From an uncultured Bacilli bacterium (GTDB taxonomy: Bacteria; Bacillota_I; Bacilli_A; RFN20; CAG-826): 64,000 bases of DNA. The translations under genes were made by a program, and so were the position numbers. This document shows positions 1 to 64,000 of this stretch, piece by piece (within the stretch, counting starts at the first letter, position 1; every line of letters begins with the position of its first letter). The stretch is from positions 1 to 64,000 of the forward strand of contig CAJOMQ010000012.1 in assembly GCA_905236715.1 (NCBI GenBank), given 5' to 3'. The notes under the pieces were generated by a model. It worked only from the letters and a program-made list of their open reading frames with translations, had not been told where the DNA came from and did not search any database.

Positions 1-23
1 CACCAAAGTATTGTAACTGTTTA

Positions 24-206
24 GTTCTAGAGTCTTGCGAGTGATTGCATCTCCTTGTCCTGAACTGAATAGTGTTACTGTATATAGAGTAGCCTTGTAA
101 TCGGGCTCTTTTTTATTTATAAAAACCAGTATAAGCAAGGGAGCCTGACTGAATGGGGCTGTTTGGACATGGGTGGTTATGCAATCACTCGCCAAGAGTC
201 TCGAAC
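24..206. repeat. imperfect inverted repeat in a gene-free stretch
   Basis: The arms 24-50 and 179-206 are inverted copies of each other. Thirteen bases (38-50 and 179-191) match perfectly, and the rest match with single-base differences. Read outward, both arms can be translated with the tetrapeptide AITR; the right arm lies in an open stretch that stops at 217-219. They may be the ends of a decayed coding family or of a small element. I recognise neither. The gene-free stretch 1-633 otherwise holds one terminator-like hairpin and a 9-bp inverted repeat (463-471 with 528-536). Confidence 0.5.
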
Positions 207-249
207 AATATCAGTATAAATACGTTGATACAAAGATTTTATAGAGAAA

Positions 250-273
250 ATGGGCTAAAAGGCTCATTTTTTC
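250..273 (+). terminator. intrinsic terminator
   Basis: A seven-pair stem ATGGGCT/GGCTCAT (two G-T pairs) with an AAAA loop is followed by a run of T. It would end a transcript entering from the left; no gene is visible for it inside the window. Confidence 0.6.
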
Positions 274-633
274 TTATTTTCAACTATTTCAATATAGGGA
301 ACATGGGTTCAGGGGCCTTAAGAATCGAACCAAAATCATAGAAAATATAAAACGTATGGTGAAACGGATATCCCTATGTTGAAATTTTTCTACCTTTGGT
401 GAAATAGTATGAGTTTCACTGTAAAACCTTACATTCAAATTCCATACCTATATGTATACTACTTCAACTGCTCTACGCATTATGTTACTTAGTAAGGACT
501 TAAAATAAATAAAGGATAAAACAACCGGCAGTTGAATGAATATACAACCTATGGTTTATTAACTCAACAAACTTTCGATATGATTTTTATTGACAGTGTT
601 GGAAAATAAAATCGTTCCTGGAGGAAGTTAATC

Positions 634-1134
634 ATGGCAAAAGAAACATTTGGACAAAGAATCACTAATTTAAGAAAAGAAAAAGAATTAACACAAAATG
701 ATATCGCTGAAAAAATAGGTGTTACTGCTCAAGCGGTATCTAAGTGGGAAAATGATCAAGCAACACCAGACATCGATATCCTTATTAAATTATCAGACAT
801 ATTCGAAATATCATTAGATGAACTATTAGGAAAAGAAAAAATGATAACCGTTCTAAACGAAAGACCATCAAAAAAAGACATTAATAAAATGGTCTTTCGC
901 ATTCAAGTTTTAGATGCCGAGGATGGCGATACAGTCAACATCAATCTCCCATTGGCTTTGATTCGTGTTTGTGTAAATAAGGAAAATGGAAAAATTAATT
1001 TATTAGATGGAAACAAAAATCTTGAAGGGATCGATTTTAACCAATTAGTTGAACTAGTGGAACAAGGTGTTGTTGGTGAATTAATTACTGTTGATAGTAA
1101 AAATGGTGATAAGGTAAGGATTTTTGTTGAATAA
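634..1134 (+). CDS. Xre-family HTH regulator with C-terminal SHOCT-like domain
   Basis: This is a 166-aa protein. Residues 6-66 form a Cro/C1-type helix-turn-helix with the usual pattern (LTQNDIAEKIGV, then SKWEND, then LDELLG), so it should bind DNA as a transcription factor. Residues 85-166 form a small beta-rich domain (VNINLPLALIRVCV) resembling the C-terminal part of YvlB/SHOCT-like proteins; that resemblance is weak. The ATG has a strong GGAGG site at 619-623. Its stop overlaps the next start (TAATG), so the two are probably translationally coupled and may act together. The target is unknown. Confidence 0.85.
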   Translation: MAKETFGQRITNLRKEKELTQNDIAEKIGVTAQAVSKWENDQATPDIDILIKLSDIFEISLDELLGKEKMITVLNERPSKKDINKMVFRIQVLDAEDGDTVNINLPLALIRVCVNKENGKINLLDGNKNLEGIDFNQLVELVEQGVVGELITVDSKNGDKVRIFVE

Positions 1135-1361
1135 TGAAGATAGTTATCAAAGATAAAAAAGAACGTAAAAATGTTGTTTTATATTTTCCTCTTTCATTTA
1201 TCAAAATGCCATTTGTAATTAAAAAGCTTAATAGTAGTAACAATATTAATTTGCCAGAAAAAAATAAAGAATTACTAAACAATATTTATAAAGTTTTAAA
1301 GCGGTTCGTGAAAGAAAATGGCCATTTCAATTTAGTGGAAATAAATGAAAATTTGTGTTAA
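1134..1361 (+). CDS. small protein coupled to the HTH regulator
   Basis: This 75-aa basic protein starts inside the stop codon of the HTH gene (TAATG). Its hydrophobic stretch (VVLYFPLSFIKMPFVI) resembles the NLPLALIRV segment of the upstream protein's C-terminal domain, so it may be a stand-alone copy of that domain. No catalytic motif is visible. Coupling suggests a partner or modulator of the regulator. I do not recognise a named family. Confidence 0.6.
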   Translation: MKIVIKDKKERKNVVLYFPLSFIKMPFVIKKLNSSNNINLPEKNKELLNNIYKVLKRFVKENGHFNLVEINENLC

Positions 1362-1527
1362 TCAGAATTTAAAAATTCAAATATTCAAGATAAATTTATT
1401 ACATCGATGATTATGAAGCGTCTAAATCATTACTTAATGGCACATTTAATAGCAGTTAATTCAATGAGAAATAATTCCAGTTATGTGTCTTGGAAAAGGA
1501 CCATTACATAGTATTAAAATAAAAATG

Positions 1528-1556
1528 ACTCATCACAAAAACGTGGTGAGTTTTTA
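1528..1556 (+). terminator. intrinsic terminator
   Basis: A nine-pair stem ACTCATCAC/GTGGTGAGT with loop AAAAAC is followed by TTTTT. It lies about 165 bases after the small coupled gene and probably ends that transcript. The rest of 1362-1640 shows nothing else I can support. Confidence 0.75.
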
Positions 1557-1640
1557 TGATAAAATAAATAATCGCTACATTCCGTTGCGTGATTTCCCAT
1601 TTTAAATGACAGACAATAATTTCGAGAAAGGAGAAGACAG

Positions 1641-1874
1641 GTGATTGATTTTAGAAAAGTTGGAAGAAAAATATCTTCTTGTCGAAAAAGAAAAAATCTA
1701 TCTCAGGACGAACTTGCTGAAAGAATGTATGTCTCTCGACAGCTGGTTTCTAAATGGGAAAATGGAACCGGAATTCCCAAAATTGACCACATTATTGATT
1801 TATGTGAAATCTTGGATGTGAATTTTGAAGAACTGCTTTGTTTAAATGATGAAAAGGAGGGTAGCAGAAAATGA
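1641..1874 (+). CDS. short Xre-family HTH regulator
   Basis: The protein is 77 aa, almost entirely a Cro/C1 helix-turn-helix (LSQDELAERMYVSRQLVSKW, then FEELL). The start is GTG, chosen for the AAAGGAG site at 1627-1633 and because the HTH begins at once. It overlaps the next gene by four bases (ATGA), so the two should be co-translated. With no effector domain of its own, it probably works with the acidic repeat protein encoded next. Confidence 0.85.
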   Translation: MIDFRKVGRKISSCRKRKNLSQDELAERMYVSRQLVSKWENGTGIPKIDHIIDLCEILDVNFEELLCLNDEKEGSRK

Positions 1875-2479
1875 TTCTTAGAAAAATAATTATTAATGAT
1901 AAAGAAGAGGTGTATGAACCAATCTCAAAAGAAGATGCTTTAAAACTTGATGATAAAAGCATTTTAACATTCACCAGCGAAGATGAAGAAGATGAATTTG
2001 AAGAACTATTAGAAGAAATGGAAAATCCTGAAGATGACGAAGAACCATTCGTTAAAGTTGATGGAGTTCGTATTATTAACAAACATAAAAAGCATTCCAA
2101 AAAAGGAAGTAACAAAATAATCGCTTTGTTGCCATTTATGGAGGATGAGGAAATCCACGAAATAGTGGAATTAATTCTCAACAATTCAGAAGATTACAAG
2201 GATCTCCCTCTTGTTGCTGTCATGCCGTTTCTTAGCGATGAAGATTGTGATGCTTTATTCATGAAATTTGTCGTTGAGGAAAAGTATCAAGATGACATTG
2301 AATTAAGTTCGCTCGCTCCGTTTGTCAGTGAAGAATGTTTATCTAAATTAGTGGATGCCTATATTGAAGGGAAATATCCTAATCTTGAATTAGATGATTT
2401 GTATCCATTTATGTCATTAAAGGATGTGAAGAAATTATTTAGATTCTTTATTCAAAAACGCAAAGAAGAAAAAGAATAA
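1871..2479 (+). CDS. acidic protein with four PF(M/L/V) helical repeats
   Basis: This 202-aa protein is not a family I can name. The N-terminal half is very acidic (runs of D and E near residues 35-60). From about residue 80 a roughly 30-aa unit repeats four times, each opening with a hydrophobic residue, x, then PF: LLPFMEDEE, VMPFLSDED, LAPFVSEEC and LYPFMSLKD, followed by an amphipathic helix. This looks like a small alpha-solenoid, a protein-binding scaffold. Four-base overlap with the upstream HTH gene suggests the repeats sense or bind a partner and relay it to the regulator. That role is inference. Confidence 0.7.
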   Translation: MILRKIIINDKEEVYEPISKEDALKLDDKSILTFTSEDEEDEFEELLEEMENPEDDEEPFVKVDGVRIINKHKKHSKKGSNKIIALLPFMEDEEIHEIVELILNNSEDYKDLPLVAVMPFLSDEDCDALFMKFVVEEKYQDDIELSSLAPFVSEECLSKLVDAYIEGKYPNLELDDLYPFMSLKDVKKLFRFFIQKRKEEKE

Positions 2480-2550
2480 TTTCTAATGCAAGTAAGATAG
2501 GTTAGTTGTGCTAGAAAAGGACTAATACAAAATATTAAAGCAAATCGGAT

Positions 2551-2578
2551 GAGGCTCACTTAACGGTGGGTCTTTTTT
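2551..2578 (+). terminator. intrinsic terminator
   Basis: GGCTCAC/GTGGGTC pair over a six-base loop and are followed by TTTTTT. It ends the HTH/repeat-protein transcript. Confidence 0.75.
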
Positions 2579-2680
2579 CTTGACCTCGGTACTGGCTATG
2601 ATACAATAAATAAAGTCCAAAAGTTGATATTAGAATTTCCATCAACTTATGGCTCGAAACTCCATACCCGCCCTTCAAAA

Positions 2681-2745
2681 TTGGGTGCAAAATTGGGTGC
2701 AAATACCTTGATTGGGTGCAACTTCACATAGTGATTGGGTGCAAT
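2681..2745 (+). repeat. four direct copies of ATTGGGTGCAA
   Basis: The 11-mer ATTGGGTGCAA starts at 2681, 2693, 2712 and 2735 and ends just before the long direct repeat. The spacing is irregular (12, 19 and 23). The purpose is unknown; it could be a binding-site cluster or the decayed end of a mobile element. Confidence 0.7.
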
Positions 2746-2747
2746 TG

Positions 2748-3015
2748 TATCAAAATGGTTAAATGGAGACACCAAGAATGAAAATGCTCCCTAAATTTGG
2801 ACCAAATCTGAAGTGAACCCAATTTATTGGACAAGCTCAAAATTAGGGAAAAGATATGGGAAAATAGATGAAAAGTTTGACATTCTGATAACATCAGGAT
2901 GTTTTTCTACCTATAAGCTTTCATGGCATATAAAGCAAAATAAAAAAGCGTTATATTGTTACATTTCTTTGAAAAAAACATGAGAAGGATATCTGACCCT
3001 GAATTAGTAAGGAAT
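2748..3015 (+). repeat. long direct repeat, copy 1
   Basis: About 270 bases that recur at 3877-4146. The last ~214 bases (2802-3015 against 3931-4145) are nearly identical; the first ~55 have diverged. Each copy holds a hairpin ACATTCTG/CAGGATGT (or its variant) followed by T, a terminator-like structure. The two copies flank the DUF3800 gene. Confidence 0.9.
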
Positions 3016-3032
3016 TACTTGTAATATTTTTC

Positions 3033-3062
3033 TTGACATAGTGCTGAATGACAAATGATAAT
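3033..3062 (+). promoter_or_regulatory. promoter of the DUF3800 transcript
   Basis: A perfect -35 TTGACA (3033-3038) is followed, 18 bases on, by GATAAT (3057-3062). The predicted transcription start, about 3069, falls at the front of the structured leader. Confidence 0.6.
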
Positions 3063-3066
3063 ATAC

Positions 3067-3128
3067 ATGGGCTGAGGAATTCCTCTAGGTCCACCGAAAC
3101 GCGGGAGTACTTCCGCATTTTTATTTAC
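3067..3128 (+). ncRNA. structured leader RNA upstream of DUF3800 gene
   Basis: Two compact hairpins lie between the predicted transcription start and the ATG. The first is GAGG-AATT-CCTC; the second is GCGGGA-GTAC-TTCCGC, followed by ATTTTTATTT. Conserved RNA motifs named DUF3800-I onward are known to precede DUF3800 genes in many bacteria; assigning this leader to that group is inference from position and shape. I cannot say which class it is. Confidence 0.5.
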
Positions 3129-3793
3129 ATGAAAAAGGAATTGTCTATTTACGTTGACGAAACTGGTGATTTTGGACCATATGATTCTAATGCAAAAATC
3201 TATGGAGTGGCTTTCGTTTTGTGTGAAGATTTAGATAAATGCGACCCATATTTAAGGAGATTTCATAGAAGATTAAAAGGAAAAGAAGCTGGCGATTTTC
3301 CAATACATGTTGGTCCATTAATTAGAAGGGAAGACCCATACAGCGAATTAAACTATGAGTCACGTCTAGTTTTATTTGATATTATTTTGACTTATTTATC
3401 GATTCACCTATTAGCATATTGACCACAAAAGTTAGGAAAAGCGATAAATCTACTGACGAAGAAATGGCTAAAGCTCTATCTAGATTAGTTAGAGACAATA
3501 TCCATTATTTTGAATCATTCGATAAAATCAATGTTTATTATGATAACGGTCAATCACAATTAAGATCATTGCTACTAGGTATTTTTAGCGCCAATTTTTT
3601 ATATTTTGAAATGATATTAGCTAGACAAAGCGAGCATCCATTTATGCAATTAGCGGATTTAGTGGCCTCATTAGTCTTGCTCGACTATAAAACTAAAGAA
3701 GGAAATCTAACCGCAAGCGAAAATGAATTTTTTGCCGGAAGAAGAAAACTTAAAAAGGTCTATTTATCAGCATTAAAAAAGAAGTCAAAATAG
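3129..3793 (+). pseudogene. DUF3800 protein, interrupted by a frameshift
   Basis: The N-terminal half (IYVDETGDFG, then IYGVAFVL) carries the DUF3800 signature with the acidic DET motif of an RNase H-like nuclease fold. The C-terminal half (EHPFMQLADLVASL) is the second conserved block. The halves are in different frames: the first stops at 3420-3422, while the second is open through and before 3419. One missing base near 3400 would rejoin them into about 222 aa. It may be real decay or an assembly error. The start ATG at 3129 fits the conserved N-terminus. DUF3800 proteins are common in mobile and defence contexts, and this one lies between long direct repeats. Confidence 0.75.
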
Positions 3794-3876
3794 AAACCAT
3801 TCATCAATGAGATGAAACAAAATAATACAGTAAAAGTATCAAGACCACGGACTTTAAAGCATGAGAATAAAATTGA

Positions 3877-4146
3877 CTATCAAAATTGGTAAATTGAGAC
3901 ATGTCGGTGAAACTTCCCCCAAAATTTTGCCCAAATCTGAAGTGAAACCACTTTATTGGACAAGCTCAAAATTAGGGAAAAGATATGGGAAAATAGATGA
4001 AAAGTGTGACATTCTGGTAACATCAGGATGTCTTTTTTTCTGCCTATAAGCTTTCACAGCATATAAAGCAAAATAGAAAGCGTTATATTGTTACATTTCT
4101 TTGAAAAAACATGAGCAGGGTATCTGACCCTGAATTAGTAAGGAAC
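3877..4146 (+). repeat. long direct repeat, copy 2
   Basis: Second copy of the repeat at 2748-3015, with single-base changes and small indels. It begins about 83 bases after the DUF3800 stop. The copies could have arisen by duplication during insertion of the DUF3800 cassette, or could be a family of small non-coding repeats into which it fell. Confidence 0.9.
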
Positions 4147-4229
4147 TATTGCTAAAATCATCATGGAGATATTTGCGAGTATAAAATATAATTAAGTTTA
4201 ATAACGTAGAAAAGATTTTCATTCGCAAT

Positions 4230-5996
4230 ATGGACGAAAACAAATTTTTATCAAATCAACGAAAAAAAGTTGGCTTATCCCAAAATGATATTGGCGAACA
4301 GTTGGGATACACTCCGCAGATGGTTTCCTTTTGGGAAAGTGGCAAAGGTTTTCCTAATTTATCAACTTGGAGCAAGTATGCTTCTCTTTTGCAAATTGAT
4401 TTAGAAGGCTTGATAAAACATAAGGAGCAAAAAACTAACAACAATTGCGATAATGCTAAGTTTGATAGTGACAAATTTAAGAAAAATTTAAAAAAGATAA
4501 GAATATCATCCAATTTGACACAGATTGAATTGAGCAAAAGAATTAAGGTAAATAATAAAACCGTGTCATCTTGGGAAAACGGCTTATCCTTCCCAACTTT
4601 AGAACAATTCGTCCGTTTGTGTGATGTTTTTAATGTAAGTTTTGATGACCTATATTTTGCAATACCCCTTTCTTCTACCACTAAATCCGCTAATAAAAGA
4701 AAAAAGACATTATTAGTTACTATGATTCCTATTGGATCATTATTGTTGTCCATAGCAGCAGCCATTGCTGTAGTCAGCGTTGTAAAGAATAAAAATAACG
4801 CAAACGTTAATCCAAACACTCAATTAGAAACCAATAATTCATATCATTTTGATGATGAATATCACTGGAAAGAAAATGATAATGGCGACATTACCGAAAA
4901 AGAAAAACACGTATTTGACGCTGTTAAAACAAAAAATGAAACTTGCACTGAGGATGGGGAAATAACTTATACCTGTTTAACTTGTGGTTTTCAAAAAACC
5001 GAAAAAGTGGAAAAAAGTGGTCATCAAAACGATGGGGTGTGGCATTTCAATGAGACACAACATTATCATCTTTGTGCTACTGATAATGTCAGATTCGATA
5101 TTGCTTCCCATAATTTTGATAGTGGAACTGTTTTTGAAGATAATGGTAAAAAGAAAATCCTGTACCATTGTTTAATTTGTGACTATCAACAAAATAGTGA
5201 TTTATCGGATTATGTAGAAACAGGAGAATATTTATATTTTGGTAACTATCCGCAAAATAGAGTTACTGATGAACTAATCATTAATGATTTAAACTCCTTA
5301 CCGGAAACCGAGGATGGGAAATATTATTATTTGAATGACCAGTATTATGCGAAAGTAAGTGCTAGCCTAAGCGCCCTTTCTTATGAATCTTGTAATGTTT
5401 TTAAAGATGGCCTGAAGGTCAATGAAGGCGAAACATATTGGTTCAATGTACAACCTATAGAATGGAAAATATTGGAAAAAACAGATGATTATTATTTATT
5501 ACTTTCAAATATTGTCTTAGACTCTGGGCCATTTTTAAAAGATGAAAGCAATAATTATTGTAATTCTTCTGCTAGACAATGGCTTAATTCTTCTTTCTAT
5601 GATGTTGCCTTTGATGATAAAGACTCTATTATCAACACGGAAGTGGATAATTCTTTAGCATCCACAAAATGTGAAAGCAACTCATTTGTTTGTGATAACA
5701 CTAACGACAATGTGTACTTACCTAGTCGCAAAGATTTAAAAAGCGCCGATTATGGTTTTATAGAAGGATATTTAGGAATTCTCAATGAAACCGTAGCCGC
5801 CCAATATAGTGATTACGCATTAGCGAATGGTCTCACCGTTCTTCATAACAAATATTCATATTATTACACAAGAACTTCCGGAGAAGACTCCTCTCGGAAT
5901 TGTTATGTGGTTGATGAATTTGGCTCAATTATATCATTATATTTAATTGACAATTTATCTCTTGGCTATCGTCCAATGATTAAAATTTCTCGTTAA
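4230..5996 (+). CDS. membrane-tethered double-HTH protein with extracellular DUF6273 domain
   Basis: The protein is 588 aa. Residues 5-60 and 82-143 are two separate Cro/C1-type HTH domains, each with the WE(S/N)G turn. Residues 160-185 form a single membrane helix after a KRKK stop. Residues 205-320 contain spaced CxxC pairs (TCLTCGF, HCLICDY) like a repeated zinc-ribbon or disulfide unit. Residues 333-588 are a DUF6273 domain (YLYFGNYPQN, then ARQWLNSSFYD, then YRPMI). The order suggests a one-component transmembrane sensor with DNA binding inside and sensing outside. The ATG at 4230 has no evident Shine-Dalgarno site. The closing DUF6273 motifs match two lipoproteins downstream, hinting at shared ligands. 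Confidence 0.85.
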   Translation: MDENKFLSNQRKKVGLSQNDIGEQLGYTPQMVSFWESGKGFPNLSTWSKYASLLQIDLEGLIKHKEQKTNNNCDNAKFDSDKFKKNLKKIRISSNLTQIELSKRIKVNNKTVSSWENGLSFPTLEQFVRLCDVFNVSFDDLYFAIPLSSTTKSANKRKKTLLVTMIPIGSLLLSIAAAIAVVSVVKNKNNANVNPNTQLETNNSYHFDDEYHWKENDNGDITEKEKHVFDAVKTKNETCTEDGEITYTCLTCGFQKTEKVEKSGHQNDGVWHFNETQHYHLCATDNVRFDIASHNFDSGTVFEDNGKKKILYHCLICDYQQNSDLSDYVETGEYLYFGNYPQNRVTDELIINDLNSLPETEDGKYYYLNDQYYAKVSASLSALSYESCNVFKDGLKVNEGETYWFNVQPIEWKILEKTDDYYLLLSNIVLDSGPFLKDESNNYCNSSARQWLNSSFYDVAFDDKDSIINTEVDNSLASTKCESNSFVCDNTNDNVYLPSRKDLKSADYGFIEGYLGILNETVAAQYSDYALANGLTVLHNKYSYYYTRTSGEDSSRNCYVVDEFGSIISLYLIDNLSLGYRPMIKISR

Positions 5997-6037
5997 TCAA
6001 ATATTTTTGAAACGTTTTCCGTTTTATTTTCTATTTT

Positions 6038-6062
6038 GCCATTTTGTCGAATGGCTTTTTTT
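6038..6062 (+). terminator. intrinsic terminator
   Basis: A perfect six-pair stem GCCATT/AATGGC with loop TTGTCG is followed by TTTTTTT. It ends the double-HTH gene. Confidence 0.8.
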
Positions 6063-6067
6063 ATGAC

Positions 6068-6079
6068 AAAAAATGATAC
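6068..6079 (+). promoter_or_regulatory. possible operator, copy 1
   Basis: The 12-mer AAAAAATGATAC recurs exactly at 6355-6366, in front of the zinc-ribbon gene. This copy is 50 bases ahead of the winged-helix gene, followed by the palindromes TGTCGACA and GGTATACC. It may be the binding site of the small regulator encoded between the two copies. Confidence 0.4.
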
Positions 6080-6128
6080 TAATGGTGTCGACATAAAAAG
6101 GTATACCTGCAAAAAGAAAGGATCAAAT

Positions 6129-6347
6129 ATGAAAACCAACAAAACGCAGGCGACACTGTATATTTTTCATAGTCTTTTGAAAAATGGCTATATCGTGAAA
6201 AACGAGATTCAAGAAACCTTAGAAATCAATGATTTAACATTTAAAAGATATATTCAAGAATTAAGAGCTTTTCTCATAAATTATAATCTTGGATATGAAA
6301 TTGTTTTTATCAAGGAAAAGAATAAATATTTCTTAGAAAAATTTTAA
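6129..6347 (+). CDS. small winged-helix (DeoR/HTH_11-like) regulator
   Basis: This is a 72-aa protein. The sequence YIFHSLLKNGYIVKNEIQETLEINDLTFKRYIQELRAF has the spacing of a DeoR/HTH_11 winged helix (helix, turn, recognition helix TFKRYIQEL), followed by a short beta wing. The start at 6129 is chosen for the AGAAAGGAT site just before it; the longer frame has no site. It is the first gene of a small operon with a zinc-ribbon membrane protein. Identical 12-mers stand before both genes, so it may regulate both. No effector domain is present. Confidence 0.7.
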   Translation: MKTNKTQATLYIFHSLLKNGYIVKNEIQETLEINDLTFKRYIQELRAFLINYNLGYEIVFIKEKNKYFLEKF

Positions 6348-6349
6348 CA

Positions 6350-6366
6350 GTATCAAAAAATGATAC
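6350..6366 (+). promoter_or_regulatory. possible operator, copy 2
   Basis: The inverted repeat GTATCA-AAAAA-TGATAC overlaps the 12-mer shared with 6068-6079. It starts three bases after the winged-helix stop and about 43 bases before the zinc-ribbon start, a good position for a repressor site. Confidence 0.45.
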
Positions 6367-6408
6367 GCATGTTTATTAGAATGAAATTTGTTATCATGGA
6401 GAAATTTT

Positions 6409-7938
6409 ATGAAATGCTTAAATTGCGGATCAAATAATCCTGAAGGCGCAAAATTTTGTTCCACATGTGGACAAAAAATAGTTGAAGCCGAATATTTATG
6501 TCCTAAATGTCACCAACCACTTTATGACAAATCTAAATTTTGTAATAATTGCGGCAATGAATTGATATGGGATGTACCTGATATCAATAAGATTCCAGTG
6601 CCGATTAATGATCACAAAAAAAGCAAAATAAAAAGCGATCAAAAGAACATAGTTACCCTCCTTATATTTGGAGAAATTATCAGTTTTGTTTTTATTGTGT
6701 GTGTCACCATACTTACCATTTTAATTTCGTGGGGCTTTTTATATTATGCTTTGTTTGGGGTAATTTCATTGATTATCAATTTTATGACTATTGTCAAAGT
6801 AGCAAATAACCGAAAAGTAAATAAGGCTCTGGCTGTATTTGATATTATTTTTGGATTTTTAACAATCATTAATGTCTGTTCGATAATAGCAGGATTTAAA
6901 TTATTATTAGAGAAAGAAACAATCAATAGAAACGAAGCCTTGGCTTCACCAGTGGAAGAACAATTAACCATTAAAAATAATAATTACAATGGACAGCCAT
7001 CTAATCAATTGTTAGAGCAAGAATCTCCGCAAACACCAAATCAAGAAGAGAAGATTGAAGAAATTAAAGCAGAGCCAGTAAATGAAAATAAACAAGAAGA
7101 AAATAAACAACCTTCTAAGGAAGGTAGCCGTGTAGGTGGTTTTTTTGCAAAAATTGGCACCGCTGTTAAGGAAACTTTTAAAGGAACCGTTTCGCCGGTA
7201 TCAACCAACAACGAAAAACCGATTCGGCCAGAAACAAAAGTTCAAGACAAATATGATTGTGAGGACAAACCAGTTGATTGGTTTATTGATCCTGCAAATA
7301 ATGAAATTATTGAACAATATATTAAAAAAGATAATTACTTTATCGATGATGATATTTGTGAAAGAATGAAAGAAGAATTTACTGATGAATATGAATCTCT
7401 TAATGGTTCTTTAGTAGGTTTTGAATGTATTCGAGGAGAAAGATATGAAGAAAATAAATATCTTCCTACTATCTTATTTAATTGTTTTTTAACCTCGTTT
7501 GTTGAATCCATCGGCGCTGAAGAAATTATCGATAGCAGTTTGACTTACTATTTAGCTGGTTTGTTTAAAATACATAACCGTCCATATTACATCGATGAAA
7601 GTGGTGATCTTGTCGATAGACTTCCTATGCCAGTTCATTTGATTTTCAATAGAACCCAAAATCCATATTTGAGATATTTGGATTTGTTGATGGAAAATAT
7701 TGGCAATAGCGAAGATTTAGAAGAAGTTTCTACAGAATTATCCTTATTAGTATTTATTTGCCTACGCTTTATATTCAATGAAATGGTTAATTGCAATGCA
7801 CGAGTTATCGAAGAAAATCCATGGCTCTATGATCGTAATACTATCGGAAATAAATTAAGAACCGAGGAACAATTTAGGAATAAGTGCAAAAATTTAGCTA
7901 AAAATCCAGAATATTTTACGACGGGCTCAAATGATTAA
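6409..7938 (+). CDS. zinc-ribbon membrane protein with large cytoplasmic domain
   Basis: The protein is 509 aa. It opens with two zinc ribbons (CLNCGSNNPEGAKFCSTCG and CPKCHQPLYDKSKFCNNCG, residues 3-50). About three hydrophobic helices follow at residues 85-175, then a polar, Glu/Gln-rich linker (185-255). The C-terminal domain of about 230 aa is rich in acidic and aromatic residues and belongs to no family I know. The start at 6409 follows a GGAGA site; an upstream TTG start has none. Double zinc ribbons before membrane helices are common in Firmicutes stress proteins. It shares an operon with a winged-helix regulator and two tiny proteins. Confidence 0.7.
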   Translation: MKCLNCGSNNPEGAKFCSTCGQKIVEAEYLCPKCHQPLYDKSKFCNNCGNELIWDVPDINKIPVPINDHKKSKIKSDQKNIVTLLIFGEIISFVFIVCVTILTILISWGFLYYALFGVISLIINFMTIVKVANNRKVNKALAVFDIIFGFLTIINVCSIIAGFKLLLEKETINRNEALASPVEEQLTIKNNNYNGQPSNQLLEQESPQTPNQEEKIEEIKAEPVNENKQEENKQPSKEGSRVGGFFAKIGTAVKETFKGTVSPVSTNNEKPIRPETKVQDKYDCEDKPVDWFIDPANNEIIEQYIKKDNYFIDDDICERMKEEFTDEYESLNGSLVGFECIRGERYEENKYLPTILFNCFLTSFVESIGAEEIIDSSLTYYLAGLFKIHNRPYYIDESGDLVDRLPMPVHLIFNRTQNPYLRYLDLLMENIGNSEDLEEVSTELSLLVFICLRFIFNEMVNCNARVIEENPWLYDRNTIGNKLRTEEQFRNKCKNLAKNPEYFTTGSND

Positions 7939-7963
7939 TTTGTGTAAAGAAAGGAAAACAAAT

Positions 7964-8128
7964 ATGGGCGATTTAGGATTTACTCATTATGAAGGCAGTG
8001 CGGTATTGTGGAGAGTGACCCATAATACAGGGGTGGATTTTGTTCATGCCCCAACTGAAGCGATGGCTATTGAAAGATATAAAGCAAAATACCCAAATAG
8101 AAAAAGTGGAAAGGAAATAGGTCTATGA
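7964..8128 (+). CDS. 54-aa hypothetical protein
   Basis: A short soluble protein containing VLWRVTHNTGVDFVHAPTEAMAIERYKAKYP. It looks like a small alpha/beta unit (strand, strand, helix) of the kind that carries a modified-base or substrate grip, but I recognise no family. The start at 7964 follows AGAAAGGAA. It overlaps the next gene by four bases (ATGA) and lies 25 bases after the zinc-ribbon gene, so the three are likely co-transcribed. Confidence 0.6.
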   Translation: MGDLGFTHYEGSAVLWRVTHNTGVDFVHAPTEAMAIERYKAKYPNRKSGKEIGL

Positions 8129-8316
8129 GAGAAGAAATTAAAGATTTTTCTGGCCGCATTATTGGTTATTTAGATCACCAATCTAATGGTGACATTATTG
8201 CTAAAGATTCAAGTTTTCGTATTTTAGGAAGATACGATAAAGCAATGGATGTCACCAAAGATTTTTATGGAAGAATACTTTATAAAGGCAATATGGTTGG
8301 CATGTTATTCAAATAA
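8125..8316 (+). CDS. 63-aa protein with three DF(Y/S)GRI repeats
   Basis: Made almost entirely of a repeated beta-strand unit: DFSGRIIGYL, SSFRILGRYD and DFYGRILYKG, each about 20 residues apart. It should fold as a small beta-sheet or beta-meander. Proteins with this DFYGRI pattern recur as small genes in Clostridia and Bacilli (from memory; no function known to me). Coupled to the preceding gene by an ATGA overlap. Confidence 0.65.
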   Translation: MREEIKDFSGRIIGYLDHQSNGDIIAKDSSFRILGRYDKAMDVTKDFYGRILYKGNMVGMLFK

Positions 8317-8330
8317 GGAATGACGGTTTT

Positions 8331-8378
8331 AGTTTTCCCTTTCTATAAAAAAACTGCCACTAATCAATTGGGAAAACT
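8331..8378. repeat. inverted repeat before the FRG gene
   Basis: AGTTTTCCC (8331-8339) and GGGAAAACT (8370-8378) are perfect 9-bp arms around a 30-base spacer. No T run follows on the plus strand, so it is not a standard terminator. It could be an operator or RNA element. Confidence 0.4.
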
Positions 8379-8439
8379 TAAAAAAAAGTAATAGAACTAA
8401 GCAAAACATAGAATAGAAGTTACATTTATTTAGTAGTTT

Positions 8440-9666
8440 ATGCATGTGAGTGCTCGCATCTCTCTCTATACAATTTCATATATGAAATGTAAAAATTATA
8501 AATGCGTTGAGGAAGAATTTTGGAAATTAACCAATAGACTTATTTTTAATTTGAGTAAGCAAGAAGAAATAACGGAAATAATGTCCAAAAGCGATTTAAT
8601 CAGTGGAGATTGGCATGACCGGGACAATACCGATCTGATCGACTCCAAAGATCGTATCATTTCTTCGTTTTTGACAAATTTAAACGGCATCAAAGAAAGA
8701 TACGACTGCCTACTTTTTAAATGCAAACCAATAATTGGGAATACCGCTAGTGGATTGCTTGATTTAATGGATGGTGAAGAGATAAATTATGATAACGGAC
8801 TGATTTGTTTGATGGCTAAATGCAACTCGCTTATGAACGTTTTCCTGTGCACTTGTTTTGTTGAAAAAGAATTATCTAGCCTTGATGAAATTCATAAATA
8901 TCCATTTGGAAATGTTAAGAAATCATATTTTAGAGGGCAATGCAATTACGATTTTGGCTTACTCCCTAGCTTTTATAGAGGATTGACCATAGATGGCGGC
9001 CGAAAAGAGATCACTGTTGAATTTATTCAGCAAAGATACGATGAACTTGGAATATTGGAAAAGTACCATAGTTTGTTTGGTGAAGAAAACAGATTTTCAA
9101 AAGACATTCTCGAATATGCTCAACACACGATTGCCTATTCGCCTTTGCTAGATGTCTCTGAATCAAAAGAAATTGCAACCATTTTCGCCACTTCATCTCG
9201 CGGGTTGAACCCCAACGATTATTTAAGTAACGACGCTAGTCTATATTGTTTTTATGTTTTCAACCATCCTGGACAAAGTGGCGAAAGAACACAGTTGAGC
9301 TTGGAAAATATGCGAGTCTTATATTTGCCAAGAAAAATAAAATATGACGAGCAAATAAGGAATAAGCATTTATATGAGATGAGCTATAAAGATTTTAAGA
9401 TTAGATACCATTTTACAAATAGTCAGACAAATGATCGAGCCAAGATTCAGCAAGGGCATTTTTTCTTCCTCATCGATGGTTGCATCATCAACGGCCATTT
9501 GCTCATCCCTTTTAACCAAATGGAAATTGTTAAATATAAGATTGACAAGAAATATAAAAAAGATATTTATACGGAAATCGTCACGAGAAACAAACAATAT
9601 GATATCGAATCGCTCATGAATCCTTATTCATATTTTTCGGATTATTCTTTCAAATCGAAATCGTAG
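8440..9666 (+). CDS. FRG domain protein
   Basis: The protein is 408 aa. Residues ~165-185 (YFRGQCNYDFGLLPSFYRG) and ~225-250 (YAQHTIAYSPLLDVSESKEIATIFATS) are the hallmark blocks of the FRG domain (PF08867), named for its F/Y-R-G triad. FRG proteins are frequent on genomic islands and resemble toxin or defence effectors, but no reaction is established to my knowledge. The N-terminal 150 residues are helical and unknown. No Shine-Dalgarno site is clear; residue 15 (ATG at 8482) is an alternative start. The next gene, a DUF6273 lipoprotein, begins 12 bases later. Confidence 0.8.
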   Translation: MHVSARISLYTISYMKCKNYKCVEEEFWKLTNRLIFNLSKQEEITEIMSKSDLISGDWHDRDNTDLIDSKDRIISSFLTNLNGIKERYDCLLFKCKPIIGNTASGLLDLMDGEEINYDNGLICLMAKCNSLMNVFLCTCFVEKELSSLDEIHKYPFGNVKKSYFRGQCNYDFGLLPSFYRGLTIDGGRKEITVEFIQQRYDELGILEKYHSLFGEENRFSKDILEYAQHTIAYSPLLDVSESKEIATIFATSSRGLNPNDYLSNDASLYCFYVFNHPGQSGERTQLSLENMRVLYLPRKIKYDEQIRNKHLYEMSYKDFKIRYHFTNSQTNDRAKIQQGHFFFLIDGCIINGHLLIPFNQMEIVKYKIDKKYKKDIYTEIVTRNKQYDIESLMNPYSYFSDYSFKSKS

Positions 9667-9678
9667 AGGGGGTTTATT

Positions 9679-12204
9679 ATGAAAAAAATCTTTGCAGCAT
9701 TATTAATCGTTTCATCCATGCTTTTATCGGGCTGTGGTCCCTCGAGTGACAATTCTCGTGGTGGAGTCCAAAGCGATATACCAAGTACCAAAATACAATA
9801 TGCGATTGATTTTGATTTAAATGGCGGAACGTCTAATTTATATAGTGGCCCCGTCACCGTAGAATCCTTCACGAATGATATATTTTTCTTCGATTGTGTG
9901 AAGGAAGGATGGAACTTCCGTGGCTGGTCATATAACGGAACGAAGATTTTTGATGAAAAAGGCAACCGATTGACCACCCCGACAATGGCTAAAAATATGA
10001 CCTTTGTAGCTCTTTACGCACAAACCGCAAAGATGACAATTATTACTAATTTAGAAGGTGCTGGTACGATAACTGGTGAAGGCGAATATCCGTATAACAC
10101 CTATGTTGATGTTGCCGCTCATCCATATCAAGGATACAAATTTGTTGGATGGTATTATCAAAATTCTCTACTTTCTAATACCGAAGATTATAAATATATG
10201 ATGTGGAGTGATGATGTCACGCTTGAAGCAAGATTTCAATTGGACTCTTTCTTATTAAATATTCACACAAATAATCAGAACTATGGTCTAGTTTTGTTAA
10301 AACCAAATACTACTAACAAAAACCAATATCAGCAATACATTGATTACACAACTTCGGTAACTATAGTGGCTTATTCTAAAACCGATGTACGTTTTCTTGG
10401 TTGGTATGATGCTAATAACAAATTAGTGGAAACCAACGCCGTATATACCTTCAATATGCCAAATTATGATTATACATTAGAAGCGAAATGGAATTATTTC
10501 ACCATTTCGTATAATCTCAATGGTGGAACAAACAATTCCTCTAACCCAACTAGTTACACAATAGATACCAACAATTTGATATTAAGAGAGCCAACAAGAG
10601 CCGGATACGAATTCTTGGGCTGGCAGTACAATGGGAATTTCGTCACAGAAGTTAACACATCTTGGATTGAAAACATCACTTTAGACGCAATTTGGAAAGC
10701 AAATATATATTCCATTTCATATGAGTTAAATGGCGGAACAAACAACTCCTCTAACCCAACTAGCTACACGATTGAAAGCAACACGATAACATTAGGGGAC
10801 GCCACGAGAGACGGATATACGTTCGATGGATGGTATGACACATCATCTTTCAGCAATAAAGTAACACAAATCGCAGAAGGAAGTTATGGTGATTTAACTA
10901 TTTATGCCAAATGGACACCAATTTCCTACTCCATTACATATAATTTGGATGGTGGAACAAACGATTCCAGCAACCCTTCAACCTATACAATAGAGTCGGC
11001 ATTTGCTTTATTGGCGCCAACCAAAACTGGTTATACCTTTGTTGGTTGGTACGATAATAACGGCAATCAAATTACCCAAATCTCAGTAGGCACGACAGGG
11101 GCATTGACACTTACCGCTCATTGGTCGGCAAATCAAAACGTTCTATCCGTCACTAGCGAAGATGCATCTAAAGGTACAGTGGCCATTACATCCGGCAGTG
11201 GCTATTCAGATGAATCGATCACAGTTGTTGCGACACCCGTTGGAGACTGTGTTTTCAAAGGATGGTACCATGATGATACTAAAGTAAGCAACGATGCGAC
11301 ATATACATTCATTATGCCGACTAACGATTATTCCTTAGTGGCTCATTTCTTCACAAAAGCAGAAGAAGAAACATGGAACATCGCTCATGGTGTTATCCCA
11401 ACTTTGTCTGAAGACGGCAAGACAATCACCTATGGATTGTATCCTCAAACGAATGTTAATGATTCTTCTTTGGTTTCTGCTCTTAATGCATTGACCACTC
11501 CAGAATCCAACGGCTGGTATCTATATAATGATGAATACTACGCAAAGGTTAGTGCAACCCCAAATAGTTCAAGTTATAAATTCGATAACGGAACAACTAT
11601 TGTAAGTGGCACGACCTACTGGTTCAAATGTGAACCTATCACTTGGAATGTCTTGTCCAACAATAGCGGTGAATGTTATATCCTTTCCAGCGTTTTATTA
11701 GACGCCCATTGCTATTATAATTCGAGATCAAATAGAACAATTGGTGGTAAAGCTATCTATCCTAACAACTACGAATACAGCGATATAAGAGCATGGCTCA
11801 ACAACGACTTCTATAGTTCGGCATTCGCGTTAGGAAATAGCAATATTCTGACAACAAACGTCGATAATAGTGCGGCCACGACAAACTCAACAAGCAATTC
11901 TTATGCTTGCAACGACACCCAAGACAAAGTGTTCTTACCAAGTTATCAAGATTACATAAACCTTAGTTATGGCTTCTCAAAAGATACCAGACGTTGCAAA
12001 ACCACTGACTGGGCGAGAGCAAGAGGAGTGTATTACAATACCAGCTCCTCATATCTCTACAATGGCAACTATTGGACCCGTTCCCCTCTCAGCGACCGCT
12101 CCGACCTCGCGTGGCTCGTCAACTACGGCGGCAACCTCTACTACGACCTCGTCATCTACACGTCCTACAGTGTGCGCCCCAGCCTTTCGATCAACATCGC
12201 GTAG
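9679..12204 (+). CDS. lipoprotein with InlB-type repeats and C-terminal DUF6273 domain
   Basis: This protein of 841 aa begins with a lipoprotein signal (LLIVSSMLLSGC, Cys19). Residues ~35-560 are successive InlB B-repeat/Listeria-Bacteroides units, each with an NGG turn and a (F/W)xGW(Y/Q) close. Two neighbouring units (near 10520 and 10730) share about 45 nearly identical bases, a sign of recent duplication. Residues ~575-841 are DUF6273 (YGLYPQT, then IRAWLNNDFYSSAF, then DKVFLPSYQDY, then YWTRSP, then VRPSLSI). It should be displayed on the cell surface. The start has a GAGGGGG site. The last 132 bases are compositionally foreign (see the separate entry). Confidence 0.9.
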   Translation: MKKIFAALLIVSSMLLSGCGPSSDNSRGGVQSDIPSTKIQYAIDFDLNGGTSNLYSGPVTVESFTNDIFFFDCVKEGWNFRGWSYNGTKIFDEKGNRLTTPTMAKNMTFVALYAQTAKMTIITNLEGAGTITGEGEYPYNTYVDVAAHPYQGYKFVGWYYQNSLLSNTEDYKYMMWSDDVTLEARFQLDSFLLNIHTNNQNYGLVLLKPNTTNKNQYQQYIDYTTSVTIVAYSKTDVRFLGWYDANNKLVETNAVYTFNMPNYDYTLEAKWNYFTISYNLNGGTNNSSNPTSYTIDTNNLILREPTRAGYEFLGWQYNGNFVTEVNTSWIENITLDAIWKANIYSISYELNGGTNNSSNPTSYTIESNTITLGDATRDGYTFDGWYDTSSFSNKVTQIAEGSYGDLTIYAKWTPISYSITYNLDGGTNDSSNPSTYTIESAFALLAPTKTGYTFVGWYDNNGNQITQISVGTTGALTLTAHWSANQNVLSVTSEDASKGTVAITSGSGYSDESITVVATPVGDCVFKGWYHDDTKVSNDATYTFIMPTNDYSLVAHFFTKAEEETWNIAHGVIPTLSEDGKTITYGLYPQTNVNDSSLVSALNALTTPESNGWYLYNDEYYAKVSATPNSSSYKFDNGTTIVSGTTYWFKCEPITWNVLSNNSGECYILSSVLLDAHCYYNSRSNRTIGGKAIYPNNYEYSDIRAWLNNDFYSSAFALGNSNILTTNVDNSAATTNSTSNSYACNDTQDKVFLPSYQDYINLSYGFSKDTRRCKTTDWARARGVYYNTSSSYLYNGNYWTRSPLSDRSDLAWLVNYGGNLYYDLVIYTSYSVRPSLSINIA
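12073..12204 (+). other. candidate variable region of a diversity-generating retroelement
   Basis: By hand count this segment is 81 of 132 bases G or C (61%), and 32 of its 43 sense codons end in C (CTC, GTC, TAC, AAC, TCC and others); the flanking gene is AT-rich. It encodes the surface end of the DUF6273 domain between the fixed WTRSP and VRP motifs. In diversity-generating retroelements the template carries AAC codons whose adenines are randomised, leaving NNC codons in the target's 3' end, which is what is seen here. A GC run (GTGTGCGCCCCAGCC) lies near the end, as in the known initiation site. No reverse transcriptase or template repeat is visible in the window. Confidence 0.5.
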
Positions 12205-12235
12205 CTTGCGAAGCGATAATCAAAGAATCAAACCA

Positions 12236-12263
12236 CCGCCTCCAATCAAGTAAAAGGAGGCGG
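12236..12263 (+). other. GC-rich hairpin after the lipoprotein stop
   Basis: CCGCCTCC and GGAGGCGG are perfect 8-bp arms around a 12-base loop, 31 bases after the stop codon. No T run follows (AAGAAATG), so it is a poor terminator. Known retroelement targets carry a GC-rich hairpin or cruciform just past the variable region; their loop is usually shorter. Confidence 0.55.
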
Positions 12264-12390
12264 AAGAAATGAGTTTGCATACCTAACTGCCCATTCAATA
12301 TATTAAAATTGGTCTAGGGTTCAGTGCAATCAGGGTAAAATGGAAGTGGCTTTATTTATGCCAGACAATACTCTTTCTTTTTGTTTTATT

Positions 12391-12436
12391 TAAGAGGACA
12401 AAATGACCTATTAAAATAATATAAGAGGACAAAATG
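12391..12436 (+). repeat. direct repeat TAAGAGGACAAAATG
   Basis: The 15-mer lies at 12391-12405 and 12422-12436, 31 bases apart (about three helical turns). A related TGCCAAAATGACA follows near 12459. The pair precedes the MNT-HTH gene by about 90 bases and may be its binding site. The rest of 12264-12526 shows nothing else clear. Confidence 0.6.
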
Positions 12437-12526
12437 GCATGTTCAATTATTTATGATATGCCAAAATGACATATATATTTTGTTTGAATATGCCAATAGT
12501 GATAAGATGCAATCGAGATAAGAAAT

Positions 12527-13015
12527 ATGACACTCTTAGAGATTAGAAACAAATTTAACTTAACGCAAGCCTTTGCAGCCAGCAGTGTAGACGTTCCTCT
12601 TAGAACATATATTCGCTATGAAAATGATAATAACTATGGTAGTGCTTTAAAACGCGAATCAATGATAAAGATATTAATGGACAAATATGAGATTACCGAA
12701 GACAAAGGAATTTTATCAATTGAAACAATAAAGAGCGAATTAACGTCATTATTCGAGAATAAGTATAAAGATCAAATCTATTTTTGCTATTTGTTTGGTA
12801 GCTATGCAAAAGGTTATGCGAAAGATAATAGTGATGTGGATCTATTCGTATCTTCTTCTCTTACTGGATTGAGGCTTGTGGGATTAATTGAATCAATTAG
12901 AATCACATTACATAAAAAAATAGATTTAATAAGATTTGATACTATAGGAAATAATTTAGAATTGCTTAGCGAAATCATGAAGGATGGAATAAAAATATAT
13001 TCTAAGAGATTATAG
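12527..13015 (+). CDS. HTH-fused MNT-type nucleotidyltransferase
   Basis: In this 162-aa protein, residues 1-60 resemble a Xre-type HTH (FNLTQAFAASSVDVPLRTYIRYEN). Residues 85-162 are a minimal nucleotidyltransferase with GSYAKGYAKDNSDVD, matching the GSX10DxD active site of MNT/MntA proteins. MntA antitoxins AMPylate HEPN toxins; here the MNT domain is fused to DNA binding and no HEPN gene is adjacent. It may be an orphan antitoxin or regulator. No Shine-Dalgarno site is clear before the ATG. Confidence 0.8.
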   Translation: MTLLEIRNKFNLTQAFAASSVDVPLRTYIRYENDNNYGSALKRESMIKILMDKYEITEDKGILSIETIKSELTSLFENKYKDQIYFCYLFGSYAKGYAKDNSDVDLFVSSSLTGLRLVGLIESIRITLHKKIDLIRFDTIGNNLELLSEIMKDGIKIYSKRL

Positions 13016-13078
13016 GTTTAGTAAAAGTTTAATCTCAGTAGTGGGGAATAATCATTTTCTTAAAAATTCAATCATATT

Positions 13079-13114
13079 AAGAGGGAACACCTGAATAGCG
13101 GAACCCTCTTTTTT
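13079..13114 (+). terminator. intrinsic terminator
   Basis: A seven-pair stem AAGAGGG/CCCTCTT with an 18-base loop runs into a T tract. It ends the MNT-HTH gene. Confidence 0.75.
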
Positions 13115-13244
13115 AACCTAAAATTTTCCAAAAGCCCAGATTCCTTAATTTCCTTATTTATGATTAACTTTTTATTTCTCTTAATTTGATTTTTAGAAGG
13201 ACAATTTCACCTTCTTTTCCAATTAAAGAGATAAAAAATATTTT

Positions 13245-13356
13245 GCAGTTTTTCCGTTTTCCTGAAAAAGTGTTGAGCAGTTTTTCCGTTTTACTGAAAA
13301 AGTTTCGTGCAGTTTTTCCGTTTTCCTGAAAAAGTGTTGAGCAGTTTTTCCGCCGA
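13245..13356. repeat. 32-bp periodic array
   Basis: GCAGTTTTTCCG starts at exactly 13245, 13277, 13309 and 13341. Units 1 and 3 are identical over all 32 bases; unit 2 differs at several positions; unit 4 keeps only the core. No unique spacers, so not CRISPR. On the minus strand the core reads CGGAAAAACTGC, like the TTGGAAAAACCGAT core of the 33-bp array at 22305-22417 in front of the DUF4143 ATPase. No gene follows this one. The rest of 13115-13599 shows only a short CTAGC/GCTAG inverted repeat (13564-13579). Confidence 0.85.
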
Positions 13357-13599
13357 AGAGTAAATAACACCTTAGGTGTTAAACAAAAACCGATGCTAAA
13401 AATAGGAATACGGAAAAGCATTTTTGATTTTCAGCTTAACTTGAATTTAAAATTATCACTCAATAAATGGCTTACTTTTCATTTACTATAAAGACAAATT
13501 TTTCTAGATATATTCGATAGATTCTACTATATTGAGTATATCCTACTAAATCTAGGTTATTCGCTAGCGTAAGTGCTAGTTATGTATAAGGAGCAAAAC

Positions 13600-15150
13600 A
13601 TGAAATCACGTTTGAAATTAACAATGGGATTAGGTCTTTTTGCATTATTACTCACAAGTTGTGGTGGTACCAAAAGTGGTAAACTCACAGTTACCTTTGA
13701 TACACATGGTGGCAGTGAAGTGCCTCCCCAATATGTTGCTTATGCTGGTAAGATAGAAAAACCAGAAGATCCCACGAAGCTTGGATATAATTTCATCAAT
13801 TGGACATACGAAGGTGAAGAATGGTCATTTCTTGGCTACTCCGTTACTGAAGATATGACCCTTGACGCAAATTGGGATATCATCACATACACAATTACAT
13901 ATGATTTAAATGGTGGTTCTTTAGAAATAGAAAATCCATCCACATACACAGTAGAAGACGCAATTAATTTTGTTAATCCGACAAAAACTGGATATATATT
14001 CACTGGTTGGACCAATAATGGCTCCCCAATCACATCAATACCCGCCGGAAGCACTGGTAATCTAGATTTGGTGGCTAATTGGGAATTAGGTAATTTCGCT
14101 GTTAACGTCGTTATTAATGACCAATCTTTAGGATCAGTCACAGGAGCCGGATCATATGATTTCGGTAGTAGTGTGACATTAACCGCGACGCCGACAATTG
14201 ATAATGTTTTTAAAGGCTGGTATTCCGATAGCAATATGACCGCTTTATTGAGTGATTCTAATCCATATACCTTTAATCTCCAAAAAGAAGGAATAACGAT
14301 TTACGCTAAATTCCTCACCAAAGCATGGAATGTCGCTCATGGTGTTATACCATCTCTATCTGAAGATGGTAAAACTATCACCTATGGTCTATACCCGCAA
14401 AAGAGAATGAGCGATTCAGCATTAATCTCATCACTAAATTCCTTAACCGCTGAAGCCAATGGTTGGTATTTCTATAACGATGAATATTATGCCAAAATAA
14501 CCGGCACTCCATATAGCAGCACTTCTAAATTCGATGATGGGGAAATCATTGAAAGCAACACCGAATATTGGTTTAGATGTGAACCTATCACTTGGAACGT
14601 GCTCAAAAAGGATGATGGAGATTATTTTGTTCTTTCAAATCTCGCTTTAGATACTCATATTTATAGCGAAAATTATGCCGGAATGGATGATGGTCATTAT
14701 GCGAACAATTACGAATATTCGGATATCCGTGCTTGGTTAAATGGTAGTTTCTATAATTCCGCCTTTACGTTAGATAATAGCCATATCAAAACGACATCTA
14801 TCGATAATAGTGCATCGACAACAAACGACAGTAGCAATCAATATGCTTGCCACGACACCGAAGACAAAGTCTTCTTGCCAAGTTATAAAGATTACATCAA
14901 TTCTGAATATGGCTTCTCCACATCCACTGATGTTTCGGGTACAAGAGTTTGTCGGGCCACTGATTGGATGAGAGCAATGGGGGGCTATGATAAAGCACAC
15001 AATTGTTGGTATTGGACCCGTTCTCCTAGTAGTTCTGACGCTAACCGCGCATGGTTTGTTGATGATGATGGCCATCTCTTTAGCAACTTTGCGGAAATCG
15101 AAGACAACTTTATTGGGGTGCGTCCCGCAATCACCATCAGAATTGTCTAG
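13600..15150 (+). CDS. lipoprotein with InlB-type repeats and DUF6273 domain
   Basis: This protein of 516 aa has a lipoprotein signal (LFALLLTSC). Residues ~28-245 hold three to four InlB B-repeat-like units (NGGSLEIENPSTYT, then GYIFTGW). Residues ~250-516 are DUF6273, closely similar to the C-terminal domain of the 9679-12204 protein (HGVIPSLSEDGKTITYGLYPQ, then DIRAWLNGSFYNSAF, then YWTRSP, then GVRPAITI). The start ATG at 13600 follows AAGGAGC; an upstream GTG lacks a site. Its C-terminal codons are not C-biased, unlike the other lipoprotein. Probably a surface-displayed binding or adhesion protein. Confidence 0.88.
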   Translation: MKSRLKLTMGLGLFALLLTSCGGTKSGKLTVTFDTHGGSEVPPQYVAYAGKIEKPEDPTKLGYNFINWTYEGEEWSFLGYSVTEDMTLDANWDIITYTITYDLNGGSLEIENPSTYTVEDAINFVNPTKTGYIFTGWTNNGSPITSIPAGSTGNLDLVANWELGNFAVNVVINDQSLGSVTGAGSYDFGSSVTLTATPTIDNVFKGWYSDSNMTALLSDSNPYTFNLQKEGITIYAKFLTKAWNVAHGVIPSLSEDGKTITYGLYPQKRMSDSALISSLNSLTAEANGWYFYNDEYYAKITGTPYSSTSKFDDGEIIESNTEYWFRCEPITWNVLKKDDGDYFVLSNLALDTHIYSENYAGMDDGHYANNYEYSDIRAWLNGSFYNSAFTLDNSHIKTTSIDNSASTTNDSSNQYACHDTEDKVFLPSYKDYINSEYGFSTSTDVSGTRVCRATDWMRAMGGYDKAHNCWYWTRSPSSSDANRAWFVDDDGHLFSNFAEIEDNFIGVRPAITIRIV

Positions 15151-15178
15151 TCTTGATGTTGCAATAAGCCAAATAATT

Positions 15179-15222
15179 AATCCTACGAAATTCTCAAAGA
15201 AGATGAGTAGTGGGATTTTTTC
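15179..15222 (+). terminator. intrinsic terminator
   Basis: AATCCTAC pairs with GTGGGATT (one G-T) around a loop that can itself pair (CTC/GAG), followed by T runs. Confidence 0.7.
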
Positions 15223-15244
15223 TTTATAAAGAAAACTCCATTTA

Positions 15245-15302
15245 AAAATTGGCCTCAAAAATTAATATGTTAAATTCTAGGCCAATTTTAGGCCAACTTT
15301 TT
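15245..15302 (+). repeat. GGCCAA repeat element, copy before the AlbA_2 gene
   Basis: AAAATTGGCCT (15245-15255) and AGGCCAATTTT (15279-15289) are perfect 11-bp inverted arms. The 26 bases 15277-15302, beginning CTAGGCCAATTTTAGGCCAA, recur exactly at 16818-16843 after the gene. The element sits in the leader of the AlbA_2 gene, about 50 bases before its ATG. Confidence 0.85.
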
Positions 15303-15353
15303 CTTTAAAATTTGACAAACTAGGTTTATATTAGTGGTAAGGAGAAGTGATTT

Positions 15354-16805
15354 ATGCCTATTCCAACAAATATTAGTAATATTCTTAACAAAAATATTGT
15401 CGAAAGAGTTCGTGTTGAATGTAAGAATGGCTGGAACCCCAATGACATCATCCACACGATTTGTGCATTCGCTAATGATATTGATAACTTTAGTGGTGGA
15501 TATCTTATCGTTGGCGCAGCTTTTAACGAAGAAACTGATCAATATAATTTTCGTGATTTAAGCAATAAAGAAATTGATGAAATTCAACAAGAATTAACTG
15601 AATATTGTTTGAAATGTATTTTTCCTCAATATATACCAATCAGTGATGTCGTGGAATACGAAGGGCATAGAATCGTCGTTATTTGGGCCTATGCTGGAAC
15701 CGATAGGCCTTATAGTGCTTCTGAAGATGTATATAATTTAAAAACCAAGAAATCATATTACATTAGAAAGGGTTCCACAACGATTAAAGCTATTGGTAAT
15801 TTAGAAAAAGAATTATTGCGACTTGGTGAAAAAGAACCGTTTGACGATCGTCTTAATTATCGCGCTACACTCGCTGATATTGATATCGAATTAATAAGAC
15901 AATACCTCACCAGAATTAATTCTGGTTTGTTGCCGCTTCTGCCTAATGTCACAAAAGAAGAACTTTGTAACAAATTAAGAATTATCGGTGGGCCAAAAGA
16001 AGATTTAAGACCGAGAAATATTGCTTTGCTAATGTTTTCATTGCATCCAGAAGACTATATTCCATATTCATATATCGATTTAGTAATTATCAAAGATCCG
16101 ACAGGACGAAATCTTATTGAAAAACGCTTTACTGGTAGTCTCATTAATCAATATGATTCCGTGATGAATTATTTCAAAAATAATGTTATTGAAAAGAAAA
16201 TTATTAAATCGGTCAACGAAACAGCCTCGAAAGCGGTTTATAATTATCCGCTTGAAGCACTAGATGAAATCATTGCTAATGCGATATTACACAAAGACTA
16301 TCAAGAAAAAGACCCCATTTCTATTCGAATAGAAAATGACAATATTTCTGTTACTTCCTATCCTGGATTTGATAGTTCAATTAAAGATAAAGATGTCAAA
16401 AAATATGAGATTAGAAGCGAAAGATATCGTAATAGAAGAATCGCCGAAATATTAAAAGAGCTCCACATCGTGGAAGCGCATAACACTGGTTATCCAACAA
16501 TCTTAGAAGCTTGCGATGAAAATGATAGTGATTACCCACTTTTAATCAGTGATGACGATCGAACTTATTTAACTGTTAAACTAAAAATCGCTTCGGAATT
16601 TGTTGATTCTAACACTCAACGTGATGTGGATACAGAAATTATTAATTTATTACAAAAAGGCGGTTTAAGCTTAACGCAAATTTCTCGCGCTCTTGGTTAC
16701 AATGAAATACCCGGTTCTTTGAAAAGAACAATCAAGATATTAATCGCTAACGAAGTGATTGAACTCAATAATAAGAAATATTATCTAAAGTTGGCCCAAA
16801 AATAA
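15354..16805 (+). CDS. AlbA_2 / RecG-C-like ATP-binding regulator
   Basis: A 483-aa protein. Residues ~15-135 are an AlbA_2 (Schlafen-related, DUF4062-like region) domain: ECKNGWNPNDIIHTICAFANDIDNFSGGYLIVGA, ending YYIRKGS. Residues ~190-400 resemble the ATP-binding/RecG C-terminal region (RPRNIALLMF, then LDEIIANAILHKDY, then RNRRIAEILKELHIVE). The C-terminal ~60 residues look like a winged helix. Such proteins are called putative DNA-binding regulators or RecG-like helicases without the helicase core. The ATG follows AAGGAGAAG. Framed by the same 26-base repeat on both sides, it looks like an exchanged cassette. Confidence 0.8.
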   Translation: MPIPTNISNILNKNIVERVRVECKNGWNPNDIIHTICAFANDIDNFSGGYLIVGAAFNEETDQYNFRDLSNKEIDEIQQELTEYCLKCIFPQYIPISDVVEYEGHRIVVIWAYAGTDRPYSASEDVYNLKTKKSYYIRKGSTTIKAIGNLEKELLRLGEKEPFDDRLNYRATLADIDIELIRQYLTRINSGLLPLLPNVTKEELCNKLRIIGGPKEDLRPRNIALLMFSLHPEDYIPYSYIDLVIIKDPTGRNLIEKRFTGSLINQYDSVMNYFKNNVIEKKIIKSVNETASKAVYNYPLEALDEIIANAILHKDYQEKDPISIRIENDNISVTSYPGFDSSIKDKDVKKYEIRSERYRNRRIAEILKELHIVEAHNTGYPTILEACDENDSDYPLLISDDDRTYLTVKLKIASEFVDSNTQRDVDTEIINLLQKGGLSLTQISRALGYNEIPGSLKRTIKILIANEVIELNNKKYYLKLAQK

Positions 16806-16844
16806 TCAAGTTGAATACTAGGCCAATTTTAGGCCAACTTTTTT
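16788..16844 (+). terminator. terminator sharing the GGCCAA repeat
   Basis: AAGTTGGCC, inside the last codons of the gene (16788-16796), pairs perfectly with GGCCAACTT (16832-16840), followed by TTTT. The right arm is part of the 26-base element repeated upstream of the gene. Confidence 0.75.
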
Positions 16845-16955
16845 GCTCAAGGTAATTAATTCTATTTCCACAGGCAATTTATTTGCGGTAATTTCCTAAT
16901 CGTTTTATTATATTTGACGTAGTGAGAAAAACACCTTTTCTCCTATATTAACAAT

Positions 16956-17681
16956 ATGAAGAAAAAACTAATTGATTTTGAAAGTGTTACAGCGATAATC
17001 CTATCTTTTATCGGTGGTTTATTAGATGTATATTGTCTATTTAATTTTGATATATATGGCATGTTACAAACGGGTAACCTCATCAAATTAGTGATGAATC
17101 TCATTGATGGTAATATCACGATGTTTTTAGCCACTTTATCAATTATTTTAAGTTTTACTATCGGTATTTTCTTTGCTATTTTATATGACCAAAAAAGAAA
17201 AAATAAATCCGTCAAAGGATTATTAATTATCACGATGGTATTATTACTCTTCACCATCATGGTGCCCAATAATAGTGAACCGAGAACATTATCATATGTG
17301 AAATTTATCGCTACTTTATTATTTGGACTAGAAGGAGCTTTTATATTCCATTCTTTTGCCCGTTTTGGTGATTATGCTTTTTCTTCCACGATGATGACCG
17401 CGAATATCAAACGCTTTGTTTCTAATATCTATGAACGCGTGGTCAATAAAGATAAAACCAAAGGATATGGTATCTTCACATATTTTTTCATTATTTTATT
17501 CTTCTTGCTCGGCGTGGCCGCGGGATATTGCTATATGAAATTTATGCCGCGATTTACCGAAGGATTTATGGGTTTATATGAATATAATCTCATCCTATTT
17601 GTTCCATTATTGTTATTATTCATCACGATGATTTTAACCATCAAAATCGACGCTAAATATCATATCAACGAAAAACAATAA
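16956..17681 (+). CDS. DUF1275 (YoaK-like) membrane protein
   Basis: This 241-aa protein has about six hydrophobic helices. Residues 14-45 (FIGGLLDVYCLFNFDIYGMLQTGNLIKL) match the family signature GG-LD-Y ... QTGN, and SSTMMTANIKRF near 145 is the second TxN block. DUF1275 proteins are integral membrane proteins of unknown substrate; a transporter role is often guessed. No Shine-Dalgarno site is evident. It stands alone, with its own AT-rich upstream region. Confidence 0.85.
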   Translation: MKKKLIDFESVTAIILSFIGGLLDVYCLFNFDIYGMLQTGNLIKLVMNLIDGNITMFLATLSIILSFTIGIFFAILYDQKRKNKSVKGLLIITMVLLLFTIMVPNNSEPRTLSYVKFIATLLFGLEGAFIFHSFARFGDYAFSSTMMTANIKRFVSNIYERVVNKDKTKGYGIFTYFFIILFFLLGVAAGYCYMKFMPRFTEGFMGLYEYNLILFVPLLLLFITMILTIKIDAKYHINEKQ

Positions 17682-17751
17682 ATCGTTATTGCCTATAAAT
17701 TTATTTTTATAACTATATTCAACAATTTTTTTGTTTTTTTCTTTTTATGTA

Positions 17752-17780
17752 TTGATTTCAGTTTACCAAAACAGTAAAAT
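17752..17780 (+). promoter_or_regulatory. promoter and likely HigA operator
   Basis: TTGATT (17752-17757) and TAAAAT (17775-17780) are 17 bases apart. The inverted repeat TTTAC-N7-GTAAA (17762-17778) overlaps the spacer and -10, where an autorepressing antitoxin would bind. It precedes the toxin-antitoxin pair. Confidence 0.55.
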
Positions 17781-17809
17781 GAAAACGACAATGATGAGAG
17801 GAGGCTCCC

Positions 17810-18163
17810 ATGAAGATAATTTATAGCAACAGTAAAACGGAGAAAATTTGTGAAGACAATAAAAGAGCAGTCAAAGTATTGGGGCCTGAGGTTGCTAAGA
17901 AATTATCAGATTTATTAAATGCGATAGAGTCATTTCCCACTCTCTATGATTTAAAGGGTTTTCCCCAATATCGCTTGCATTCTTTGGGATATAATCGTGA
18001 ATATCAATACTCGTTTGTTATTCATAAGAATTATAAGTGGAGATTAATAGTTTATCCATTAGATGAACAAGGACAACTTTTAAAGGATAAGAGCAACGAA
18101 ATAGAAATGCTATCAAAAGCAGTAATGGTGGAAGTTTTGGAGGTAAGCGAGCACTATGATTGA
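17810..18163 (+). CDS. HigB/RelE-like toxin
   Basis: This 117-aa protein shows the HigB plasmid-killer layout: an N-terminal helix with KRAVKVLGPEVAKKLSDLLNAIES, LYDLKGFPQYRLHSLG, then FVIHKNYKWRLIVYPLD and a C-terminal strand. HigB toxins are ribosome-dependent mRNA endonucleases. A strong GAGGAGG site precedes the ATG. Its end overlaps the antitoxin gene by eight bases, toxin first, as usual for higBA. Confidence 0.8.
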   Translation: MKIIYSNSKTEKICEDNKRAVKVLGPEVAKKLSDLLNAIESFPTLYDLKGFPQYRLHSLGYNREYQYSFVIHKNYKWRLIVYPLDEQGQLLKDKSNEIEMLSKAVMVEVLEVSEHYD

Positions 18164-19247
18164 AACAACAAGAGCGGTAAGTCATCCTGGGATTTATATC
18201 AAGGATGCAATTGACGAACTTGGTTTAACCCAAAGCGAATTTGCGTTAAGAACAGGTTTATCGATTAAAAATGTATCAACCTTATTAAATGGTGAAAGTA
18301 ACATCACTTTTGATGTGGCCGTCAAATTAGCTGCCTTTTTCCACAATAGTGTTGAAGGTTGGATAAATTTGCAAACAAAATACAATTTGTATTTAAATGC
18401 AGAAAACATAAAAAACGAATATAAAATTGACTGGGAAATTGCTAAAACAATAGATAAAGAATTTGCTTTAAATTATTTAGGGATTCCCATCGATAATAAA
18501 AATAAGAATGAAACAATCGATAAATTAAGATCTTGCTTCAATGTTGCTGCATTACATAATCTTAAAAGTTCAGATATGTATGCCTTTTGCCGAACAAGTG
18601 TTATAAAAAATCTAGATGAAAAAACTATTATCTTGAGAAATGCTTGGATTTCTCTTGCGGAACAAGAAGCTAGAGAAATGACTTGTGCCAAATTTAACAA
18701 GGACTTGATTATGAATAGCATTGAATATTTAAGATCGCTAACGTTAAAAGGACCCAATGTTATAAACACTGAATTAAAAGACTTTTTAAGCAAACGTGGT
18801 ATTAAATTAGTCATTATGCCATTTTTATCCGGCAGTAATTTAAGTGGTGTTACCAAATGGATTGATAATGAGGATTGTGTTTTAGTAGCCGTTAATGATT
18901 ATGGTAAAGACGCTGATAAAATTTGGTTCTCTATTTTTCATGAAATTGGTCACGCAATTAAAAATCACAAAAGGCATTTAACTATCTCATATAATAAAGA
19001 CAACATTCAGGATGAAGATGAAAATGAAGCAAATATTTTTGCGAAAAATGCTTTAATTAATGAAAAAGATTATATTGCGTTTGTAAAAAATAATGACTTT
19101 TCATTACGCAGCATTAAACGTTTTAGTAAAGCACAGGGAGTAGCCGATTTTATTGTTATAGGAAGATTACAAAAAGATGGGCTCGTTGATTGGTCTCAAT
19201 ACCAAGATTTTAAGCCAAAATATCAAATAAATTTTCAAACCAAGTAA
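18156..19247 (+). CDS. HigA-type antitoxin fused to ImmA/IrrE peptidase
   Basis: In this 363-aa protein, residues 8-75 are a HigA-type HTH (HPGIYIKDAIDELGLTQSEFA, then NGESNITFDVAVKLAAFF). Residues ~235-330 are an ImmA/IrrE metallopeptidase with HEIGH at 262-266 and a downstream acidic DEDENEANIFAKNAL that supplies the third zinc ligand. The HTH half should repress its own promoter and neutralise the toxin; the peptidase may cleave a repressor or itself. This fused form is known in Firmicutes. Confidence 0.85.
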   Translation: MIETTRAVSHPGIYIKDAIDELGLTQSEFALRTGLSIKNVSTLLNGESNITFDVAVKLAAFFHNSVEGWINLQTKYNLYLNAENIKNEYKIDWEIAKTIDKEFALNYLGIPIDNKNKNETIDKLRSCFNVAALHNLKSSDMYAFCRTSVIKNLDEKTIILRNAWISLAEQEAREMTCAKFNKDLIMNSIEYLRSLTLKGPNVINTELKDFLSKRGIKLVIMPFLSGSNLSGVTKWIDNEDCVLVAVNDYGKDADKIWFSIFHEIGHAIKNHKRHLTISYNKDNIQDEDENEANIFAKNALINEKDYIAFVKNNDFSLRSIKRFSKAQGVADFIVIGRLQKDGLVDWSQYQDFKPKYQINFQTK

Positions 19248-19335
19248 ATAATTATTTTTCAAGATTATATCTTTAAATTTGTAATTCTTTATTTTGTTAC
19301 AACAAATCTTTCAACCGACAATTTTCAATAATTTA

Positions 19336-19364
19336 TTAATTTTTTAAGTTAACTTATATATAAT
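19336..19364 (+). promoter_or_regulatory. promoter of the queuosine-precursor operon
   Basis: TTAATT (19336-19341), a 17-base spacer, then TATAAT (19359-19364). Transcription should start near 19371, at the first base of the riboswitch. Confidence 0.6.
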
Positions 19365-19371
19365 CTTTTAT

Positions 19372-19421
19372 AGCGGAGTTCGGCCTCTAAATCCTTCGCT
19401 CTATAAAATAAAACCAAGGAG
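19372..19421 (+). promoter_or_regulatory. preQ1-I riboswitch
   Basis: A seven-pair stem AGCGGAG/CTTCGCT holds a loop opening TTCGG. A tail CTATAAAATAAAA leads to CC and AAGGAG. The loop GG can pair with CC just before the Shine-Dalgarno, the H-type pseudoknot of class I preQ1 riboswitches. Ligand binding would hide AAGGAG (19416-19421) and shut translation. The gene controlled is a YhhQ-type transporter, the usual target. Confidence 0.8.
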
Positions 19422-19430
19422 ATATTTTTT

Positions 19431-20204
19431 ATGAGCAAATCAAATTCTCGACATTTTTCCTTTAAGGAAGAATGCAAAGAATCGATATTACTTTTAAGAG
19501 CTATCCCTTCTGTGGTGGTAGCCCTTTTTGTTGTTGCGGTAATAACGATGAACCTTTTAGCCAACAAAACTATTGTACAAATTGACTATTTAGCCATTGA
19601 TGGTGGTATCACTGTTAGTTGGCTAGCCTTTATGTGCTTAGATATCGTCACCAAGCATTATGGACCCAAAGCTAGTACACAATTATCTATCTTAGGTTTA
19701 CTTGTTAATTTATTTATGTGTTTAATATTCTGGCTTGTCTCAATTATACCTACCAAGGAAGATTACACTGCCTTTAATCAAATTATTGGCGGCACATGGT
19801 TTATCTTGTTATCATCTTCCATCGCTTTTGTCGCTAGTGCGGTGATTAATAATTTTTCCAATTACCTAATTGGTAAAGCCTTTAAAAAGAATCCTGATGG
19901 CAAGTTAGCCTATGTTACTAGAAGTTATCTTTCAACATTTATTGGACAATTCTTTGATAATTTAATCTTCGCCACACTTTGCTTTATGCTTTTTGCCCCC
20001 ATCTTCTGGGATGGATTTCATTGGACATTTATTCAATGTTTAACTTGCTCTCTTTTAGGCGCAGGATTAGAACTTTTGATGGAAATTATCTTTTCCCCAA
20101 TTGGCTATATAATCATTAAAAAATGGCAAAAAGATGATGTTGGAAGAGCCTATTTTGATTATATTAATAATAAGGAGAAACTAAAAAATGAAAGTACTCA
20201 TTAG
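19431..20204 (+). CDS. queuosine precursor transporter (YhhQ/VUT family)
   Basis: The protein is 257 aa with about six membrane helices. The blocks MNLLANKTI and SWLAFMCLDIVTKHYGPKAST are the YhhQ/VUT family signature. These proteins import preQ0/preQ1 or queuine for tRNA modification. The preQ1 riboswitch directly ahead supports the substrate. AAGGAG lies 10 bases before the ATG. The end overlaps the next gene by 17 bases. Confidence 0.9.
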   Translation: MSKSNSRHFSFKEECKESILLLRAIPSVVVALFVVAVITMNLLANKTIVQIDYLAIDGGITVSWLAFMCLDIVTKHYGPKASTQLSILGLLVNLFMCLIFWLVSIIPTKEDYTAFNQIIGGTWFILLSSSIAFVASAVINNFSNYLIGKAFKKNPDGKLAYVTRSYLSTFIGQFFDNLIFATLCFMLFAPIFWDGFHWTFIQCLTCSLLGAGLELLMEIIFSPIGYIIIKKWQKDDVGRAYFDYINNKEKLKNESTH

Positions 20205-20850
20205 TGGATCTTCTCGTGGCATCGGTTTAGCGGTAACCAAAAGATTTTTAGATGAAGGCTTTGAAGTCTATGGTTTAGATATCAAAGAATCGCCAATCAA
20301 TAACCCTTCATATCACCATTATATTTGCGATATTTCTTCAAAAAATAATCTCCCTGATATTGAGGGTATAAATTACATCTTTAATAACGCTGGTTTACAA
20401 AAATCCTCTGATGATATTAAAAACAATCTAAAAGGAAATATTAATGTCACGGAAAAATATGCTTTCCAAAAAGACATCAAATCGGTTTTATTTAATGCTT
20501 CCGCCTCCTCTATTAGTGGTGATGAATTTTATGAATATGTGGCTTCCAAAGCGGGAATTGTTGGCTATATGAGAAATACCGCGATGAGGCTAGTGCCATA
20601 TCAGGCGACATGTAACGCGATATCATTAGGAGGAGTGAATACTTCATCTAATGAAGTGGTGATGAAAGATGAAAAACTTTGGAAGAAAATCATGGAAGTC
20701 ACTCCGTTAAAGAAATGGATGGATGAAGAAGAAGTCGCGGATTGGGTTTATTTCCTTTTAATTAAAAACCACTCTATGAGTGGAGAAAACCTATTGATAG
20801 ATAATGGGGAATACCGATTAAATTCCAAATTTGTTTGGCCAAACGATTAA
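20188..20850 (+). CDS. short-chain dehydrogenase/reductase
   Basis: The protein is 220 aa. It has the Rossmann glycine motif GSSRGIG (residues 7-13), NNAG in strand 4, a serine in NASASSIS and the catalytic YVASK, followed by a proline-less substrate loop. It is an NAD(P)-dependent oxidoreductase with unknown substrate; FabG-like enzymes are a little longer. It overlaps the transporter gene by 17 bases and shares its riboswitch-controlled transcript. AAGGAG precedes it at 20173-20178. Confidence 0.85.
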   Translation: MKVLISGSSRGIGLAVTKRFLDEGFEVYGLDIKESPINNPSYHHYICDISSKNNLPDIEGINYIFNNAGLQKSSDDIKNNLKGNINVTEKYAFQKDIKSVLFNASASSISGDEFYEYVASKAGIVGYMRNTAMRLVPYQATCNAISLGGVNTSSNEVVMKDEKLWKKIMEVTPLKKWMDEEEVADWVYFLLIKNHSMSGENLLIDNGEYRLNSKFVWPND

Positions 20851-20870
20851 AGAGAGTCCGCTCTCTTTTT
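20849..20870 (+). terminator. intrinsic terminator
   Basis: AAAGAGAG/CTCTCTTT with loop TCCG and a T tract; the left arm overlaps the stop codon of the SDR gene. Confidence 0.85.
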
Positions 20871-20968
20871 ATTTTGGCTCAATAGCATTTAATTGGAAAA
20901 AATAATAAAAAACTAATCCGTTTGACGAAAAATAATGCTGATACAATTGGTATGGCAATCTATTTTTA

Positions 20969-22285
20969 TCAAAGAAACATTATTAAATAAATTGGACAAG
21001 TAACAATGTTATCTTCTTTTTTAACAATGTTTTTGTTGCCAAAAATATAACCAAATGGAAGTTTATAATTTCCCTCTGAATTAACCAATTTTGGTATCGC
21101 TCTAAAATTGTTTTGGTCTTTGCCTGATTTGATTTCAATCGGAAGAACAGATAGGCCATCGTAATTGTTAATTAGAAAATCAACTTCTCCCACTTTTTTA
21201 CTGTCAAAATAATATAATTCATGTCCGTGAGCAATTAATTCCATTGCCGCAGCGGTTTCATAAACCGAACCTAAATTAACACCGTTATCACGATTGAGTA
21301 CTGCGTCTATTCTGTTTTTATACAGGATGTTAGTTACTAAACCAACATCATTGTAATAAACTTTAAGCAAATTTTTGCTTTGGCTTTCTGTCAACGGAAA
21401 AACAGGATTCGATATGGCTCTAGAAGGCAACGCTATTCCCGAATCGAAAAGATAATCAAATTCATCTTCGTATTTTGCGAAATTAGAATCATCTTTTTCT
21501 TCAATTGCTTTAAATTGAACTCGTTTTACTTTATTAACCATATTCGAGATCAACAAATCGTATATTTTTCTAATTTTGAGTTGATGGTCTTTGTCATGTT
21601 TAGAGCAATCATCTTTATAGTACGTAAAGATTTCGCTTTGCACTCTTCTCATTTGGGATACATTTCGATTCAATACATATTGAGTGACTGCATCAGGAAG
21701 ACCACCAGATAAAAGATAGTCTTGGAATAATCTCAATGTATATTGATGGACACTTTCAGTGATTGGTTTTAAATTATTAAAACAATCGTGGAGATAATCA
21801 ATTGTTTCTTGACTATAATTATTGGCCCACAAGAATTCTTCAAAATCCATTGGAAACATTCTTTTTTCTTTGATGGCGCCCATTGGTATAAAAGAATGTT
21901 GAAGCGTGACACCAAGGAGTGAACCGCTGATGATAAAACGATATTTCTTTTCGGCACACAGTGGTTTTAATAAAGTCATTAAATTTGAATAAAATTGAAT
22001 CTCATCTAAAAATATAATGGTGTCATCATATGTATTCAAATCACCAAACAATGAACCGACTAATAGGTAAAAGTCTTTGGTAGTGGTGATGTTGGCAAAT
22101 AATTTTTCACTTTCAAAGTCACTTTTTAAGTCTATTTCAGCATAATGTTTATAATAATGTTTCGCTGTTTCCCTTATGATATAACTTTTTCCAACTTGTC
22201 TGGCCCCATATACAATTAGGATCTTTGGATCGGTTGAATTTTTATAATATTCTTCTAGCTCGAGTTGTATTTTTCTTTTAAACAT
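20969..22285 (-). CDS. AAA ATPase with DUF4143 domain
   Basis: The protein is 438 aa. The N-terminal AAA_14 domain has Walker A GARQVGKS (residues ~32-39) and Walker B IIFLDEIQ (~95), then FIISGSLLG. The C-terminal DUF4143 region ends in a nuclease-like segment (FDSKKVGEVDFLINNY, then VLPIEIKSGKD), the D-E-K pattern of a PD-(D/E)xK fold. These ATPases are widespread, often horizontally moved and functionally unclear. The gene stands alone and is preceded by a striking 33-bp array. Confidence 0.88.
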   Translation of the reverse strand: MFKRKIQLELEEYYKNSTDPKILIVYGARQVGKSYIIRETAKHYYKHYAEIDLKSDFESEKLFANITTTKDFYLLVGSLFGDLNTYDDTIIFLDEIQFYSNLMTLLKPLCAEKKYRFIISGSLLGVTLQHSFIPMGAIKEKRMFPMDFEEFLWANNYSQETIDYLHDCFNNLKPITESVHQYTLRLFQDYLLSGGLPDAVTQYVLNRNVSQMRRVQSEIFTYYKDDCSKHDKDHQLKIRKIYDLLISNMVNKVKRVQFKAIEEKDDSNFAKYEDEFDYLFDSGIALPSRAISNPVFPLTESQSKNLLKVYYNDVGLVTNILYKNRIDAVLNRDNGVNLGSVYETAAAMELIAHGHELYYFDSKKVGEVDFLINNYDGLSVLPIEIKSGKDQNNFRAIPKLVNSEGNYKLPFGYIFGNKNIVKKEDNIVTCPIYLIMFL

Positions 22286-22304
22286 AGTTTAACACCTCTT
22301 GTTT

Positions 22305-22417
22305 ATCGGTTTTTCCAATATAAATTGTGCTCATTTTATCGGTTTTTCCAATAATATTTTATACAAAAAAATCGGTTTTTCCAATAAAAAAAGCACCCAT
22401 TTTATCGGTTTTTCCAA
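22305..22417 (-). repeat. 33-bp periodic array upstream of the DUF4143 ATPase
   Basis: ATCGGTTTTTCCAA starts at exactly 22305, 22338, 22371 and 22404. The 19-base intervals alternate between two types (A after copies 1 and 3, B after copy 2 and past copy 4), so the higher-order unit is 66 bp. The array sits 20 bases ahead of the ATPase start codon and reads TTGGAAAAACCGAT on the coding strand. Likely a binding-site array or a leader that forms repeats in RNA. Confidence 0.85.
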
Positions 22418-22462
22418 AAATATTATCTTCAAAAATATAATCTGTGCTTATTAACTGAGTTT

Positions 22463-23443
22463 TTATAACGGCAAATCTTTCTTTAAGAATTTAATGGAAC
22501 CGATTAACGCTCCAATAATGCCCACTCCTAAAAGAATCGCAGTTTCCCATATCCAATTAAAGGAGATGGTGACATCTGGTACATTGTTGATGGCTTTGAC
22601 AAAATCAGAAACGCTTTCTGTGTCGATTAAAGTAAATAAAGTCACATAATTAAAGACATTCATGGCTTGGACACCAATGCCAACAGAAACAAATACTTTG
22701 CTGCCAAATAAACCTAAGATACAGCCAAGGAAAGATAAGACACAAACGCCACCCCCTACGGCAATGCTATGGGTTGATTTATTAAAGAAAGCGGAAGCCC
22801 CAAAGCAAATACCCGCTAAAGCGAACATCGCGGCAAAGGAAGAAAAACAAAGTAATACCGTTCTTAAAGCATACATATTATTCGTGCCGCCATTAGCGAT
22901 TCTAATTGCTCCGGCAATCGTTTCACTAATTAAAGCGGAACCAGTAATCACTAAATACATCGCCGCCAAAGAAGAAATTAAAAATAAATAATTTGTGCGG
23001 ACCACGGTTTTTCTGGATGTGGGGGTAGATAAAACATAGGCCATGGAACCCGAAGAGACTTGGCTCGCAATTAAACTATTCGCGGTAATCATCACATAAA
23101 TCATCGGTAATAAAACACCAGCGATTTTATAAACTAAATCAGAAATAATGGAATTTAAATCAATACGTGACATCACTTCGACACGTGATAAATTAAAGCC
23201 CATTTGTTCTAATAGACCTAATATTTGTAGCCAACTGAGGTTTTCATCAGCGACATAAACACTGACTTTATCCATATCGACATTCGTAAAGATATTTTTG
23301 GAACAGACAACGATATTAATGATAAAAAATATGGCAGCGCTTCCCGCGGCTAATAGTACCCATAAAAGCCAATTGGCCTTGATGGCTTGTATAAATAGGG
23401 GTTTAGAGATAAATTTACCTTTTTTCTTCATAGTGGCTTCCAT
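22463..23443 (-). CDS. ABC-2 type permease
   Basis: This 326-aa protein has about six membrane helices (WLLWVLLAAGSAAIFFII near the N-terminus, LPMIYVMITANSLIASQVSSGSMAYVLSTP in the middle, then further pairs). The SGSMAYVLSTPTSR segment is typical of ABC-2 exporters. The start ATG at 23443 is preceded by GGAGG eight bases away and lies 29 bases inside the end of the ATPase gene; a longer TTG start lacks a site. Last gene of a four-gene minus-strand operon. Confidence 0.85.
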   Translation of the reverse strand: MEATMKKKGKFISKPLFIQAIKANWLLWVLLAAGSAAIFFIINIVVCSKNIFTNVDMDKVSVYVADENLSWLQILGLLEQMGFNLSRVEVMSRIDLNSIISDLVYKIAGVLLPMIYVMITANSLIASQVSSGSMAYVLSTPTSRKTVVRTNYLFLISSLAAMYLVITGSALISETIAGAIRIANGGTNNMYALRTVLLCFSSFAAMFALAGICFGASAFFNKSTHSIAVGGGVCVLSFLGCILGLFGSKVFVSVGIGVQAMNVFNYVTLFTLIDTESVSDFVKAINNVPDVTISFNWIWETAILLGVGIIGALIGSIKFLKKDLPL

Positions 23444-24380
23444 CTGTTGTTCCTCCAAAATTGTCTAAGAAATATCTTTCTAATGTATATTTAATTTCAT
23501 TACATTGCTTAATTTGGCATTTTTGTAATTCCGCAAACATATCATCCGCGGTGTCTTTGGTGACCCGGACAATAATTTTTAAAGTATTATCAATTCTTCT
23601 TATTACTTCTATGGGTGTATTAATAAAAGCTTTTTCATAATCTTCTTGAGAATAATAACCAACGATAAATTCTCTAAACGGACGATGATGAATTTCCTTC
23701 ATATCGACAATATCAATGAGATGGCCATCTCTGATGAATCCGACATAATCACATGTTTCATCTAGTTCATCAAACATGTGGTTGCTCATGAATATCGTGG
23801 CCCCTCTTTTCTTTTCTTCTTCTAATATTTCAATAAAGGCTTCGCGCATTAAGGGATCTAAGCCAGTCGTGGGTTCATCTAATAAGATGATATCGGGAGA
23901 ATGCATAAAGGTCGCGACTATCGCGGTCTTTTGTTTCATTCCTTTACTCATTCTTTTTAAATTCGCGGTCGGATCTAATTGCATCGCATTAATGATTTTT
24001 TCCGCTTTACTCATATCTTTTAATCCGATTAAATCGGCTTGACTCTTTAAAAAAGCAGTGCCACTTTCCACGGGTGGGAAAGCAATTTCACCTGGTAAAT
24101 AGCCGATACTTCTTTTAATTTCTTCCCCATTTTTCCATGGGTCTAAACCATTAACACGAACATATCCTTTATCGGGTTTTAAAAAGCCCATCATATGACG
24201 TAAAGTGGTGGTTTTACCACTTCCATTTGTCCCACAATAACCAAAGACACAACCTTTGGGCACTTTAAAAGAAATATCAAAGATACCACGGCCATTACCA
24301 TAGTCTTTCGTGACATCATTTAATTCGATAACGACATCATCTTTTAAAGCATTGAGCTTTGCGATTGTTTCTTTACTCAT
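23415..24380 (-). CDS. ABC transporter ATPase (second of a pair)
   Basis: The protein is 321 aa. Walker A is GTNGSGKT, the signature region is reduced (LKRMSKGMKQK), Walker B is IILLDEPTTGLD and the H-loop is FMSNHMFDE. The C-terminal ~90 residues are the usual ABC-2 ATPase extension. It overlaps the upstream ATPase gene by four bases (ATGA) and the permease gene by 29. Two different ATPases with one permease suggest a heterodimeric exporter, or a missing second permease. Confidence 0.9.
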   Translation of the reverse strand: MSKETIAKLNALKDDVVIELNDVTKDYGNGRGIFDISFKVPKGCVFGYCGTNGSGKTTTLRHMMGFLKPDKGYVRVNGLDPWKNGEEIKRSIGYLPGEIAFPPVESGTAFLKSQADLIGLKDMSKAEKIINAMQLDPTANLKRMSKGMKQKTAIVATFMHSPDIILLDEPTTGLDPLMREAFIEILEEEKKRGATIFMSNHMFDELDETCDYVGFIRDGHLIDIVDMKEIHHRPFREFIVGYYSQEDYEKAFINTPIEVIRRIDNTLKIIVRVTKDTADDMFAELQKCQIKQCNEIKYTLERYFLDNFGGTTDGSHYEEKR

Positions 24381-25327
24381 TTGCTATTGCCCTCAACACC
24401 GCTTAATCCACCAAAAGTTTTTTCTTCTTTATAAAAGGACATGAAATAATCCTGTAAAGTAAATGGTTTTTCATCAACCTCACGAATACCAATGCCTTTT
24501 AAAGAAGCAAAAAATGGTTGATATTTATCTCTTTTCACTTTGACAGTGAGAATGGGTCTATTTTCATTAACTTCAATAATTTCCCCAATTTGTTCTTTAT
24601 CCATGAATTTTTGCATTTCTTCACGGGAATGAAAACGGAGGTGATAAGTAGTGACATCATTTTCTTTTAAATCACTCGCTTTAAAGGTGGAGACATGTTT
24701 TCCATCTTTTATGATGGAAATCGTATCGCATGTGGCATCGACTTCCGAAAAGATATGGGAAGATAATAAGATGGTTTTACCACGTTTTTTCTCTTCAATA
24801 ATGAAATTGATAAAAACCTGTTGCATGACAGGGTCTAATCCAGAAGTTGGTTCATCTAGAATCAAGACATCAGGATCATTCATAAAAGCAGCGACCACCG
24901 CTAATTTTCTTTTTTCACCTAATGACATACTTTTAACGGGAACACATGGGTCAAGAGCGAATAATTTTAAAAGGTAATTCAATCTTTCATCATTTCTTTC
25001 CCCACGCATATCTTGCATCATACGAAGAAAACCCATGCCATCTAACCCAGCGGGAATCGCGGGCTCACCTGGTAAATAACCGACATTTTGCAAAATCTTA
25101 TCGGTGTTACCAAAACTTTCTTGGCCAAATATGGTGATTTTTCCTTGTTGTGGTTTGGAAAAGCCCATGATATGACGAATGGTGGTGGACTTACCCGCCC
25201 CATTAGGGCCTAAATAACCATAACATTCGCCTTTATGAACTTTGATTGACACATCAAAAACCCCACGGCCATAGCCATAGTCTTTGACAAGATGATCAAC
25301 GTTAATAACAACTTCTTTTTCTTCCAT
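24377..25327 (-). CDS. ABC transporter ATPase (first of a pair)
   Basis: The protein is 316 aa, paralogous to the next ATPase. Walker A is GPNGAGKS, the signature MSLGEKRK, Walker B VLILDEPTSGLD, and the H-loop LLSSHIFSE. It powers an ABC-2 exporter of unknown cargo with the permease at the operon's end. It follows the lipoprotein gene by 48 bases. Confidence 0.9.
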   Translation of the reverse strand: MEEKEVVINVDHLVKDYGYGRGVFDVSIKVHKGECYGYLGPNGAGKSTTIRHIMGFSKPQQGKITIFGQESFGNTDKILQNVGYLPGEPAIPAGLDGMGFLRMMQDMRGERNDERLNYLLKLFALDPCVPVKSMSLGEKRKLAVVAAFMNDPDVLILDEPTSGLDPVMQQVFINFIIEEKKRGKTILLSSHIFSEVDATCDTISIIKDGKHVSTFKASDLKENDVTTYHLRFHSREEMQKFMDKEQIGEIIEVNENRPILTVKVKRDKYQPFFASLKGIGIREVDEKPFTLQDYFMSFYKEEKTFGGLSGVEGNSK

Positions 25328-25375
25328 AATTATTGTTTGGTTAACCCTAATGATAAGGTGTGGAAATCACGGAAT

Positions 25376-26014
25376 TTATTGCCATGTGGGATATGTTTTA
25401 TTAATTTCGCTCACATCTTCTTGTGTGGGATGTGTATTTGCTTCATGTTCTACGCTATCGCCAAAAACAAGTTCGCTATCTTCTCCTTCTCCCTCGTAGT
25501 GGATGTCAAGGCCATACCAATACAATTGGAAAAGTAAATCATCAAGTGATACAGGAACAAATAATGTAATTGCCTTACTATTTACTTCCGAATAAATAAT
25601 TTTTTCAATTTTATCGGGTGCAATAACGAACGTTTCACCAAATATTTCTTCAATCGTGGACAAGGTAAAACCGATATTTAATTTGTAATTATCTTGGGCC
25701 ATTTTGTTACCGATATTGTAATAACCATCGATATTAATACCTTCCGCTAAGATGTCATAAAGAAAATAAAGAGGATTATCTTCATCATCTTTGGTGGCGT
25801 CCGCTAATTTTGCGGATAAGCTGATTTTTATTTCTTTACCGACTACTTCCCCGTCATTGGTAACTTCGTTTTTATTTAAATTCATTCCGACCGAAAAATG
25901 TGTGCCGGAATTTTTACCCATCTGGAAGGTATATTCACCCACAAACGAGTTTGATTGACAAGATGCTAACAGTAAAGGCATCAACAAGAAGGGAAGAAAT
26001 TTCACTTTTTTCAT
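25376..26014 (-). CDS. lipoprotein of unknown function
   Basis: The protein is 212 aa with a lipoprotein signal (FLPFLLMPLLLASC, Cys19). The rest is predicted mostly beta (VGEYTFQMGKNSGTHFSVGMNLNKNE), a shape like a lipocalin-type or small binding lipoprotein. I recognise no family. It leads the ABC exporter operon and may bind the exported substrate. It is divergent from the M6 protease gene; 26015-26223 is the shared upstream region. Confidence 0.75.
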   Translation of the reverse strand: MKKVKFLPFLLMPLLLASCQSNSFVGEYTFQMGKNSGTHFSVGMNLNKNEVTNDGEVVGKEIKISLSAKLADATKDDEDNPLYFLYDILAEGINIDGYYNIGNKMAQDNYKLNIGFTLSTIEEIFGETFVIAPDKIEKIIYSEVNSKAITLFVPVSLDDLLFQLYWYGLDIHYEGEGEDSELVFGDSVEHEANTHPTQEDVSEINKTYPTWQ

Positions 26015-26223
26015 ATCACTAACCCCACATTACTTTTAAAATTTTAGCAATAGGCTAAAACGAAATAAACAAAATTTTTTGTTTGATATATTTTTTTCAT
26101 CCCATCAAGAAAATATTCAAAATTGATGTTTTTCCAATTTTTCTTTTTTGCATAATTAATGCTAATTCTCTATAATATATCCACGACATATTTATATGTT
26201 GTTTCTTATTAAGGAGACCATTC

Positions 26224-27939
26224 ATGAAAAAGAAATTTACATTCGCGATTCTCTTACCATTATTAACAATGACTTTAACTAGTTGTGATTTTTTCGATCG
26301 CATTCGTTCTAATATCATTGATGATTCCACTTCGGAAAATAGTGGTAATTCTAGTGATACTTCTAGTAGCACAGGCTCTGATACTTCTTCAAGTTCTGGT
26401 TCATCCAGTTCTTCAAGTAGCTCCAGTTCCTCATCTTCTTCTAGTTCATCCAGTTCTTCCTCGAGTAGTTCTAGTTCTTCTGAAGAATCCACCCTTGGTA
26501 AGACAGATATCCGTCAGACCTATAACGATTATGTAAATTACAACGCTTATGATTTAGATTTATGTCCCACCACAGGAACACCAAAGATTTTAATTATTCC
26601 TGTGTGGTTCACTGACTCCACAAATTACATCACTTCCGCCAATAAAGCCAATGTTCGTGATGATATCCGTAAAGCTTATTTAGGCACCACCAGTGAAACT
26701 GGCTGGCACAGTGTGGCTTCTTATTATGCCGAAGAATCAAAGGGTGCTTTAAATTTAACAGGTGTTGTCACTGATTGGTATGAACCCGGCAATGCTTCTT
26801 CAGCTTACTATAGCGATGATAGTGGTTTTACTGCCACACAAAATCTAGTGACCGCAGCTTCTAACTGGTATTTCAGCCAAACAGGAGCCTCACGTAAAGA
26901 TTTTGATAGTGATGGCAATGGTCACCTCGATGGTGTTTTACTTATCTATGCCGCTCCCGATTATTCTGTTTTAAAAAATAATAACGCTTCTAATTTATGG
27001 GCATATTGTTATTGGCTACAAAATTATGATGCTAGTACATCTAATCCTACTCCCAACGTCTTTTTCTGGGCTTCATATGATTTCATGTATGATTCTGTCA
27101 CCGCTTTGGCCCGCACTGGCAAAACTTATAACAACGGTCAACGCCCTGGTGGAAATACCAGTATTGATGCTCATACATTTATCCATGAAATGGGTCACGT
27201 GATGGGATTAGAAGATTATTACGATTATAGTAATAGCTATTGCCCTGCCGGCGCATTCTCTATGCAAGATTATAACGTCGGTGGTCATGATCCATATTCT
27301 GTCATGGCTTATGGTTGGGCAGACCCCTATATTCCTACTGAAAGTTGTTCCATTACTATCGGTGCATTCCAAACTAATCACGATATGATTTTATTAACCC
27401 CATCATGGAATGAATACGATTCACCTTTTGATGAATACTTATTATTGGAATTATATACACCAACTGGGCTCAATCAATTGGATTCTGCCACTAGTTATAC
27501 AGGCTATCCACAAGGACCAACGGTTCCTGGCATTAGATTATGGCATGTTGATGCCCGTTTAACTTATTACACCGGTGGTGATTTTACGACAAGTTTAATC
27601 ACTAATGCGAAAAGAAGTGGTGGTAATATCTACCACGCAATGAGCAATACCTATGGCGATGAAGAAGGCTATATTTCCGTATTAGGAAGTTCTTATTCTA
27701 ATTACAATCTATTGCAATTAATTCGTAATAGCACAACAGCAACCTATAAACCTACCGATTATTTAAGTTCTAGTTCTTTATTTAAAAATGGTTCTTCATT
27801 CAATATGAATACCTATAAAAAACAATTTGTTAAAAGCGGCAAATTGAATAGCAACACAGATCTCGGTTGGTCATTCACTGTTTCTATATCCGGAAGTGGT
27901 GAAAACGCCACCGCGACCATTAATTTAACTAAGAATTAA
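26224..27939 (+). CDS. M6-family metalloprotease lipoprotein
   Basis: The protein is 571 aa. The lipoprotein signal ends at Cys21 (TMTLTSC). A low-complexity serine linker spans ~45-90. Residues ~100-450 are an immune inhibitor A-like M6 peptidase: LDLCPTTGTPKILIIPVWF, DSDGNGHLDGVLLIYAAPDY and the zinc motif HEMGH at 321-325, followed by GLEDYYDY. It should be a surface-anchored zinc protease. AAGGAG precedes the ATG. The next gene starts one base after the stop, so a protease/ABC operon is likely. Confidence 0.9.
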   Translation: MKKKFTFAILLPLLTMTLTSCDFFDRIRSNIIDDSTSENSGNSSDTSSSTGSDTSSSSGSSSSSSSSSSSSSSSSSSSSSSSSSSSEESTLGKTDIRQTYNDYVNYNAYDLDLCPTTGTPKILIIPVWFTDSTNYITSANKANVRDDIRKAYLGTTSETGWHSVASYYAEESKGALNLTGVVTDWYEPGNASSAYYSDDSGFTATQNLVTAASNWYFSQTGASRKDFDSDGNGHLDGVLLIYAAPDYSVLKNNNASNLWAYCYWLQNYDASTSNPTPNVFFWASYDFMYDSVTALARTGKTYNNGQRPGGNTSIDAHTFIHEMGHVMGLEDYYDYSNSYCPAGAFSMQDYNVGGHDPYSVMAYGWADPYIPTESCSITIGAFQTNHDMILLTPSWNEYDSPFDEYLLLELYTPTGLNQLDSATSYTGYPQGPTVPGIRLWHVDARLTYYTGGDFTTSLITNAKRSGGNIYHAMSNTYGDEEGYISVLGSSYSNYNLLQLIRNSTTATYKPTDYLSSSSLFKNGSSFNMNTYKKQFVKSGKLNSNTDLGWSFTVSISGSGENATATINLTKN

Positions 27940-27940
27940 G

Positions 27941-30568
27941 ATGATTAAACTAGATCAAGTCAGTAAGAAATATGATCTTTCTTCTAACGAATATGTCTTA
28001 GCGTTAGATCATATTTCCTTGACACTCCCTGACCGCGGTCTAGTTTTTATTTTGGGTAAATCAGGAAGTGGTAAATCCACTTTATTGAATCTCATCGGTG
28101 GTTTAGATACTGTCAGTGAAGGCGATATTATTGTTGACGGTAATTATATTAATAAATTAAATGAAAATGCTTTAGCGGATTACCGCAATAATTATCTCGG
28201 TTTTATTTTCCAAGATTATTTGCTCTTTGATAATCTTACCGTCTTTGAAAATATCAAATTATCGTTATCACTCCAAGATAATAACGATGATGCCTTAGTG
28301 GATGATTTATTAGAGCAAGTAGATTTAAAAGAATATCGTAATCGTTATCCGAAAAACCTTTCTGGTGGACAAAAACAAAGAATTGTCATTGCCCGTGGCA
28401 TTGCTAAAAAGCCAAAAATTTTATTATGTGATGAACCCACTGGTAATTTGGATAGCCAAACCGCAACATCTATTTTGGATTTATTAAAAAAGATATCTAA
28501 AGATATTCTTGTTGTGGTGGTATCTCACAATCAAGATGATGCATATAAATACGCGGATAGGATTGTGGAAATCGCCGATGGTCATATTATTGGTGATCGC
28601 GTCAATGAATCTATCCAAAATGATTTTGTTTTAGATAATGGCACCTTATATGTGAATAATCTCCATCATTTAAGCTCAGAATCATTAGAAGAAATTAATA
28701 ACCAATTAGAAAAAGGTCAAATTCAGCATCTCGAACCAAAAAGCAAATTATTTGTGCCCAAAAAAGATGATGAAGAAGAGATGAAAATAGAGGCATTTAC
28801 ACAAAAGAAGATGCCTGTTAATGAAAAAATAAAATTATCTTTCCGTTTTCAAAAGAAGCGTCTTATCTCAACGATTTTAGTATCTTTATTATGTTCTTTA
28901 TTAGCGATTATCCTCGGTTTATCAGAAACTTTTGTGACCTTTTCCGCGAAAGAAATCATGCAAAATTCGCTCACCAGTAGTGATAACGCTGCATTTGTGA
29001 TGAAAAAAGGTCGCTTTGATGATGAAAATCCCGAAGACATTCGTGATGGTTCTTTAGTTCGTATTAATGATGATGACATTGCATCATTTAATAACGCAAA
29101 TGGAGATGAACCATATTATTTCCTCTCTAATTTTAATCTTCCAATCTCCTTTGATAGATTTGAATTATCAATGGAAATATCTATTTCTGATCGCATAAAT
29201 CTCCGTTATTTCTATTTAGGAGAAACTTATGGAACTTTGTTAACTAATGAGACATTTTTAGATAAAGTCTATCCCAATTACAAAGTTCTCGCGGGTGATC
29301 TTTACGACAAAGATTATGGAATAGTGATTACTGATTATGTGGCGGATGCGATTCTTTTATATTCCAAATTAAATTATTCCACCTATGAAGATATCATTGG
29401 TCCTTATAAAAATAAGAGTCAAGATTCTGTCGGCTATATTAATGCGATTATTTCCACTGACTATAAGAATAGATACGATGATTTAATTTCTTTATTTGAA
29501 TCTTATCTCAGTGGTGGAGACGTCACTTATAACGATATAGTAGCGTCAGATCAATATTTAGATTTTTATGAAGAAGTACGAACTTTTTTAGGCGTTGATT
29601 ACGCTTTAAGTCCGCATTTTATCGAAGCTTGTCAATCATATGAAGCAAGGAATTATACACGTTTAGATAGAACTATTTTTAGTCTTGATGGGATTGATAT
29701 GAATGTCATCATTCCCACTTATTACGCTTATAGCGCAGATGAATATAGTCTAGATTTCCCCATTGAAGAAAAAACTATTGTCTTTTCATTAAATGAATTC
29801 AATACATTACTAAACGCTCATTTTACTCTTGAAGAAATTAATGATTTTGGCATCGACACCGTGCACATGCAAAGAATTGCCGCGGCTTATGTGGAAGGTG
29901 AATTCATCTATGATGATTATGTGAAAATAGTGGTCAAGGACACCAATGATTATCGCGCTTTATTATCTCCTGATTTATTTATCACATTCCGACAAATTGA
30001 TACTTTCAATTTTGCTATATATGCGGAAAATACTGCTTCCGCAATGGCGATATATGAAGCGATGAATCAAAGAGCTTTCTATGCTTTATCAAGTTATGTT
30101 TCCGCTGCTATTGCGATTAAAGATGTTGTTAATGTCTTCTCTGATTTCTTTGCTCTAGTGGTTATTGTTTTATTAATTTCATTAATCTCGTTATTAGTGC
30201 TAGTGGCATTATCTAATGTCCGTCAAATGCGGCATAACATCGGGGTTTTAAAAGCTTTAGGAATGAAAGATAATTCCATTTCTTCTTTATTTATTTTTCA
30301 AATTATATTCATGTCCATTATTTCTATCGCGGGATTTATCGGTGGCATTTTCATATTTAAAGAAATGACCAATGATATTTTGTTTAAATCATTTATGAAT
30401 TTCTTAAGAAACCCCGCATTAAAATTTATTGAAATATTAAAATTAAATCCATTCGTTATTACTTCTAATATTTTGATTATCTTGGTTGTTTATGGTCTTT
30501 CTACTTTGATACCATTATTAATGATGAAAAGGATGAAACCTCTTAATATTATTCGTCGGAGCCATTAA
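27941..30568 (+). CDS. MacB-like ABC protein (ATPase fused to FtsX permease)
   Basis: The protein is 875 aa. Residues 1-225 are an ABC ATPase (Walker A GKSGSGKS, signature LSGGQKQR, Walker B ILLCDEPTGNLD). A membrane helix near 310-330 is followed by a ~370-residue extracellular domain, then three helices at ~720-865 in an FtsX-type fold (VALSNVRQMRHNIGVLKALGM). It resembles MacB/LolCDE-like machines that act on surface or exported peptides rather than moving them across the membrane. Directly behind the M6 protease, it may help release or sense that protease's products (inference). Confidence 0.9.
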   Translation: MIKLDQVSKKYDLSSNEYVLALDHISLTLPDRGLVFILGKSGSGKSTLLNLIGGLDTVSEGDIIVDGNYINKLNENALADYRNNYLGFIFQDYLLFDNLTVFENIKLSLSLQDNNDDALVDDLLEQVDLKEYRNRYPKNLSGGQKQRIVIARGIAKKPKILLCDEPTGNLDSQTATSILDLLKKISKDILVVVVSHNQDDAYKYADRIVEIADGHIIGDRVNESIQNDFVLDNGTLYVNNLHHLSSESLEEINNQLEKGQIQHLEPKSKLFVPKKDDEEEMKIEAFTQKKMPVNEKIKLSFRFQKKRLISTILVSLLCSLLAIILGLSETFVTFSAKEIMQNSLTSSDNAAFVMKKGRFDDENPEDIRDGSLVRINDDDIASFNNANGDEPYYFLSNFNLPISFDRFELSMEISISDRINLRYFYLGETYGTLLTNETFLDKVYPNYKVLAGDLYDKDYGIVITDYVADAILLYSKLNYSTYEDIIGPYKNKSQDSVGYINAIISTDYKNRYDDLISLFESYLSGGDVTYNDIVASDQYLDFYEEVRTFLGVDYALSPHFIEACQSYEARNYTRLDRTIFSLDGIDMNVIIPTYYAYSADEYSLDFPIEEKTIVFSLNEFNTLLNAHFTLEEINDFGIDTVHMQRIAAAYVEGEFIYDDYVKIVVKDTNDYRALLSPDLFITFRQIDTFNFAIYAENTASAMAIYEAMNQRAFYALSSYVSAAIAIKDVVNVFSDFFALVVIVLLISLISLLVLVALSNVRQMRHNIGVLKALGMKDNSISSLFIFQIIFMSIISIAGFIGGIFIFKEMTNDILFKSFMNFLRNPALKFIEILKLNPFVITSNILIILVVYGLSTLIPLLMMKRMKPLNIIRRSH

Positions 30569-30570
30569 TT

Positions 30571-31260
30571 ATGAAAAGAAGATTAAATGTATTTCTCTAT
30601 GGTATTTTTGCTGGGACCGCTATTGCGTTAGGCGGCATATTATTCATTTTATGTAATGCTTATATTCCGAGTGAGAATAATTATTTCAGTCCGACCTTAG
30701 CGGGAGCTTTGTTATTCCCGGTTGGTTTATTATTAGTGTGCTTTTTCAAATTTAATCTTTTTACCGGAAAAATCGGTATGGCTTTTCGCAATAAAAAATT
30801 AGACAAAAAAGGCCTCAATGTCTGGGAATGGTTAGCCTGGATATTGTTCGGCAACACTATTGGGGCCATGGCGATTGGTTTTATTATTTATGCTTTTACT
30901 TTAATTAATAAAGAATCCGCTTTTTCTACTACGGTATATAGCATTGCTAATTCTCGCAATATGTCTTTTGATTTTGCAGGTATTTTCCCGATGATTTATA
31001 GAAGCATCTTATGTGGTGCTCTCGTTTATATCGCTGTTTATTTCTTTAATAAATTAGATAATACATTTGGCAAAGTAGTGGGTATTATCGTCCCCATTTC
31101 CTTCTTTGTCGTATGTGGTTTTCAACACTGTATCGCTAATATGTTTTATATTGCGACAGGATGTGTATTTACTATCAATTCCCTTGTCGGGTTATTGATT
31201 TGTATTTTAGGCAATTCTATTGGTGCTTTATTATTAGATTTATTCGTTAAATACGAATAA
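30571..31260 (+). CDS. formate/nitrite transporter family channel
   Basis: This 229-aa protein has about six helices. The family blocks GIFAGTAIALGG, FNLFTGKIG, FGNTIGA and GFQHCIANMF match FNT proteins (FocA/NirC/HSC), pentameric channels for small anions. In a fermenter the likely cargo is formate. It starts two bases after the ABC gene's stop; the shared operon with a protease and ABC protein is odd for an FNT channel. Confidence 0.85.
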   Translation: MKRRLNVFLYGIFAGTAIALGGILFILCNAYIPSENNYFSPTLAGALLFPVGLLLVCFFKFNLFTGKIGMAFRNKKLDKKGLNVWEWLAWILFGNTIGAMAIGFIIYAFTLINKESAFSTTVYSIANSRNMSFDFAGIFPMIYRSILCGALVYIAVYFFNKLDNTFGKVVGIIVPISFFVVCGFQHCIANMFYIATGCVFTINSLVGLLICILGNSIGALLLDLFVKYE

Positions 31261-31261
31261 G

Positions 31262-31546
31262 TTATTCTTCTTTTTTATCGTTATTATCTTCTGGTTTTGC
31301 CTCTTTAGATTCTTTCTTTTTTTTGGCGAGAAAGATAGAAAGGAAAACAGTATTAATAACAAATAGGGCACCATTTAAAGCAGCGGTGGGCCAAGTCTTG
31401 GTTAATATGCCGTAAATCAAGCACAAAATGGCGCCGCTCGCGTTAATCAAACGGATCATATGGACCTTTTTCATCAAAAAAGATGCTAATACTAAGGCCA
31501 TTCCCGCATAGCCCACAATTTCAATAACAATTTTACTCCATTCCAT
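31262..31546 (-). CDS. YgjV-like small membrane protein
   Basis: The protein is 94 aa, with three hydrophobic stretches (IEIVGYAGMALVLASFLM, MIRLINASGAILCLIYGIL, ALNGALFVINTVFLSIF) followed by a charged tail. The layout, NASGAILCLIYGI and W-P-AA match the YgjV family of unknown function. The start at 31546 has GGAGG nine bases ahead; longer starts do not. Its end is two bases from the convergent FNT gene's end. Confidence 0.7.
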   Translation of the reverse strand: MEWSKIVIEIVGYAGMALVLASFLMKKVHMIRLINASGAILCLIYGILTKTWPTAALNGALFVINTVFLSIFLAKKKKESKEAKPEDNNDKKEE

Positions 31547-31734
31547 GGTTGATTGCCTCCAATAATTCCCTTTTATCTTAATCATTTTTTGGTTTCTAAT
31601 CATTGTTTTTTTCACTTTTGAGATAGCCAATTTCCCAAATGTTGGGGATTTACCGATAATTTTTTAAATTTTTTGTTGTTTTTTCGCGTGTGTATATTAA
31701 AATAACTATTGTATTTAGGAGGGATATCGTATCC

Positions 31735-32979
31735 ATGAAAAAACGTAAAGCCAAAAAATCTGTCGTTGCCCTTGGTATTTTCACCTTATGTGTGTTAGTT
31801 TTATGGGCATTTTTCTATGTGGCAATTTCCTGTGGTTTAGCGGGCGAAAGTTTCTTAGCTAAACACTTAGGCGTCTTACAAACCGTTCCTGATTTCGAAG
31901 TTAAAGCCGGACCATCTGTCTTCTTCCTTATCTCTGGTTTGATCCTTGTTGCCGCATTAGTCTTATCAATCGTTATTTCCGCAAAGAAGAAAAGAGGCAT
32001 CGTGTGGTTTGGATTTGCCGCATTAGCCATTGCTACATTTGCTACTAACGAATTGTTCGCTAACATGACCAGAAGTGATGTGAACTTAGGTTATGTTGAA
32101 TTATTAAGCTGGACTGAATATCCAAGTACAGTCTTATCCTCATTCGGCGTTGCCGCTACTTCTTTATTAGCGTTAGTTATTTCTATCGTCTTCTTCGTTG
32201 TTGCCGCTTTAGATGCTTGCAACAAATTAGAACCAAAACAAGAAGGCCTTTCTGAAGAAGAATTAGCCAAACAACAACAAGAACTCGAAGAAACCATTCG
32301 TCGTATTGTCAAAGAAGAAATCGAAAAGAGACCTGAAGTCATTCAAAATTTCTATGGTGTTCGTCCACAAGAATTAATCAATAACGAAGACGTTGCTCAA
32401 GAAGTTAAAGAAGAACCTAAAGAACAACCCAAAGAAGAACCCAAAGAAGAACCAAAACCAGAGCCACAACCAGAACCACAACCCGAACCAGTTGTTGCTC
32501 CAGTGGAAGAATCCGCGGAAGAAAAAGCCAAAATCATTCGTATTCCATTTGATGAAAGATTAGTGGCCGCGGAAAAAGACTTAAAAGATAATTACAACGA
32601 ATTAAAGAATGAAATTCTTGCTTATGGTGTCAAATCTCGTATTTCCAATTCTGGCGATACATTCCGTTTACATCGTAAAGCATTCGTCAAGATTACCATT
32701 GCTGGTAAAGGCTTAAAATTATACTTCGCCTTAAATCCTGCTGATTATGCAGAATCAACCATTCCTGTCATCGATGCTTCTGATAAGAACATCTATGAAG
32801 AAACTCCATTAGCCTTCAAAGTTAAATCTAACCTTTCTGTCAAGAGAGCCAAACAATTAATCGCTGATGTGATGGCCACAGAAAATTTAACCAAAGAAGA
32901 ACCCCAAAATACTGACTGGGTCAAACAAGTCAGAAAAGATTTAAGAGAAGAAAAGAAAGCCGAAAAAGAAGGCAAATAA
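31735..32979 (+). CDS. membrane protein with Pro/Glu repeat and conserved C-terminal domain
   Basis: The protein is 414 aa. Four hydrophobic helices lie at ~8-30, 53-75, 82-102 and 125-150. A coiled-coil-like stretch (EEELAKQQQELEETIRRIVKEE) follows, then a low-complexity PKEEPKPEPQPEP repeat (~215-255). The C-terminal ~120 residues (ERLVAAEKDLKDNYNELKNEI, then LKLYFALNPADY, then IYEETPLAFKVKS) form a conserved soluble domain often seen alone in Firmicutes proteins of unknown role. AGGAGGG precedes the ATG at 31735. Its codon use looks like that of a highly expressed gene. Confidence 0.7.
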   Translation: MKKRKAKKSVVALGIFTLCVLVLWAFFYVAISCGLAGESFLAKHLGVLQTVPDFEVKAGPSVFFLISGLILVAALVLSIVISAKKKRGIVWFGFAALAIATFATNELFANMTRSDVNLGYVELLSWTEYPSTVLSSFGVAATSLLALVISIVFFVVAALDACNKLEPKQEGLSEEELAKQQQELEETIRRIVKEEIEKRPEVIQNFYGVRPQELINNEDVAQEVKEEPKEQPKEEPKEEPKPEPQPEPQPEPVVAPVEESAEEKAKIIRIPFDERLVAAEKDLKDNYNELKNEILAYGVKSRISNSGDTFRLHRKAFVKITIAGKGLKLYFALNPADYAESTIPVIDASDKNIYEETPLAFKVKSNLSVKRAKQLIADVMATENLTKEEPQNTDWVKQVRKDLREEKKAEKEGK

Positions 32980-33002
32980 TTCTCCTAGATTATTGAAAAA
33001 CT

Positions 33003-33029
33003 AAGGTATGCATTGCATACCTTTTTTTT
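33003..33029 (+). terminator. intrinsic terminator
   Basis: AAGGTATG/CATACCTT with a five-base loop, then a T tract. Confidence 0.85.
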
Positions 33030-33112
33030 ATCCGCGCGTGTAATCATTTACATAGAGGAATTTTTTTGCTAATATCCTAATCACTGAGACAAAGAAAGGA
33101 AGTGGTGGCAAG

Positions 33113-34150
33113 ATGGATATTCCTGAGCCTATATCGTGGCTTATCATTGGAATTTGTGTGCTTTTTCATTTTTTCTTCTCTGCTAGTGAAACTGCTCTAT
33201 CTTGCTGCAACCGATTCAAAATGCAAGTCCAAGCGGATGATGGAAGTCATGCCGCTAAACTTGTCATCAAAGTTTTAGATAAATTCGATCGCACTTTAAC
33301 AACAGTGCTCATCGGAAGTAATATTGTTGCTATTTCCGCCTCCGCTGTTTCGACAGTCCTCTTTTTAGCATATTTCCAAAATATCATTCCTGACTTTGCT
33401 GTTTCTTTAATTTCTTCTATTACGATTACATTAATTATTTATGCCATTGGTGATGCTTTACCAAAAACGATTGCTAGAGCGATCCCCGATACATTATCCA
33501 AAATAGTTATTTATCCCATTTATGGTTTATTATGGTTTTTCACTTATATCATACCGATTACTTTATTATTTGAATTATTAACCAAAGCGATTGATAAGGT
33601 TTTCAAAGTGAAAAAAGGCAGCGACCTCACGGAAGAAGATTTTGAAAATACGATTGATCGCGTGACTGATGAAGGGGTATTAGAAGAAGAACAAGCGGAA
33701 ATTATTCAATCCGCTTTAGAATTTGCGGACACCAACGTGAAAGAAGTATTAACACCAAGGGAAAAAATATTCGCTGTTGATATCAATGGCCTCACGCACG
33801 ATAAATTAAAAGATATATTAATGAACACGAATTATTCCCGTATCCCCATCTATGATGGTGATTTTGATCATTTCATTGGTGTTTTATATATTAAAAATTA
33901 TTTCCGGGCGATTGAAGAAAGAAGTAATGCTTCCATTAGGAAGATGTTACAAAAGCCATATTTCATTTCCCCAAACGTCATGATTGATGATTTATTTAAC
34001 GGCTTTAAAAAGCATCATACCCACCTCGCTTTAGTGCGTGATAAAAATCATCACATCATCGGTATGGTGACCATGGAAGATGTTTTAGAAGAAGTGGTGA
34101 GCGATATTGCCGAACCAGCGAATATGAAAGGAAAAAAGAACAATGAATAG
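33113..34150 (+). CDS. CNNM/HlyC-type membrane protein (DUF21 + CBS), short form
   Basis: The protein is 345 aa. The N-terminal DUF21 region (FFSASETALS, residues 21-30, is the signature) has about four helices. A CBS pair follows (VLTPREKIFAVD, then HLALVRDKNHHIIGMVTMEDVLEEVV). The C-terminal CorC_HlyC domain is missing. This family is linked to magnesium and cobalt export and to magnesium homeostasis. Its end overlaps a longer paralogue by eight bases, suggesting the two make a heteromer. AGGAAG precedes the ATG. Confidence 0.88.
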   Translation: MDIPEPISWLIIGICVLFHFFFSASETALSCCNRFKMQVQADDGSHAAKLVIKVLDKFDRTLTTVLIGSNIVAISASAVSTVLFLAYFQNIIPDFAVSLISSITITLIIYAIGDALPKTIARAIPDTLSKIVIYPIYGLLWFFTYIIPITLLFELLTKAIDKVFKVKKGSDLTEEDFENTIDRVTDEGVLEEEQAEIIQSALEFADTNVKEVLTPREKIFAVDINGLTHDKLKDILMNTNYSRIPIYDGDFDHFIGVLYIKNYFRAIEERSNASIRKMLQKPYFISPNVMIDDLFNGFKKHHTHLALVRDKNHHIIGMVTMEDVLEEVVSDIAEPANMKGKKNNE

Positions 34151-35438
34151 GCCTGATTTGTGGTGGGTATATTTAATCGTGGCTATCGTATGTGCGATTA
34201 TATCGGCCTTTTGTTCCGCGGCGGATTTAGTTTATGGTGTGGTGGACCAAGATAAATTAGCCCTAGAGGCTCAAAAAGGCGATAAAAAAGCCGAAAAGGC
34301 GCTGAAAATCGCTCAAGACTACGAATTATCCATTTCTTCCATTTTATTCGGTAATAACGTCGTAAATGTGATTGCTTCTTCTATGCTCGCTTTAGTGGCG
34401 ATGTCTTGGATATTCTACGATGGTCGTGATTTTGGTCAATCTCTCATCGTGGAAGCGATATTTACTGTGATATTAATTGTGTTCTGTGAATTCTTACCCA
34501 AAGCTATCGCTAAGAGATTTAATTATCAATTAGCCAAATCTTTTGTTGGCTTTGTCACCGTGATTAAATTCTTGCCCACAATTATTATTGTGTGGCCGAT
34601 TTCTAAATTATTTAAATTAATTGGTAAATTATTCCAAAAACAATCTAAAGAAGAAGATAAAATCGATGAAGATGTCTTAGAAGAAATGGTGGACACCATG
34701 GAAGAAGAAGACAAATTAGAAGAAGGGGAAGCCGAAATGGTCAGATCCGCTTTAGATTTAAATGATATTCAAGCTTTTGAAATCATGACTCCCCGTGTGG
34801 ATGTTTTTGCGATTAATGTGGAAGATGATGTTGAAGAAATCTTAGAAGATGAAGAAATATATAAACATTCTCGTATCCCCGTATATGAAGAAACCATTGA
34901 TAACATTATTGGTATCTTACCCATTAAATCCCTTTTAAAAGCGGTTCTTAAAGGCGGCAGAATTGATATTAAATCGCTCTGCTATAAGCCTTTATTTATT
35001 CCCCGTAATCACCAAGTATTAGATTTGTTATCCGAATTTAAAACTTCGAAAATCCACATCGCTGTTATCGTTGATGAATATGGTGGTACCGAAGGTATTA
35101 TCACCATGGAAGATGTTTTAGAAGAAATTGTCGGTGATATTTTTGATGAAACGGACGATATTGAAGAAGAAGTCGTGGAGAAGGATGAAAACACCTATAT
35201 TATCGATGGTTCGATGAATATTGATGATTTCTTTGAATTAATTGATTTCCACGATGAAGAATTTGAAACCGATTATTCCACGGTCGCGGGATTATGCCAA
35301 GAAATATTAGACCGTTTCGCTAAAGTCGGTGATGTCTTTAATTTCTATCATTATCAAATGAAAGTCTTAGAAGCGGATGAATTTACTGTCGAGAAAGTAC
35401 AGGTAAAAAATCTTTTACCAGACAATAAAGAAGAATAA
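34143..35438 (+). CDS. CNNM/HlyC-CorC membrane protein, full form
   Basis: The protein is 431 aa. DUF21 (FCSAADLVYG) with four helices is followed by a CBS pair (EIMTPRVDVFAIN, then IHIAVIVDEYGGTEGIITMEDVLEEIVGDI) and a C-terminal CorC_HlyC domain (TYIIDGSMNIDDFFELIDF, then TVAGLCQEILDRFAKVGD). The charged linker near 160-190 is very acidic. Overlap with the shorter paralogue points to a functional pair for divalent-metal homeostasis. Confidence 0.9.
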   Translation: MNRPDLWWVYLIVAIVCAIISAFCSAADLVYGVVDQDKLALEAQKGDKKAEKALKIAQDYELSISSILFGNNVVNVIASSMLALVAMSWIFYDGRDFGQSLIVEAIFTVILIVFCEFLPKAIAKRFNYQLAKSFVGFVTVIKFLPTIIIVWPISKLFKLIGKLFQKQSKEEDKIDEDVLEEMVDTMEEEDKLEEGEAEMVRSALDLNDIQAFEIMTPRVDVFAINVEDDVEEILEDEEIYKHSRIPVYEETIDNIIGILPIKSLLKAVLKGGRIDIKSLCYKPLFIPRNHQVLDLLSEFKTSKIHIAVIVDEYGGTEGIITMEDVLEEIVGDIFDETDDIEEEVVEKDENTYIIDGSMNIDDFFELIDFHDEEFETDYSTVAGLCQEILDRFAKVGDVFNFYHYQMKVLEADEFTVEKVQVKNLLPDNKEE

Positions 35439-35447
35439 TATAGTTGT

Positions 35448-35645
35448 ATGCTTTATAAGAACACCAAATTAGAAGAAAGAAGCGATCAAGAACCCAAATT
35501 TGATCCCAAAAATAAAACCGATCGAAAAATCATGTGGATGGTGATTATTTCGGTTTCTGTTTTAGTGGTGCTTATCGCTGGATTAATTACTATTTATTAT
35601 CTATTCTTCCACGGTGGTTCCGGTGGTTCTTCTATTATTGAATAA
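35448..35645 (+). CDS. small single-pass membrane protein
   Basis: The protein is 65 aa: a polar, charged N-terminus (~27 residues), one hydrophobic helix (WMVIISVSVLVVLIAGLITIYYLF) and a glycine/serine tail. It lies nine bases after the CorC gene and probably shares its transcript. No Shine-Dalgarno site; perhaps a small accessory subunit. The family is unknown. Confidence 0.6.
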   Translation: MLYKNTKLEERSDQEPKFDPKNKTDRKIMWMVIISVSVLVVLIAGLITIYYLFFHGGSGGSSIIE

Positions 35646-35648
35646 TAG

Positions 35649-35676
35649 AAAACAAGAGGTTATTTCCTCTTGTTTT
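35649..35676. terminator. bidirectional terminator
   Basis: AAAACAAGAGG/CCTCTTGTTTT around TTATTT, flanked by A and T runs, between convergent genes. It overlaps the last codons of the minus-strand kinase. Confidence 0.8.
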
Positions 35677-36217
35677 TATTTTTCTTCATGATGGCTTCTT
35701 TATAGATTTTATAAATCAAATCGGCGACTTCTTCGACATTGAATATTTCCGTATTGATGTGATAATCCACAATCGGAAGAAGTTCTTTGACGAAAGCTTT
35801 TTTATCGTGCTCTATACGCGATGTCGCCGCTTCGATGGGGTCACCTCTTTCTAACATTCTTTTAAATCTTGTTTCTTCACTGGAATCAAGGAAGAAAGTG
35901 ATGATGTTAGGATCATGTAAAGAAATATACGCTCTTAATCCAGCAGGGTCGATAACCACACATTTATCAGGAGCAATTTGCGCTTTGGTGGAACCATAAC
36001 GATGTCCGTTATAAGTGGTGAATTCGACAAATTCATCATTTTCAATCATCTTTTGAAATTTTTCTTCGTTGACAAAGAAATAGTCGCGACCATCGATTTC
36101 GTTTTGGCGCATTCCTCTTGTGGTCGTGGTGATGACTTTGGTAATGCCGTATTTAGTGGCTAATACCTTTGCCGCTTCTGTTTTTCCTGATGCACTGGCC
36201 CCCGCGAGAACTATCAT
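35660..36217 (-). CDS. guanylate kinase-like protein
   Basis: The protein is 185 aa. The P-loop GASASGKT (residues 6-13) and TTTTRGMRQNEIDGRDYFFV (GMP-binding segment with the arginine and tyrosine) match guanylate kinase, followed by VVIDPAGLRAY and FLDSSEETRFKRMLER (lid). Classic Gmk has GPSGxGK; the variant GASASGK and lower similarity mean it may be a paralogue with another nucleotide or regulatory role. It stands alone on the minus strand. Confidence 0.75.
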   Translation of the reverse strand: MIVLAGASASGKTEAAKVLATKYGITKVITTTTRGMRQNEIDGRDYFFVNEEKFQKMIENDEFVEFTTYNGHRYGSTKAQIAPDKCVVIDPAGLRAYISLHDPNIITFFLDSSEETRFKRMLERGDPIEAATSRIEHDKKAFVKELLPIVDYHINTEIFNVEEVADLIYKIYKEAIMKKNKNKRK

Positions 36218-36415
36218 AATATGGAATCATTATAAAATTGAAATTCTAGCAATAGTTAGAATTTTTTTATTTATGTGCGGACAAAGAGAAAAAAAGCCCC
36301 GATAAAAACGAAATTTTCACAAAAAAATAAAAAAATAAAAAAATTTTTGGTAAATTTGCCATTTTCTTCCCTATGTGATTAATGAAGGGAATTTTTTATC
36401 CCGAAAGGAGAATCT

Positions 36416-36718
36416 ATGGACAATCGTTTAGAAGAGAAGATGCTATTGATTGTAAATAATTATTTTGCCGCGCGACGATTACTATCTGATAACCGTGAAA
36501 TGAGTGATGATAATTTCTCAATTCTTTGTTCTTATGTCAATAATGTCCGCAAAGCATTTAACACTTTGAATGATGAAGAGAAAATATTTCTCAATAATGA
36601 ATATTTCTTTCAAGCTCCACTTGACTGGTGGAAGAAGATATGGAACCAAGAAAAATATCAAAAGATGAAAGAAGTGACTTTAAATCATTTTTTAGGAGCG
36701 TTTTATGTCCGTTATTAA
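36416..36718 (+). CDS. 100-aa protein leading the Tad-like operon
   Basis: A helical, charged soluble protein with an aromatic-rich C-terminus (APLDWWKKIWNQEKYQKMKEVTLNHFLGAFYVRY). Its general look recalls small sigma-region-4 or MG284-type proteins of Firmicutes and mycoplasmas, but that is a weak impression. GAAAGGAG precedes the ATG. It overlaps the exported-protein gene by 14 bases and so belongs to the pilus operon; it could regulate it. A hairpin TTCCCT/AGGGAA plus T run (36367-36397) in its leader could act as an attenuator. The stretch 36218-36366 shows nothing else clear. Confidence 0.6.
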   Translation: MDNRLEEKMLLIVNNYFAARRLLSDNREMSDDNFSILCSYVNNVRKAFNTLNDEEKIFLNNEYFFQAPLDWWKKIWNQEKYQKMKEVTLNHFLGAFYVRY

Positions 36719-37667
36719 ATTTATCTTATTCCTCTTTCTTTATCTATTTGGGCAGGTTCCTTATTATGCCGAATCAACTTTAACTATTTCCACTGATAAA
36801 TTTGGGCCTTTCGCGGTTTATCAACCCGATACTCAGCTTACCCTTAATCTATATTCTTCCGAAAGAAGAACGATGATTGTTAAATTTGTCTGTGGGCCAT
36901 CCAAAGATGATTTAAGGTCACTATATACTAGTAAAACTCTTACTTTCCGCGGCAGTTATCAGACATCAATCAGAATTCCCACCTATTTCTATATGGGTTA
37001 TAAAGGTTTATATTGTCGCATTGATTTAAATAAAACCAGTGGCGAATCATTTATGAGTATGGATTTTCATATCTATCCTTTAACTGCGGGGGCCAATATT
37101 GATGTATCTAAATATTATGAAACTGGCTTTTCCGTTAATAATGTCGCTTATCAAATTACCAATAATGTCTTTTATAATTTTGCAGAAACTTTTTCCTTTA
37201 CTGATTATCAGGATTATTTCTCTATTGATACATATCATCGTATCTCTTTATCGGATGTTTCCTTTTCTTCTAATTTAAGAGATAACTTAACATATTCTTC
37301 CGCGGAAATGACTTTTTACGATGTAAATAATATTTTTCCCTACCTCGACCATGATGAGAATAAATATATCCATATACCTTTAACGATAACTGGTCGTAGC
37401 AAGAGTTATTTTGCCTTTAAAAATTATATGTATGTGGATCCCAAAACTTTGCAGATGTCGACGACATATCGGGAAGGATTTACACAAACACGTTATTTTT
37501 ATCTACCCGTTAATCACAAACAAGACTTGTTAGAAGAATATTTTTATATTCAGGTATTAGATGCTGGCGTTGGTAAAACTAACATTACTTTCCCCGTGCA
37601 ATATCTTGGTACCACCAATATCATCGGGCCTTGCTCTAATAGTGATTATTGTATTGTCGGAGGCTAA
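36705..37667 (+). CDS. exported protein of the Tad-like operon
   Basis: The protein is 320 aa with a Sec signal (FILFLFLYLFGQVPYYAES) and no lipobox. The mature part is beta-rich (TLTFRGSYQTSIRIPTYFYMGYKGLYC, then YIHIPLTITG), an immunoglobulin or pilus-tip style fold by appearance. It has few charged clusters and no repeats. It could be an adhesin or tip subunit for the pilus. TAGGAGC precedes the ATG. The family is unknown to me. Confidence 0.65.
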   Translation: MSVIKFILFLFLYLFGQVPYYAESTLTISTDKFGPFAVYQPDTQLTLNLYSSERRTMIVKFVCGPSKDDLRSLYTSKTLTFRGSYQTSIRIPTYFYMGYKGLYCRIDLNKTSGESFMSMDFHIYPLTAGANIDVSKYYETGFSVNNVAYQITNNVFYNFAETFSFTDYQDYFSIDTYHRISLSDVSFSSNLRDNLTYSSAEMTFYDVNNIFPYLDHDENKYIHIPLTITGRSKSYFAFKNYMYVDPKTLQMSTTYREGFTQTRYFYLPVNHKQDLLEEYFYIQVLDAGVGKTNITFPVQYLGTTNIIGPCSNSDYCIVGG

Positions 37668-37671
37668 TCAT

Positions 37672-38070
37672 ATGACAAATATCGGCATTGCTTTAATGGT
37701 CATGATTATGGCATTTGATTGTTTCAGCATCACTTTCCGTTTAAACGGTATTAACCGCACCTTAATGGAAATTCCTTTATCCATTTTTGAATTAGCGGTG
37801 CCGCTAGTGCGGGAAGAAGATGAAATTGAAATGAAATTTGATAAAGAATACCTCATCGACGAACTGGATAATTATTTCAACCACAAATTACCGTTTTATA
37901 CCGCGAATTACCAAGTGAATTATTATTTCACCAAAACTGGTAGTGAATCGCTTTGTTTAGATGATTCTTGTACCGCGATTGAAATCACTCTTGACGCCGA
38001 TATTGTCTTTTTTACCAAATATCACAAAACCACTAGATATGAAATAGAGGAGGGCCGCCATGGACATTGA
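37672..38070 (+). CDS. pilin-like or pseudopilin-like protein
   Basis: The protein is 132 aa: a short N-terminus, a hydrophobic helix (IGIALMVMIMAFDCFSITF) and a soluble C-terminal domain with Cys-containing TAIEITLDADIVFFTKYHKTT. The architecture fits a TadE/TadF or minor pilin. GGAGG precedes the ATG at 37672. It sits four bases after the exported protein and overlaps the ATPase gene by 11 bases. Confidence 0.6.
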   Translation: MTNIGIALMVMIMAFDCFSITFRLNGINRTLMEIPLSIFELAVPLVREEDEIEMKFDKEYLIDELDNYFNHKLPFYTANYQVNYYFTKTGSESLCLDDSCTAIEITLDADIVFFTKYHKTTRYEIEEGRHGH

Positions 38071-39092
38071 TAAAGCGATGGAATTTATCAAAAATTCTTT
38101 TCTTGCTCCTTTATTAGAAATTCCCCATGTGACCGATATTTCTTATAATGGCGCGACCTTATTTTATGTGACTAATGATCAAGGCCGAAAACGTTATGAA
38201 GGGGAAATATGTCAAAGACTTCATCCGCCAAATCGCCAATATGGCGGAAAAACAATTCTCTTTTCAATCACCATATTTAGATGTTTCAATTGGTAATTTA
38301 CGTATTAACGCCGTTCATCAATCAATTGCCCGTTTAGGTTATCAAGAAACAATAACATTTAGTATCCGTGTTGGTGCGACAAATTCACTTATCAAAGATA
38401 ATAGCTCTTTCTTATGTCCTGAATTAGTGGCGTTATTAAAAATATTAATTGCGGAAAACGTCAATATTGTCATCGGTGGAATTACCGGTAGTGGGAAGAC
38501 GGAATTACAAAAATATCTCATTGGCAAAATGGCAGAAAATACCCGTCTTATCGTTATTGATAATGTTTTGGAATTATCGAATTTACCATATGAGGATATT
38601 GATTTAAATGTTTGGCAAATCGATGAAAAAAATAAAGAAGCGAATATTCAATTATTAGTGCGAAATGCCTTACGAAGTAATCCCGATTGGCTGATAGTGG
38701 CGGAATCTCGTGGCGCGGAAATGCTGGAAATATTAAATTCCGCGATGACTGGTCATCCCATTATTACGACATTACATGCTTTTGATATGCCTTCGATGCC
38801 ATCGCGCATTGGTCGGATGGTCATGATGAATGATAAAAAAATGGATTATGAAAGCGTTATGCAAGATGTTTATTATCATTTTCATTTCTATATCTATTTA
38901 AAAAGAGAATTTCTTTCTAATGGCAAAGTTTCCCGTTTTATCGCCGAAATTGGTGAAATTGGTGACGATGGGAAAATGCATTACATTTATAAATTAGAAG
39001 ATAATAAACGTTATTTTTACCCCTTAAGTAGTGGATTCTTGTCGCATATTCATAAAAATAATTTAAATAAATTACCCGAGGTATTTAAATGA
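38060..39092 (+). pseudogene. CpaF/TadA-type secretion ATPase, one-base frameshift
   Basis: Frame 1 (38060 onward) gives the N-terminal domain to NDQGRKRYE. The rest (YVKDFIRQIANMAEKQ onward) is in the +1 frame to 39092. Removing one G from GGGG at 38201-38204 restores a single protein of about 343 aa. It has Walker A GGITGSGKT, Walker B DWLIVAE, and the His box TGHPIITTLHA, the CpaF hexameric ATPase core. GAGGAGG precedes the ATG. The surrounding operon is intact, so either the base is an assembly error or the pilus is disabled. Overlaps TadB by four bases. Confidence 0.8.
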
Positions 39093-39796
39093 ACACAATA
39101 ACTATTTTAGGCATTATTATTGCCTTACTTTTAACAATCATTTGTTATATTGCCACAAGTAATATTTATATTTCTCTAGTGGTGCTTCTACTATCAATCC
39201 TATATTTCATGCTTATCGCCACTCGGTTAATAAAGAAAAATCATGAGAAAGTGGAGCGTTATCACCAATGTTACCATTTCATTAATACTTTTGTGATTTC
39301 CTTAAGCGTGAAGCAATCTTTAAAAGGCGCGTTTTCTTCCACATTTGAAAGCATGGATACCGCTTTTAAGAATGAGATGACTGGTTTAGAAGAAATGGAT
39401 GAGATAGAAAAATTATCTTATCTATCTTCTTATTTTAAATTTCATAATTATCATCTCTTTTGCGATTTGATCAATCTTTGGGTAGAACAAGGTGGCAATA
39501 TTTTAGAAATGTCCGCTCATTTGATAAACGAATCACGTTTAACAGAAGAATATTTAATTCAGTGTGATAGATTAGCCAAAAAGCATTTATTCGAATTTGC
39601 TTTGCTCTGGTTTATTGCATTAGCAATATTAGTTGTCTTACGTTTTGCCTTAGCGCAATTTTATAACCAGATTATCAAACAGATGTTTTATCCTGTTGCG
39701 GTTTTAATCATTATTTTGCTTTGTCTAGGGACGATACATCTAACTATTTTACGCATGAACAAAGTGGAAATTAGGGGGTGGGACGATGTTAAATAA
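39089..39796 (+). CDS. TadB-like platform protein
   Basis: The protein is 235 aa. Two N-terminal helices are followed by a T2SSF-type domain (NLWVEQGGNILEMSAHLINESR) and two C-terminal helices (FEFALLWFIALAILVVLRF, VAVLIIILLCLGTIHLTI). This is the TadB/GspF arrangement: an inner-membrane protein that couples the ATPase to the pilus. It overlaps the ATPase gene by four bases and the TadC gene by 11. Confidence 0.75.
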   Translation: MNTITILGIIIALLLTIICYIATSNIYISLVVLLLSILYFMLIATRLIKKNHEKVERYHQCYHFINTFVISLSVKQSLKGAFSSTFESMDTAFKNEMTGLEEMDEIEKLSYLSSYFKFHNYHLFCDLINLWVEQGGNILEMSAHLINESRLTEEYLIQCDRLAKKHLFEFALLWFIALAILVVLRFALAQFYNQIIKQMFYPVAVLIIILLCLGTIHLTILRMNKVEIRGWDDVK

Positions 39797-40457
39797 ATGG
39801 CAAAAATATTTGGAGAGTATTGGTCTATCTTTTAAAAAAGAAGTTTTAATTATTTCTCTTAGCAATGGTGCGATAATAATCGCCTTTATCTTATCTTTAA
39901 TATTTTTTAAACAGATGTTCATCAGTTTATCCATCGGTTTATTACTTTTCGCTGTGGATGCGTATATGTATTTAAGATACACAAATCGAAAAAAAGAAAT
40001 TAAGCAACAACACGAAGATGAATTCGTTACGATAATCAGCTATTTCCAAATGTTCTTATCTAACGGCAATAATGTCTATCAATCTTTTCAAAAATGTCTT
40101 GGTTATTCTAGTGAATGGATGCAAGAGAAAATTCAATTATTTCTCTACGCCATTGATCAAGATAAAACCGTGACTCCATTCGTGGAATTTGCTAAAAATT
40201 TTCAACATGCTTCCGCGAATAACATTATGTTATCGATTTATCAAATGGTGGATGAAGGAGAAAATGGGGCACATATGCTGCAATTTTCCATTATTTTTGA
40301 CCAAATTGCCCAGGCCCAACATCAAGCGCGTATTGATCGGAAAGAAAAATCGTTAAGTGGCTTATCTACCTTCCCGCTTATTGGTGCGGGATTAATAACA
40401 GTAGTTATCACTTTTAGTGTCATCATCTTAATGGGGGATATGATAAATGTCTTATAA
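39786..40457 (+). CDS. TadC-like platform protein
   Basis: The protein is 223 aa with two N-terminal helices, a cytoplasmic T2SSF segment (IDQDKTVTPFVEFAKNFQHASANNIMLSIYQMVDEGENGAHMLQ) and a C-terminal helix (LSTFPLIGAGLITVVITFSVII). It is the second platform protein, usual in Tad systems. It overlaps the next gene by 11 bases. Confidence 0.75.
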   Translation: MLNKWQKYLESIGLSFKKEVLIISLSNGAIIIAFILSLIFFKQMFISLSIGLLLFAVDAYMYLRYTNRKKEIKQQHEDEFVTIISYFQMFLSNGNNVYQSFQKCLGYSSEWMQEKIQLFLYAIDQDKTVTPFVEFAKNFQHASANNIMLSIYQMVDEGENGAHMLQFSIIFDQIAQAQHQARIDRKEKSLSGLSTFPLIGAGLITVVITFSVIILMGDMINVL

Positions 40458-40791
40458 AATTTCTCTGATTTTATCGCTTGTCTTTGTCTCTATGTTTTTC
40501 CTATTTGCGGGAGATATGATTTCTTTACAATTTGCTTATAGCAATTTAGATGCTTCCTCTATTACGATTAGCCATCTCATCAGCCGTAGCGAAAGCATTA
40601 ATGATAATTTGATTAATAATATCGAAGCAAATTTCTCTGTCGATTTTACATTATTAAACGAAGAAGAACCCTTATTTGGTGATGTGGTGGATTTTGTCAT
40701 ATCGCAAGAATATCATTCCATCGTTTTATCAAATAACACAATGACTTTGTCAATCAGGCGAACATCAGTTCTTGGTTATTACAATTCATAA
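40447..40791 (+). CDS. pseudopilin-like protein of the Tad-like operon
   Basis: The protein is 114 aa: an N-terminal hydrophobic helix (ISLILSLVFVSMFFLFAGDMI) and a soluble domain with no recognisable motif. The position between TadC and the pilin suggests a TadE/F-like minor pilin. Overlap with TadC argues it is real. Confidence 0.6.
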   Translation: MSYKISLILSLVFVSMFFLFAGDMISLQFAYSNLDASSITISHLISRSESINDNLINNIEANFSVDFTLLNEEEPLFGDVVDFVISQEYHSIVLSNNTMTLSIRRTSVLGYYNS

Positions 40792-40807
40792 GAAAGGAGG
40801 TAATTTT

Positions 40808-41005
40808 ATGACAGAAATTAAAGGACAACTTTTGAGCATAATTCTAGTCATCGCCATCTTCGGTGTCGTGGCGGGAGCCTTAATTGGGATATTCTCCACA
40901 TTGACAAAAAGTGTCGAAGATAAGGTGAGTCAAGAAATTGTCGATATGGATTCCTTAACTCTTTCCAAAGAGGAATCACACCGCTTAGAGTATTTGCATT
41001 ATTAA
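40808..41005 (+). CDS. small pilin-like protein
   Basis: The protein is 65 aa: a short basic leader (MTEIKGQ) then a hydrophobic helix (LLSIILVIAIFGVVAGALIGIF) and a short polar tail, the shape of a Flp/type IVb pilin with a glycine-preceded cleavage site at KG. A strong AAAGGAGG precedes the ATG. No prepilin peptidase is in the window. It ends the operon ahead of a terminator. Confidence 0.65.
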   Translation: MTEIKGQLLSIILVIAIFGVVAGALIGIFSTLTKSVEDKVSQEIVDMDSLTLSKEESHRLEYLHY

Positions 41006-41011
41006 AAAAAG

Positions 41012-41034
41012 ATACGGTCAAAGACCGTATTTTT
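41012..41034 (+). terminator. intrinsic terminator
   Basis: Perfect ATACGGTC/GACCGTAT with loop AAA, followed by TTTTT. It ends the Tad-like operon. Confidence 0.9.
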
Positions 41035-41083
41035 AAGTTTACAAAGAATAAGAAACAAACTACAATAAAGTGAGGCAAAAATT

Positions 41084-41308
41084 ATGAGCGCATTAGAAAC
41101 TGTCAAACAAATTTTATCGGAAAAAGTGGATATTTCCCAATTAAAAGAAGAAGATCAATTGAGCAGTCTTGGTCTTGATTCTCTCGATTTAGCGGAAATT
41201 ATGATTTCGATTGAAGAGAATTTGGGTATTGAATTCACTAGTAATGAGATTTTAAAGTTGAAAACTTTGAAAGATGTCGTAAATCTTATTGAAAGTAAAA
41301 CGAAATAA
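41084..41308 (+). CDS. acpP: acyl carrier protein
   Basis: The protein is 74 aa. The 4'-phosphopantetheine site is Ser in GLDSLD (residues ~30-35), followed by the recognition helix LAEIMISIEENLGIEF. It carries acyl chains for fatty acid or lipid synthesis. GTGAGG precedes the ATG. The gene is alone, with tRNA genes next; a second ACP elsewhere is possible, so the symbol is a family name. Confidence 0.85.
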   Translation: MSALETVKQILSEKVDISQLKEEDQLSSLGLDSLDLAEIMISIEENLGIEFTSNEILKLKTLKDVVNLIESKTK

Positions 41309-41381
41309 TTCTTGTTTTTATAAAACCTCTATGATAATATTCATTTTGCGTTTTTAAGACGCTGCCAAATTTTTGGTAACT

Positions 41382-41456
41382 GCTTCCCTAGCTCAACGGC
41401 AGAGCGAGCGGCTGTTAACCGCTAGGTTGAGATATCGTAATTCTCGGGAAGCGCCA
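41382..41456 (+). tRNA. tRNA-Asn (GTT), unusual T-arm
   Basis: Acceptor GCTTCCC/GGGAAGC, D-arm GCTC/GAGC, anticodon stem AGCGG/CCGCT with loop CTGTTAA (anticodon GTT) and encoded GCCA end. The T-arm is irregular: stem GAGAT/TTCTC has a T-T mismatch at the loop side and the loop reads ATCGTAA instead of TTCGAAT, so the T54-A58 pair appears swapped to A-T. It may be functional or a specialised tRNA. Confidence 0.85.
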
Positions 41457-41459
41457 CGT

Positions 41460-41536
41460 GGCCTATTGGAGAAGTGGCTTAACTCACATGCCTTTCACGC
41501 ATGCATTCATGGGTTCGAATCCCGTATAGGTCACCA
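41460..41536 (+). tRNA. tRNA-Glu (TTC)
   Basis: Acceptor GGCCTAT/ATAGGTC with one G-T pair, anticodon stem CATGC/GCATG with loop CTTTCAC (anticodon TTC), normal T-loop TTCGAAT and encoded ACCA. Three bases separate it from tRNA-Asn, so they are co-transcribed. Confidence 0.92.
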
Positions 41537-41547
41537 AGTAGGTTAAT

Positions 41548-41578
41548 AGGATTGATACAAAAGTGTCAGTCCTTTTTC
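41548..41578 (+). terminator. intrinsic terminator
   Basis: AGGATTGATAC/GTGTCAGTCCT (11 pairs with two G-T) with loop AAAA, then TTTTT. It ends the tRNA transcript. Confidence 0.9.
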
Positions 41579-41711
41579 TTTATAAAAATAGTGAAATTTC
41601 TATATTATAAGACAAAGTCTTATGTTATGATATATTTATGTCAAAACATAAGAGACCATTTGATCAAAATTTGCTTATTTGCTTTATCGAATAAATTGTT
41701 TATAATTTAAT

Positions 41712-41878
41712 TGTCAAAGGTGGAAATTCAGCGTAACGACCACGGCGCATTCTTAGGAATGGCACAAAGCGATGCAGGGGGAAACCGAATCCACTTAACA
41801 CCTGGAACGATCTAGTAGTTTCCTTAATTAGGCTGGCCTGCTTGACAAATAATAACATCTCATTTGAGATGTTTTTTT
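41712..41878 (+). ncRNA. unidentified structured RNA, copy A
   Basis: It has its own promoter: TTGCTT (41679-41684), 16 bases, TATAAT (41701-41706); the start falls at TTGTCAAAGGTGG. TTGTCAA pairs with TTGACAA near the 3' end (closing stem). Inside are GTGG/CCAC and CATTC-TTAG-GAATG hairpins. It ends in a perfect ACATCTCA/TGAGATGT terminator with T run. The 5' part (TGTCAAAGGTGGAAA, then CGACCACGGCGCATTCTTAG) recurs at 43080. It could be a small RNA or a riboswitch; I match it to no known class. The stretch 41579-41711 holds its promoter and nothing else clear. Confidence 0.6.
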
Positions 41879-42006
41879 GTTTGATAAACTAAAAATAATT
41901 GGAGTAATTTAAATACTGGTGTTCAGTCGTTGATTAGCAATCTTTATTAAATTTAAATCGCGTTTTGTGGTTTGAAATTCGATGCATTTTTAACTTTTTA
42001 ATAATA

Positions 42007-42039
42007 TAGTTAGTCAACACTAACTAGAAGTGATATAAT
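42007..42039 (+). promoter_or_regulatory. promoter and metal-repressor-like operator of the ZIP gene
   Basis: A perfect 8-bp inverted repeat TAGTTAGT-CAAC-ACTAACTA (42007-42026) precedes TATAAT (42034-42039) and overlaps the -35 position. The pattern resembles DtxR/MntR-family boxes, which fits control of a metal importer; the regulator is not in the window. Confidence 0.55.
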
Positions 42040-42089
42040 CCCTTTTGAAATATTTTTACTATTTGACTTTAATAAAGGAGGTCTAAAAT

Positions 42090-42860
42090 ATGCCAGATTA
42101 TGTCTATCCCTTAATTGGAATCCCTCTCATTTTTATATGTACAACTCTTGGAGCGTTATTTGTTTTTTTCTTTCGAGGAAAAGAAATCTCTCCCAAACTA
42201 AATAAAATCTTTATTGGTTTTGCGGCCGGTGTGATGTTTTCGGCTTCGTTTTTCTCACTAATTAAACCAGCGCTTGAAAGCGAAGTTAGTTATATGCCAA
42301 CTTGGCTAATTGCGGTGATCTCGATTGTTTTAGGTGCTCTTTTTCTTTGGGGCATTGATAAACTTGTCCCACACTTCCACACAAGCGAACAACAAGATGA
42401 AGGTTTGCCATCTAGAAAATTATCGAAAACTTCTAAGATGTTTTTAGCTGTCACTATCCACAATATTCCAGAAGGTTTATCAGTTGGCATTGCCTTTGGT
42501 GTTGCTTTAGCTAACCCAGGAGACCAAGCTTTATTAGTTGGTGCTTTATTGCTTGCGATTGGTATTGGTATACAAAACATTCCCGAAGGCGCCGTGGTTT
42601 CTCTTCCTTTAAAGAGTGAAACTGGATCAAGCAAAAAAGCCTTTGTCTTTGGTATGTTAAGTGGTGCAGTTGAACCAGTTGCCGCCGTCATTGGTTTATT
42701 CCTTGCTATGCAAATCCAAGGAATTATGCCTTGGGCTTTAGCCTTCGCAGCCGGATGTATGATCTACGTAGTCGCGGAAGAAATGATTCCAGAAATGACA
42801 AGCGAAGGTCATGATCACTTTGGTGTCTGGTCATTCATTTTAGGATTTGTATTGCACTAG
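42090..42860 (+). CDS. zupT: ZIP-family metal transporter
   Basis: The protein is 256 aa with about eight helices. HNIPEGLSVGIAFGV (TM4) and NIPEGAVVSLPL (TM5) are the paired metal-binding motifs of ZIP proteins. A His-bearing segment (HFHTSEQQDEG) lies between helices 3 and 4. It should import zinc or manganese/iron. AAAGGAGG precedes the ATG. A perfect inverted repeat over its promoter suggests metal-dependent repression. The symbol is by family resemblance. Confidence 0.88.
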   Translation: MPDYVYPLIGIPLIFICTTLGALFVFFFRGKEISPKLNKIFIGFAAGVMFSASFFSLIKPALESEVSYMPTWLIAVISIVLGALFLWGIDKLVPHFHTSEQQDEGLPSRKLSKTSKMFLAVTIHNIPEGLSVGIAFGVALANPGDQALLVGALLLAIGIGIQNIPEGAVVSLPLKSETGSSKKAFVFGMLSGAVEPVAAVIGLFLAMQIQGIMPWALAFAAGCMIYVVAEEMIPEMTSEGHDHFGVWSFILGFVLH

Positions 42861-43079
42861 ACTGTATTCAGTTATAAAAAATTGTTAATAAACAGCGAAA
42901 GCAAACTTTAATCTATCTTTGTTTAATCAATATCTTAAAAGGACAAAAGAAAAATGAACCGATTATGGCTCCAATTGCCATCTTAGGTTCACGTTTATAT
43001 TCAATATAATTTCTACTTGTTATCAAAATAATTTTCAATCTTTGATTTAAGTGCGCTGACACATTGCTATAATATTATT

Positions 43080-43190
43080 GTCAAAGGTGGAAAGTCGGTG
43101 TTCGACCACGGCGCATTCTTAGTGAATGGAGTCAGCGTTTCAGGATTCACCGCCCTGTTTGATATGAACGTCTCGCTAGAGATGTTTTTA
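43080..43190 (+). ncRNA. unidentified structured RNA, copy B
   Basis: It begins just after an extended -10 (TTGCTATAAT, 43064-43073). It shares with copy A the segments TGTCAAAGGTGGAAA and CGACCACGGCGCATTCTTAG plus GAATGG. Here GTCG-GTGTT-CGAC lies inside GTGG/CCAC, and CATTC-TTAGT-GAATG forms a second hairpin. The middle of copy A (~50 bases) is absent. An ACGTCTC/GAGATGT hairpin with T run ends it 95 bases before the S41 gene. The stretch 42861-43063 holds a further hairpin TGAACC...GGTTCA (42955-42991) and little else. Confidence 0.6.
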
Positions 43191-43284
43191 TTTTAGCAAT
43201 GAACGTCTTTCAAATTTTTGGTTTTTCATACCTAATTGAAGCCTTTAAGTCTAGGTATTACAATATTATCGGAGATATGAAATT

Positions 43285-45444
43285 ATGAGAAAAAGTCTGA
43301 TATTACTTGGAATAAGTACTCTAGTTCTTGTTAGCTGCAGTAGCGTTAACGAGAGTCAAGAATTAACACTATATAGAAAATCTAATTTATATATGGAGAA
43401 AAATAATGAAGTGTTCAATTTTCCTTTGTGGACATTTAATCGCAAAGGTGAAGGTAATGTTCCTTATGTCTCATTAAAAGAATTCTTGCCTGCAGTAAAA
43501 TTTATTGATCAAGGATTTAAGACTGTAGAACCAAAATTAGATGTCTCTAATAGTAAAGGTATTTACACCATCAGTTATTCTAGTGGTGAAGGTGAACCTA
43601 TTACCCATCCTTTTGTTTTTGATAAAAATAATCAGACCGTCACCATCAATAAAGAAGCAAAAGCGTTTTATCATCTTTTTTATGATTCCGACCCTAACAT
43701 TGAAACAATGGAATATCTTTATAAACCAGTAGAAGAAAAGAATAGAGATTTTTCTATTACCGATAATCGCGTCATTGATTTAACTAAATATGGTTTAAAG
43801 ATTATTGAACAAGATAATGAATTGTACGCTCCAATTGATTTATATCAAGTGATATTTAAGACTTCGATGTCCCCATCTGGTAATAATCATATTGTTTACA
43901 ATGGTATTGATTATTTTGGATCTAATGGTTCTAGCATCGCGGCATCTTGCTATTCCTCTTCTTTACAATTTAATTTGCAAGAACCAAATATTCTCTTATC
44001 AGTTTTAAAAATAAGTCCCACGATATCGACAAAGCCCGAATTTTCCTTTGCACCTGTAAAACCTGGAGTTAATGAGAAATATCGTTTTGAATCCACGATT
44101 ATTAAAGGTGGTGAATTTACCGTTATTTCAACACTAGAAAAAATTAATATTCCTGATTTCTTCTTACGTTTATCTTTAGATAATAACGGTCAAGGTCGTT
44201 ATGTTTATATCAATAACGATACCAAAGAAGAATTTGAGATAGATAAAGCTTCTCTTATAGACAATAAGACTGTCACTTTCACCGAAGATAATGATTACAT
44301 CAATCTCACTGTTTCTTATCCTAACGCTTTTATCCCTGGTAAGATGCAAGAGATTAAATCATCAATCAATAAGAACAAAACCTTCTTTTTAGAAGAAGAA
44401 AGAAGTAAAGAATACGCTTTATACGACTATAAGATTCTTAGTCTATATTTAGGTGAATATTATGGCCTTGTGCAATCTAATCCGAAAGTTAGAGATTCCG
44501 TTAATTTCTTAAAGCCGTATAAAGAAGAAATATTATCCCCTAATTATCATGATTATCATTTAGGTGTTTCTAAAATGGCGTTAGAAGGCATTGATGATGG
44601 TCATACAAAAGTATTGGGTTTTTCTAAATTCAGTAAAGATGACTTTAATAGCGAAGAAAATCAAGCTGCGATTAATGACATGGTGGGCCCTAGAAGAGGA
44701 AACATATTAAAATATGTCGAATTAGCGGAAGGCTATCGTTCCTCACAAAATTTAGGGCAAGGCTATCAAATCGTTGATGATACCGCTTATCTCACTTTTG
44801 ATTCTTTCTCCGCGACTCCATTAAAACAGTTGAAAGAATATGATGCCGCGCCAGATACATATGTTGATAGAGATACCATTGGCTTTGCTTATACGGCGAT
44901 GAAAGATGTCTCCGCCAATCATCCCGAAGTAAAACGCGTGGTCTTTGATTTATCTTGTAATACTGGTGGTATGGTTCTTGCTTTACCATTCTTATTAGGT
45001 TTAATGAAAAAAGATTTCCATATGAATTCGTATAATTATTACATTAATGATATGTGCCAAAGACATTATCAATTGGATTTAAATGAAAATGGTATATATG
45101 GAGAAGATGAAGATACATATGAAGGTCAATACGATTTCTATGTCTTAACTAGTGGTGCTTCTTTCTCTTGTGGAAATGCCTTCCCAGGCGCCGCGAAATA
45201 CAATAAAGCTGCAAAGATTATTGGTAAAAGATCTGCCGGTGGTGCCTCTGGTGTTGATTATTTCACTTCACCTAGTGGTTTTGATTTAAGATGTTCATCA
45301 TGTATGACAGAAGCCTTTGAATTAGAGGATGGCACTTTTATTGAAAATGACAAAGGTATTCCAGTCGATTTTGAAATAGATGAAGAATATTGGTATAACC
45401 GCACATTGCTCAATAGCAAATTAGACGAAATAGAAAATAATTAA
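43285..45444 (+). CDS. S41-family (tail-specific) protease-like lipoprotein
   Basis: The protein is 719 aa with a lipoprotein signal (LVLVSCSS). The long N-terminal half is unknown and beta-rich. The C-terminal ~250 residues show S41 hallmarks: RVVFDLSCNTGGMVLALPFL (strand plus GG), VLTSGASFSCGNAFP (nucleophile serine region) and GKRSAGGASGVDYFTS. It probably cuts or senses surface proteins. The ATG is weakly preceded by GGAG. It follows structured RNA copy B, which could regulate it. Confidence 0.8.
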   Translation: MRKSLILLGISTLVLVSCSSVNESQELTLYRKSNLYMEKNNEVFNFPLWTFNRKGEGNVPYVSLKEFLPAVKFIDQGFKTVEPKLDVSNSKGIYTISYSSGEGEPITHPFVFDKNNQTVTINKEAKAFYHLFYDSDPNIETMEYLYKPVEEKNRDFSITDNRVIDLTKYGLKIIEQDNELYAPIDLYQVIFKTSMSPSGNNHIVYNGIDYFGSNGSSIAASCYSSSLQFNLQEPNILLSVLKISPTISTKPEFSFAPVKPGVNEKYRFESTIIKGGEFTVISTLEKINIPDFFLRLSLDNNGQGRYVYINNDTKEEFEIDKASLIDNKTVTFTEDNDYINLTVSYPNAFIPGKMQEIKSSINKNKTFFLEEERSKEYALYDYKILSLYLGEYYGLVQSNPKVRDSVNFLKPYKEEILSPNYHDYHLGVSKMALEGIDDGHTKVLGFSKFSKDDFNSEENQAAINDMVGPRRGNILKYVELAEGYRSSQNLGQGYQIVDDTAYLTFDSFSATPLKQLKEYDAAPDTYVDRDTIGFAYTAMKDVSANHPEVKRVVFDLSCNTGGMVLALPFLLGLMKKDFHMNSYNYYINDMCQRHYQLDLNENGIYGEDEDTYEGQYDFYVLTSGASFSCGNAFPGAAKYNKAAKIIGKRSAGGASGVDYFTSPSGFDLRCSSCMTEAFELEDGTFIENDKGIPVDFEIDEEYWYNRTLLNSKLDEIENN

Positions 45445-45539
45445 GACTATCACTCTTCAAATTAAAACGATGATGGCAGACCCCCTTTTGATTATGCCTT
45501 CCATAGATTTTTTATTAAAAATATATGATAATTAATAAT

Positions 45540-45974
45540 ATGAAAAAAGCATTGCTCTTATTGCTACCATTTTTATTTGTGAGTTGCACCAATAAAAGTG
45601 GTGAAGTAATGACTGATTCAAAGATGGATATTAGCATGAAACTCTATATTGATGATTTGTTAATTGAAGATGTGACATGGGAAGATAACGATTCTGTGCA
45701 CGCTCTTAGTCAACTTGCGGAAAATATTTTAACGATTAACATGCACGAATATGGTGGATTTGAACAAACTGGTTTAATTGGCCAATCAATTCCGCGAAAA
45801 GATAAACAAATAAATGTCAATCCCGGCGATATTGTTTTATATAACGGCAACCAAATATCGGTCTTTTATAACCCTAGTAGTTGGTCATACACTAAACTAG
45901 GTCATATCAATTTATCGAATGATAAGATTAACGAATTATTGAATAAAGAGTCTGTTGTCTTTGCCTTAAAATAA
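45540..45974 (+). CDS. cyclophilin-like lipoprotein (PF18050 type)
   Basis: The protein is 144 aa with a lipoprotein signal (LLLPFLFVSC). The mature part follows the cyclophilin-like DUF of Firmicutes: MKLYIDDLLIEDVTWEDNDSVHAL, YGGFEQTGLIGQSIPRKD, PGDIVLYNGNQISVFY, SWSYTKLGHIN. The fold resembles peptidyl-prolyl isomerases; activity is unproven. The start at 45540 matches the signal; no Shine-Dalgarno site. It probably shares a transcript with the hydrolase after it. Confidence 0.75.
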   Translation: MKKALLLLLPFLFVSCTNKSGEVMTDSKMDISMKLYIDDLLIEDVTWEDNDSVHALSQLAENILTINMHEYGGFEQTGLIGQSIPRKDKQINVNPGDIVLYNGNQISVFYNPSSWSYTKLGHINLSNDKINELLNKESVVFALK

Positions 45975-45987
45975 ATCTTCATAAGAT

Positions 45988-47056
45988 ATGCAAAAAAGAA
46001 GAAAGAGAATTGTCATCACTTTATGTGTTATTGCCTCAAGCATTGTTACTTATTTTGCTTTTGGCTTAATCGGTGTCAGTGTGGCAGCGGATGCTTTCAT
46101 CAATAAAAGAAATGGTGATTTGCAGGATGATATTTATTGTGTGCAAAAGACGCGTAAAGACTATCCCTTGCTAGATAATAGAGAAGAAATTTTATTTTCC
46201 TTGCGGTAATGAAACACTAGTTGGTTATTTATACGAGAATATCGCTCCTAAAGGCATCATTATCGTAGCTCACGGTGTGGCCAATTTTGCTGATGGCAAT
46301 GGTGCACAATTACAAAATTATTATCTACAAAAAGGATATGATATCTTCGCAATCGATATGACAGGATGCGGCCAAAGCACAGGCAATGGCATCAAATCAC
46401 TTTTCGAATCAAAATATTGCGTTAGTTCCGCGGTTAAATTGATTCAAGAAAATGAAAAAACAAAAGATTTACCCATTTTTCTGATGGGTCATAGTTGGGG
46501 TGGCTATGGTGTAGTGGCCGCGACCGATGAAATCGATGGTGTTTCTGCAGTGGCTTCTTTTTCTGGATACAATATGCCGAGTGATATGATGTATTATTTT
46601 GCGGAAAATTATACTTCCAAAGCCATCGCTATCACCAAACCCGCGATGGAATTTGGCGTTTCTTGTCTATGGGGCAAAAATGCTTATGTGACCGCCGAAT
46701 CCGCGATAAAAAACAATCTAGACATTTCTTACGTCATTATTCATGGCGACAACGATGACGTTGTTCCATTAAATGGTGCGTCAATATATAGCCACGTCAA
46801 AGAAGACGGATATGATAATGTTGAATATCAATTAATCGAAGGAATGAATCACGATGCTCCTTGGAAGACTCTTTCCGCAATGGAATATACCAATCAATAC
46901 GAAGAAGATCTAAAGAAATTGAGAAAACAATATAACAACCAATTACCGGAAGAAATAAGGCAAGAATATCTTGCTTCCATTGATTTAGAAAAATCGAGCG
47001 CTTTAAATGAACCTTTATTAGATTACATCGATGATATTTTCACTTCTTGCTTATAA
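45988..47056 (+). pseudogene. membrane-anchored alpha/beta hydrolase, one-base frameshift
   Basis: Frame 1 (45988-46209) gives an N-terminal membrane helix and residues to EEILFSLR, then stops. The next frame is open from about 46197 to 47056: PCGNETLVGYLY, GIIIVAHGV, GHSWGGYG (nucleophile elbow), IIHGDNDDVVP and NHDAPW (catalytic His). Deleting one T from TTTT (46195-46198) restores one protein of about 355 aa with a full Ser-Asp-His set. A related intact hydrolase lies at 56841-57788. The indel is in a short homopolymer, as in the CpaF gene. Confidence 0.8.
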
Positions 47057-47128
47057 ATTAATGAAAAGATGAAAATTTTCTTTTGTTTTTATCGATAAAA
47101 CAATAAGATAAAAGCGTTATTGAAAATT

Positions 47129-48286
47129 ATGGAAAAGAAAAAGAAATTTCGTTTTAGAAGACCCACCAAAAAAGATAAATTGACCGCCTTAGAATTAATC
47201 GGCAAACATATTGAAAAATATCGGATTCTCATGATTGTGATGGCCTCTATTGTTTTATTAGCGGCCCTAGCTTTTTCCATTTATTGGCAATTTGATGAAT
47301 TTTCTGCGGTCAATTATTTTGGTGAAAGAGGTGTCATAATTGACAACTTATATCTTGTTGTGCACCTTTCTTTCCTTGGCTTATGCCTTATCATTATTGG
47401 CACCTTAGTCTTGAACTTATTTAAGAAAATAGGCACTGTTGCCTTAGCGATTCTTTTCCATATTTACGCTTTTTTGATTTTAACTTTAGCGACTTTATTA
47501 AGTATTCTTGATTTGAAATTAGAATTGTCGCCGATTACTTTCATGATGGCTTGCGCCTTAATTGCTGGTCTATTCATGGTGGAACCGCGCTTCTTTATCT
47601 TTATTTCGTTCTCATATTATGTGACCATCATGATTTTCCAAGGTGTTAATCATTATCATTATTTTAGCAACGCTAATTACGTGGAAAACATCATCTATTT
47701 CTTAGCGTATGTGATTTTAACCGCTTTAATTTCGGTCCGTTATTATCGTGTCACTAGAAGTGAATATGAGGCCAAAAGAAAATTAGAAATTCTCACCTAT
47801 TATGATGAATTAACTGGTTTATTAAACGAAAGATCCTATATGGCGGAAATTGACCGTATCGCGAAAGGCATTGAAGATGGCACTTTAGAAGAATTCGCCG
47901 TGGTGATGATGGATGTTAATAATTTAAAAGCCACCAATGATGCTTATGGTCATCATTATGGCTGCCATCTCATCGTTGAATGCGGTCATGTTTTACCTAC
48001 CGTCTTCAAACATTCCCTTTTATATCATGTCGGCGGTGATGAATTTATCGCTATTGTCTATGGCGAAGATTACCGTAATTTTGAACAAGTGATGGAAGAA
48101 TTTGATAAAACATTCTCTTATTCCCTCATTCAATATGAAGGACATGAATTAATATTCTCGGTGGCTAGAGGCTACACCAAATATCAAAAAGGTGACCGGT
48201 ACCAGGATGTCATGCAGCGAGCGGATGACTTGATGTATGAAAATAAAAAGATGCTCAAAGAAAAATATAATATGAAAGGTAGATAG
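47129..48286 (+). CDS. membrane diguanylate cyclase (GGDEF)
   Basis: The protein is 385 aa with six hydrophobic helices (~35-190). The C-terminal GGDEF domain has YDELTGLLNERSY, VVMMDVNNLKATNDAYGHHYG (the ND...H metal/base motif) and an intact GGDEF signature (HVGGDEFIAI). It should make cyclic di-GMP. No PilZ or EAL gene lies nearby. The I-site RxxD is not evident. The ATG at 47129 has no clear Shine-Dalgarno site. Confidence 0.88.
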   Translation: MEKKKKFRFRRPTKKDKLTALELIGKHIEKYRILMIVMASIVLLAALAFSIYWQFDEFSAVNYFGERGVIIDNLYLVVHLSFLGLCLIIIGTLVLNLFKKIGTVALAILFHIYAFLILTLATLLSILDLKLELSPITFMMACALIAGLFMVEPRFFIFISFSYYVTIMIFQGVNHYHYFSNANYVENIIYFLAYVILTALISVRYYRVTRSEYEAKRKLEILTYYDELTGLLNERSYMAEIDRIAKGIEDGTLEEFAVVMMDVNNLKATNDAYGHHYGCHLIVECGHVLPTVFKHSLLYHVGGDEFIAIVYGEDYRNFEQVMEEFDKTFSYSLIQYEGHELIFSVARGYTKYQKGDRYQDVMQRADDLMYENKKMLKEKYNMKGR

Positions 48287-48305
48287 GCCCTCTATCTATT
48301 TTTTA
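48280..48305. terminator. terminator between convergent genes
   Basis: TAGATAG/CTATCTA with loop GCCCT, then TTTTTT. It overlaps the GGDEF gene's end and the last codons of the minus-strand Crp gene. Confidence 0.75.
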
Positions 48306-48885
48306 TAAATTCCAATTGATGTTTATTGCGAGAAATAATTCCTTGTTTTACTAATTTAGTAATTAAACGAGAAAGGGTTTCTCTTTCTAAATATAAGGTT
48401 TTTGCTAAAGAAGTGACGTTATTAAATGTAATTTTTCCATTATGCGTCAACATGTAGTAGTGCAATCTATCTTCCGCATTATTGAATGACAATAATTTGA
48501 TTTGTAAATTGAGCTTTTTACCAAAATTAGCCTGTTCTTGTAGGTATTTTTCCAAAAATTGTTCATTGGATTTCATAATATCTAGCAAATCTTCTTTTTT
48601 TAGATAAGCGACTTGCGAATCAATGACCGCGGTGACATTACCACGATAATGATTGTCATCACTAAAAAGAAGGTTGTTGCCAAACATTCCATCTTCTTTG
48701 ATGACGTTATAAATAATTTCTTTTCCGGAAAAAGAATATGAAACAATATCAATTTCCCCTTTAATGACAAATCCAACCGTATTACAAATACTGTTTTCTA
48801 AAAATATAATTTTTCCCGCTTCATATTTTTGATAAAGCAGTTTCTTTTTCTCTTGTTCTGACAATAATTGAATTAAATTAGCCAT
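48292..48885 (-). CDS. Crp/Fnr-family transcription regulator
   Basis: This 197-aa protein has an N-terminal cyclic-nucleotide-binding-like beta-barrel (YEAGKIIFLENSICNTVGFVIKGEIDIVSY) and a C-terminal HTH (SLAKTLYLERETLSRLITKL). The recognition helix carries RETLSR, matching the R-E-x-x-x-R of Crp that reads TGTGA. Only one cysteine (SICN), so no FNR-type cluster. A perfect TGTGA-N6-TCACA lies two bases before its own ATG. Nothing resembling a ribosome site intervenes, so its transcript may be leaderless. It should regulate itself and the divergent ABC operon. Confidence 0.85.
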   Translation of the reverse strand: MANLIQLLSEQEKKKLLYQKYEAGKIIFLENSICNTVGFVIKGEIDIVSYSFSGKEIIYNVIKEDGMFGNNLLFSDDNHYRGNVTAVIDSQVAYLKKEDLLDIMKSNEQFLEKYLQEQANFGKKLNLQIKLLSFNNAEDRLHYYMLTHNGKITFNNVTSLAKTLYLERETLSRLITKLVKQGIISRNKHQLEFIKNR

Positions 48886-48887
48886 AG

Positions 48888-48903
48888 TGTGACTCAAATC
48901 ACA
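48888..48903. promoter_or_regulatory. Crp-type operator
   Basis: TGTGACTCAAATCACA is a perfect Crp consensus palindrome between the divergent Crp-family gene (start 48885) and the ABC operon (start 48956). A second, imperfect FNR-like palindrome TTGTTAATATATCAA is at 48921-48935. Confidence 0.8.
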
Positions 48904-48955
48904 TATTATTTTATCCGTTTTTGTTAATATATCAACACACAAGGAGTTAATAACT

Positions 48956-49933
48956 ATGAAACATATTACAAAAACAATGTTAATTGTCGCTTTAATGGGA
49001 GCATTCCTCACTGGATGTACCGATCAAAAAGATAGTCAATCCAAATGCGATGACTGCCATATTTTTAATACACAAAAGTTAGGTTTGAAAGTGGCCGCTC
49101 CAGCAGGTGCTCCAGCAGTCTCTTTATTCGCTCATTTAGATGAAAAGAATGTGGAAATCAACGCCGCTAATGCCGTGCAAGCTTATTTAACGGATAGTTC
49201 AGACAAAGATATTGTGATCTTACCCACGAATTATGGAATCAAACAAATTGTCTCCGCCGGTGTGAATTTCCAAATTGCCGCCACTGTGACATTTGGCAAT
49301 TTTTTTCTTTTATCCACCGGCTTAGATGATGACGGTGTTTTAAATGAAAATGACAAAGTCATGGCATTTCAGCAAAATGGTGTTGGAGGAAAAATCTTCC
49401 AATATGTTTATGGAGATTTGAATCTTGATGTGACTTATGTTGGCGATGTATCAGAAGTCAAAGATGCTATTTTCGAAGTTAATGGCAACGCTTTTAATTA
49501 TGATTATGCCTTATTAGCCCAACCCGTGGTTAATGCGGTCTTAAGTAAGAAAAGCAATTACAAAATCTACGCCAATATCCAAGAAAAATATCAAACCAAA
49601 AGTGGTGGTAAAGAAATTACCCAAGCCTCTATATTTGTGAAAAAATCTGCGAACAAAGAAAAAGTTGTCGAAGTTTTAAATATTCTCAAAGAAGATATTG
49701 CCCAATTATTGGATGATACTTCCTTTATCGTTGAAGAAACAAATGGTCTTGATAACGAATTTGTCACCGGTAAATTAAGTGGTACCGCCGAAGTGATTAA
49801 AAAATTATTAGATGATGGCAATCAACTAGGTATTGGTTATAAAGATGCCTATGGAAATAAAGCCAGTATCGACGCTTTTATTCAAACTTTAGGAATGGCT
49901 GAAACTAGTGAAGAAATTTATTTCCGCGCTTAA
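48956..49933 (+). CDS. ABC substrate-binding lipoprotein (SsuA/ThiY-like)
   Basis: The protein is 325 aa with a lipoprotein signal (MGAFLTGC). The mature part has the SsuA/NMT1-like layout (LGLKVAAPAGAPAVSLFAHL, then IVILPTNYGIKQIVSAGV, then VGDVSEVKDAIF, then DYALLAQPVVNAVLSKK). It would deliver a small organic molecule such as a sulfonate, pyrimidine or amine. AAGGAG precedes the ATG. It overlaps the permease gene by 26 bases. Confidence 0.85.
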   Translation: MKHITKTMLIVALMGAFLTGCTDQKDSQSKCDDCHIFNTQKLGLKVAAPAGAPAVSLFAHLDEKNVEINAANAVQAYLTDSSDKDIVILPTNYGIKQIVSAGVNFQIAATVTFGNFFLLSTGLDDDGVLNENDKVMAFQQNGVGGKIFQYVYGDLNLDVTYVGDVSEVKDAIFEVNGNAFNYDYALLAQPVVNAVLSKKSNYKIYANIQEKYQTKSGGKEITQASIFVKKSANKEKVVEVLNILKEDIAQLLDDTSFIVEETNGLDNEFVTGKLSGTAEVIKKLLDDGNQLGIGYKDAYGNKASIDAFIQTLGMAETSEEIYFRA

Positions 49934-50684
49934 ATCTAATACCGCCATATACGTTTATGGCATTTTCTTTGTCTTTTTAGTGTGGTGGATTATCTCCCTT
50001 AGCCAAGGAAGAGGAAATGTTGTATTTCCTAATCCCATTGAAACATTTGCGAAAACGGGAGAATTATTATCCGCTCCATACATATATAAATGTATAGGAT
50101 GGACCCTATTAAGAACTCTAATAGGTTTTGGCTTCTCTTTCATCGTAGCTTTATTTCTTGGTGTATTATCGGGATATTGCCCTAAAGCCTATACATTTTT
50201 CAAACCATTAGTGATTGTTTTAAAAAGCGCACCAACCGCTGCTTTTATCTTTCTATTCTTAATTTTGGTGGGTTCTCGATACGCCGCCATATTTATTGTC
50301 TTTTTGGTCTCATTCCCCATTCTTTATGAATCAATTGTCGGTGGTTTAAATAGTTTAAATCAAGAAATCAAGGATGCTTTAAGAATCGATACCGGGAATT
50401 TCTTTGATAAATTCTTCCGCGTTCGTTTGCCTTTATCGTTCCCTTATATCGCTGTTGGCATTTTATCTAGTCTAGCTTTATCTTTTAAAACCTCCATTAT
50501 GGCGGAAATCATTTCTGGTAATACCGATTACGGACTAGGCGCCGCTATTCGCGCTTATCGAAATATGGACCCCACCGACTTAACACCGATTTTTTCTGTT
50601 ACTCTTATTGCCATTGTGATTGTTTTAATCATCGATTTATCGACAATGGCGTTGAAATATTTCTTTATTAAGAAACAATATTGA
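49908..50684 (+). CDS. ABC permease (SsuC/ThiX-like)
   Basis: The protein is 258 aa with about six helices and the BPD_transp_1 EAA-like loop (ALRIDTGNFFDKFFRVRLPLSFPYIAVGI). It pairs with the lipoprotein. The start is GTG inside the end of that gene. No ATPase gene follows: the next genes are the hydrogenase. The ATPase must be encoded elsewhere, or be shared. Confidence 0.85.
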   Translation: MKKFISALKSNTAIYVYGIFFVFLVWWIISLSQGRGNVVFPNPIETFAKTGELLSAPYIYKCIGWTLLRTLIGFGFSFIVALFLGVLSGYCPKAYTFFKPLVIVLKSAPTAAFIFLFLILVGSRYAAIFIVFLVSFPILYESIVGGLNSLNQEIKDALRIDTGNFFDKFFRVRLPLSFPYIAVGILSSLALSFKTSIMAEIISGNTDYGLGAAIRAYRNMDPTDLTPIFSVTLIAIVIVLIIDLSTMALKYFFIKKQY

Positions 50685-50730
50685 TACTTGTTTGTTTAAG
50701 AATACAAAAAAAGTCTTTTTGTCGTGGCTT

Positions 50731-50745
50731 TATTGTATTACAATA
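50731..50745 (+). promoter_or_regulatory. inverted repeat before the hydrogenase operon
   Basis: TATTGT-ATT-ACAATA, a perfect palindromic site about 40 bases ahead of the hydC start. It overlaps a TACAAT that could be a -10. It does not match the Rex box; the regulator is unknown. Confidence 0.4.
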
Positions 50746-50785
50746 CTAATGTTTGGCGTGGTTAAACGCGTTTCGAGGAGATTTT

Positions 50786-51271
50786 ATGGCTAAATTACAA
50801 CCTGCAGCAGTGAAACTCATTACCGAAATCTGTCATCGCTATCAAGATGAACCGACACCCACGATGATGATCTTGGAAGATATCCAAAAAGAGTTTGGAT
50901 ATATCCCATTAGAAGTCCAAGAACTCGTCAGTGAATTAACCGGTGTCCCTGTTTCGGAAATCTATGGTGTTGTCACTTTTTATTCTTTCTTTTCTATGAA
51001 TCCCAAAGGCAAATATGTCATTGGTGTTTGTTTGGGAACAGCCTGCTATGTCAAAGGCAGTCAATTAGTTCTTGATAAATTCAGTGAATTATTAGGCATC
51101 AAAGCGGGTGAAACCACCCCTGATGGTTTATTTACCTTAGATGTCTTACGTTGCATCGGCGCTTGTGCGATTGCTCCCGCTGTTTCGATTAACGGCAAAG
51201 TCTATCCCCAAGTGAAAGTGGATAACGTCAAAAATATTATCGCAGACTATCGTGCACAGGAGGCTCAATAA
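50786..51271 (+). CDS. hydC: NADH-dependent [FeFe] hydrogenase, NuoE-like subunit
   Basis: The protein is 161 aa with a thioredoxin-like [2Fe-2S] domain; the four cysteines are in CLGTACYVKG and CIGACAIAP. The N-terminal helical bundle (ILEDIQKEFGYIPLEVQELVSE) is typical of NuoE/HymA. It transfers electrons within the hydrogenase. The start at 50786 follows GAGGAG; a longer start lacks one. First gene of a three-gene operon. Confidence 0.92.
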   Translation: MAKLQPAAVKLITEICHRYQDEPTPTMMILEDIQKEFGYIPLEVQELVSELTGVPVSEIYGVVTFYSFFSMNPKGKYVIGVCLGTACYVKGSQLVLDKFSELLGIKAGETTPDGLFTLDVLRCIGACAIAPAVSINGKVYPQVKVDNVKNIIADYRAQEAQ

Positions 51272-51272
51272 T

Positions 51273-53168
51273 ATGGAAGTGAAAAGAATTGAAAACGAAC
51301 AACAACTCCAAGAGAGAATGAGCCATTGCGCCAAATGTCTCGATTTAAAATTCCATTGTGAACCAGGCAAAAAAGCCATCGCCATCTGTGGTGGTACCGG
51401 ATGTTTATCCAGTGATTCACAAGACATTTTAGATAAATTCCACGCTTTAATTAAAGAAAATCACTTAGAAGATAAAGTCACTGCGAATATCGTCGGTTGC
51501 TTTGGCTTCTGTTCACAAGGTCCTTTTGTGAAAGTCTATCCCGAAGAAACTCTTTACACAAAAGTGAAAACCAAAGATGTCGAAGAAATCTTCAATAAAG
51601 ACATCTTAAATAACGAAGTGGTCGAAAGATTATTATTCGTCGACCCCCAAACTAAAGAAAAAGCCCAAAGACAACATGATATCGGCTTTTATAAATTACA
51701 ACACCGTGACATCGCTTTACACGGAAATGGTGAAATTAACCCCGAAGATATTTCCGAAGCTTTAGGTTATGGTGCGTTCAAAGGTTTATTAAGAGCCCTT
51801 CATATGTCCCGTAAAGAAGTCATTGATGAAGTCTTAAAATCGGGTTTAAGAGGCCGTGGTGGTGCGGGCTTCCCCACTGGTAAAAAATGGTCTTTTGTCC
51901 CTGATACTGATGAACCAAAATATATGATTTGTAATGGTGATGAAGGTGACCCAGGAGCCTTTATGGATCGTTCCATCATCGAAGGTAATCCTTGCGCGGT
52001 TATCGAAGGTATGATGATTGCCGGTTACGCGATTGGTGCGGAAAATGGTTATTTCTATGTCCGTGCTGAATACCCAACCGCAGTGGCCCGTTTAAGAAAA
52101 GCCATTAAAGATTTAGAAGATGTCGGCTTATTAGGCGATAACATTCTCGGCACTGGCTTCTCCTTTAGATGCCATGTCCGTTTAGGTGCTGGCGCTTTCG
52201 TCTGTGGTGAAGAAACCGCTTTAATCAATTCCATTGAAGGAAAACGTGGTATGCCACGTCCTCGTCCACCTTTCCCCGCTGTGAAAGGCTTATGGGGACA
52301 TCCTTCTTGCGTTAATAATGTGGAAACATTAGCATGTGTCCCATATATCTTAAGAGAAGGTTGGGAAAAATTTGCCGCGATTGGTACTGATGATACCAAA
52401 GGTACGAAAGTCTTTGCTTTAGGTGGCAAAGTTAATAATGTCGGCTTAGTGGAAGTCCCCATGGGTACCACATTAAGACAATTAATTTTTGATATCGGTG
52501 GTGGTATTCCTGGTAATAAGAAATTCAAAGCCATCCAAACCGGTGGTCCTTCTGGTGGCTGCTTAACCGAAAAAGATTTAGATACCCCAATCGACTTCGG
52601 TAGCCTTGTCGCTGCCGGCAGTATGATGGGTTCTGGTGGCGCAATCGTCATGGATGAAGATAACTGTATGGTGGATGTCGCCAAATTTTATATGACATTC
52701 ATCTGTGATGAATCATGTGGTAAATGCTCTCCTTGCCGTATCGGCACGAAGAGATGCTTAGATATCTTAACCAAGATTTGTGATGGTAAAGGTTCTCCCG
52801 AAGACCTCGATGAATTAAATGAATTATCCGTTCATATTAGAAATAATTCACTTTGCGCTTTAGGACAAACCGCGACCAACCCAATTCTTTCCACAATGAA
52901 AGCGTTCCCGGAAGAATATCAAGCCCATGTCGTGGATCATAAATGTCCCGCTCATGTGTGCAAAAATATGATGGAATATTACATCGTTCCCGATAAATGT
53001 ATGGGTTGTGGTTTATGTATGCGCAATTGCCCTGTTTCTGCCATTGCCCCGAATAATGAACCAGCAAAATTACCCAATAAATTTAGACACGTTATTGACA
53101 CAACAAAGTGTGTTAAATGTGGTTCTTGTATGAGTGGTTGCCACTTCGGCGCCATCATCAAGAGATAG
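51273..53168 (+). CDS. hydB: NADH-dependent [FeFe] hydrogenase, NuoF-like subunit
   Basis: The protein is 631 aa. The N-terminal [2Fe-2S] ferredoxin-like domain (four Cys, ending GCFGFCSQGP) is followed by the FMN/NADH-binding NuoF core (GLRGRGGAGFPTG, then the SLBB and GPSGGCL segments), a [4Fe-4S] site (ESCGKCSPCRIG) and a C-terminal pair of ferredoxin motifs (CMGCGLCMRNCP, CVKCGSCMSGC). This domain set belongs to HydB of electron-bifurcating hydrogenases. GGAGG precedes the ATG at 51273. Confidence 0.93.
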   Translation: MEVKRIENEQQLQERMSHCAKCLDLKFHCEPGKKAIAICGGTGCLSSDSQDILDKFHALIKENHLEDKVTANIVGCFGFCSQGPFVKVYPEETLYTKVKTKDVEEIFNKDILNNEVVERLLFVDPQTKEKAQRQHDIGFYKLQHRDIALHGNGEINPEDISEALGYGAFKGLLRALHMSRKEVIDEVLKSGLRGRGGAGFPTGKKWSFVPDTDEPKYMICNGDEGDPGAFMDRSIIEGNPCAVIEGMMIAGYAIGAENGYFYVRAEYPTAVARLRKAIKDLEDVGLLGDNILGTGFSFRCHVRLGAGAFVCGEETALINSIEGKRGMPRPRPPFPAVKGLWGHPSCVNNVETLACVPYILREGWEKFAAIGTDDTKGTKVFALGGKVNNVGLVEVPMGTTLRQLIFDIGGGIPGNKKFKAIQTGGPSGGCLTEKDLDTPIDFGSLVAAGSMMGSGGAIVMDEDNCMVDVAKFYMTFICDESCGKCSPCRIGTKRCLDILTKICDGKGSPEDLDELNELSVHIRNNSLCALGQTATNPILSTMKAFPEEYQAHVVDHKCPAHVCKNMMEYYIVPDKCMGCGLCMRNCPVSAIAPNNEPAKLPNKFRHVIDTTKCVKCGSCMSGCHFGAIIKR

Positions 53169-53180
53169 GAGGAAATAATT

Positions 53181-54944
53181 ATGGCATTAGTGAACATCAA
53201 AATTAATGGTCAACCTTACCAAGTTGATAATTCCTTAACTGTCTTAGAAGCCGCGAAAAAATGCGGTTATGAAATTCCCTCTTTATGTGCCTTCAACCAT
53301 GGCAAATGCTCTTTAGCGAGTTGTCGTGTTTGTCTTGTGGAAGTCGTGGGTGCTCGTGGCTTAGTGGCTTCTTGCGCTTACCCCGTCAATGAAGGCATGC
53401 AAATTATTACCAATTCTCCCAAAGCCGTTGAGGCTCGTCGTGCTTCCGTGGAACTCATCTTATCTAACCACGAAAAAAACTGCTTACAATGTGAGAAAAA
53501 TGGTCATTGTGAATTATTACATGTCGCGGAAATGGTGCAAGCTAGAGACCGCAAATATGTCGGTGTGATGACGGATAAAACAGTCGATGAAATCGCTCCT
53601 GGATTAACCCGTAATACCGCGAAATGTATTTTATGTGGTAGATGTATTGAAAGATGTAAAGAAGCACATGGCATTTCCATCCTCGGATTTGAAAATCGTG
53701 GATTTAAAACCATTGTGGCTCCGGTACAAAATCGTAGCTTTGCGAAATCTCCATGTTTACAATGCGGCCAATGTGTTAATGTCTGTCCTACTGGCGCCTT
53801 AATGGAACATAGTGAAATCGCGAAAGTTGATGCCGCCTTTAAAGCGGGTAAAAAAGTCATCGTGCAAACGGCCCCTGCTGTTCGTGCGGCCATCGCGGAA
53901 GAATTCGGTGAAAAAATTGGCACTGTCGGCACTGGCAAAATGGTGGCTGCTTTAAGAAGATTAGGCTTCTACCGTGTCTTTGACGTCAATTTCGGTGCTG
54001 ATTTAACCATCATGGAAGAAGCTCATGAATTATTAGAAAGAATTACCAAAGGTAACGCTCCTCTTCCGCAATTAACAAGCTGTTCCCCAGGTTGGATTAA
54101 TTATTTGGAATATTTCTATCCTGAATTAATTCCTCATCTCTCCACTTGTAAATCTCCCCACATGATGCAAGGTGCGATTACCAAAACTTATTTTGCCAAA
54201 TCTCACGATATTCCAAAGGAAGATATCTTTGTAGTTTCTATCATGCCTTGTACGGCGAAAAAATATGAAGCCAGCCGTAAGGAAATGGCGGATGATGTTG
54301 ATGCTGTCTTAACCACTCGTGAAATCGCTAAGATGATTAAACGCGCTGGTATTAATTGGCAAAAACTTCCTGAAGAAGAATTTGATCAAGACTTATTAGG
54401 CGAATATAGTGGTGCTGGTGTCATCTTTGGTGTCACTGGTGGCGTGATGGAAGCCGCTTTAAGAACCGCCTATTATTGGCTCACTGGTGAAGAATATCAA
54501 AAAATTAATTTCACCGAAGTGCGTGGTTTAGAAGGTGTTAAAGAAGCCACAATTGATGTTAAAGGTACCCCCGTTAGCGTCGCTGTCTGTTCTGGTATGG
54601 TGAATGCCAAGAAATTACTTGATGAAATCAAAGCCGGTAAATCCAAATACGCTTTCATCGAAGTGATGTGCTGCCCAGGTGGCTGTATCAATGGTGGTGG
54701 TCAACCTTATGTGCACCCCGCATTATTACCAAATGAAGATGACGATATTTTAGATACTTATCGCGCGAAGAGAGCAAGTGTCTTATATAGCGAAGATGAA
54801 AGACAAATTATCCGTCAATCTCATAACAACAAAGATATTCAAAAACTCTATCAAGATTTCTTAAAAGAACCCGGAAGCGAATTAGCGGAAGAATTATTAC
54901 ATACCACTTATGTCGCTGATAGAGAGAAATATCCCAATAAATAA
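53181..54944 (+). CDS. hydA: NADH-dependent [FeFe] hydrogenase, catalytic subunit
   Basis: The protein is 587 aa. An N-terminal [2Fe-2S] domain (CAFNHGKCSLASCRVC), a His-ligated cluster (HEKNCLQCEKNGHC), two [4Fe-4S] motifs (CILCGRCIERC, CLQCGQCVNVCP) and the H-cluster motifs TSCSPGW, MPCTAKKYE and EVMCCPGGCINGGGQP are all intact, with the small-subunit tail at the end. It reduces protons to H2. With HydB and HydC it should oxidise NADH and probably ferredoxin. Maturases HydE, F and G are not in the window. Confidence 0.95.
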   Translation: MALVNIKINGQPYQVDNSLTVLEAAKKCGYEIPSLCAFNHGKCSLASCRVCLVEVVGARGLVASCAYPVNEGMQIITNSPKAVEARRASVELILSNHEKNCLQCEKNGHCELLHVAEMVQARDRKYVGVMTDKTVDEIAPGLTRNTAKCILCGRCIERCKEAHGISILGFENRGFKTIVAPVQNRSFAKSPCLQCGQCVNVCPTGALMEHSEIAKVDAAFKAGKKVIVQTAPAVRAAIAEEFGEKIGTVGTGKMVAALRRLGFYRVFDVNFGADLTIMEEAHELLERITKGNAPLPQLTSCSPGWINYLEYFYPELIPHLSTCKSPHMMQGAITKTYFAKSHDIPKEDIFVVSIMPCTAKKYEASRKEMADDVDAVLTTREIAKMIKRAGINWQKLPEEEFDQDLLGEYSGAGVIFGVTGGVMEAALRTAYYWLTGEEYQKINFTEVRGLEGVKEATIDVKGTPVSVAVCSGMVNAKKLLDEIKAGKSKYAFIEVMCCPGGCINGGGQPYVHPALLPNEDDDILDTYRAKRASVLYSEDERQIIRQSHNNKDIQKLYQDFLKEPGSELAEELLHTTYVADREKYPNK

Positions 54945-54949
54945 TTTTT

Positions 54950-54976
54950 AAAGAGAATCGCAAGGTTCTCTTTTTA
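54950..54976 (+). terminator. intrinsic terminator
   Basis: AAAGAGAA/TTCTCTTT with an eight-base loop and T run, ending the hydrogenase operon. Confidence 0.9.
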
Positions 54977-55028
54977 TTTTATTTACATAAAAGGAAAAAG
55001 AATTATAATAAACCCAAGGTAATTGACT

Positions 55029-55718
55029 ATGGCAAGAATCATTTTAGTGGGAGGGGGATCCTCTTCTGGAAAAACATTTATCACCAAAAGCGTGATGGAA
55101 AGAGTCGGAGAAGAAAATGTTACACTTCTCTCTTTAGATGATTATTATAAAGATCAAAAAGAGAAAACTTTCGAAGAAAGAGTGACCACCAATTACGACC
55201 ACCCAAAAGCTTTTGACTGGAAATTAATTAGAAGTCATATCAAGGCTTTAAAAGAAGATAAGTCCATTGAAAAACCCATTTATGATTTTGTCACCCATTC
55301 TCGTAAAGAAGAAACCGAGATTATCGAGCCGAAAAAAATCGTCATGGTGGAAGGTATTATGGCCCTCATCGATGCCGATTTAAGAAAAATGGGTGATTTA
55401 AAAGTTTTTATCCGTGCATCCGCGGAAAGAAAATTCCTCCGTCGTATGATTCGTGATAAACAAGAAAGAGGTCGTTCTATTGAATCGATTGTCACCCAAT
55501 ATTTTGCCACCGTGCAACCGATGTATGAAGAAATCATTGAACCTAGTAGCAATTACGCTGATTTGATTATCAATAATGATGGTAAGAAAAATTTATCTGT
55601 AGATATTTTGACCTTCCTCATCTTACGTGAATTAGATATGGAAAATGGCGATTTAGAAAAACGTTCTAACGATATCGAAAACGAATTTTCCGCGGAGATT
55701 TTAAATAAAGTATTTTAA
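55029..55718 (+). CDS. udk: uridine kinase
   Basis: The protein is 229 aa. P-loop GGGSSSGKT, then LSLDDYYKD, YDHPKAFDW and IVMVEGIMAL, the ordered motifs of Udk. It phosphorylates uridine and cytidine in pyrimidine salvage. The lid RxxRRxxRD is FLRRMIRDKQERGR. The start at 55029 is chosen because homologues begin MxxxIIxVxGGSxSGKT. Two bases separate it from the PTS gene. Confidence 0.9.
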   Translation: MARIILVGGGSSSGKTFITKSVMERVGEENVTLLSLDDYYKDQKEKTFEERVTTNYDHPKAFDWKLIRSHIKALKEDKSIEKPIYDFVTHSRKEETEIIEPKKIVMVEGIMALIDADLRKMGDLKVFIRASAERKFLRRMIRDKQERGRSIESIVTQYFATVQPMYEEIIEPSSNYADLIINNDGKKNLSVDILTFLILRELDMENGDLEKRSNDIENEFSAEILNKVF

Positions 55719-55720
55719 TA

Positions 55721-56839
55721 ATGGATAACGAGAAGCAAGAACAACATAAAGCTAAATCATTTTTTATCTGGCTGAAAAATAATTTGATGCGAACCACGAA
55801 TGGAATGGCCATTGGTTTATTTGGCACTCTTATTATTGGTACTATTATCAATTTATTAGCCAAAATCCCCAATTTATCTTTTGTTTCCACTTGGGCTTTA
55901 GCCTTACAAGGGTTGATGGGCGCTGGTATTGGTTTAGGTGTGGCTTTATCTTTAAAAAGGAATGGTGTCACCGCCGTCGCCATCATGGCCGCTGGTTTTC
56001 TTGGTAATTTTGCCTTTATTTGGGTTACCCACGATATGATGCCAAGCGCTGAACAATATACCGTCTTTTCTATCGGCGATCCTTTATCATGTTATATTTC
56101 CTCTATTTTGGCGGCTCTCGCCATTAAATATATCAATAAAAGAAAAACACCTGTTGATTTGATTTTAATTCCTCTGGTGGGCGTTATGAGTGCGATTTTA
56201 TATTCTGCTTTCTTAGCGGAATGGGTGCATTTCATCACTTTATTTATTTCTTGGCTCATCCAAGTGAGCACAAATGCCGTACCGGTATTGATGTGTATCA
56301 TTATTTCCGTCCTTGTCGGTATGGCTTTAACCGCGCCGATTTCTAGCGTGGCGATATGCGCTGCGATTGCAATTGGCAACACACCTTTAGCAGCCACTGC
56401 GGCTTTAATTGGCTGTTGCACCCAAATGGTAGGATTTGCGGTACAAACTGCTCACGATAATAAGTGGGGTAGTGTTTTGGCCGTGGGTTTAGGTACGTCT
56501 ATGCTACAATTTAAAAACATTATTAGAAAACCCATTATTTGGTTACCAACTATTATTGTTTCCGCAATATTGGGGCCTTTAGCGATGGTTTTCCCAAAAA
56601 TAGAAATATCAGATGATGCTTTGATTCGTTCTTTGTCTGTTGGAGCGGGGATGGGTACCAGTGGTTTAGTTGGCCCAATTAATTTCTTTGATGTTTATAA
56701 TTACAATTGGGTCGCCATTGTGGAAATAGTGGGTATTGCTATTATTGGCTCTGGCCTCTTAGTGTTCCTTGTTGATTTATTATTCCGTAAAATTGGCTTA
56801 ATTAAAAAAGGTGATTTTTCTTTAGCAAAAGATATTTAA
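55721..56839 (+). CDS. PTS-type permease (EIIC_2 family)
   Basis: The protein is 372 aa with about ten helices. The stretch VGMALTAPISSVAICAAIAIGNTPLAATAALIGCCTQMVGFAVQ and GMGTSGLVGPINFF match the PTS_EIIC_2 membrane family. No IIA or IIB gene is nearby, so the cargo and phosphorylation are uncertain; the family also includes plain transporters. It starts two bases after udk and ends one base before the hydrolase gene. Confidence 0.8.
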   Translation: MDNEKQEQHKAKSFFIWLKNNLMRTTNGMAIGLFGTLIIGTIINLLAKIPNLSFVSTWALALQGLMGAGIGLGVALSLKRNGVTAVAIMAAGFLGNFAFIWVTHDMMPSAEQYTVFSIGDPLSCYISSILAALAIKYINKRKTPVDLILIPLVGVMSAILYSAFLAEWVHFITLFISWLIQVSTNAVPVLMCIIISVLVGMALTAPISSVAICAAIAIGNTPLAATAALIGCCTQMVGFAVQTAHDNKWGSVLAVGLGTSMLQFKNIIRKPIIWLPTIIVSAILGPLAMVFPKIEISDDALIRSLSVGAGMGTSGLVGPINFFDVYNYNWVAIVEIVGIAIIGSGLLVFLVDLLFRKIGLIKKGDFSLAKDI

Positions 56840-56840
56840 T

Positions 56841-57788
56841 ATGGGTATTATCAAAGATAAATTTCATCAATCAATGGCTAGACAAGAAGAGCAACCCTAT
56901 CTTGTCTATTTTCGTTTATCTAATTGCCCTAATTTAAAGGCAGAACCCTATTCTTTTTATAGCGGTAACAATAAATTGAATGGTTATTTTTATTATTATG
57001 ATGGCTATCAAGAAGATGTCTTAGTGATCTTTTGTCATGGCATCGGTGGTGGTCATTCTTCGTATTTAAAAGAAATTAATGAATTAGCGAAAATGGGTTA
57101 TCGCGTTTTAGCATATGACAACACGGGATGTGTTTCTTCGCAAGGAGAAAGTATTGTGGGTTTATCGATGTCATTAAAAGATTTAGATAATGCGATTATT
57201 TCCTTAAGACAAAGCGGGGAAATCGAAAATAAAAAGATCTATGTCGTTGGTCATTCTTGGGGTGGTTTCGCCGCGAGTAACATATATAATTTTCAAAAAG
57301 TCGATAAAATCGTCGCTATTTCACCATTCATTTCCATTGAAGCGGAATATCGTTCTTTGTTTAAAGGATTTGCAAAATTAATCGTGCCTTCTATTTTAAG
57401 AATAGAACAAAAAGAAGTGGGAAAATGGGCCAAAAGTTCTGCGATTAAAGCTTTAAATAAGGAAGATGTTAATGCTTTAATTATTCATTCGATTGATGAT
57501 GATGTTGTTTTATATAAAACAAACACTAAGGAATTACAAAAGAAAATTCATCAACCAAATGTCCAATTTTATATTGTGGATGGGAAAGGACACCATCCTC
57601 AATTTACCGAAGAAGCAGTTAATTACTTTAATGAAACTTTCCAAACATTTAATGACAAAATCAAAAATAAATCTATTCAATCTTTAGAAGATAAAAAAGC
57701 TTATTTCCAAGATAAAGACTTCAATAAGATGACTTTACAAGATGAGAAAATATGGTCACTTATTGAACAATATCTCAAAAACGATTAA
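56841..57788 (+). CDS. alpha/beta hydrolase
   Basis: The protein is 315 aa. GHSWGGFAA is the nucleophile elbow; LIIHSIDDDVV and GKGHHPQF supply the Asp and His; VIFCHGIGGGHSSYL is the oxyanion strand. It is a serine hydrolase, likely an esterase or acylglycerol lipase. It is related to the broken hydrolase at 45988-47056. Starts one base after the PTS gene. Confidence 0.85.
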   Translation: MGIIKDKFHQSMARQEEQPYLVYFRLSNCPNLKAEPYSFYSGNNKLNGYFYYYDGYQEDVLVIFCHGIGGGHSSYLKEINELAKMGYRVLAYDNTGCVSSQGESIVGLSMSLKDLDNAIISLRQSGEIENKKIYVVGHSWGGFAASNIYNFQKVDKIVAISPFISIEAEYRSLFKGFAKLIVPSILRIEQKEVGKWAKSSAIKALNKEDVNALIIHSIDDDVVLYKTNTKELQKKIHQPNVQFYIVDGKGHHPQFTEEAVNYFNETFQTFNDKIKNKSIQSLEDKKAYFQDKDFNKMTLQDEKIWSLIEQYLKND

Positions 57789-57801
57789 CACAATAAAATA
57801 T

Positions 57802-57830
57802 TTAACTTTAAGTTAGATATTTGCTACAAT
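57802..57830 (+). promoter_or_regulatory. enolase promoter
   Basis: TTAACT (57802-57807), 17 bases, then an extended -10 TGC-TACAAT (57822-57830). It precedes the enolase ATG by about 30 bases. Confidence 0.7.
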
Positions 57831-57862
57831 AGGTGCGGCTATAATATAAGGAGAAATTATAA

Positions 57863-59158
<1,296 letters not shown>

Positions 59159-59178
59159 TAATTAACTAAATCATTAAT

Positions 59179-59205
59179 AGGAGCATCGTTTGGTGCTCCT
59201 TTTTT
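59179..59205 (+). terminator. intrinsic terminator
   Basis: AGGAGCA/TGCTCCT with an eight-base loop and TTTTTT. Confidence 0.9.
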
Positions 59206-59217
59206 GATACTTAATAG

Positions 59218-59255
59218 TTGCGTTATAGAAATAAATTGCATACAATTAAATCGTA
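59218..59255 (+). promoter_or_regulatory. promoter with overlapping OhrR box
   Basis: TTGCGT (59218-59223), 17 bases, TACAAT (59241-59246). The 15-mer TACAATTAAATCGTA (59241-59255) differs by one base from the OhrR palindrome TACAATTAAATTGTA and covers the -10. OhrR encoded two genes ahead should repress here until organic peroxide inactivates it. Confidence 0.8.
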
Positions 59256-59272
59256 AAAAAGGAGAACCCATT

Positions 59273-59734
59273 ATGTCATTATATGAAATCGAAGTATTAA
59301 ATAATAAAGGACAACCAGTTTCTTTAAAAGAATATGAAGGAAAAGTATTATTGATTGTTAATACCGCGACGGGATGTGGATTTACGCCACAATATGAAGG
59401 TTTAGAAAATCTTTATGAAAAATATCACGAACAAGGATTTGAGATTTTAGATTTCCCTTGCAATCAATTTTTCCATCAAGCGCCTGGTAGTGATGAAGAG
59501 ATCCATCAATTTTGTACTTTGAAATACAACACGAAATTCCCAAGATTTAAGAAAATAGAAGTAAATGGTAAAAATGAATCACCTCTATATACTTTTTTAA
59601 AATCACAAAAGAAAGGGAACATAAAGTGGAACTTCACCAAATTCTTGATTAATAGAGAAGGTGAAGTTATTGCCCGTTTTGCTCCCACGGATAAACCAGA
59701 AAAATTTGCTAAAGATATTGAAGCTTTACTTTAA
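59273..59734 (+). CDS. gpx: glutathione peroxidase-like thiol peroxidase
   Basis: The protein is 153 aa. NTATGCGFTPQY holds the peroxidatic cysteine in the Sec position; FPCNQF and KWNFTKFLI supply the Gln/Asn and Trp of the catalytic set. The resolving Cys is probably the one in FPCNQ; bacterial forms use thioredoxin. The start at 59273 follows AAAAAAGGAG. It is the first gene of an operon with OhrR and a metal exporter. Confidence 0.9.
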   Translation: MSLYEIEVLNNKGQPVSLKEYEGKVLLIVNTATGCGFTPQYEGLENLYEKYHEQGFEILDFPCNQFFHQAPGSDEEIHQFCTLKYNTKFPRFKKIEVNGKNESPLYTFLKSQKKGNIKWNFTKFLINREGEVIARFAPTDKPEKFAKDIEALL

Positions 59735-59739
59735 TTGAT

Positions 59740-60168
59740 ATGGATAAAAACGAATCATTAAAAATTGAAAACCAATTGTGTTTTCCTCTATATGCCGCGT
59801 CAAAAGAAATAATTGGTAAATATAACGATATATTGGCAGAGCTAGATTTAACCTATACTCAATATATTGTGATGCTCGTTTTATGGGAATATTCTTCCCT
59901 TAGTGTGAAAGAACTTGGCGCTAAAATTTATCTTGATAGTGGCACTCTTACCCCCTTACTTAAAAAATTAGATAAAAAGGGTTATATTTCCCGTACTCGT
60001 CAAGAAGAAGATGAACGCATTGTGATAGTTACATTAACGGAAAAAGGTGCTAAATTAAAAGACCAAGCCAAAGAAGTTCCTATTAAAATAGGAAAGTGTA
60101 TTCCGTTATCAAGCGAGGAGGCTAAAACTTTATATACTTTGTTATATAAGATATTAGGTAATTTATGA
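59740..60168 (+). CDS. ohrR: OhrR organic peroxide-sensing repressor
   Basis: The protein is 142 aa, a MarR-family protein closely like Bacillus OhrR: IENQLCFPLYAASKEI holds the redox cysteine (Cys14), followed by TYTQYIVMLVLWE (the tyrosines that contact the sensing thiol) and YLDSGTLTPLLKKLDKKGYISRTR (winged helix). The Cys is oxidised by organic peroxide, freeing DNA. A matching OhrR box overlaps the operon's promoter. Ends in an ATGA overlap with the CDF gene. Confidence 0.93.
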   Translation: MDKNESLKIENQLCFPLYAASKEIIGKYNDILAELDLTYTQYIVMLVLWEYSSLSVKELGAKIYLDSGTLTPLLKKLDKKGYISRTRQEEDERIVIVTLTEKGAKLKDQAKEVPIKIGKCIPLSSEEAKTLYTLLYKILGNL

Positions 60169-61286
60169 ATTCAGCGCGTGAAAAGAAAATTATTACCACC
60201 AGTATTATTGGTATTTTGGGTAATCTCGTTTTAGTGGGTATCAAAGTCACATTTGGCTTTTTAGTCAACGCGATTTCCCTTATTTCTGATGGTATCAATA
60301 ATTTGACCGATGCTCTATCTTCTTTAATAACGATTATCGGTACCAAATTAGCCAATAAAAAACCTGATAAAAAGCATCCATATGGTCATGGAAGAATTGA
60401 ATATTTGACTTCTTTAGCTATTTCCATTTTAGTATTAGTTGCGGGTGTGACCGCGATTGTAGAAGCTATACAAGGACTTGTGAGAGGCGAAGTATTTCCT
60501 AGCTATACACAATTATCTTTAATCCTTATTGCGGTTGGTATTTTAATTAAGATTGGCTTAGGAATTTTCTTTAAAATACGTGGAAAAAAATATCATTCAG
60601 AAGCTTTATCCGCGAGTGGAACTGACGCAATTGGTGATGTTATATTATCTACTTCTACTTTAGTAGTAGCCCTTCTTTGTTTCTTTATTCCTGATGCCGC
60701 TAAGTGGCATTTAGAATGCTATTTATCTATCCTCATTGGTTTATTTATCCTTAAAGCGGGCATCGAAATTCTTTTAGAAGCGGTCAGCAATATTATTGGT
60801 AAAAGATCTGATCAAAATATCATCAATGCTTTAAAAACAATGGTCTGTACTTTCCCACAAGTACAAGGTGCTTATGATTTAATTCTCAATAATTATGGAC
60901 CCGAAAGAATCATCGGTTCTGTGCATATTCAAGTCGATGACAATATGACTGCGAAAGAAATACATAAAATCACCCGTGAAATTCAAACCCGTGCTTATAG
61001 CGAATATAATGTTATTTTGACCGTGGGAGTTTATGCGAATAATGATAGTGATGATGTCACTAATGTCAAAAAAGATTTATTAAACATTATCAAAAAATAT
61101 CCGGAAGTAATTCAAACACATGGTTTCTTCCTTGATAGTGAAAAACATTTAGTCACATTTGATATTATTATCGAATTTAAAGCGGAAAATCACCCGCAAA
61201 TCATCGCTAATATTAAAAATGAAATCAAACAAATGCATCCAGAATATGATTATGCGGTCATTGAGGATTTAGATATATCCGATTAA
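60165..61286 (+). CDS. CDF-family cation efflux protein
   Basis: The protein is 373 aa. The metal sites are in SLISDGINNLTDALSS (D...D), HPYGHGRIEYL and ASGTDAIGDV, with about six helices and a C-terminal cytoplasmic domain. It exports Zn, Mn, Fe or similar ions. Coupled to ohrR by ATGA, it may lower iron or manganese during peroxide stress. Confidence 0.9.
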   Translation: MNSAREKKIITTSIIGILGNLVLVGIKVTFGFLVNAISLISDGINNLTDALSSLITIIGTKLANKKPDKKHPYGHGRIEYLTSLAISILVLVAGVTAIVEAIQGLVRGEVFPSYTQLSLILIAVGILIKIGLGIFFKIRGKKYHSEALSASGTDAIGDVILSTSTLVVALLCFFIPDAAKWHLECYLSILIGLFILKAGIEILLEAVSNIIGKRSDQNIINALKTMVCTFPQVQGAYDLILNNYGPERIIGSVHIQVDDNMTAKEIHKITREIQTRAYSEYNVILTVGVYANNDSDDVTNVKKDLLNIIKKYPEVIQTHGFFLDSEKHLVTFDIIIEFKAENHPQIIANIKNEIKQMHPEYDYAVIEDLDISD

Positions 61287-61324
61287 GATATCTTTTTCTC
61301 TTATTCTTCGTTATATTTATTAAT

Positions 61325-61855
61325 ATGGAAGGCGAATTTAATAATTTAAGTACTGATAATTTAGCGACAAATTTCACGAATAGTCCGAATAATTTGGAGC
61401 TTAGTGACGAACTAGCCGCTGATCCCATCTATACCAGAAAAATGGGAACTGCTTATTCCGCGGGTAAATGGGCCAAAAGAGCAGTAGTTATCACCGGTAT
61501 CACGCTAACTGTTACCGCCACGGCTATTTTGGGTGGTAATGTTATTCGCAATGCTTATGTTAATAACCCCCCAAAATTAGTGGATGGTTATCAATTTGTT
61601 ATCACTGAAGATAATACCTTGGATTATCAATTCACCATCGCGGACAATCAAAACAATTACGCGGTGAAATTCATTGTTTATCAAAAAAGTAACGAAAGAT
61701 TATTCTATCTAGATTGCTCAACACCACAAGAATATCGTGGCACAATTGAGGAATTACCAATTAATAAACATATCACCTATCAAATTTATTTTACTAATCG
61801 CTTTGATTATCAAAAAAATTTAATAGCAAAAACCATTTGGACAGCAAAGGAGTGA
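61325..61855 (+). CDS. single-pass membrane protein of unknown function
   Basis: The protein is 176 aa: a polar N-terminus (~55 residues), one hydrophobic helix (VVITGITLTVTATAILGG, ~58-75), then a beta-rich outer domain (VDGYQFVITEDNTLDYQFTIAD). It resembles a small Ig-like surface protein. No Shine-Dalgarno site. Four bases before the MscS gene, so probably co-expressed with it. The family is unknown. Confidence 0.6.
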   Translation: MEGEFNNLSTDNLATNFTNSPNNLELSDELAADPIYTRKMGTAYSAGKWAKRAVVITGITLTVTATAILGGNVIRNAYVNNPPKLVDGYQFVITEDNTLDYQFTIADNQNNYAVKFIVYQKSNERLFYLDCSTPQEYRGTIEELPINKHITYQIYFTNRFDYQKNLIAKTIWTAKE

Positions 61856-61859
61856 GAAT

Positions 61860-63065
61860 ATGCCGGAAGAAATTGATTTAGAAGAAGTACAAGTAAGTAA
61901 AAGAGTGGAAAAGAAAAGAAATTGGTGGACCAAAAAAACCAAATCACAAAAATTTTCTTTCATCCTCGCTCTTGTTGTTTTAGTAATATCCATTTTTGCT
62001 ATTTTTGCCTGGATTTATTGCCGTCAATTATTTGGCGATGAAATCGGTAATTCCGCTTTAGGATTTTATGAAAACGGCGAAGGAGAAATAGTTTATTTCA
62101 ATAATGGTTGGGAAGTGATTGGCTATCGCGCCGCCAATTCTTTAAGATCGTGGATTTTGACTTTCTTTATTATCGCCATTACCATTGCTTTAGTTTTTAT
62201 CGCTAATGTATTAATCCACTTATTTACTAGCAATGGATCGAGAAAAAAACAAACAGTCGGTTCTTTATCTAAATCCTTAGTTAAATACATTGGCATTATT
62301 CTTGCTATTGGCTTTATTTTAGCGGCTTGGGGTGTTGATGTTGCTGGTATTATTGCCGGTGTTGGTGTTTTAACCCTCATTGTTGGTTTAGGATGTCAAT
62401 CATTAATCCAAGATGTTGTCAGTGGTTTGTTCATCGTTTTTGATGATTATTTTGCCGTTGGTGATATGGTTATTATTGATGGATTCCGCGGCATTATTAC
62501 CGATGTCGGATTAAAGACCACTAAATTACAAGATGCTGGTGGTAATATCAAATCAATCTCTAACAGTCAAATCACCACAGTGGTCAATTTATCACGTTTG
62601 GATTCCATGGTCACTGTTTCTATTGGTTGTGCTTATGAAGAAGATATTGTCCGCGTTGAAGGCGTTATTGCTTCGGCGATGGAAGATTTCCAAAAGAAAA
62701 TCCCAAATATTACCAAAGGTCCATTCTATAAAGGCATAGATTCTATTTCTGCTTCATCAATTGATTTTTTGGTTTTAGCGTATTGTAAAGAAGCTAATCG
62801 TTTCCAAGTAACACGTGATTTAAAGAAAGAATTAATTCTTTTATTTAGAGAAAATGACATCATGATTCCCTATAATCAAATTAGTGTTAATAAAGAAAAT
62901 CCGAAAGATCGACCCACGGCAAATGAAGTCCAATTAGCGTGGTCGAAAAAAGTGACAAAAGAAATACGTGAAGTCGATAAAAAAGAAGAACCGAAAAAGA
63001 AAAAGAATATCTTAAAAAAGGTTGCTGATTCAGTGAAAGCCACCGCGGAAGAAAACGAAATTTAA
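61860..63065 (+). CDS. MscS-family mechanosensitive channel
   Basis: The protein is 401 aa. The pore helix and following beta domain show AGIIAGVGVLTLIVGLGCQSLIQDVVSGLFIVFDDYFAVGD, the MscS core, then a cytoplasmic vestibule. Three to four membrane helices precede it, with a charged N-terminus; the tail is Lys/Glu rich. It opens when the membrane is stretched by hypo-osmotic shock. AAAGGAG precedes the ATG. Confidence 0.93.
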   Translation: MPEEIDLEEVQVSKRVEKKRNWWTKKTKSQKFSFILALVVLVISIFAIFAWIYCRQLFGDEIGNSALGFYENGEGEIVYFNNGWEVIGYRAANSLRSWILTFFIIAITIALVFIANVLIHLFTSNGSRKKQTVGSLSKSLVKYIGIILAIGFILAAWGVDVAGIIAGVGVLTLIVGLGCQSLIQDVVSGLFIVFDDYFAVGDMVIIDGFRGIITDVGLKTTKLQDAGGNIKSISNSQITTVVNLSRLDSMVTVSIGCAYEEDIVRVEGVIASAMEDFQKKIPNITKGPFYKGIDSISASSIDFLVLAYCKEANRFQVTRDLKKELILLFRENDIMIPYNQISVNKENPKDRPTANEVQLAWSKKVTKEIREVDKKEEPKKKKNILKKVADSVKATAEENEI

Positions 63066-63086
63066 AAAAGGAGCATTGCTCCTTTT
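63066..63086 (+). terminator. intrinsic terminator between convergent genes
   Basis: AAAAGGAGC/GCTCCTTTT with loop ATT. It serves the plus-strand MscS gene; the mirrored A/T flanks allow it to act on the minus-strand gene as well. Confidence 0.8.
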
Positions 63087-63088
63087 CT

Positions 63089-63286
63089 TTATAATGAGGC
63101 TTTATAACCCGCTTCGTTAACAGCGGTAATAAGGTCTTCCACTTTGGCGTTGCCATCTACGGTGGCGTTATTATCTTGTAATGAAACTTCTACTTTAGTG
63201 ACACCAGGCACTTTTTCTAAAGCTTCTTTAACATGTGCTACACAGTGCACACACATCATGCCTTCAATTTTTAAAATAGTGGTCAT
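63089..63286 (-). CDS. internal CopZ-like copper chaperone start within copA
   Basis: The final 65 codons of the ATPase frame form an independent HMA unit (MTTILKIEGMMCVHCVAHV). AAGGAG (63295-63300) stands eight bases before its ATG, a spacing as good as any real start in this window. In other bacteria CopZ is a separate chaperone; E. coli copA makes a CopA(Z) short product by frameshifting. Here an internal start could make the chaperone directly. The fused start at the same frame also adds a metal-binding domain to the pump. Confidence 0.6.
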   Translation of the reverse strand: MTTILKIEGMMCVHCVAHVKEALEKVPGVTKVEVSLQDNNATVDGNAKVEDLITAVNEAGYKASL

Positions 63287-64000
63287 TTGTTCTTCTCCTT
63301 GTTTGATCTGACATAAATCTATTTGCTTTAATATTTCGGGAACTATTACTTTTTTGTTCTTTTTCTTTATTTTATAAGGATTAAATAAATTTAATCTTAA
63401 AGCATTTAAAACCACAAAGACACTCGATAAGGCCATTGCCGCACTTGCCATCCACGGGGCTAATTTATATAATCCGAAAGCGGAAAATGCCCCCGCAGCA
63501 ATGGGAATCATGATGATGTTATAAAAGAAAGCCCAGAAAAGATTTTCTTTGATATTTAATAGAGTTTCTTGACTTAAACGTATTGAAGCGTAAGCGTCCA
63601 TTAAAGAAGATTTCATTAAAACAATAGAACCGCTTTCGATGGCGATATCGCTACCTTGTCCGATGGCAATGCCAATATCAGCAGCAGTTAATGCCGCAGC
63701 ATCATTAATTCCATCACCCACCATAGCTACTTTGCCATGGTTTTCCAAAAGCTTAATAATTTCTAATTTATCTTCTGGTAATAATTCGCTGATGACATAA
63801 TCTATACCAACTTCTTTAGCAATATATTGCGCTGCTTTTTGATTATCCCCTGTTAACATAACAGGAACAATACCCAAATCTTTGATTTGACTGATAGCTT
63901 GTTTGCTATCTTCTTTGACAACATCAGCGACCGCAATAATGCCAATGATTTGCTTATCTTCAACAAAAATTAGCGGTGTTTTACCTTGATTAGCGTATTC
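63089..64000 (-). CDS. copA: copper-exporting P-type ATPase with C-terminal HMA domain (partial)
   Basis: The frame is open to the window edge, so the N-terminal part is missing. Visible are the P-domain hinge TGDN and GDGINDAAAL, then helices with the YN (FFYNIIMIP) and MALSS motifs of copper-specific ATPases. After a basic linker the frame continues without a stop into a heavy-metal-associated domain (GMMCVHCVAHV, residues ~25-35 of that domain). A ribosome site and ATG lie at the domain boundary. It pumps copper out. Whether one or two proteins are made is open. Confidence 0.9.
   Translation of the reverse strand, partial: EYANQGKTPLIFVEDKQIIGIIAVADVVKEDSKQAISQIKDLGIVPVMLTGDNQKAAQYIAKEVGIDYVISELLPEDKLEIIKLLENHGKVAMVGDGINDAAALTAADIGIAIGQGSDIAIESGSIVLMKSSLMDAYASIRLSQETLLNIKENLFWAFFYNIIMIPIAAGAFSAFGLYKLAPWMASAAMALSSVFVVLNALRLNLFNPYKIKKKNKKVIVPEILKQIDLCQIKQGEEQMTTILKIEGMMCVHCVAHVKEALEKVPGVTKVEVSLQDNNATVDGNAKVEDLITAVNEAGYKASL

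Follow-up and report, generated by a model that had tools for sequence, protein, structure and literature searches.

A frameshifted DUF3800 gene behind a terminator-ended, DUF3800-XI-like leader RNA, lying between relics of AbiEi-like genes in an uncultured Bacilli bacterium

DUF3800 genes and the RNA leaders that precede them have reportedly been an unexplained pair since the motifs were first described. The locus analyzed here raises two questions about this pair: what the leader RNA does beside the gene, and whether the two direct repeats that surround both are the ends of a mobile cassette. The locus lies near the start of a 64,000-nucleotide stretch of DNA (the window) from an uncultured Bacilli bacterium with a 1.29 Mb draft genome in 25 contigs. 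Non-overlapping open reading frames (ORFs) of at least 90 amino acids, 57 in all, make up 86.6% of the window; one region, at 8440-9666 and 4.6 kb 3' of the unit, encodes an FRG-domain protein (Pfam PF08867, E 1.1e-9). An RNase H fold for DUF3800 and a link between DUF3800 and noncoding RNA are already in print, in the part of the source available to us (PMC10910872). The features of the locus are as follows.

2533..2778, no strand assigned: relic of a repeated element with four ATTGGGTGCAA boxes (2680-2744) and the end ..TATCAAAATGGTTAAATGGAGACA; matches L138 and L145
2748..3023, forward strand: direct repeat copy 1 (R1), by repeat comparison
2779..2841, no strand assigned: relic of an IS3-family terminal sequence within R1, present again at 3908-3970 in R2; matches L008 and L140
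2869..3021, forward strand: truncated upstream region and start of an AbiEi-like gene; 69.4% identity to L139, E 5.9e-13
2980..3024, forward strand: AbiEi stub in R1, 14 codons to a stop, reading MRRISDPELVRNYL; L139 reads MRRISDTELVRNYC and continues
3024..3793, forward strand: RNA and DUF3800 unit, promoter to stop codon; 86% identity to L088 over 3024-3783
3033..3062, forward strand: promoter TTGACA-18-GATAAT, by promoter scan and TATAAT counts in relatives
3066..3122, forward strand: structured leader RNA, DUF3800-XI-like, by Rfam, folding and covariation
3068..3093, forward strand: hairpin 1, stems 3068-3073/3088-3093 and 3074-3077/3082-3085, by folding and covariation
3101..3122, forward strand: hairpin 2 (3101-3106/3111-3116) with T-run, a predicted intrinsic terminator just 5' of the start codon at 3129
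3129..3422, forward strand: DUF3800 gene part 1, to the frameshift and an early stop, by ORFs, Pfam and comparison with L088
3395..3793, forward strand: DUF3800 gene part 2, in a different frame, by ORFs, Pfam and comparison with L088
3878..4148, forward strand: direct repeat copy 2 (R2), by repeat comparison
4008..4032, forward strand: terminator-like hairpin of R2, by terminator scan; same hairpin in L088 and L003
4111..4188, forward strand: AbiEi stub in R2, reading MSRVSDPELVRNYC, a stop, then NHHGDIC..; L139 reads MRRISDTELVRNYC ENHKGDIF; 69.9% DNA identity, E 3.3e-16

The original prediction described two near-identical direct repeats about 1.1 kb apart around a promoter, a structured leader and a DUF3800 gene, and this layout holds. 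The repeats at 2748-3023 and 3878-4148 are 88-91% identical: 88% over these wider limits, and 91% for 2779-3020 against 3908-4148 (query positions 1-239 of 242). Their start-to-start spacing is 1129-1133 nt, and between them stand, in order, the promoter, the two-hairpin leader, its terminator-like hairpin 2 and the DUF3800 gene from 3129. A terminator-like hairpin had been predicted for each repeat copy; our terminator scan flagged the one in R2 but not one in R1, and an equivalent of the R2 hairpin lies directly 3' of tRNA-Arg in both L088 and L003.

We searched for the repeat elsewhere, as had been proposed, and found no third copy in the source genome. Among 224 family genomes, with up to three candidates scored per genome, R1 matched in 10; outside the source genome all but one of these matches span only 27-59 nt, and no other genome holds such a repeat pair. 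The one long match, locus L139 in genome G157, is a single-copy site of the kind that the original prediction proposed to look for: the upstream region occurs once and leads into an intact ORF of 224 codons. This ORF (L139 378-1049) matches the PADLOC model AbiEi PDLC02251 at E 7.7e-12 and scores below the curated cut-offs in Pfam and NCBIfam. Both window repeats end within the first 14 codons of the AbiEi-like gene.

Other parts of the repeats and their surroundings match insertion sequences. Positions 2779-2806 match the left end of an IS3-type element in L008, and 2797-2840 are 91% identical (43 nt) to an element end in L140, where an ORF has an rve domain (E 1.8e-23). The element relic 5' of R1 is 86.5% identical to L138 (G108) over 2533-2806 and 93.6% identical to L145 (G235) over 2679-2787; its box array of four ATTGGGTGCAA copies may be of IS21 type. 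Because both repeats end in the first codons of AbiEi and hold IS ends, they are relics of two truncated AbiEi-like (antitoxin) genes joined to IS ends. They share with the AbiE type IV toxin-antitoxin system the AbiEi upstream region and first 14 codons, and differ from it in that stubs alone are left at the two window repeats.

The closest unit to that in the window lies in L088, a 10.6 kb locus from another genus, in a Bacilli assembly of roe deer origin (RGIG4495). Outside the unit, only the AbiEi upstream piece matches between L088 and the window. In L088 this piece, 91.9% identical to L139 over 111 nt, also precedes the unit; it lies 3' of tRNA-Leu and tRNA-Arg and is cut at a different point than in the window. 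No repeat copy was found on the downstream side of the L088 unit. Judged by these alignments, the window and L088 share a neighborhood, not a repeat-flanked cassette.

The gene itself was predicted as a DUF3800 gene with a DUF3800-type leader, and both are present; the prediction had missed a frameshift. The open frame is interrupted, with 3129-3422 in one frame and 3395-3793 in another, and Pfam PF12686 matches the two halves with 20.6 and 18.2 bits, each below the cut-off of 21. The intact orthologue in L088, of 221 residues, passes with 39.2 bits. Comparing the window with L088, dN/dS is 0.042 before the break (84 codons) and 0.057 after it (130 codons); because the ratio is low on both sides of the frameshift, the DUF3800 protein was under purifying selection until recently. 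We considered a programmed frameshift and set it aside as unneeded, since L088 reads the same stretch in one frame. The frameshift may be a one-base assembly error, although long open frames run through the remainder of the window. As it stands, the window unit has an intact promoter, RNA and terminator and a frameshifted gene. A second DUF3800 unit in the same genome (G000:C21; L037 2134-2242, L152) has a DUF3800-I leader of 84.5 bits and a gene that is likewise split between two frames. Where relatives found with the DUF3800 protein carry a name, they are Bacilli assemblies, and several come from the gut of ruminants or horses.

We modeled the L088 protein together with six relatives in AlphaFold2 (pLDDT 92.3, pTM 0.90); a sequence search for a solved structure gave none at E up to 1. 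The best Foldseek match of the L088 model is RNase HII (3p83_E; E 2.6e-5, TM 0.46, rmsd 9.0). VIA-align placed 160 residues of the model on RNase HII 1eke_B with a moderate Z of 9.4 (rmsd 3.7), and PIWI/Argonaute chains reached a Z of up to 8.6, also moderate. Residues D10, E11, D139 and D177 are invariant across seven DUF3800 sequences. In the model, D10 and E11 lie in strand 1, D139 just after strand 133-138 and D177 in helix 171-191; the acidic residues of RNase H folds sit at such positions, in strand 1, after a strand and in a helix. Searches of DUF3800 proteins gave zero matches in PADLOC (four proteins or parts) and in NCBIfam (three proteins). The protein has the same domain, PF12686, and the same RNase H fold as other DUF3800 proteins, including TPR-DUF3800 beside Cas12a2 in the available part of PMC10910872; unlike the latter it has about 221 residues, lacks the TPR part and comes with an RNA of its own.

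Immediately upstream, the predicted TTGACA promoter is present as TTGACA-18-GATAAT at 3033-3062, with 11 of 12 consensus positions. It is the best of 7 promoter-like sites in 2400-4400, a number that by itself is no evidence, as shuffles give 8.9; terminator-like sites in the same interval number 5 against 0.9 in shuffles. Relatives point to the same promoter position: 27 of 29 units have five or more of the six TATAAT bases immediately 5' of the leader, and 15 have all six, whereas control stretches from the same loci do so in 8% and 1% of cases. The leader (3062-3132) folds into two hairpins at -20.8 kcal/mol (z -2.6; one of 200 shuffles as stable).

The proposed Rfam check on the leader gave a DUF3800-XI (RF02975) match at 3068-3115 with 23.2 bits (E 0.016), which is below the gathering score of 37.8; near relatives do pass, L065 with 40.6 and L174 with 43.6 bits. 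A covariance model built from four leaders (the window and three relatives), labeled R1 like the repeat, finds L065 with 29.0 bits (E 2.1e-5), indicating homology to an accepted DUF3800-XI member. Across 30 distinct leaders, 99.3% of cells are paired (87.7% in shuffles), two-sided changes occur in 10 of 16 pairs (4.3 in shuffles) and the covariation score is 0.309 (0.112 in shuffles), in an alignment that is fitted to a covariance model, itself from four sequences, and so leans towards its own structure; sliding the partners of the stems abolishes the covariation signal. Folded singly, 31 of 31 leaders form hairpin 1 and a terminator-like hairpin 2, which is followed by a T-run (at least five T in eight) in 30 of 31 rows of alignment A11, L105 being the exception.

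Taken from these comparisons, the leader appears to be a diverged DUF3800-XI RNA of two covarying hairpins, the second a putative terminator, directly 3' of a promoter. It resembles DUF3800-XI RNA in a hairpin 1 with GGUCCACCGAAA on its 3' side and in its place directly 5' of a DUF3800 gene; it differs in its score and in the broken gene behind it. Because TATAAT lies just before the leader and a T-run follows hairpin 2, the RNA likely starts at hairpin 1 and, where the terminator works, ends about 55 nt later, a few bases 5' of the start codon.

How closely leader and gene are bound to each other can be judged from the 224 family genomes, in which strictly filtered searches scored 24 candidates per genome. 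The leader occurs at E 0.01 or better in 25 of them. It is absent from all five same-genus genomes, where the window's protein has no match either; a different DUF3800 match was found in G001. For counting we required a score of 30 bits or more and 700 nt or more of downstream sequence. Of 28 leaders with such a score, we excluded the weak leader L123 and two at contig ends, so that 25 were counted. Ten of these precede a full gene, five a partial or broken one (the window included) and ten no DUF3800 in the following 1500 nt, or in as much of them as is available. Genus g18 supplies 19 of the 25 and eight of the ten gene-less leaders, which are thus not independent. A total count of 38 leaders gives 20 with a full gene, six with a partial one and 12 with none, the tandem first leaders L131 and L066 having been scored as full through the gene behind the second leader, an artefact from which the 25-leader count is free. 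Not entered in the leader counts were L116, L117, L118, L132, L133, L134, L016, L059 and L061; six units were added from a DUF3800 protein search. Covariance-model searches find only leaders that keep their structure, and the survival of stand-alone leaders partly reflects this detectability.

Seen from the gene, the association is tighter: by eye, 18 of the 19 DUF3800 genes of this kind that could be tested follow a leader, whose first hairpin is a different one in three cases. L063 is a DUF3800 gene without a leader, and L062 lies at a contig end. DUF3800-I leaders above the gathering score have their gene in 17 of 20 cases. At 5 of 42 loci, two leaders lie on one strand within 2.5 kb. RhuM-like sequence lies 3' of two DUF3800-less leaders, L129 and L106 (by eye), and in L134 (G054:C14, 2220-3500) a DUF3800-XI-like leader of 24.5 bits precedes a Schlafen AlbA_2 / HATPase_c_4 gene, not DUF3800.

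Beyond the family, phages gave no match to the DNA, nor to the protein in 50,697 phage records, and on both counts we rejected a phage origin; six pattern hits in the viral_contigs set included no relative. Plasmids gave one distant match, in Collinsella. At L170 (Collinsella aerofaciens NZ_OY725717.1, 2900-3675) a distant DUF3800 relative (26.5%) with an in-frame stop in its gene lies near brxL; its leader has two hairpins and a T-run and scores below the gathering level of every Rfam family.

Several XI-like units lie close behind tRNA genes. With 28-45 tRNA genes in each of 16 genomes, at most about 1.5% of random places would be expected near one; of the 33 XI-like units with 600 nt or more of upstream sequence, 9 have a same-strand tRNA gene within 600 nt (binomial p 1e-9 against the 1.5% rate, a test that ignores intergenic siting and kinship). 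For DUF3800-I units the count is 1 of 18, and a Fisher test between the two kinds gives only p 0.06. All nine tRNA-proximal units are among the 22 with a gene or gene part; none of the 11 gene-less leaders lies near a tRNA gene, and this argues against a simple tRNA rule.

The sequence that related units have in common begins near the -35 box and reaches to where the RNA or the gene ends. Its left limit lies 39-56 nt 5' of the leader in many pairs, closer in some (-5 to -36) and more distant in others (-70 to -124). On the right, homology ends at the leader terminator or behind the gene; gene-bearing pairs have no common right end, their homology running out at distances between about 700 and 882 nt from the leader start. 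L065 (G144) and L106 (G189) have a common tRNA-Ser, flank and leader at 91.5% identity and diverge at the leader end, behind which L065 has DUF3800 and L106 a RhuM-like fragment (by eye). The first, gene-less leader of L106 has one change in its -10.

A 94 nt flank from behind tRNA-Trp in G187 occurs at nine places in 8 of the 224 genomes, four of them behind tRNA-Trp (ARAGORN). At these four, G187 has one leader and a full DUF3800 gene; G195 has a different leader (DUF3800-XI, 43.6 bits) and a DUF3800 start (by eye); G188 has no leader and IS3-like sequence on the other strand (by eye); and G249 has just 82 nt to the contig end. At the five places with no preceding tRNA, G196 (60 nt available) has leader 1 alone, then leader 2 with DUF3800, G132 contig 1 has leader 2 with DUF3800, and G132 contig 11, G200 and G189 contig 24 have no leader. 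Because tRNA-Trp precedes the flank at just four of nine places and G132 holds the flank twice without a tRNA, we rejected the idea that it marks one chromosomal site; the flank itself has been copied. Overall, these alignments suggest that the RNA-terminator-gene unit behaves like a cassette in the 224 family genomes, exchanged and often found beside tRNA genes.

Two further observations were made. Behind the copied flank in G132 contig 11 (L179, G132:C11, 1630-2285), RNA-like repeats spaced 31 nt apart are followed by a gene for a PBECR4-family nuclease (E 1.7e-13), an arrangement that looks like a type III toxin-antitoxin with a putative PBECR4 toxin; PADLOC gave no match there, and taken as one RNA the whole stretch shows no unusual stability (z -0.06). 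At 11 of the 19 places found in 95 genomes (L068-L086), an IS3-type end (TGAAA.TGCTCCCT.AATTTGGACCAA) lies 6-8 nt 3' of a tRNA gene on the same strand; by eye, a terminator-like hairpin can form within the first 60 nt of this end.

Our leading but tentative explanation, to which we give a probability of about 0.4, is that transcription yields a small RNA first and reaches the gene of an RNase H-fold nuclease by limited read-through, in an arrangement like that of type III toxin-antitoxin modules. Transcripts would begin with the first base of hairpin 1 and for the most part stop at the hairpin 2 terminator, giving a small RNA of about 55 nt, and the DUF3800 protein would be made from read-through alone. 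This protein, with its predicted RNase H fold and RNase HII-like DE residues, would most likely bind the leader RNA and be held in check by it. Were the nuclease costly and the RNA harmless, one would expect the gene to be broken or lost and the RNA kept, as in the window. We favor a type III-like working because the RNA comes first, then a terminator, then a nuclease, and because the RNA occurs without the gene, whereas a gene of this kind is hardly ever seen without the RNA. From this arrangement we infer a toxin-antitoxin role, and claim no membership in type III.

In type III modules a Rho-independent terminator separates the antitoxin RNA from the toxin gene (PMC5086642). The likeness to ToxIN, CptIN and TenpIN extends to the promoter, the structured RNA, a Rho-independent terminator (by sequence) and a nuclease gene, in the same order. 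The window differs in having one RNA unit of two hairpins, with no tandem repeats, and probably also in its predicted RNase H fold, best matched by RNase HII, where type III toxins have the ToxN/CptN/TenpN fold.

We count in favor of this explanation the covarying hairpins, the T-runs, the TATAAT boxes, the RNase H fold, the low dN/dS, the asymmetry between leader and gene, and the exchange of units. Against it we count the single structured leader unit where type III antitoxins have tandem repeats; the DUF3800-I leaders, which mostly keep their gene, so that a stand-alone RNA would not be general; the weight of genus g18 in the leader counts; the part that detectability may play in stand-alone leaders; and the change in the -10 of L106. 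A DUF3800 gene in Legionella pneumophila scored as essential in Tn-seq, the opposite of how a toxin gene behaves, though that gene may differ in subfamily and leader (PMC7811196). A more far-reaching version holds that DUF3800-XI-like units are terminator-gated RNA/RNase H-fold toxin-antitoxin or defense cassettes exchanged behind tRNA genes, with the RNA left as an immunity scar that acts in trans against incoming units; this we consider doubtful.

The counts of leaders and genes also bear on a leader that is a cis-acting attenuator only, in which the DUF3800 protein or another signal acting on hairpins 1 and 2 sets read-through. Such a switch would account for leaders placed directly 5' of the gene in nearly all testable cases and ending in a terminator-like hairpin, and for the gene retained behind most DUF3800-I leaders; it sits poorly with ten of 25 well-scoring leaders having no DUF3800, with paired leaders on one strand and with stems kept while the sequence behind them is swapped, and we judge it rather unlikely. 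That the RNA and protein form a defense ribonucleoprotein, the leader being a scaffold or activator of the nuclease somewhat like OMEGA RNAs, is distinctly unlikely to us: RNase HII and PIWI are the structural matches, DUF3800 proteins accompany Cas12a2 and some VI-F loci (available parts of PMC10910872 and PMC12669027) and the Collinsella relative lies near brxL, but no guide-like variable stretch was seen in an RNA of about 55 nt with most of its bases in two short hairpins, and PADLOC matched none of the four proteins or parts. The roles could also be reversed, with a harmful RNA that the DUF3800 protein cleaves or sequesters. The essential Legionella gene, listed with antitoxin genes among strain-specific essential genes in the available part of PMC7811196, would fit an antidote, yet leaders with no gene or a broken one, as in the window, keep their stems and mostly a -10-like hexamer, which makes this improbable.

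Two remaining explanations concern mobility. If DUF3800 were an RNase H-fold recombinase that mobilizes the unit, the leader would be part of one end; the recurrent homology start 39-56 nt before the leader and the different units behind one tRNA-Trp agree with this, while the scattered right ends, the varying left ends and the zero matches in phage records make it very improbable. The original prediction had the leader and gene move as a cassette, with the repeats around them. In relatives the leader and gene are indeed cassette-like; as for the repeats, which do flank the unit, that they are its ends is extremely improbable, since they consist of AbiEi 5' stubs and IS ends, their copies differ by 9-12% and no second such pair turned up at the candidates scored in the 224 genomes. 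L088, with no downstream copy, and L139, with a single copy and an intact gene, led us to reject them as cassette ends.

The available DUF3800 literature, a scope outside which the first motif description falls, does not describe stand-alone leaders or tRNA flanks. That leaders occur gene-less and in tandem, that a terminator precedes the gene and that units are exchanged behind tRNA genes all indicate an RNA that is probably itself a product and more than a switch. The natural pairs with and without the gene provide material for testing the role of this RNA.

Follow-up and report, generated by a model that had tools for sequence, protein, structure and literature searches.

To our knowledge, few protein toxins are held by a folded RNA. 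The classical families of RNA antitoxins have one toxin fold and one gene order in common, and toxins of the BECR/RelE-like kind are otherwise known with protein antitoxins, or as effectors of phages and polymorphic-toxin systems. In the open-access literature, we found no description of a PBECR/BECR toxin that is held by an RNA antitoxin.

In the type III systems ToxIN, CptIN, TenpIN and AbiQ, the RNA gene lies upstream of the toxin gene under one promoter, with a terminator between the two (PMC5086642). Another pair is formed by AbiF and the RCd22 RNA (RF03085), a non-coding RNA which neutralises its neighbouring toxic protein through direct binding (PMC12373285). The PBECR RNases, according to the parts of PMC5512222 used here, carry a histidine in a helix and a Ser/Thr in the last core strand.

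In the present study, we analysed the window, a stretch of 64,000 nucleotides from an uncultured Bacilli bacterium, and consider it quite likely that the two structured RNAs found there belong to a two-part module, in which the RNA is the antitoxin of an upstream-encoded, predicted BECR-fold RNase toxin, and that both copies have been orphaned in the window. As in the type III systems (PMC5086642), a small pseudoknotted RNA lies beside a small RNase-like protein, the RNA itself is thought to be the antidote, and tandem RNA units occur occasionally; the pseudoknot is here a kissing helix between loops 2 and 4 (L2::L4), and RNA and protein genes are adjacent at 60 of 61 loci. Unlike in those systems, however, the RNA lies downstream of the toxin and has a -10 box of its own, its unit is a four-way junction of 88-150 nt instead of repeated H-type pseudoknots of 34-50 nt, single RNA units are the rule rather than a tandem-repeat antitoxin, and the toxin is predicted to be RelE/BECR-like. 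With AbiF and RCd22 it would share an antitoxin RNA beside a toxic protein, outside the classical type III families and with binding presumed here, whereas AbiF is an Abi_2 protein tied to Cas13-type ancestors, its RNA lies upstream, and the RNA described here is without an Rfam match.

Two copies of a structured RNA in the window

The features of the locus are as follows.

41382-41456, + strand: tRNA-Asn(gtt), first of the tRNA pair marking the insertion site (ARAGORN)
41460-41536, + strand: tRNA-Glu(ttc), second of the tRNA pair (ARAGORN)
41638-41694, + strand: toxin-gene remnant, ATG and 12 codons (MSKHKRPFDQNL) joined to the gene tail, then a stop (residues match L052, L163 and L164)
41701-41706, + strand: -10 box TATAAT of RNA copy A (sequence; homologue positions)
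41711-41848, + strand: RNA copy A, P4-extended type, with P1, P2, P3, P4 and the L2::L4 kissing helix (covariance model R2, covariation)
41854-41878, + strand: intrinsic terminator of copy A (fold z -3.9)
42090-42860, + strand: ZIP zinc transporter gene, a bystander between both RNAs (Pfam Zip 1.5e-25)
42955-42991, + strand: 37-nt hairpin M, left over from a second toxin module (MuF_C-type) that has no toxin gene here (fold z -4.9)
43068-43073, + strand: -10 box TATAAT of RNA copy B (sequence; homologue positions)
43078-43165, + strand: RNA copy B, short type (covariance model R1, covariation)
43167-43189, + strand: intrinsic terminator of copy B (fold z -4.8)
43285-45444, + strand: S41 peptidase gene, a bystander 3' of copy B (Pfam Peptidase_S41 2.7e-13)

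The initial annotation had proposed two copies of a structured RNA, and both are present where it placed them, with cores at 41711-41848 (copy A; 76.8 bits and E 1.7e-18 against model R2) and 43078-43165 (copy B; 88.7 bits and E 4.4e-22 against model R1). The two blocks it had seen in common, TCAAAGGTGGAAA and GACCACGGCGCATTCTTAG, are found as a pair at just two places in the 1.29 Mb genome, against 0 for a reversed-pattern control. Each copy has its own promoter and terminator, as proposed: 4 nt separate the end of TATAAT from the first paired base, and directly after P1, the stem into which the outer ends do pair, stands a terminator hairpin with its U-run. The middle differs between the copies, as had been noticed, because copy A carries an additional arm within P4.

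These signals recur throughout the family. TATAAT is exact in 69 of 133 homologues (4.2 expected in shuffles), the -10 box lies at one fixed distance in 111 of the 133, and a terminator hairpin with a U-run is found in 112 (12% in shuffles), a conservation which makes it most likely that the RNA starts at P1 and ends at its own terminator.

Members of the family fold into a four-way junction of P1 to P4, in which two loops also pair as a kissing helix. P1 has 7 bp, P2 has 4 bp and is nearly invariant, and therefore scarcely tested by covariation, P3 consists of 2 bp plus a 5-bp hairpin, P4 has 5 bp and is flush on P1, and the kissing helix joins loops 2 and 4 by 4 bp. Taken singly, the copies fold no more stably than shuffled sequence does (z -0.8 and 0.1). 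The structure therefore rests on the covariation of homologues, and the check for compensatory changes suggested by the initial annotation was passed strongly. Among 119 model-fitted homologues, pairing is kept in 95.2% of cells versus 27-48% in slid controls, two-sided changes occur at 23 of 27 pairs, and the cells with two-sided changes number 400 versus a mean of 118 in shuffles. For the kissing helix, pairing reaches 100% of cells in 15 hand-chosen sequences, with two-sided changes at all four of its pairs (4/4), and 93% in the 119 homologues, although their alignment was fitted to P1-P4 alone. An insert is present in loop 4 of some members, copy A among them, and in loop 2 of others; the architecture (short, P4-extended or L2-extended) largely tracks the toxin clade, a match that also follows from simple linkage.

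Homologues were collected by BLAST first and by covariance model second. Across 224 genomes of the same family, the covariance model gave about 137 matches, up to seven in one genome, with the RNA in 75 genomes at E <= 0.1 (68 with scores >27 bits); the relatives present in public records come from uncultured Bacilli of rumen and gut, entered there as Erysipelotrichaceae or Bacillales. Among 392 phylum-wide genomes, the RNA was found in the same family, plus one weak order-level match (G104) with no toxin upstream. The exact 19-base motif was absent from the genome-contig and viral-contig collections searched, and a pattern search allowing three mismatches gave matches mostly by chance. In Rfam release 15, under strict and permissive settings alike, neither copy had a match on the right strand, nor did 16 further loci, and no covariance model matched the family at gathering score. 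The RNA family is previously undescribed and lies outside known families, as the initial annotation had thought; its reading as a stand-alone structured RNA is supported by the promoter, the terminator, the covariation and the absence from Rfam.

The protein encoded upstream of the RNA

Translation of the flanks revealed an ORF of about 120-130 aa 5' of the RNA in most homologues, with a gap of about 30-45 nt between the two, including intact proteins of 118 aa in L052, L163 and L164. The protein depends near-obligately on the adjacent RNA. In a profile search of the 224 genomes made regardless of the RNA, there were 61 protein matches above 80 bits, and at 60 of these loci the RNA lies 21-115 nt downstream (mostly 32-49 nt) on the same strand, the lone locus without it being a contig-end copy with a truncated C-terminus. 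Furthermore, a divergent protein (L186, 49 bits) is followed directly by an RNA which has another P1 sequence and the same fold, and which scores 22 bits with model R2.

The protein is under purifying selection (dN/dS about 0.1). In the family alignment, H48, H54, D60 and R90 are invariant and T115 is nearly so; H48 lies in a helix (46-51), and T115, kept in at least 90% of sequences, in a strand (110-119). An AlphaFold model built with 8 sequences (pLDDT 83, pTM 0.77) has RelE, HigB1, BrnT and YoeB as its nearest solved folds (Foldseek E 0.02-0.2; VIA Z up to 6.3), with ToxN absent from the list of fold matches, an absence which is not proof of another fold. The nearest viral folds are MuF C-terminal domains and polyvalent proteins. 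In Pfam, PBECR3 reached 2.4e-4 and 21.4 bits, below its cut-off of 30, and MuF_C at best 18.5 bits, below its cut-off of 27.6. We take the protein as a BECR-fold (RelE/PBECR-like) RNase, whose activity is a prediction because the Pfam matches lie below the curated cut-offs and the fold Z is modest (6.3 at best).

The resemblance to the PBECR RNases of phages and polyvalent proteins extends to the arrangement of the histidine helix and the threonine strand, which matches the layout given in the parts of PMC5512222 used here, to the weak PBECR3 and MuF_C matches, and to the MuF C-terminal domains among the structural neighbours. The partner protein differs in falling below the Pfam cut-offs, and in that its genes are solo, chromosomal and each accompanied by a partner RNA, an arrangement that those parts of PMC5512222 do not describe. 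The toxin protein was absent from the viral contigs, phages and plasmids searched, and among 395 genomes of the class it was found in the same family only. Most loci of PBECR4 and of the MuF_C type, which are further BECR-clade proteins of these genomes, are without the RNA, so that the link of the RNA to its partner protein is a specific one.

One-sided loss and competing explanations

The protein lies at most 400 nt upstream in 70 of the 137 RNA matches; at the remainder it is missing or reduced to fragments, several of them with stops. An intact protein next to a broken RNA was not seen among the loci examined. One-sided loss of this kind is what a protein harmful to the cell in the absence of the RNA would lead one to expect. 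The window offers an example: the 12 residues at the start of the remnant 5' of copy A (MSKHKRPFDQNL) are those of the intact proteins in L052, L163 and L164, their codons run into the sequence found after the gene in relatives, and the distance from the ATG to the RNA is 73 nt, compared with about 0.4 kb in L052. Most of the toxin gene has been deleted here, while promoter, RNA and terminator are intact, and a profile search found no copy of the partner protein in the window's own genome. Most likely, then, the two RNAs of the window are orphaned antitoxins that have outlasted their toxin.

Against the antitoxin reading it must be said that about half of the RNA matches are without a toxin, as would also be the case if the RNA had an independent function, and that the gene order is opposite to that of the classical type III systems. 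The many orphan RNAs that keep promoter, terminator and structure, as well as the up to seven matches per genome, would suit a free-standing regulatory sRNA, or a substrate or cofactor of the RNase in an RNA-processing operon that would account for the linkage; and processing would be needed by the tandem copies of a few loci, which lie 1-13 nt apart with neither promoter nor terminator between them. Nevertheless, we regard this explanation as unlikely, since a protein repeatedly broken or deleted beside an intact RNA shows the pattern of a toxin and not of a helpful enzyme, since the intact protein never occurs without the RNA, and since the neighbours of its fold are toxins.

The genes 3' of the RNAs, ZIP and S41, to which the initial annotation had looked, are incidental, because downstream genes vary among genomes; the informative neighbour is the gene that relatives have upstream and that the window has lost. 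This bears on the idea of a riboswitch or attenuator acting on the downstream gene, which a terminator directly after an aptamer-like fold could suggest and to which we give very little credence: the downstream genes are unlike in every genome, often absent or convergent, the conserved neighbour is the upstream one, tandem and orphan copies are common, and the terminator and P1 have no strand in common, so that no switch is evident. Hardly credible, too, is a type I antitoxin that base-pairs with the toxin mRNA, for although an RNA antitoxin beside a toxin gene would suit it, the RNA here lies downstream on the same strand, and its complementarity to the toxin start (-19.6 kcal/mol) is no greater than that to non-cognate (-19.2) and shuffled (-19.7) regions (53 pairs).

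Returning to the antitoxin reading, we picture a module in which the toxin gene comes first and the RNA just downstream on the same strand, with a strong RNA promoter that overlaps the end of the toxin gene. Through its separate promoter, its start at P1 and its own terminator, the RNA could be made in excess of the toxin. The four-way junction, locked by the kissing helix between L2 and L4, would most likely bind the toxin and block its active site, and if the RNA ran short, the toxin would be freed. The module may serve in phage defence or in addiction.

The shape of the RNA deserves a comparison with tRNA. Both are four-way junctions, and the arms of the RNA (7, 4, about 5 and 5 bp) have tRNA-like counts, some of the lengths being fixed by the model and the hand-aligned set showing the same; the 2-nt link between P1 and P2, arm 4 flush on arm 1, and the contact of loop 2 with loop 4 are likewise tRNA-like. 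Unlike in tRNA, the loop contact is a helix of 4 bp, and extra base pairs lie under arm 3. No T-loop signature was seen in the RNA, and ARAGORN and the Rfam tRNA model called only the two neighbouring tRNAs and neither RNA copy. We tentatively raise the possibility, which we hold to be well short of even, of a tRNA-shaped decoy antitoxin that would fill the active site of a tRNA-cutting BECR-fold toxin; such a pair would explain the arm counts and the loop contact.

The insertion site and neighbouring modules

A tRNA-Asn/tRNA-Glu pair precedes RNA/toxin modules in nine of ten relatives checked, and the toxins behind the pair vary among genomes; this site is a hot spot of turnover. In the window, copy B adjoins the leftover hairpin of a MuF_C-type toxin module, M, whose position relative to the RNA is identical in L036, L087, L092, L166 and L170.

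Hairpins of the M type, 37-45 nt long, lie directly 3' of several MuF_C-type (BECR-clade) toxin genes, with base changes that preserve the stems. Besides the window (42955-42991), they were found at L264, L267, L253-L259, L262, L265 and L266, doubled in tandem in L264 and L267, and M may be a second family of RNA antitoxins. L264 (G000:C21:7424-7912) belongs to the window's own genome; there, two M hairpins lie between the gene of an intact MuF_C-type protein and a helix-turn-helix-like gene. Further MuF_C loci (L261 and L263) have different repeated elements. As a general second partner of the RNA, the MuF_C-type protein was rejected, most of its loci being without the RNA and several having a hairpin of their own.

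PBECR4 was likewise rejected as a general partner, with one protein 22 nt before the RNA and the other inspected loci without it. The one case, L095/L218 (G242:C44), is a full-length PBECR4 protein (Pfam 7e-19) standing in the usual toxin's place. At L240 (G054:C91), direct repeats with GGAAAGATCGTCGGACC lie 3' of a PBECR4 gene and are possibly repeated RNA units. The window's genome has PBECR4 genes with internal stops at G000:C2:91-570 and G000:C8:38400-38972, and a third, intact one at G000:C1:164312-164875.

Additionally, at L187 (G061:C3), where the RNA of the main family is missing, another putative structured RNA, closed by an 8-bp stem (TGTGATAA/TTATCACA), lies 3' of a distant toxin relative. 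At L158 and L169, orphan RNAs follow genes of type II toxin-antitoxin systems (a YafQ toxin and an MqsA-like antitoxin) at a distance of 6 nt.

If the antitoxin reading is true, the antitoxin fold and the toxin clade (predicted to be BECR/RelE-like) would both be new, the gene order would be opposite to the classical one, and an RNA family of uncultured gut bacteria would be given a function; the loci would also provide a clean natural record of how a toxin is lost and its antidote kept. The hairpin at MuF_C-type toxins is a hint that RNases of this sort may have RNA partners more often than is now recognised.
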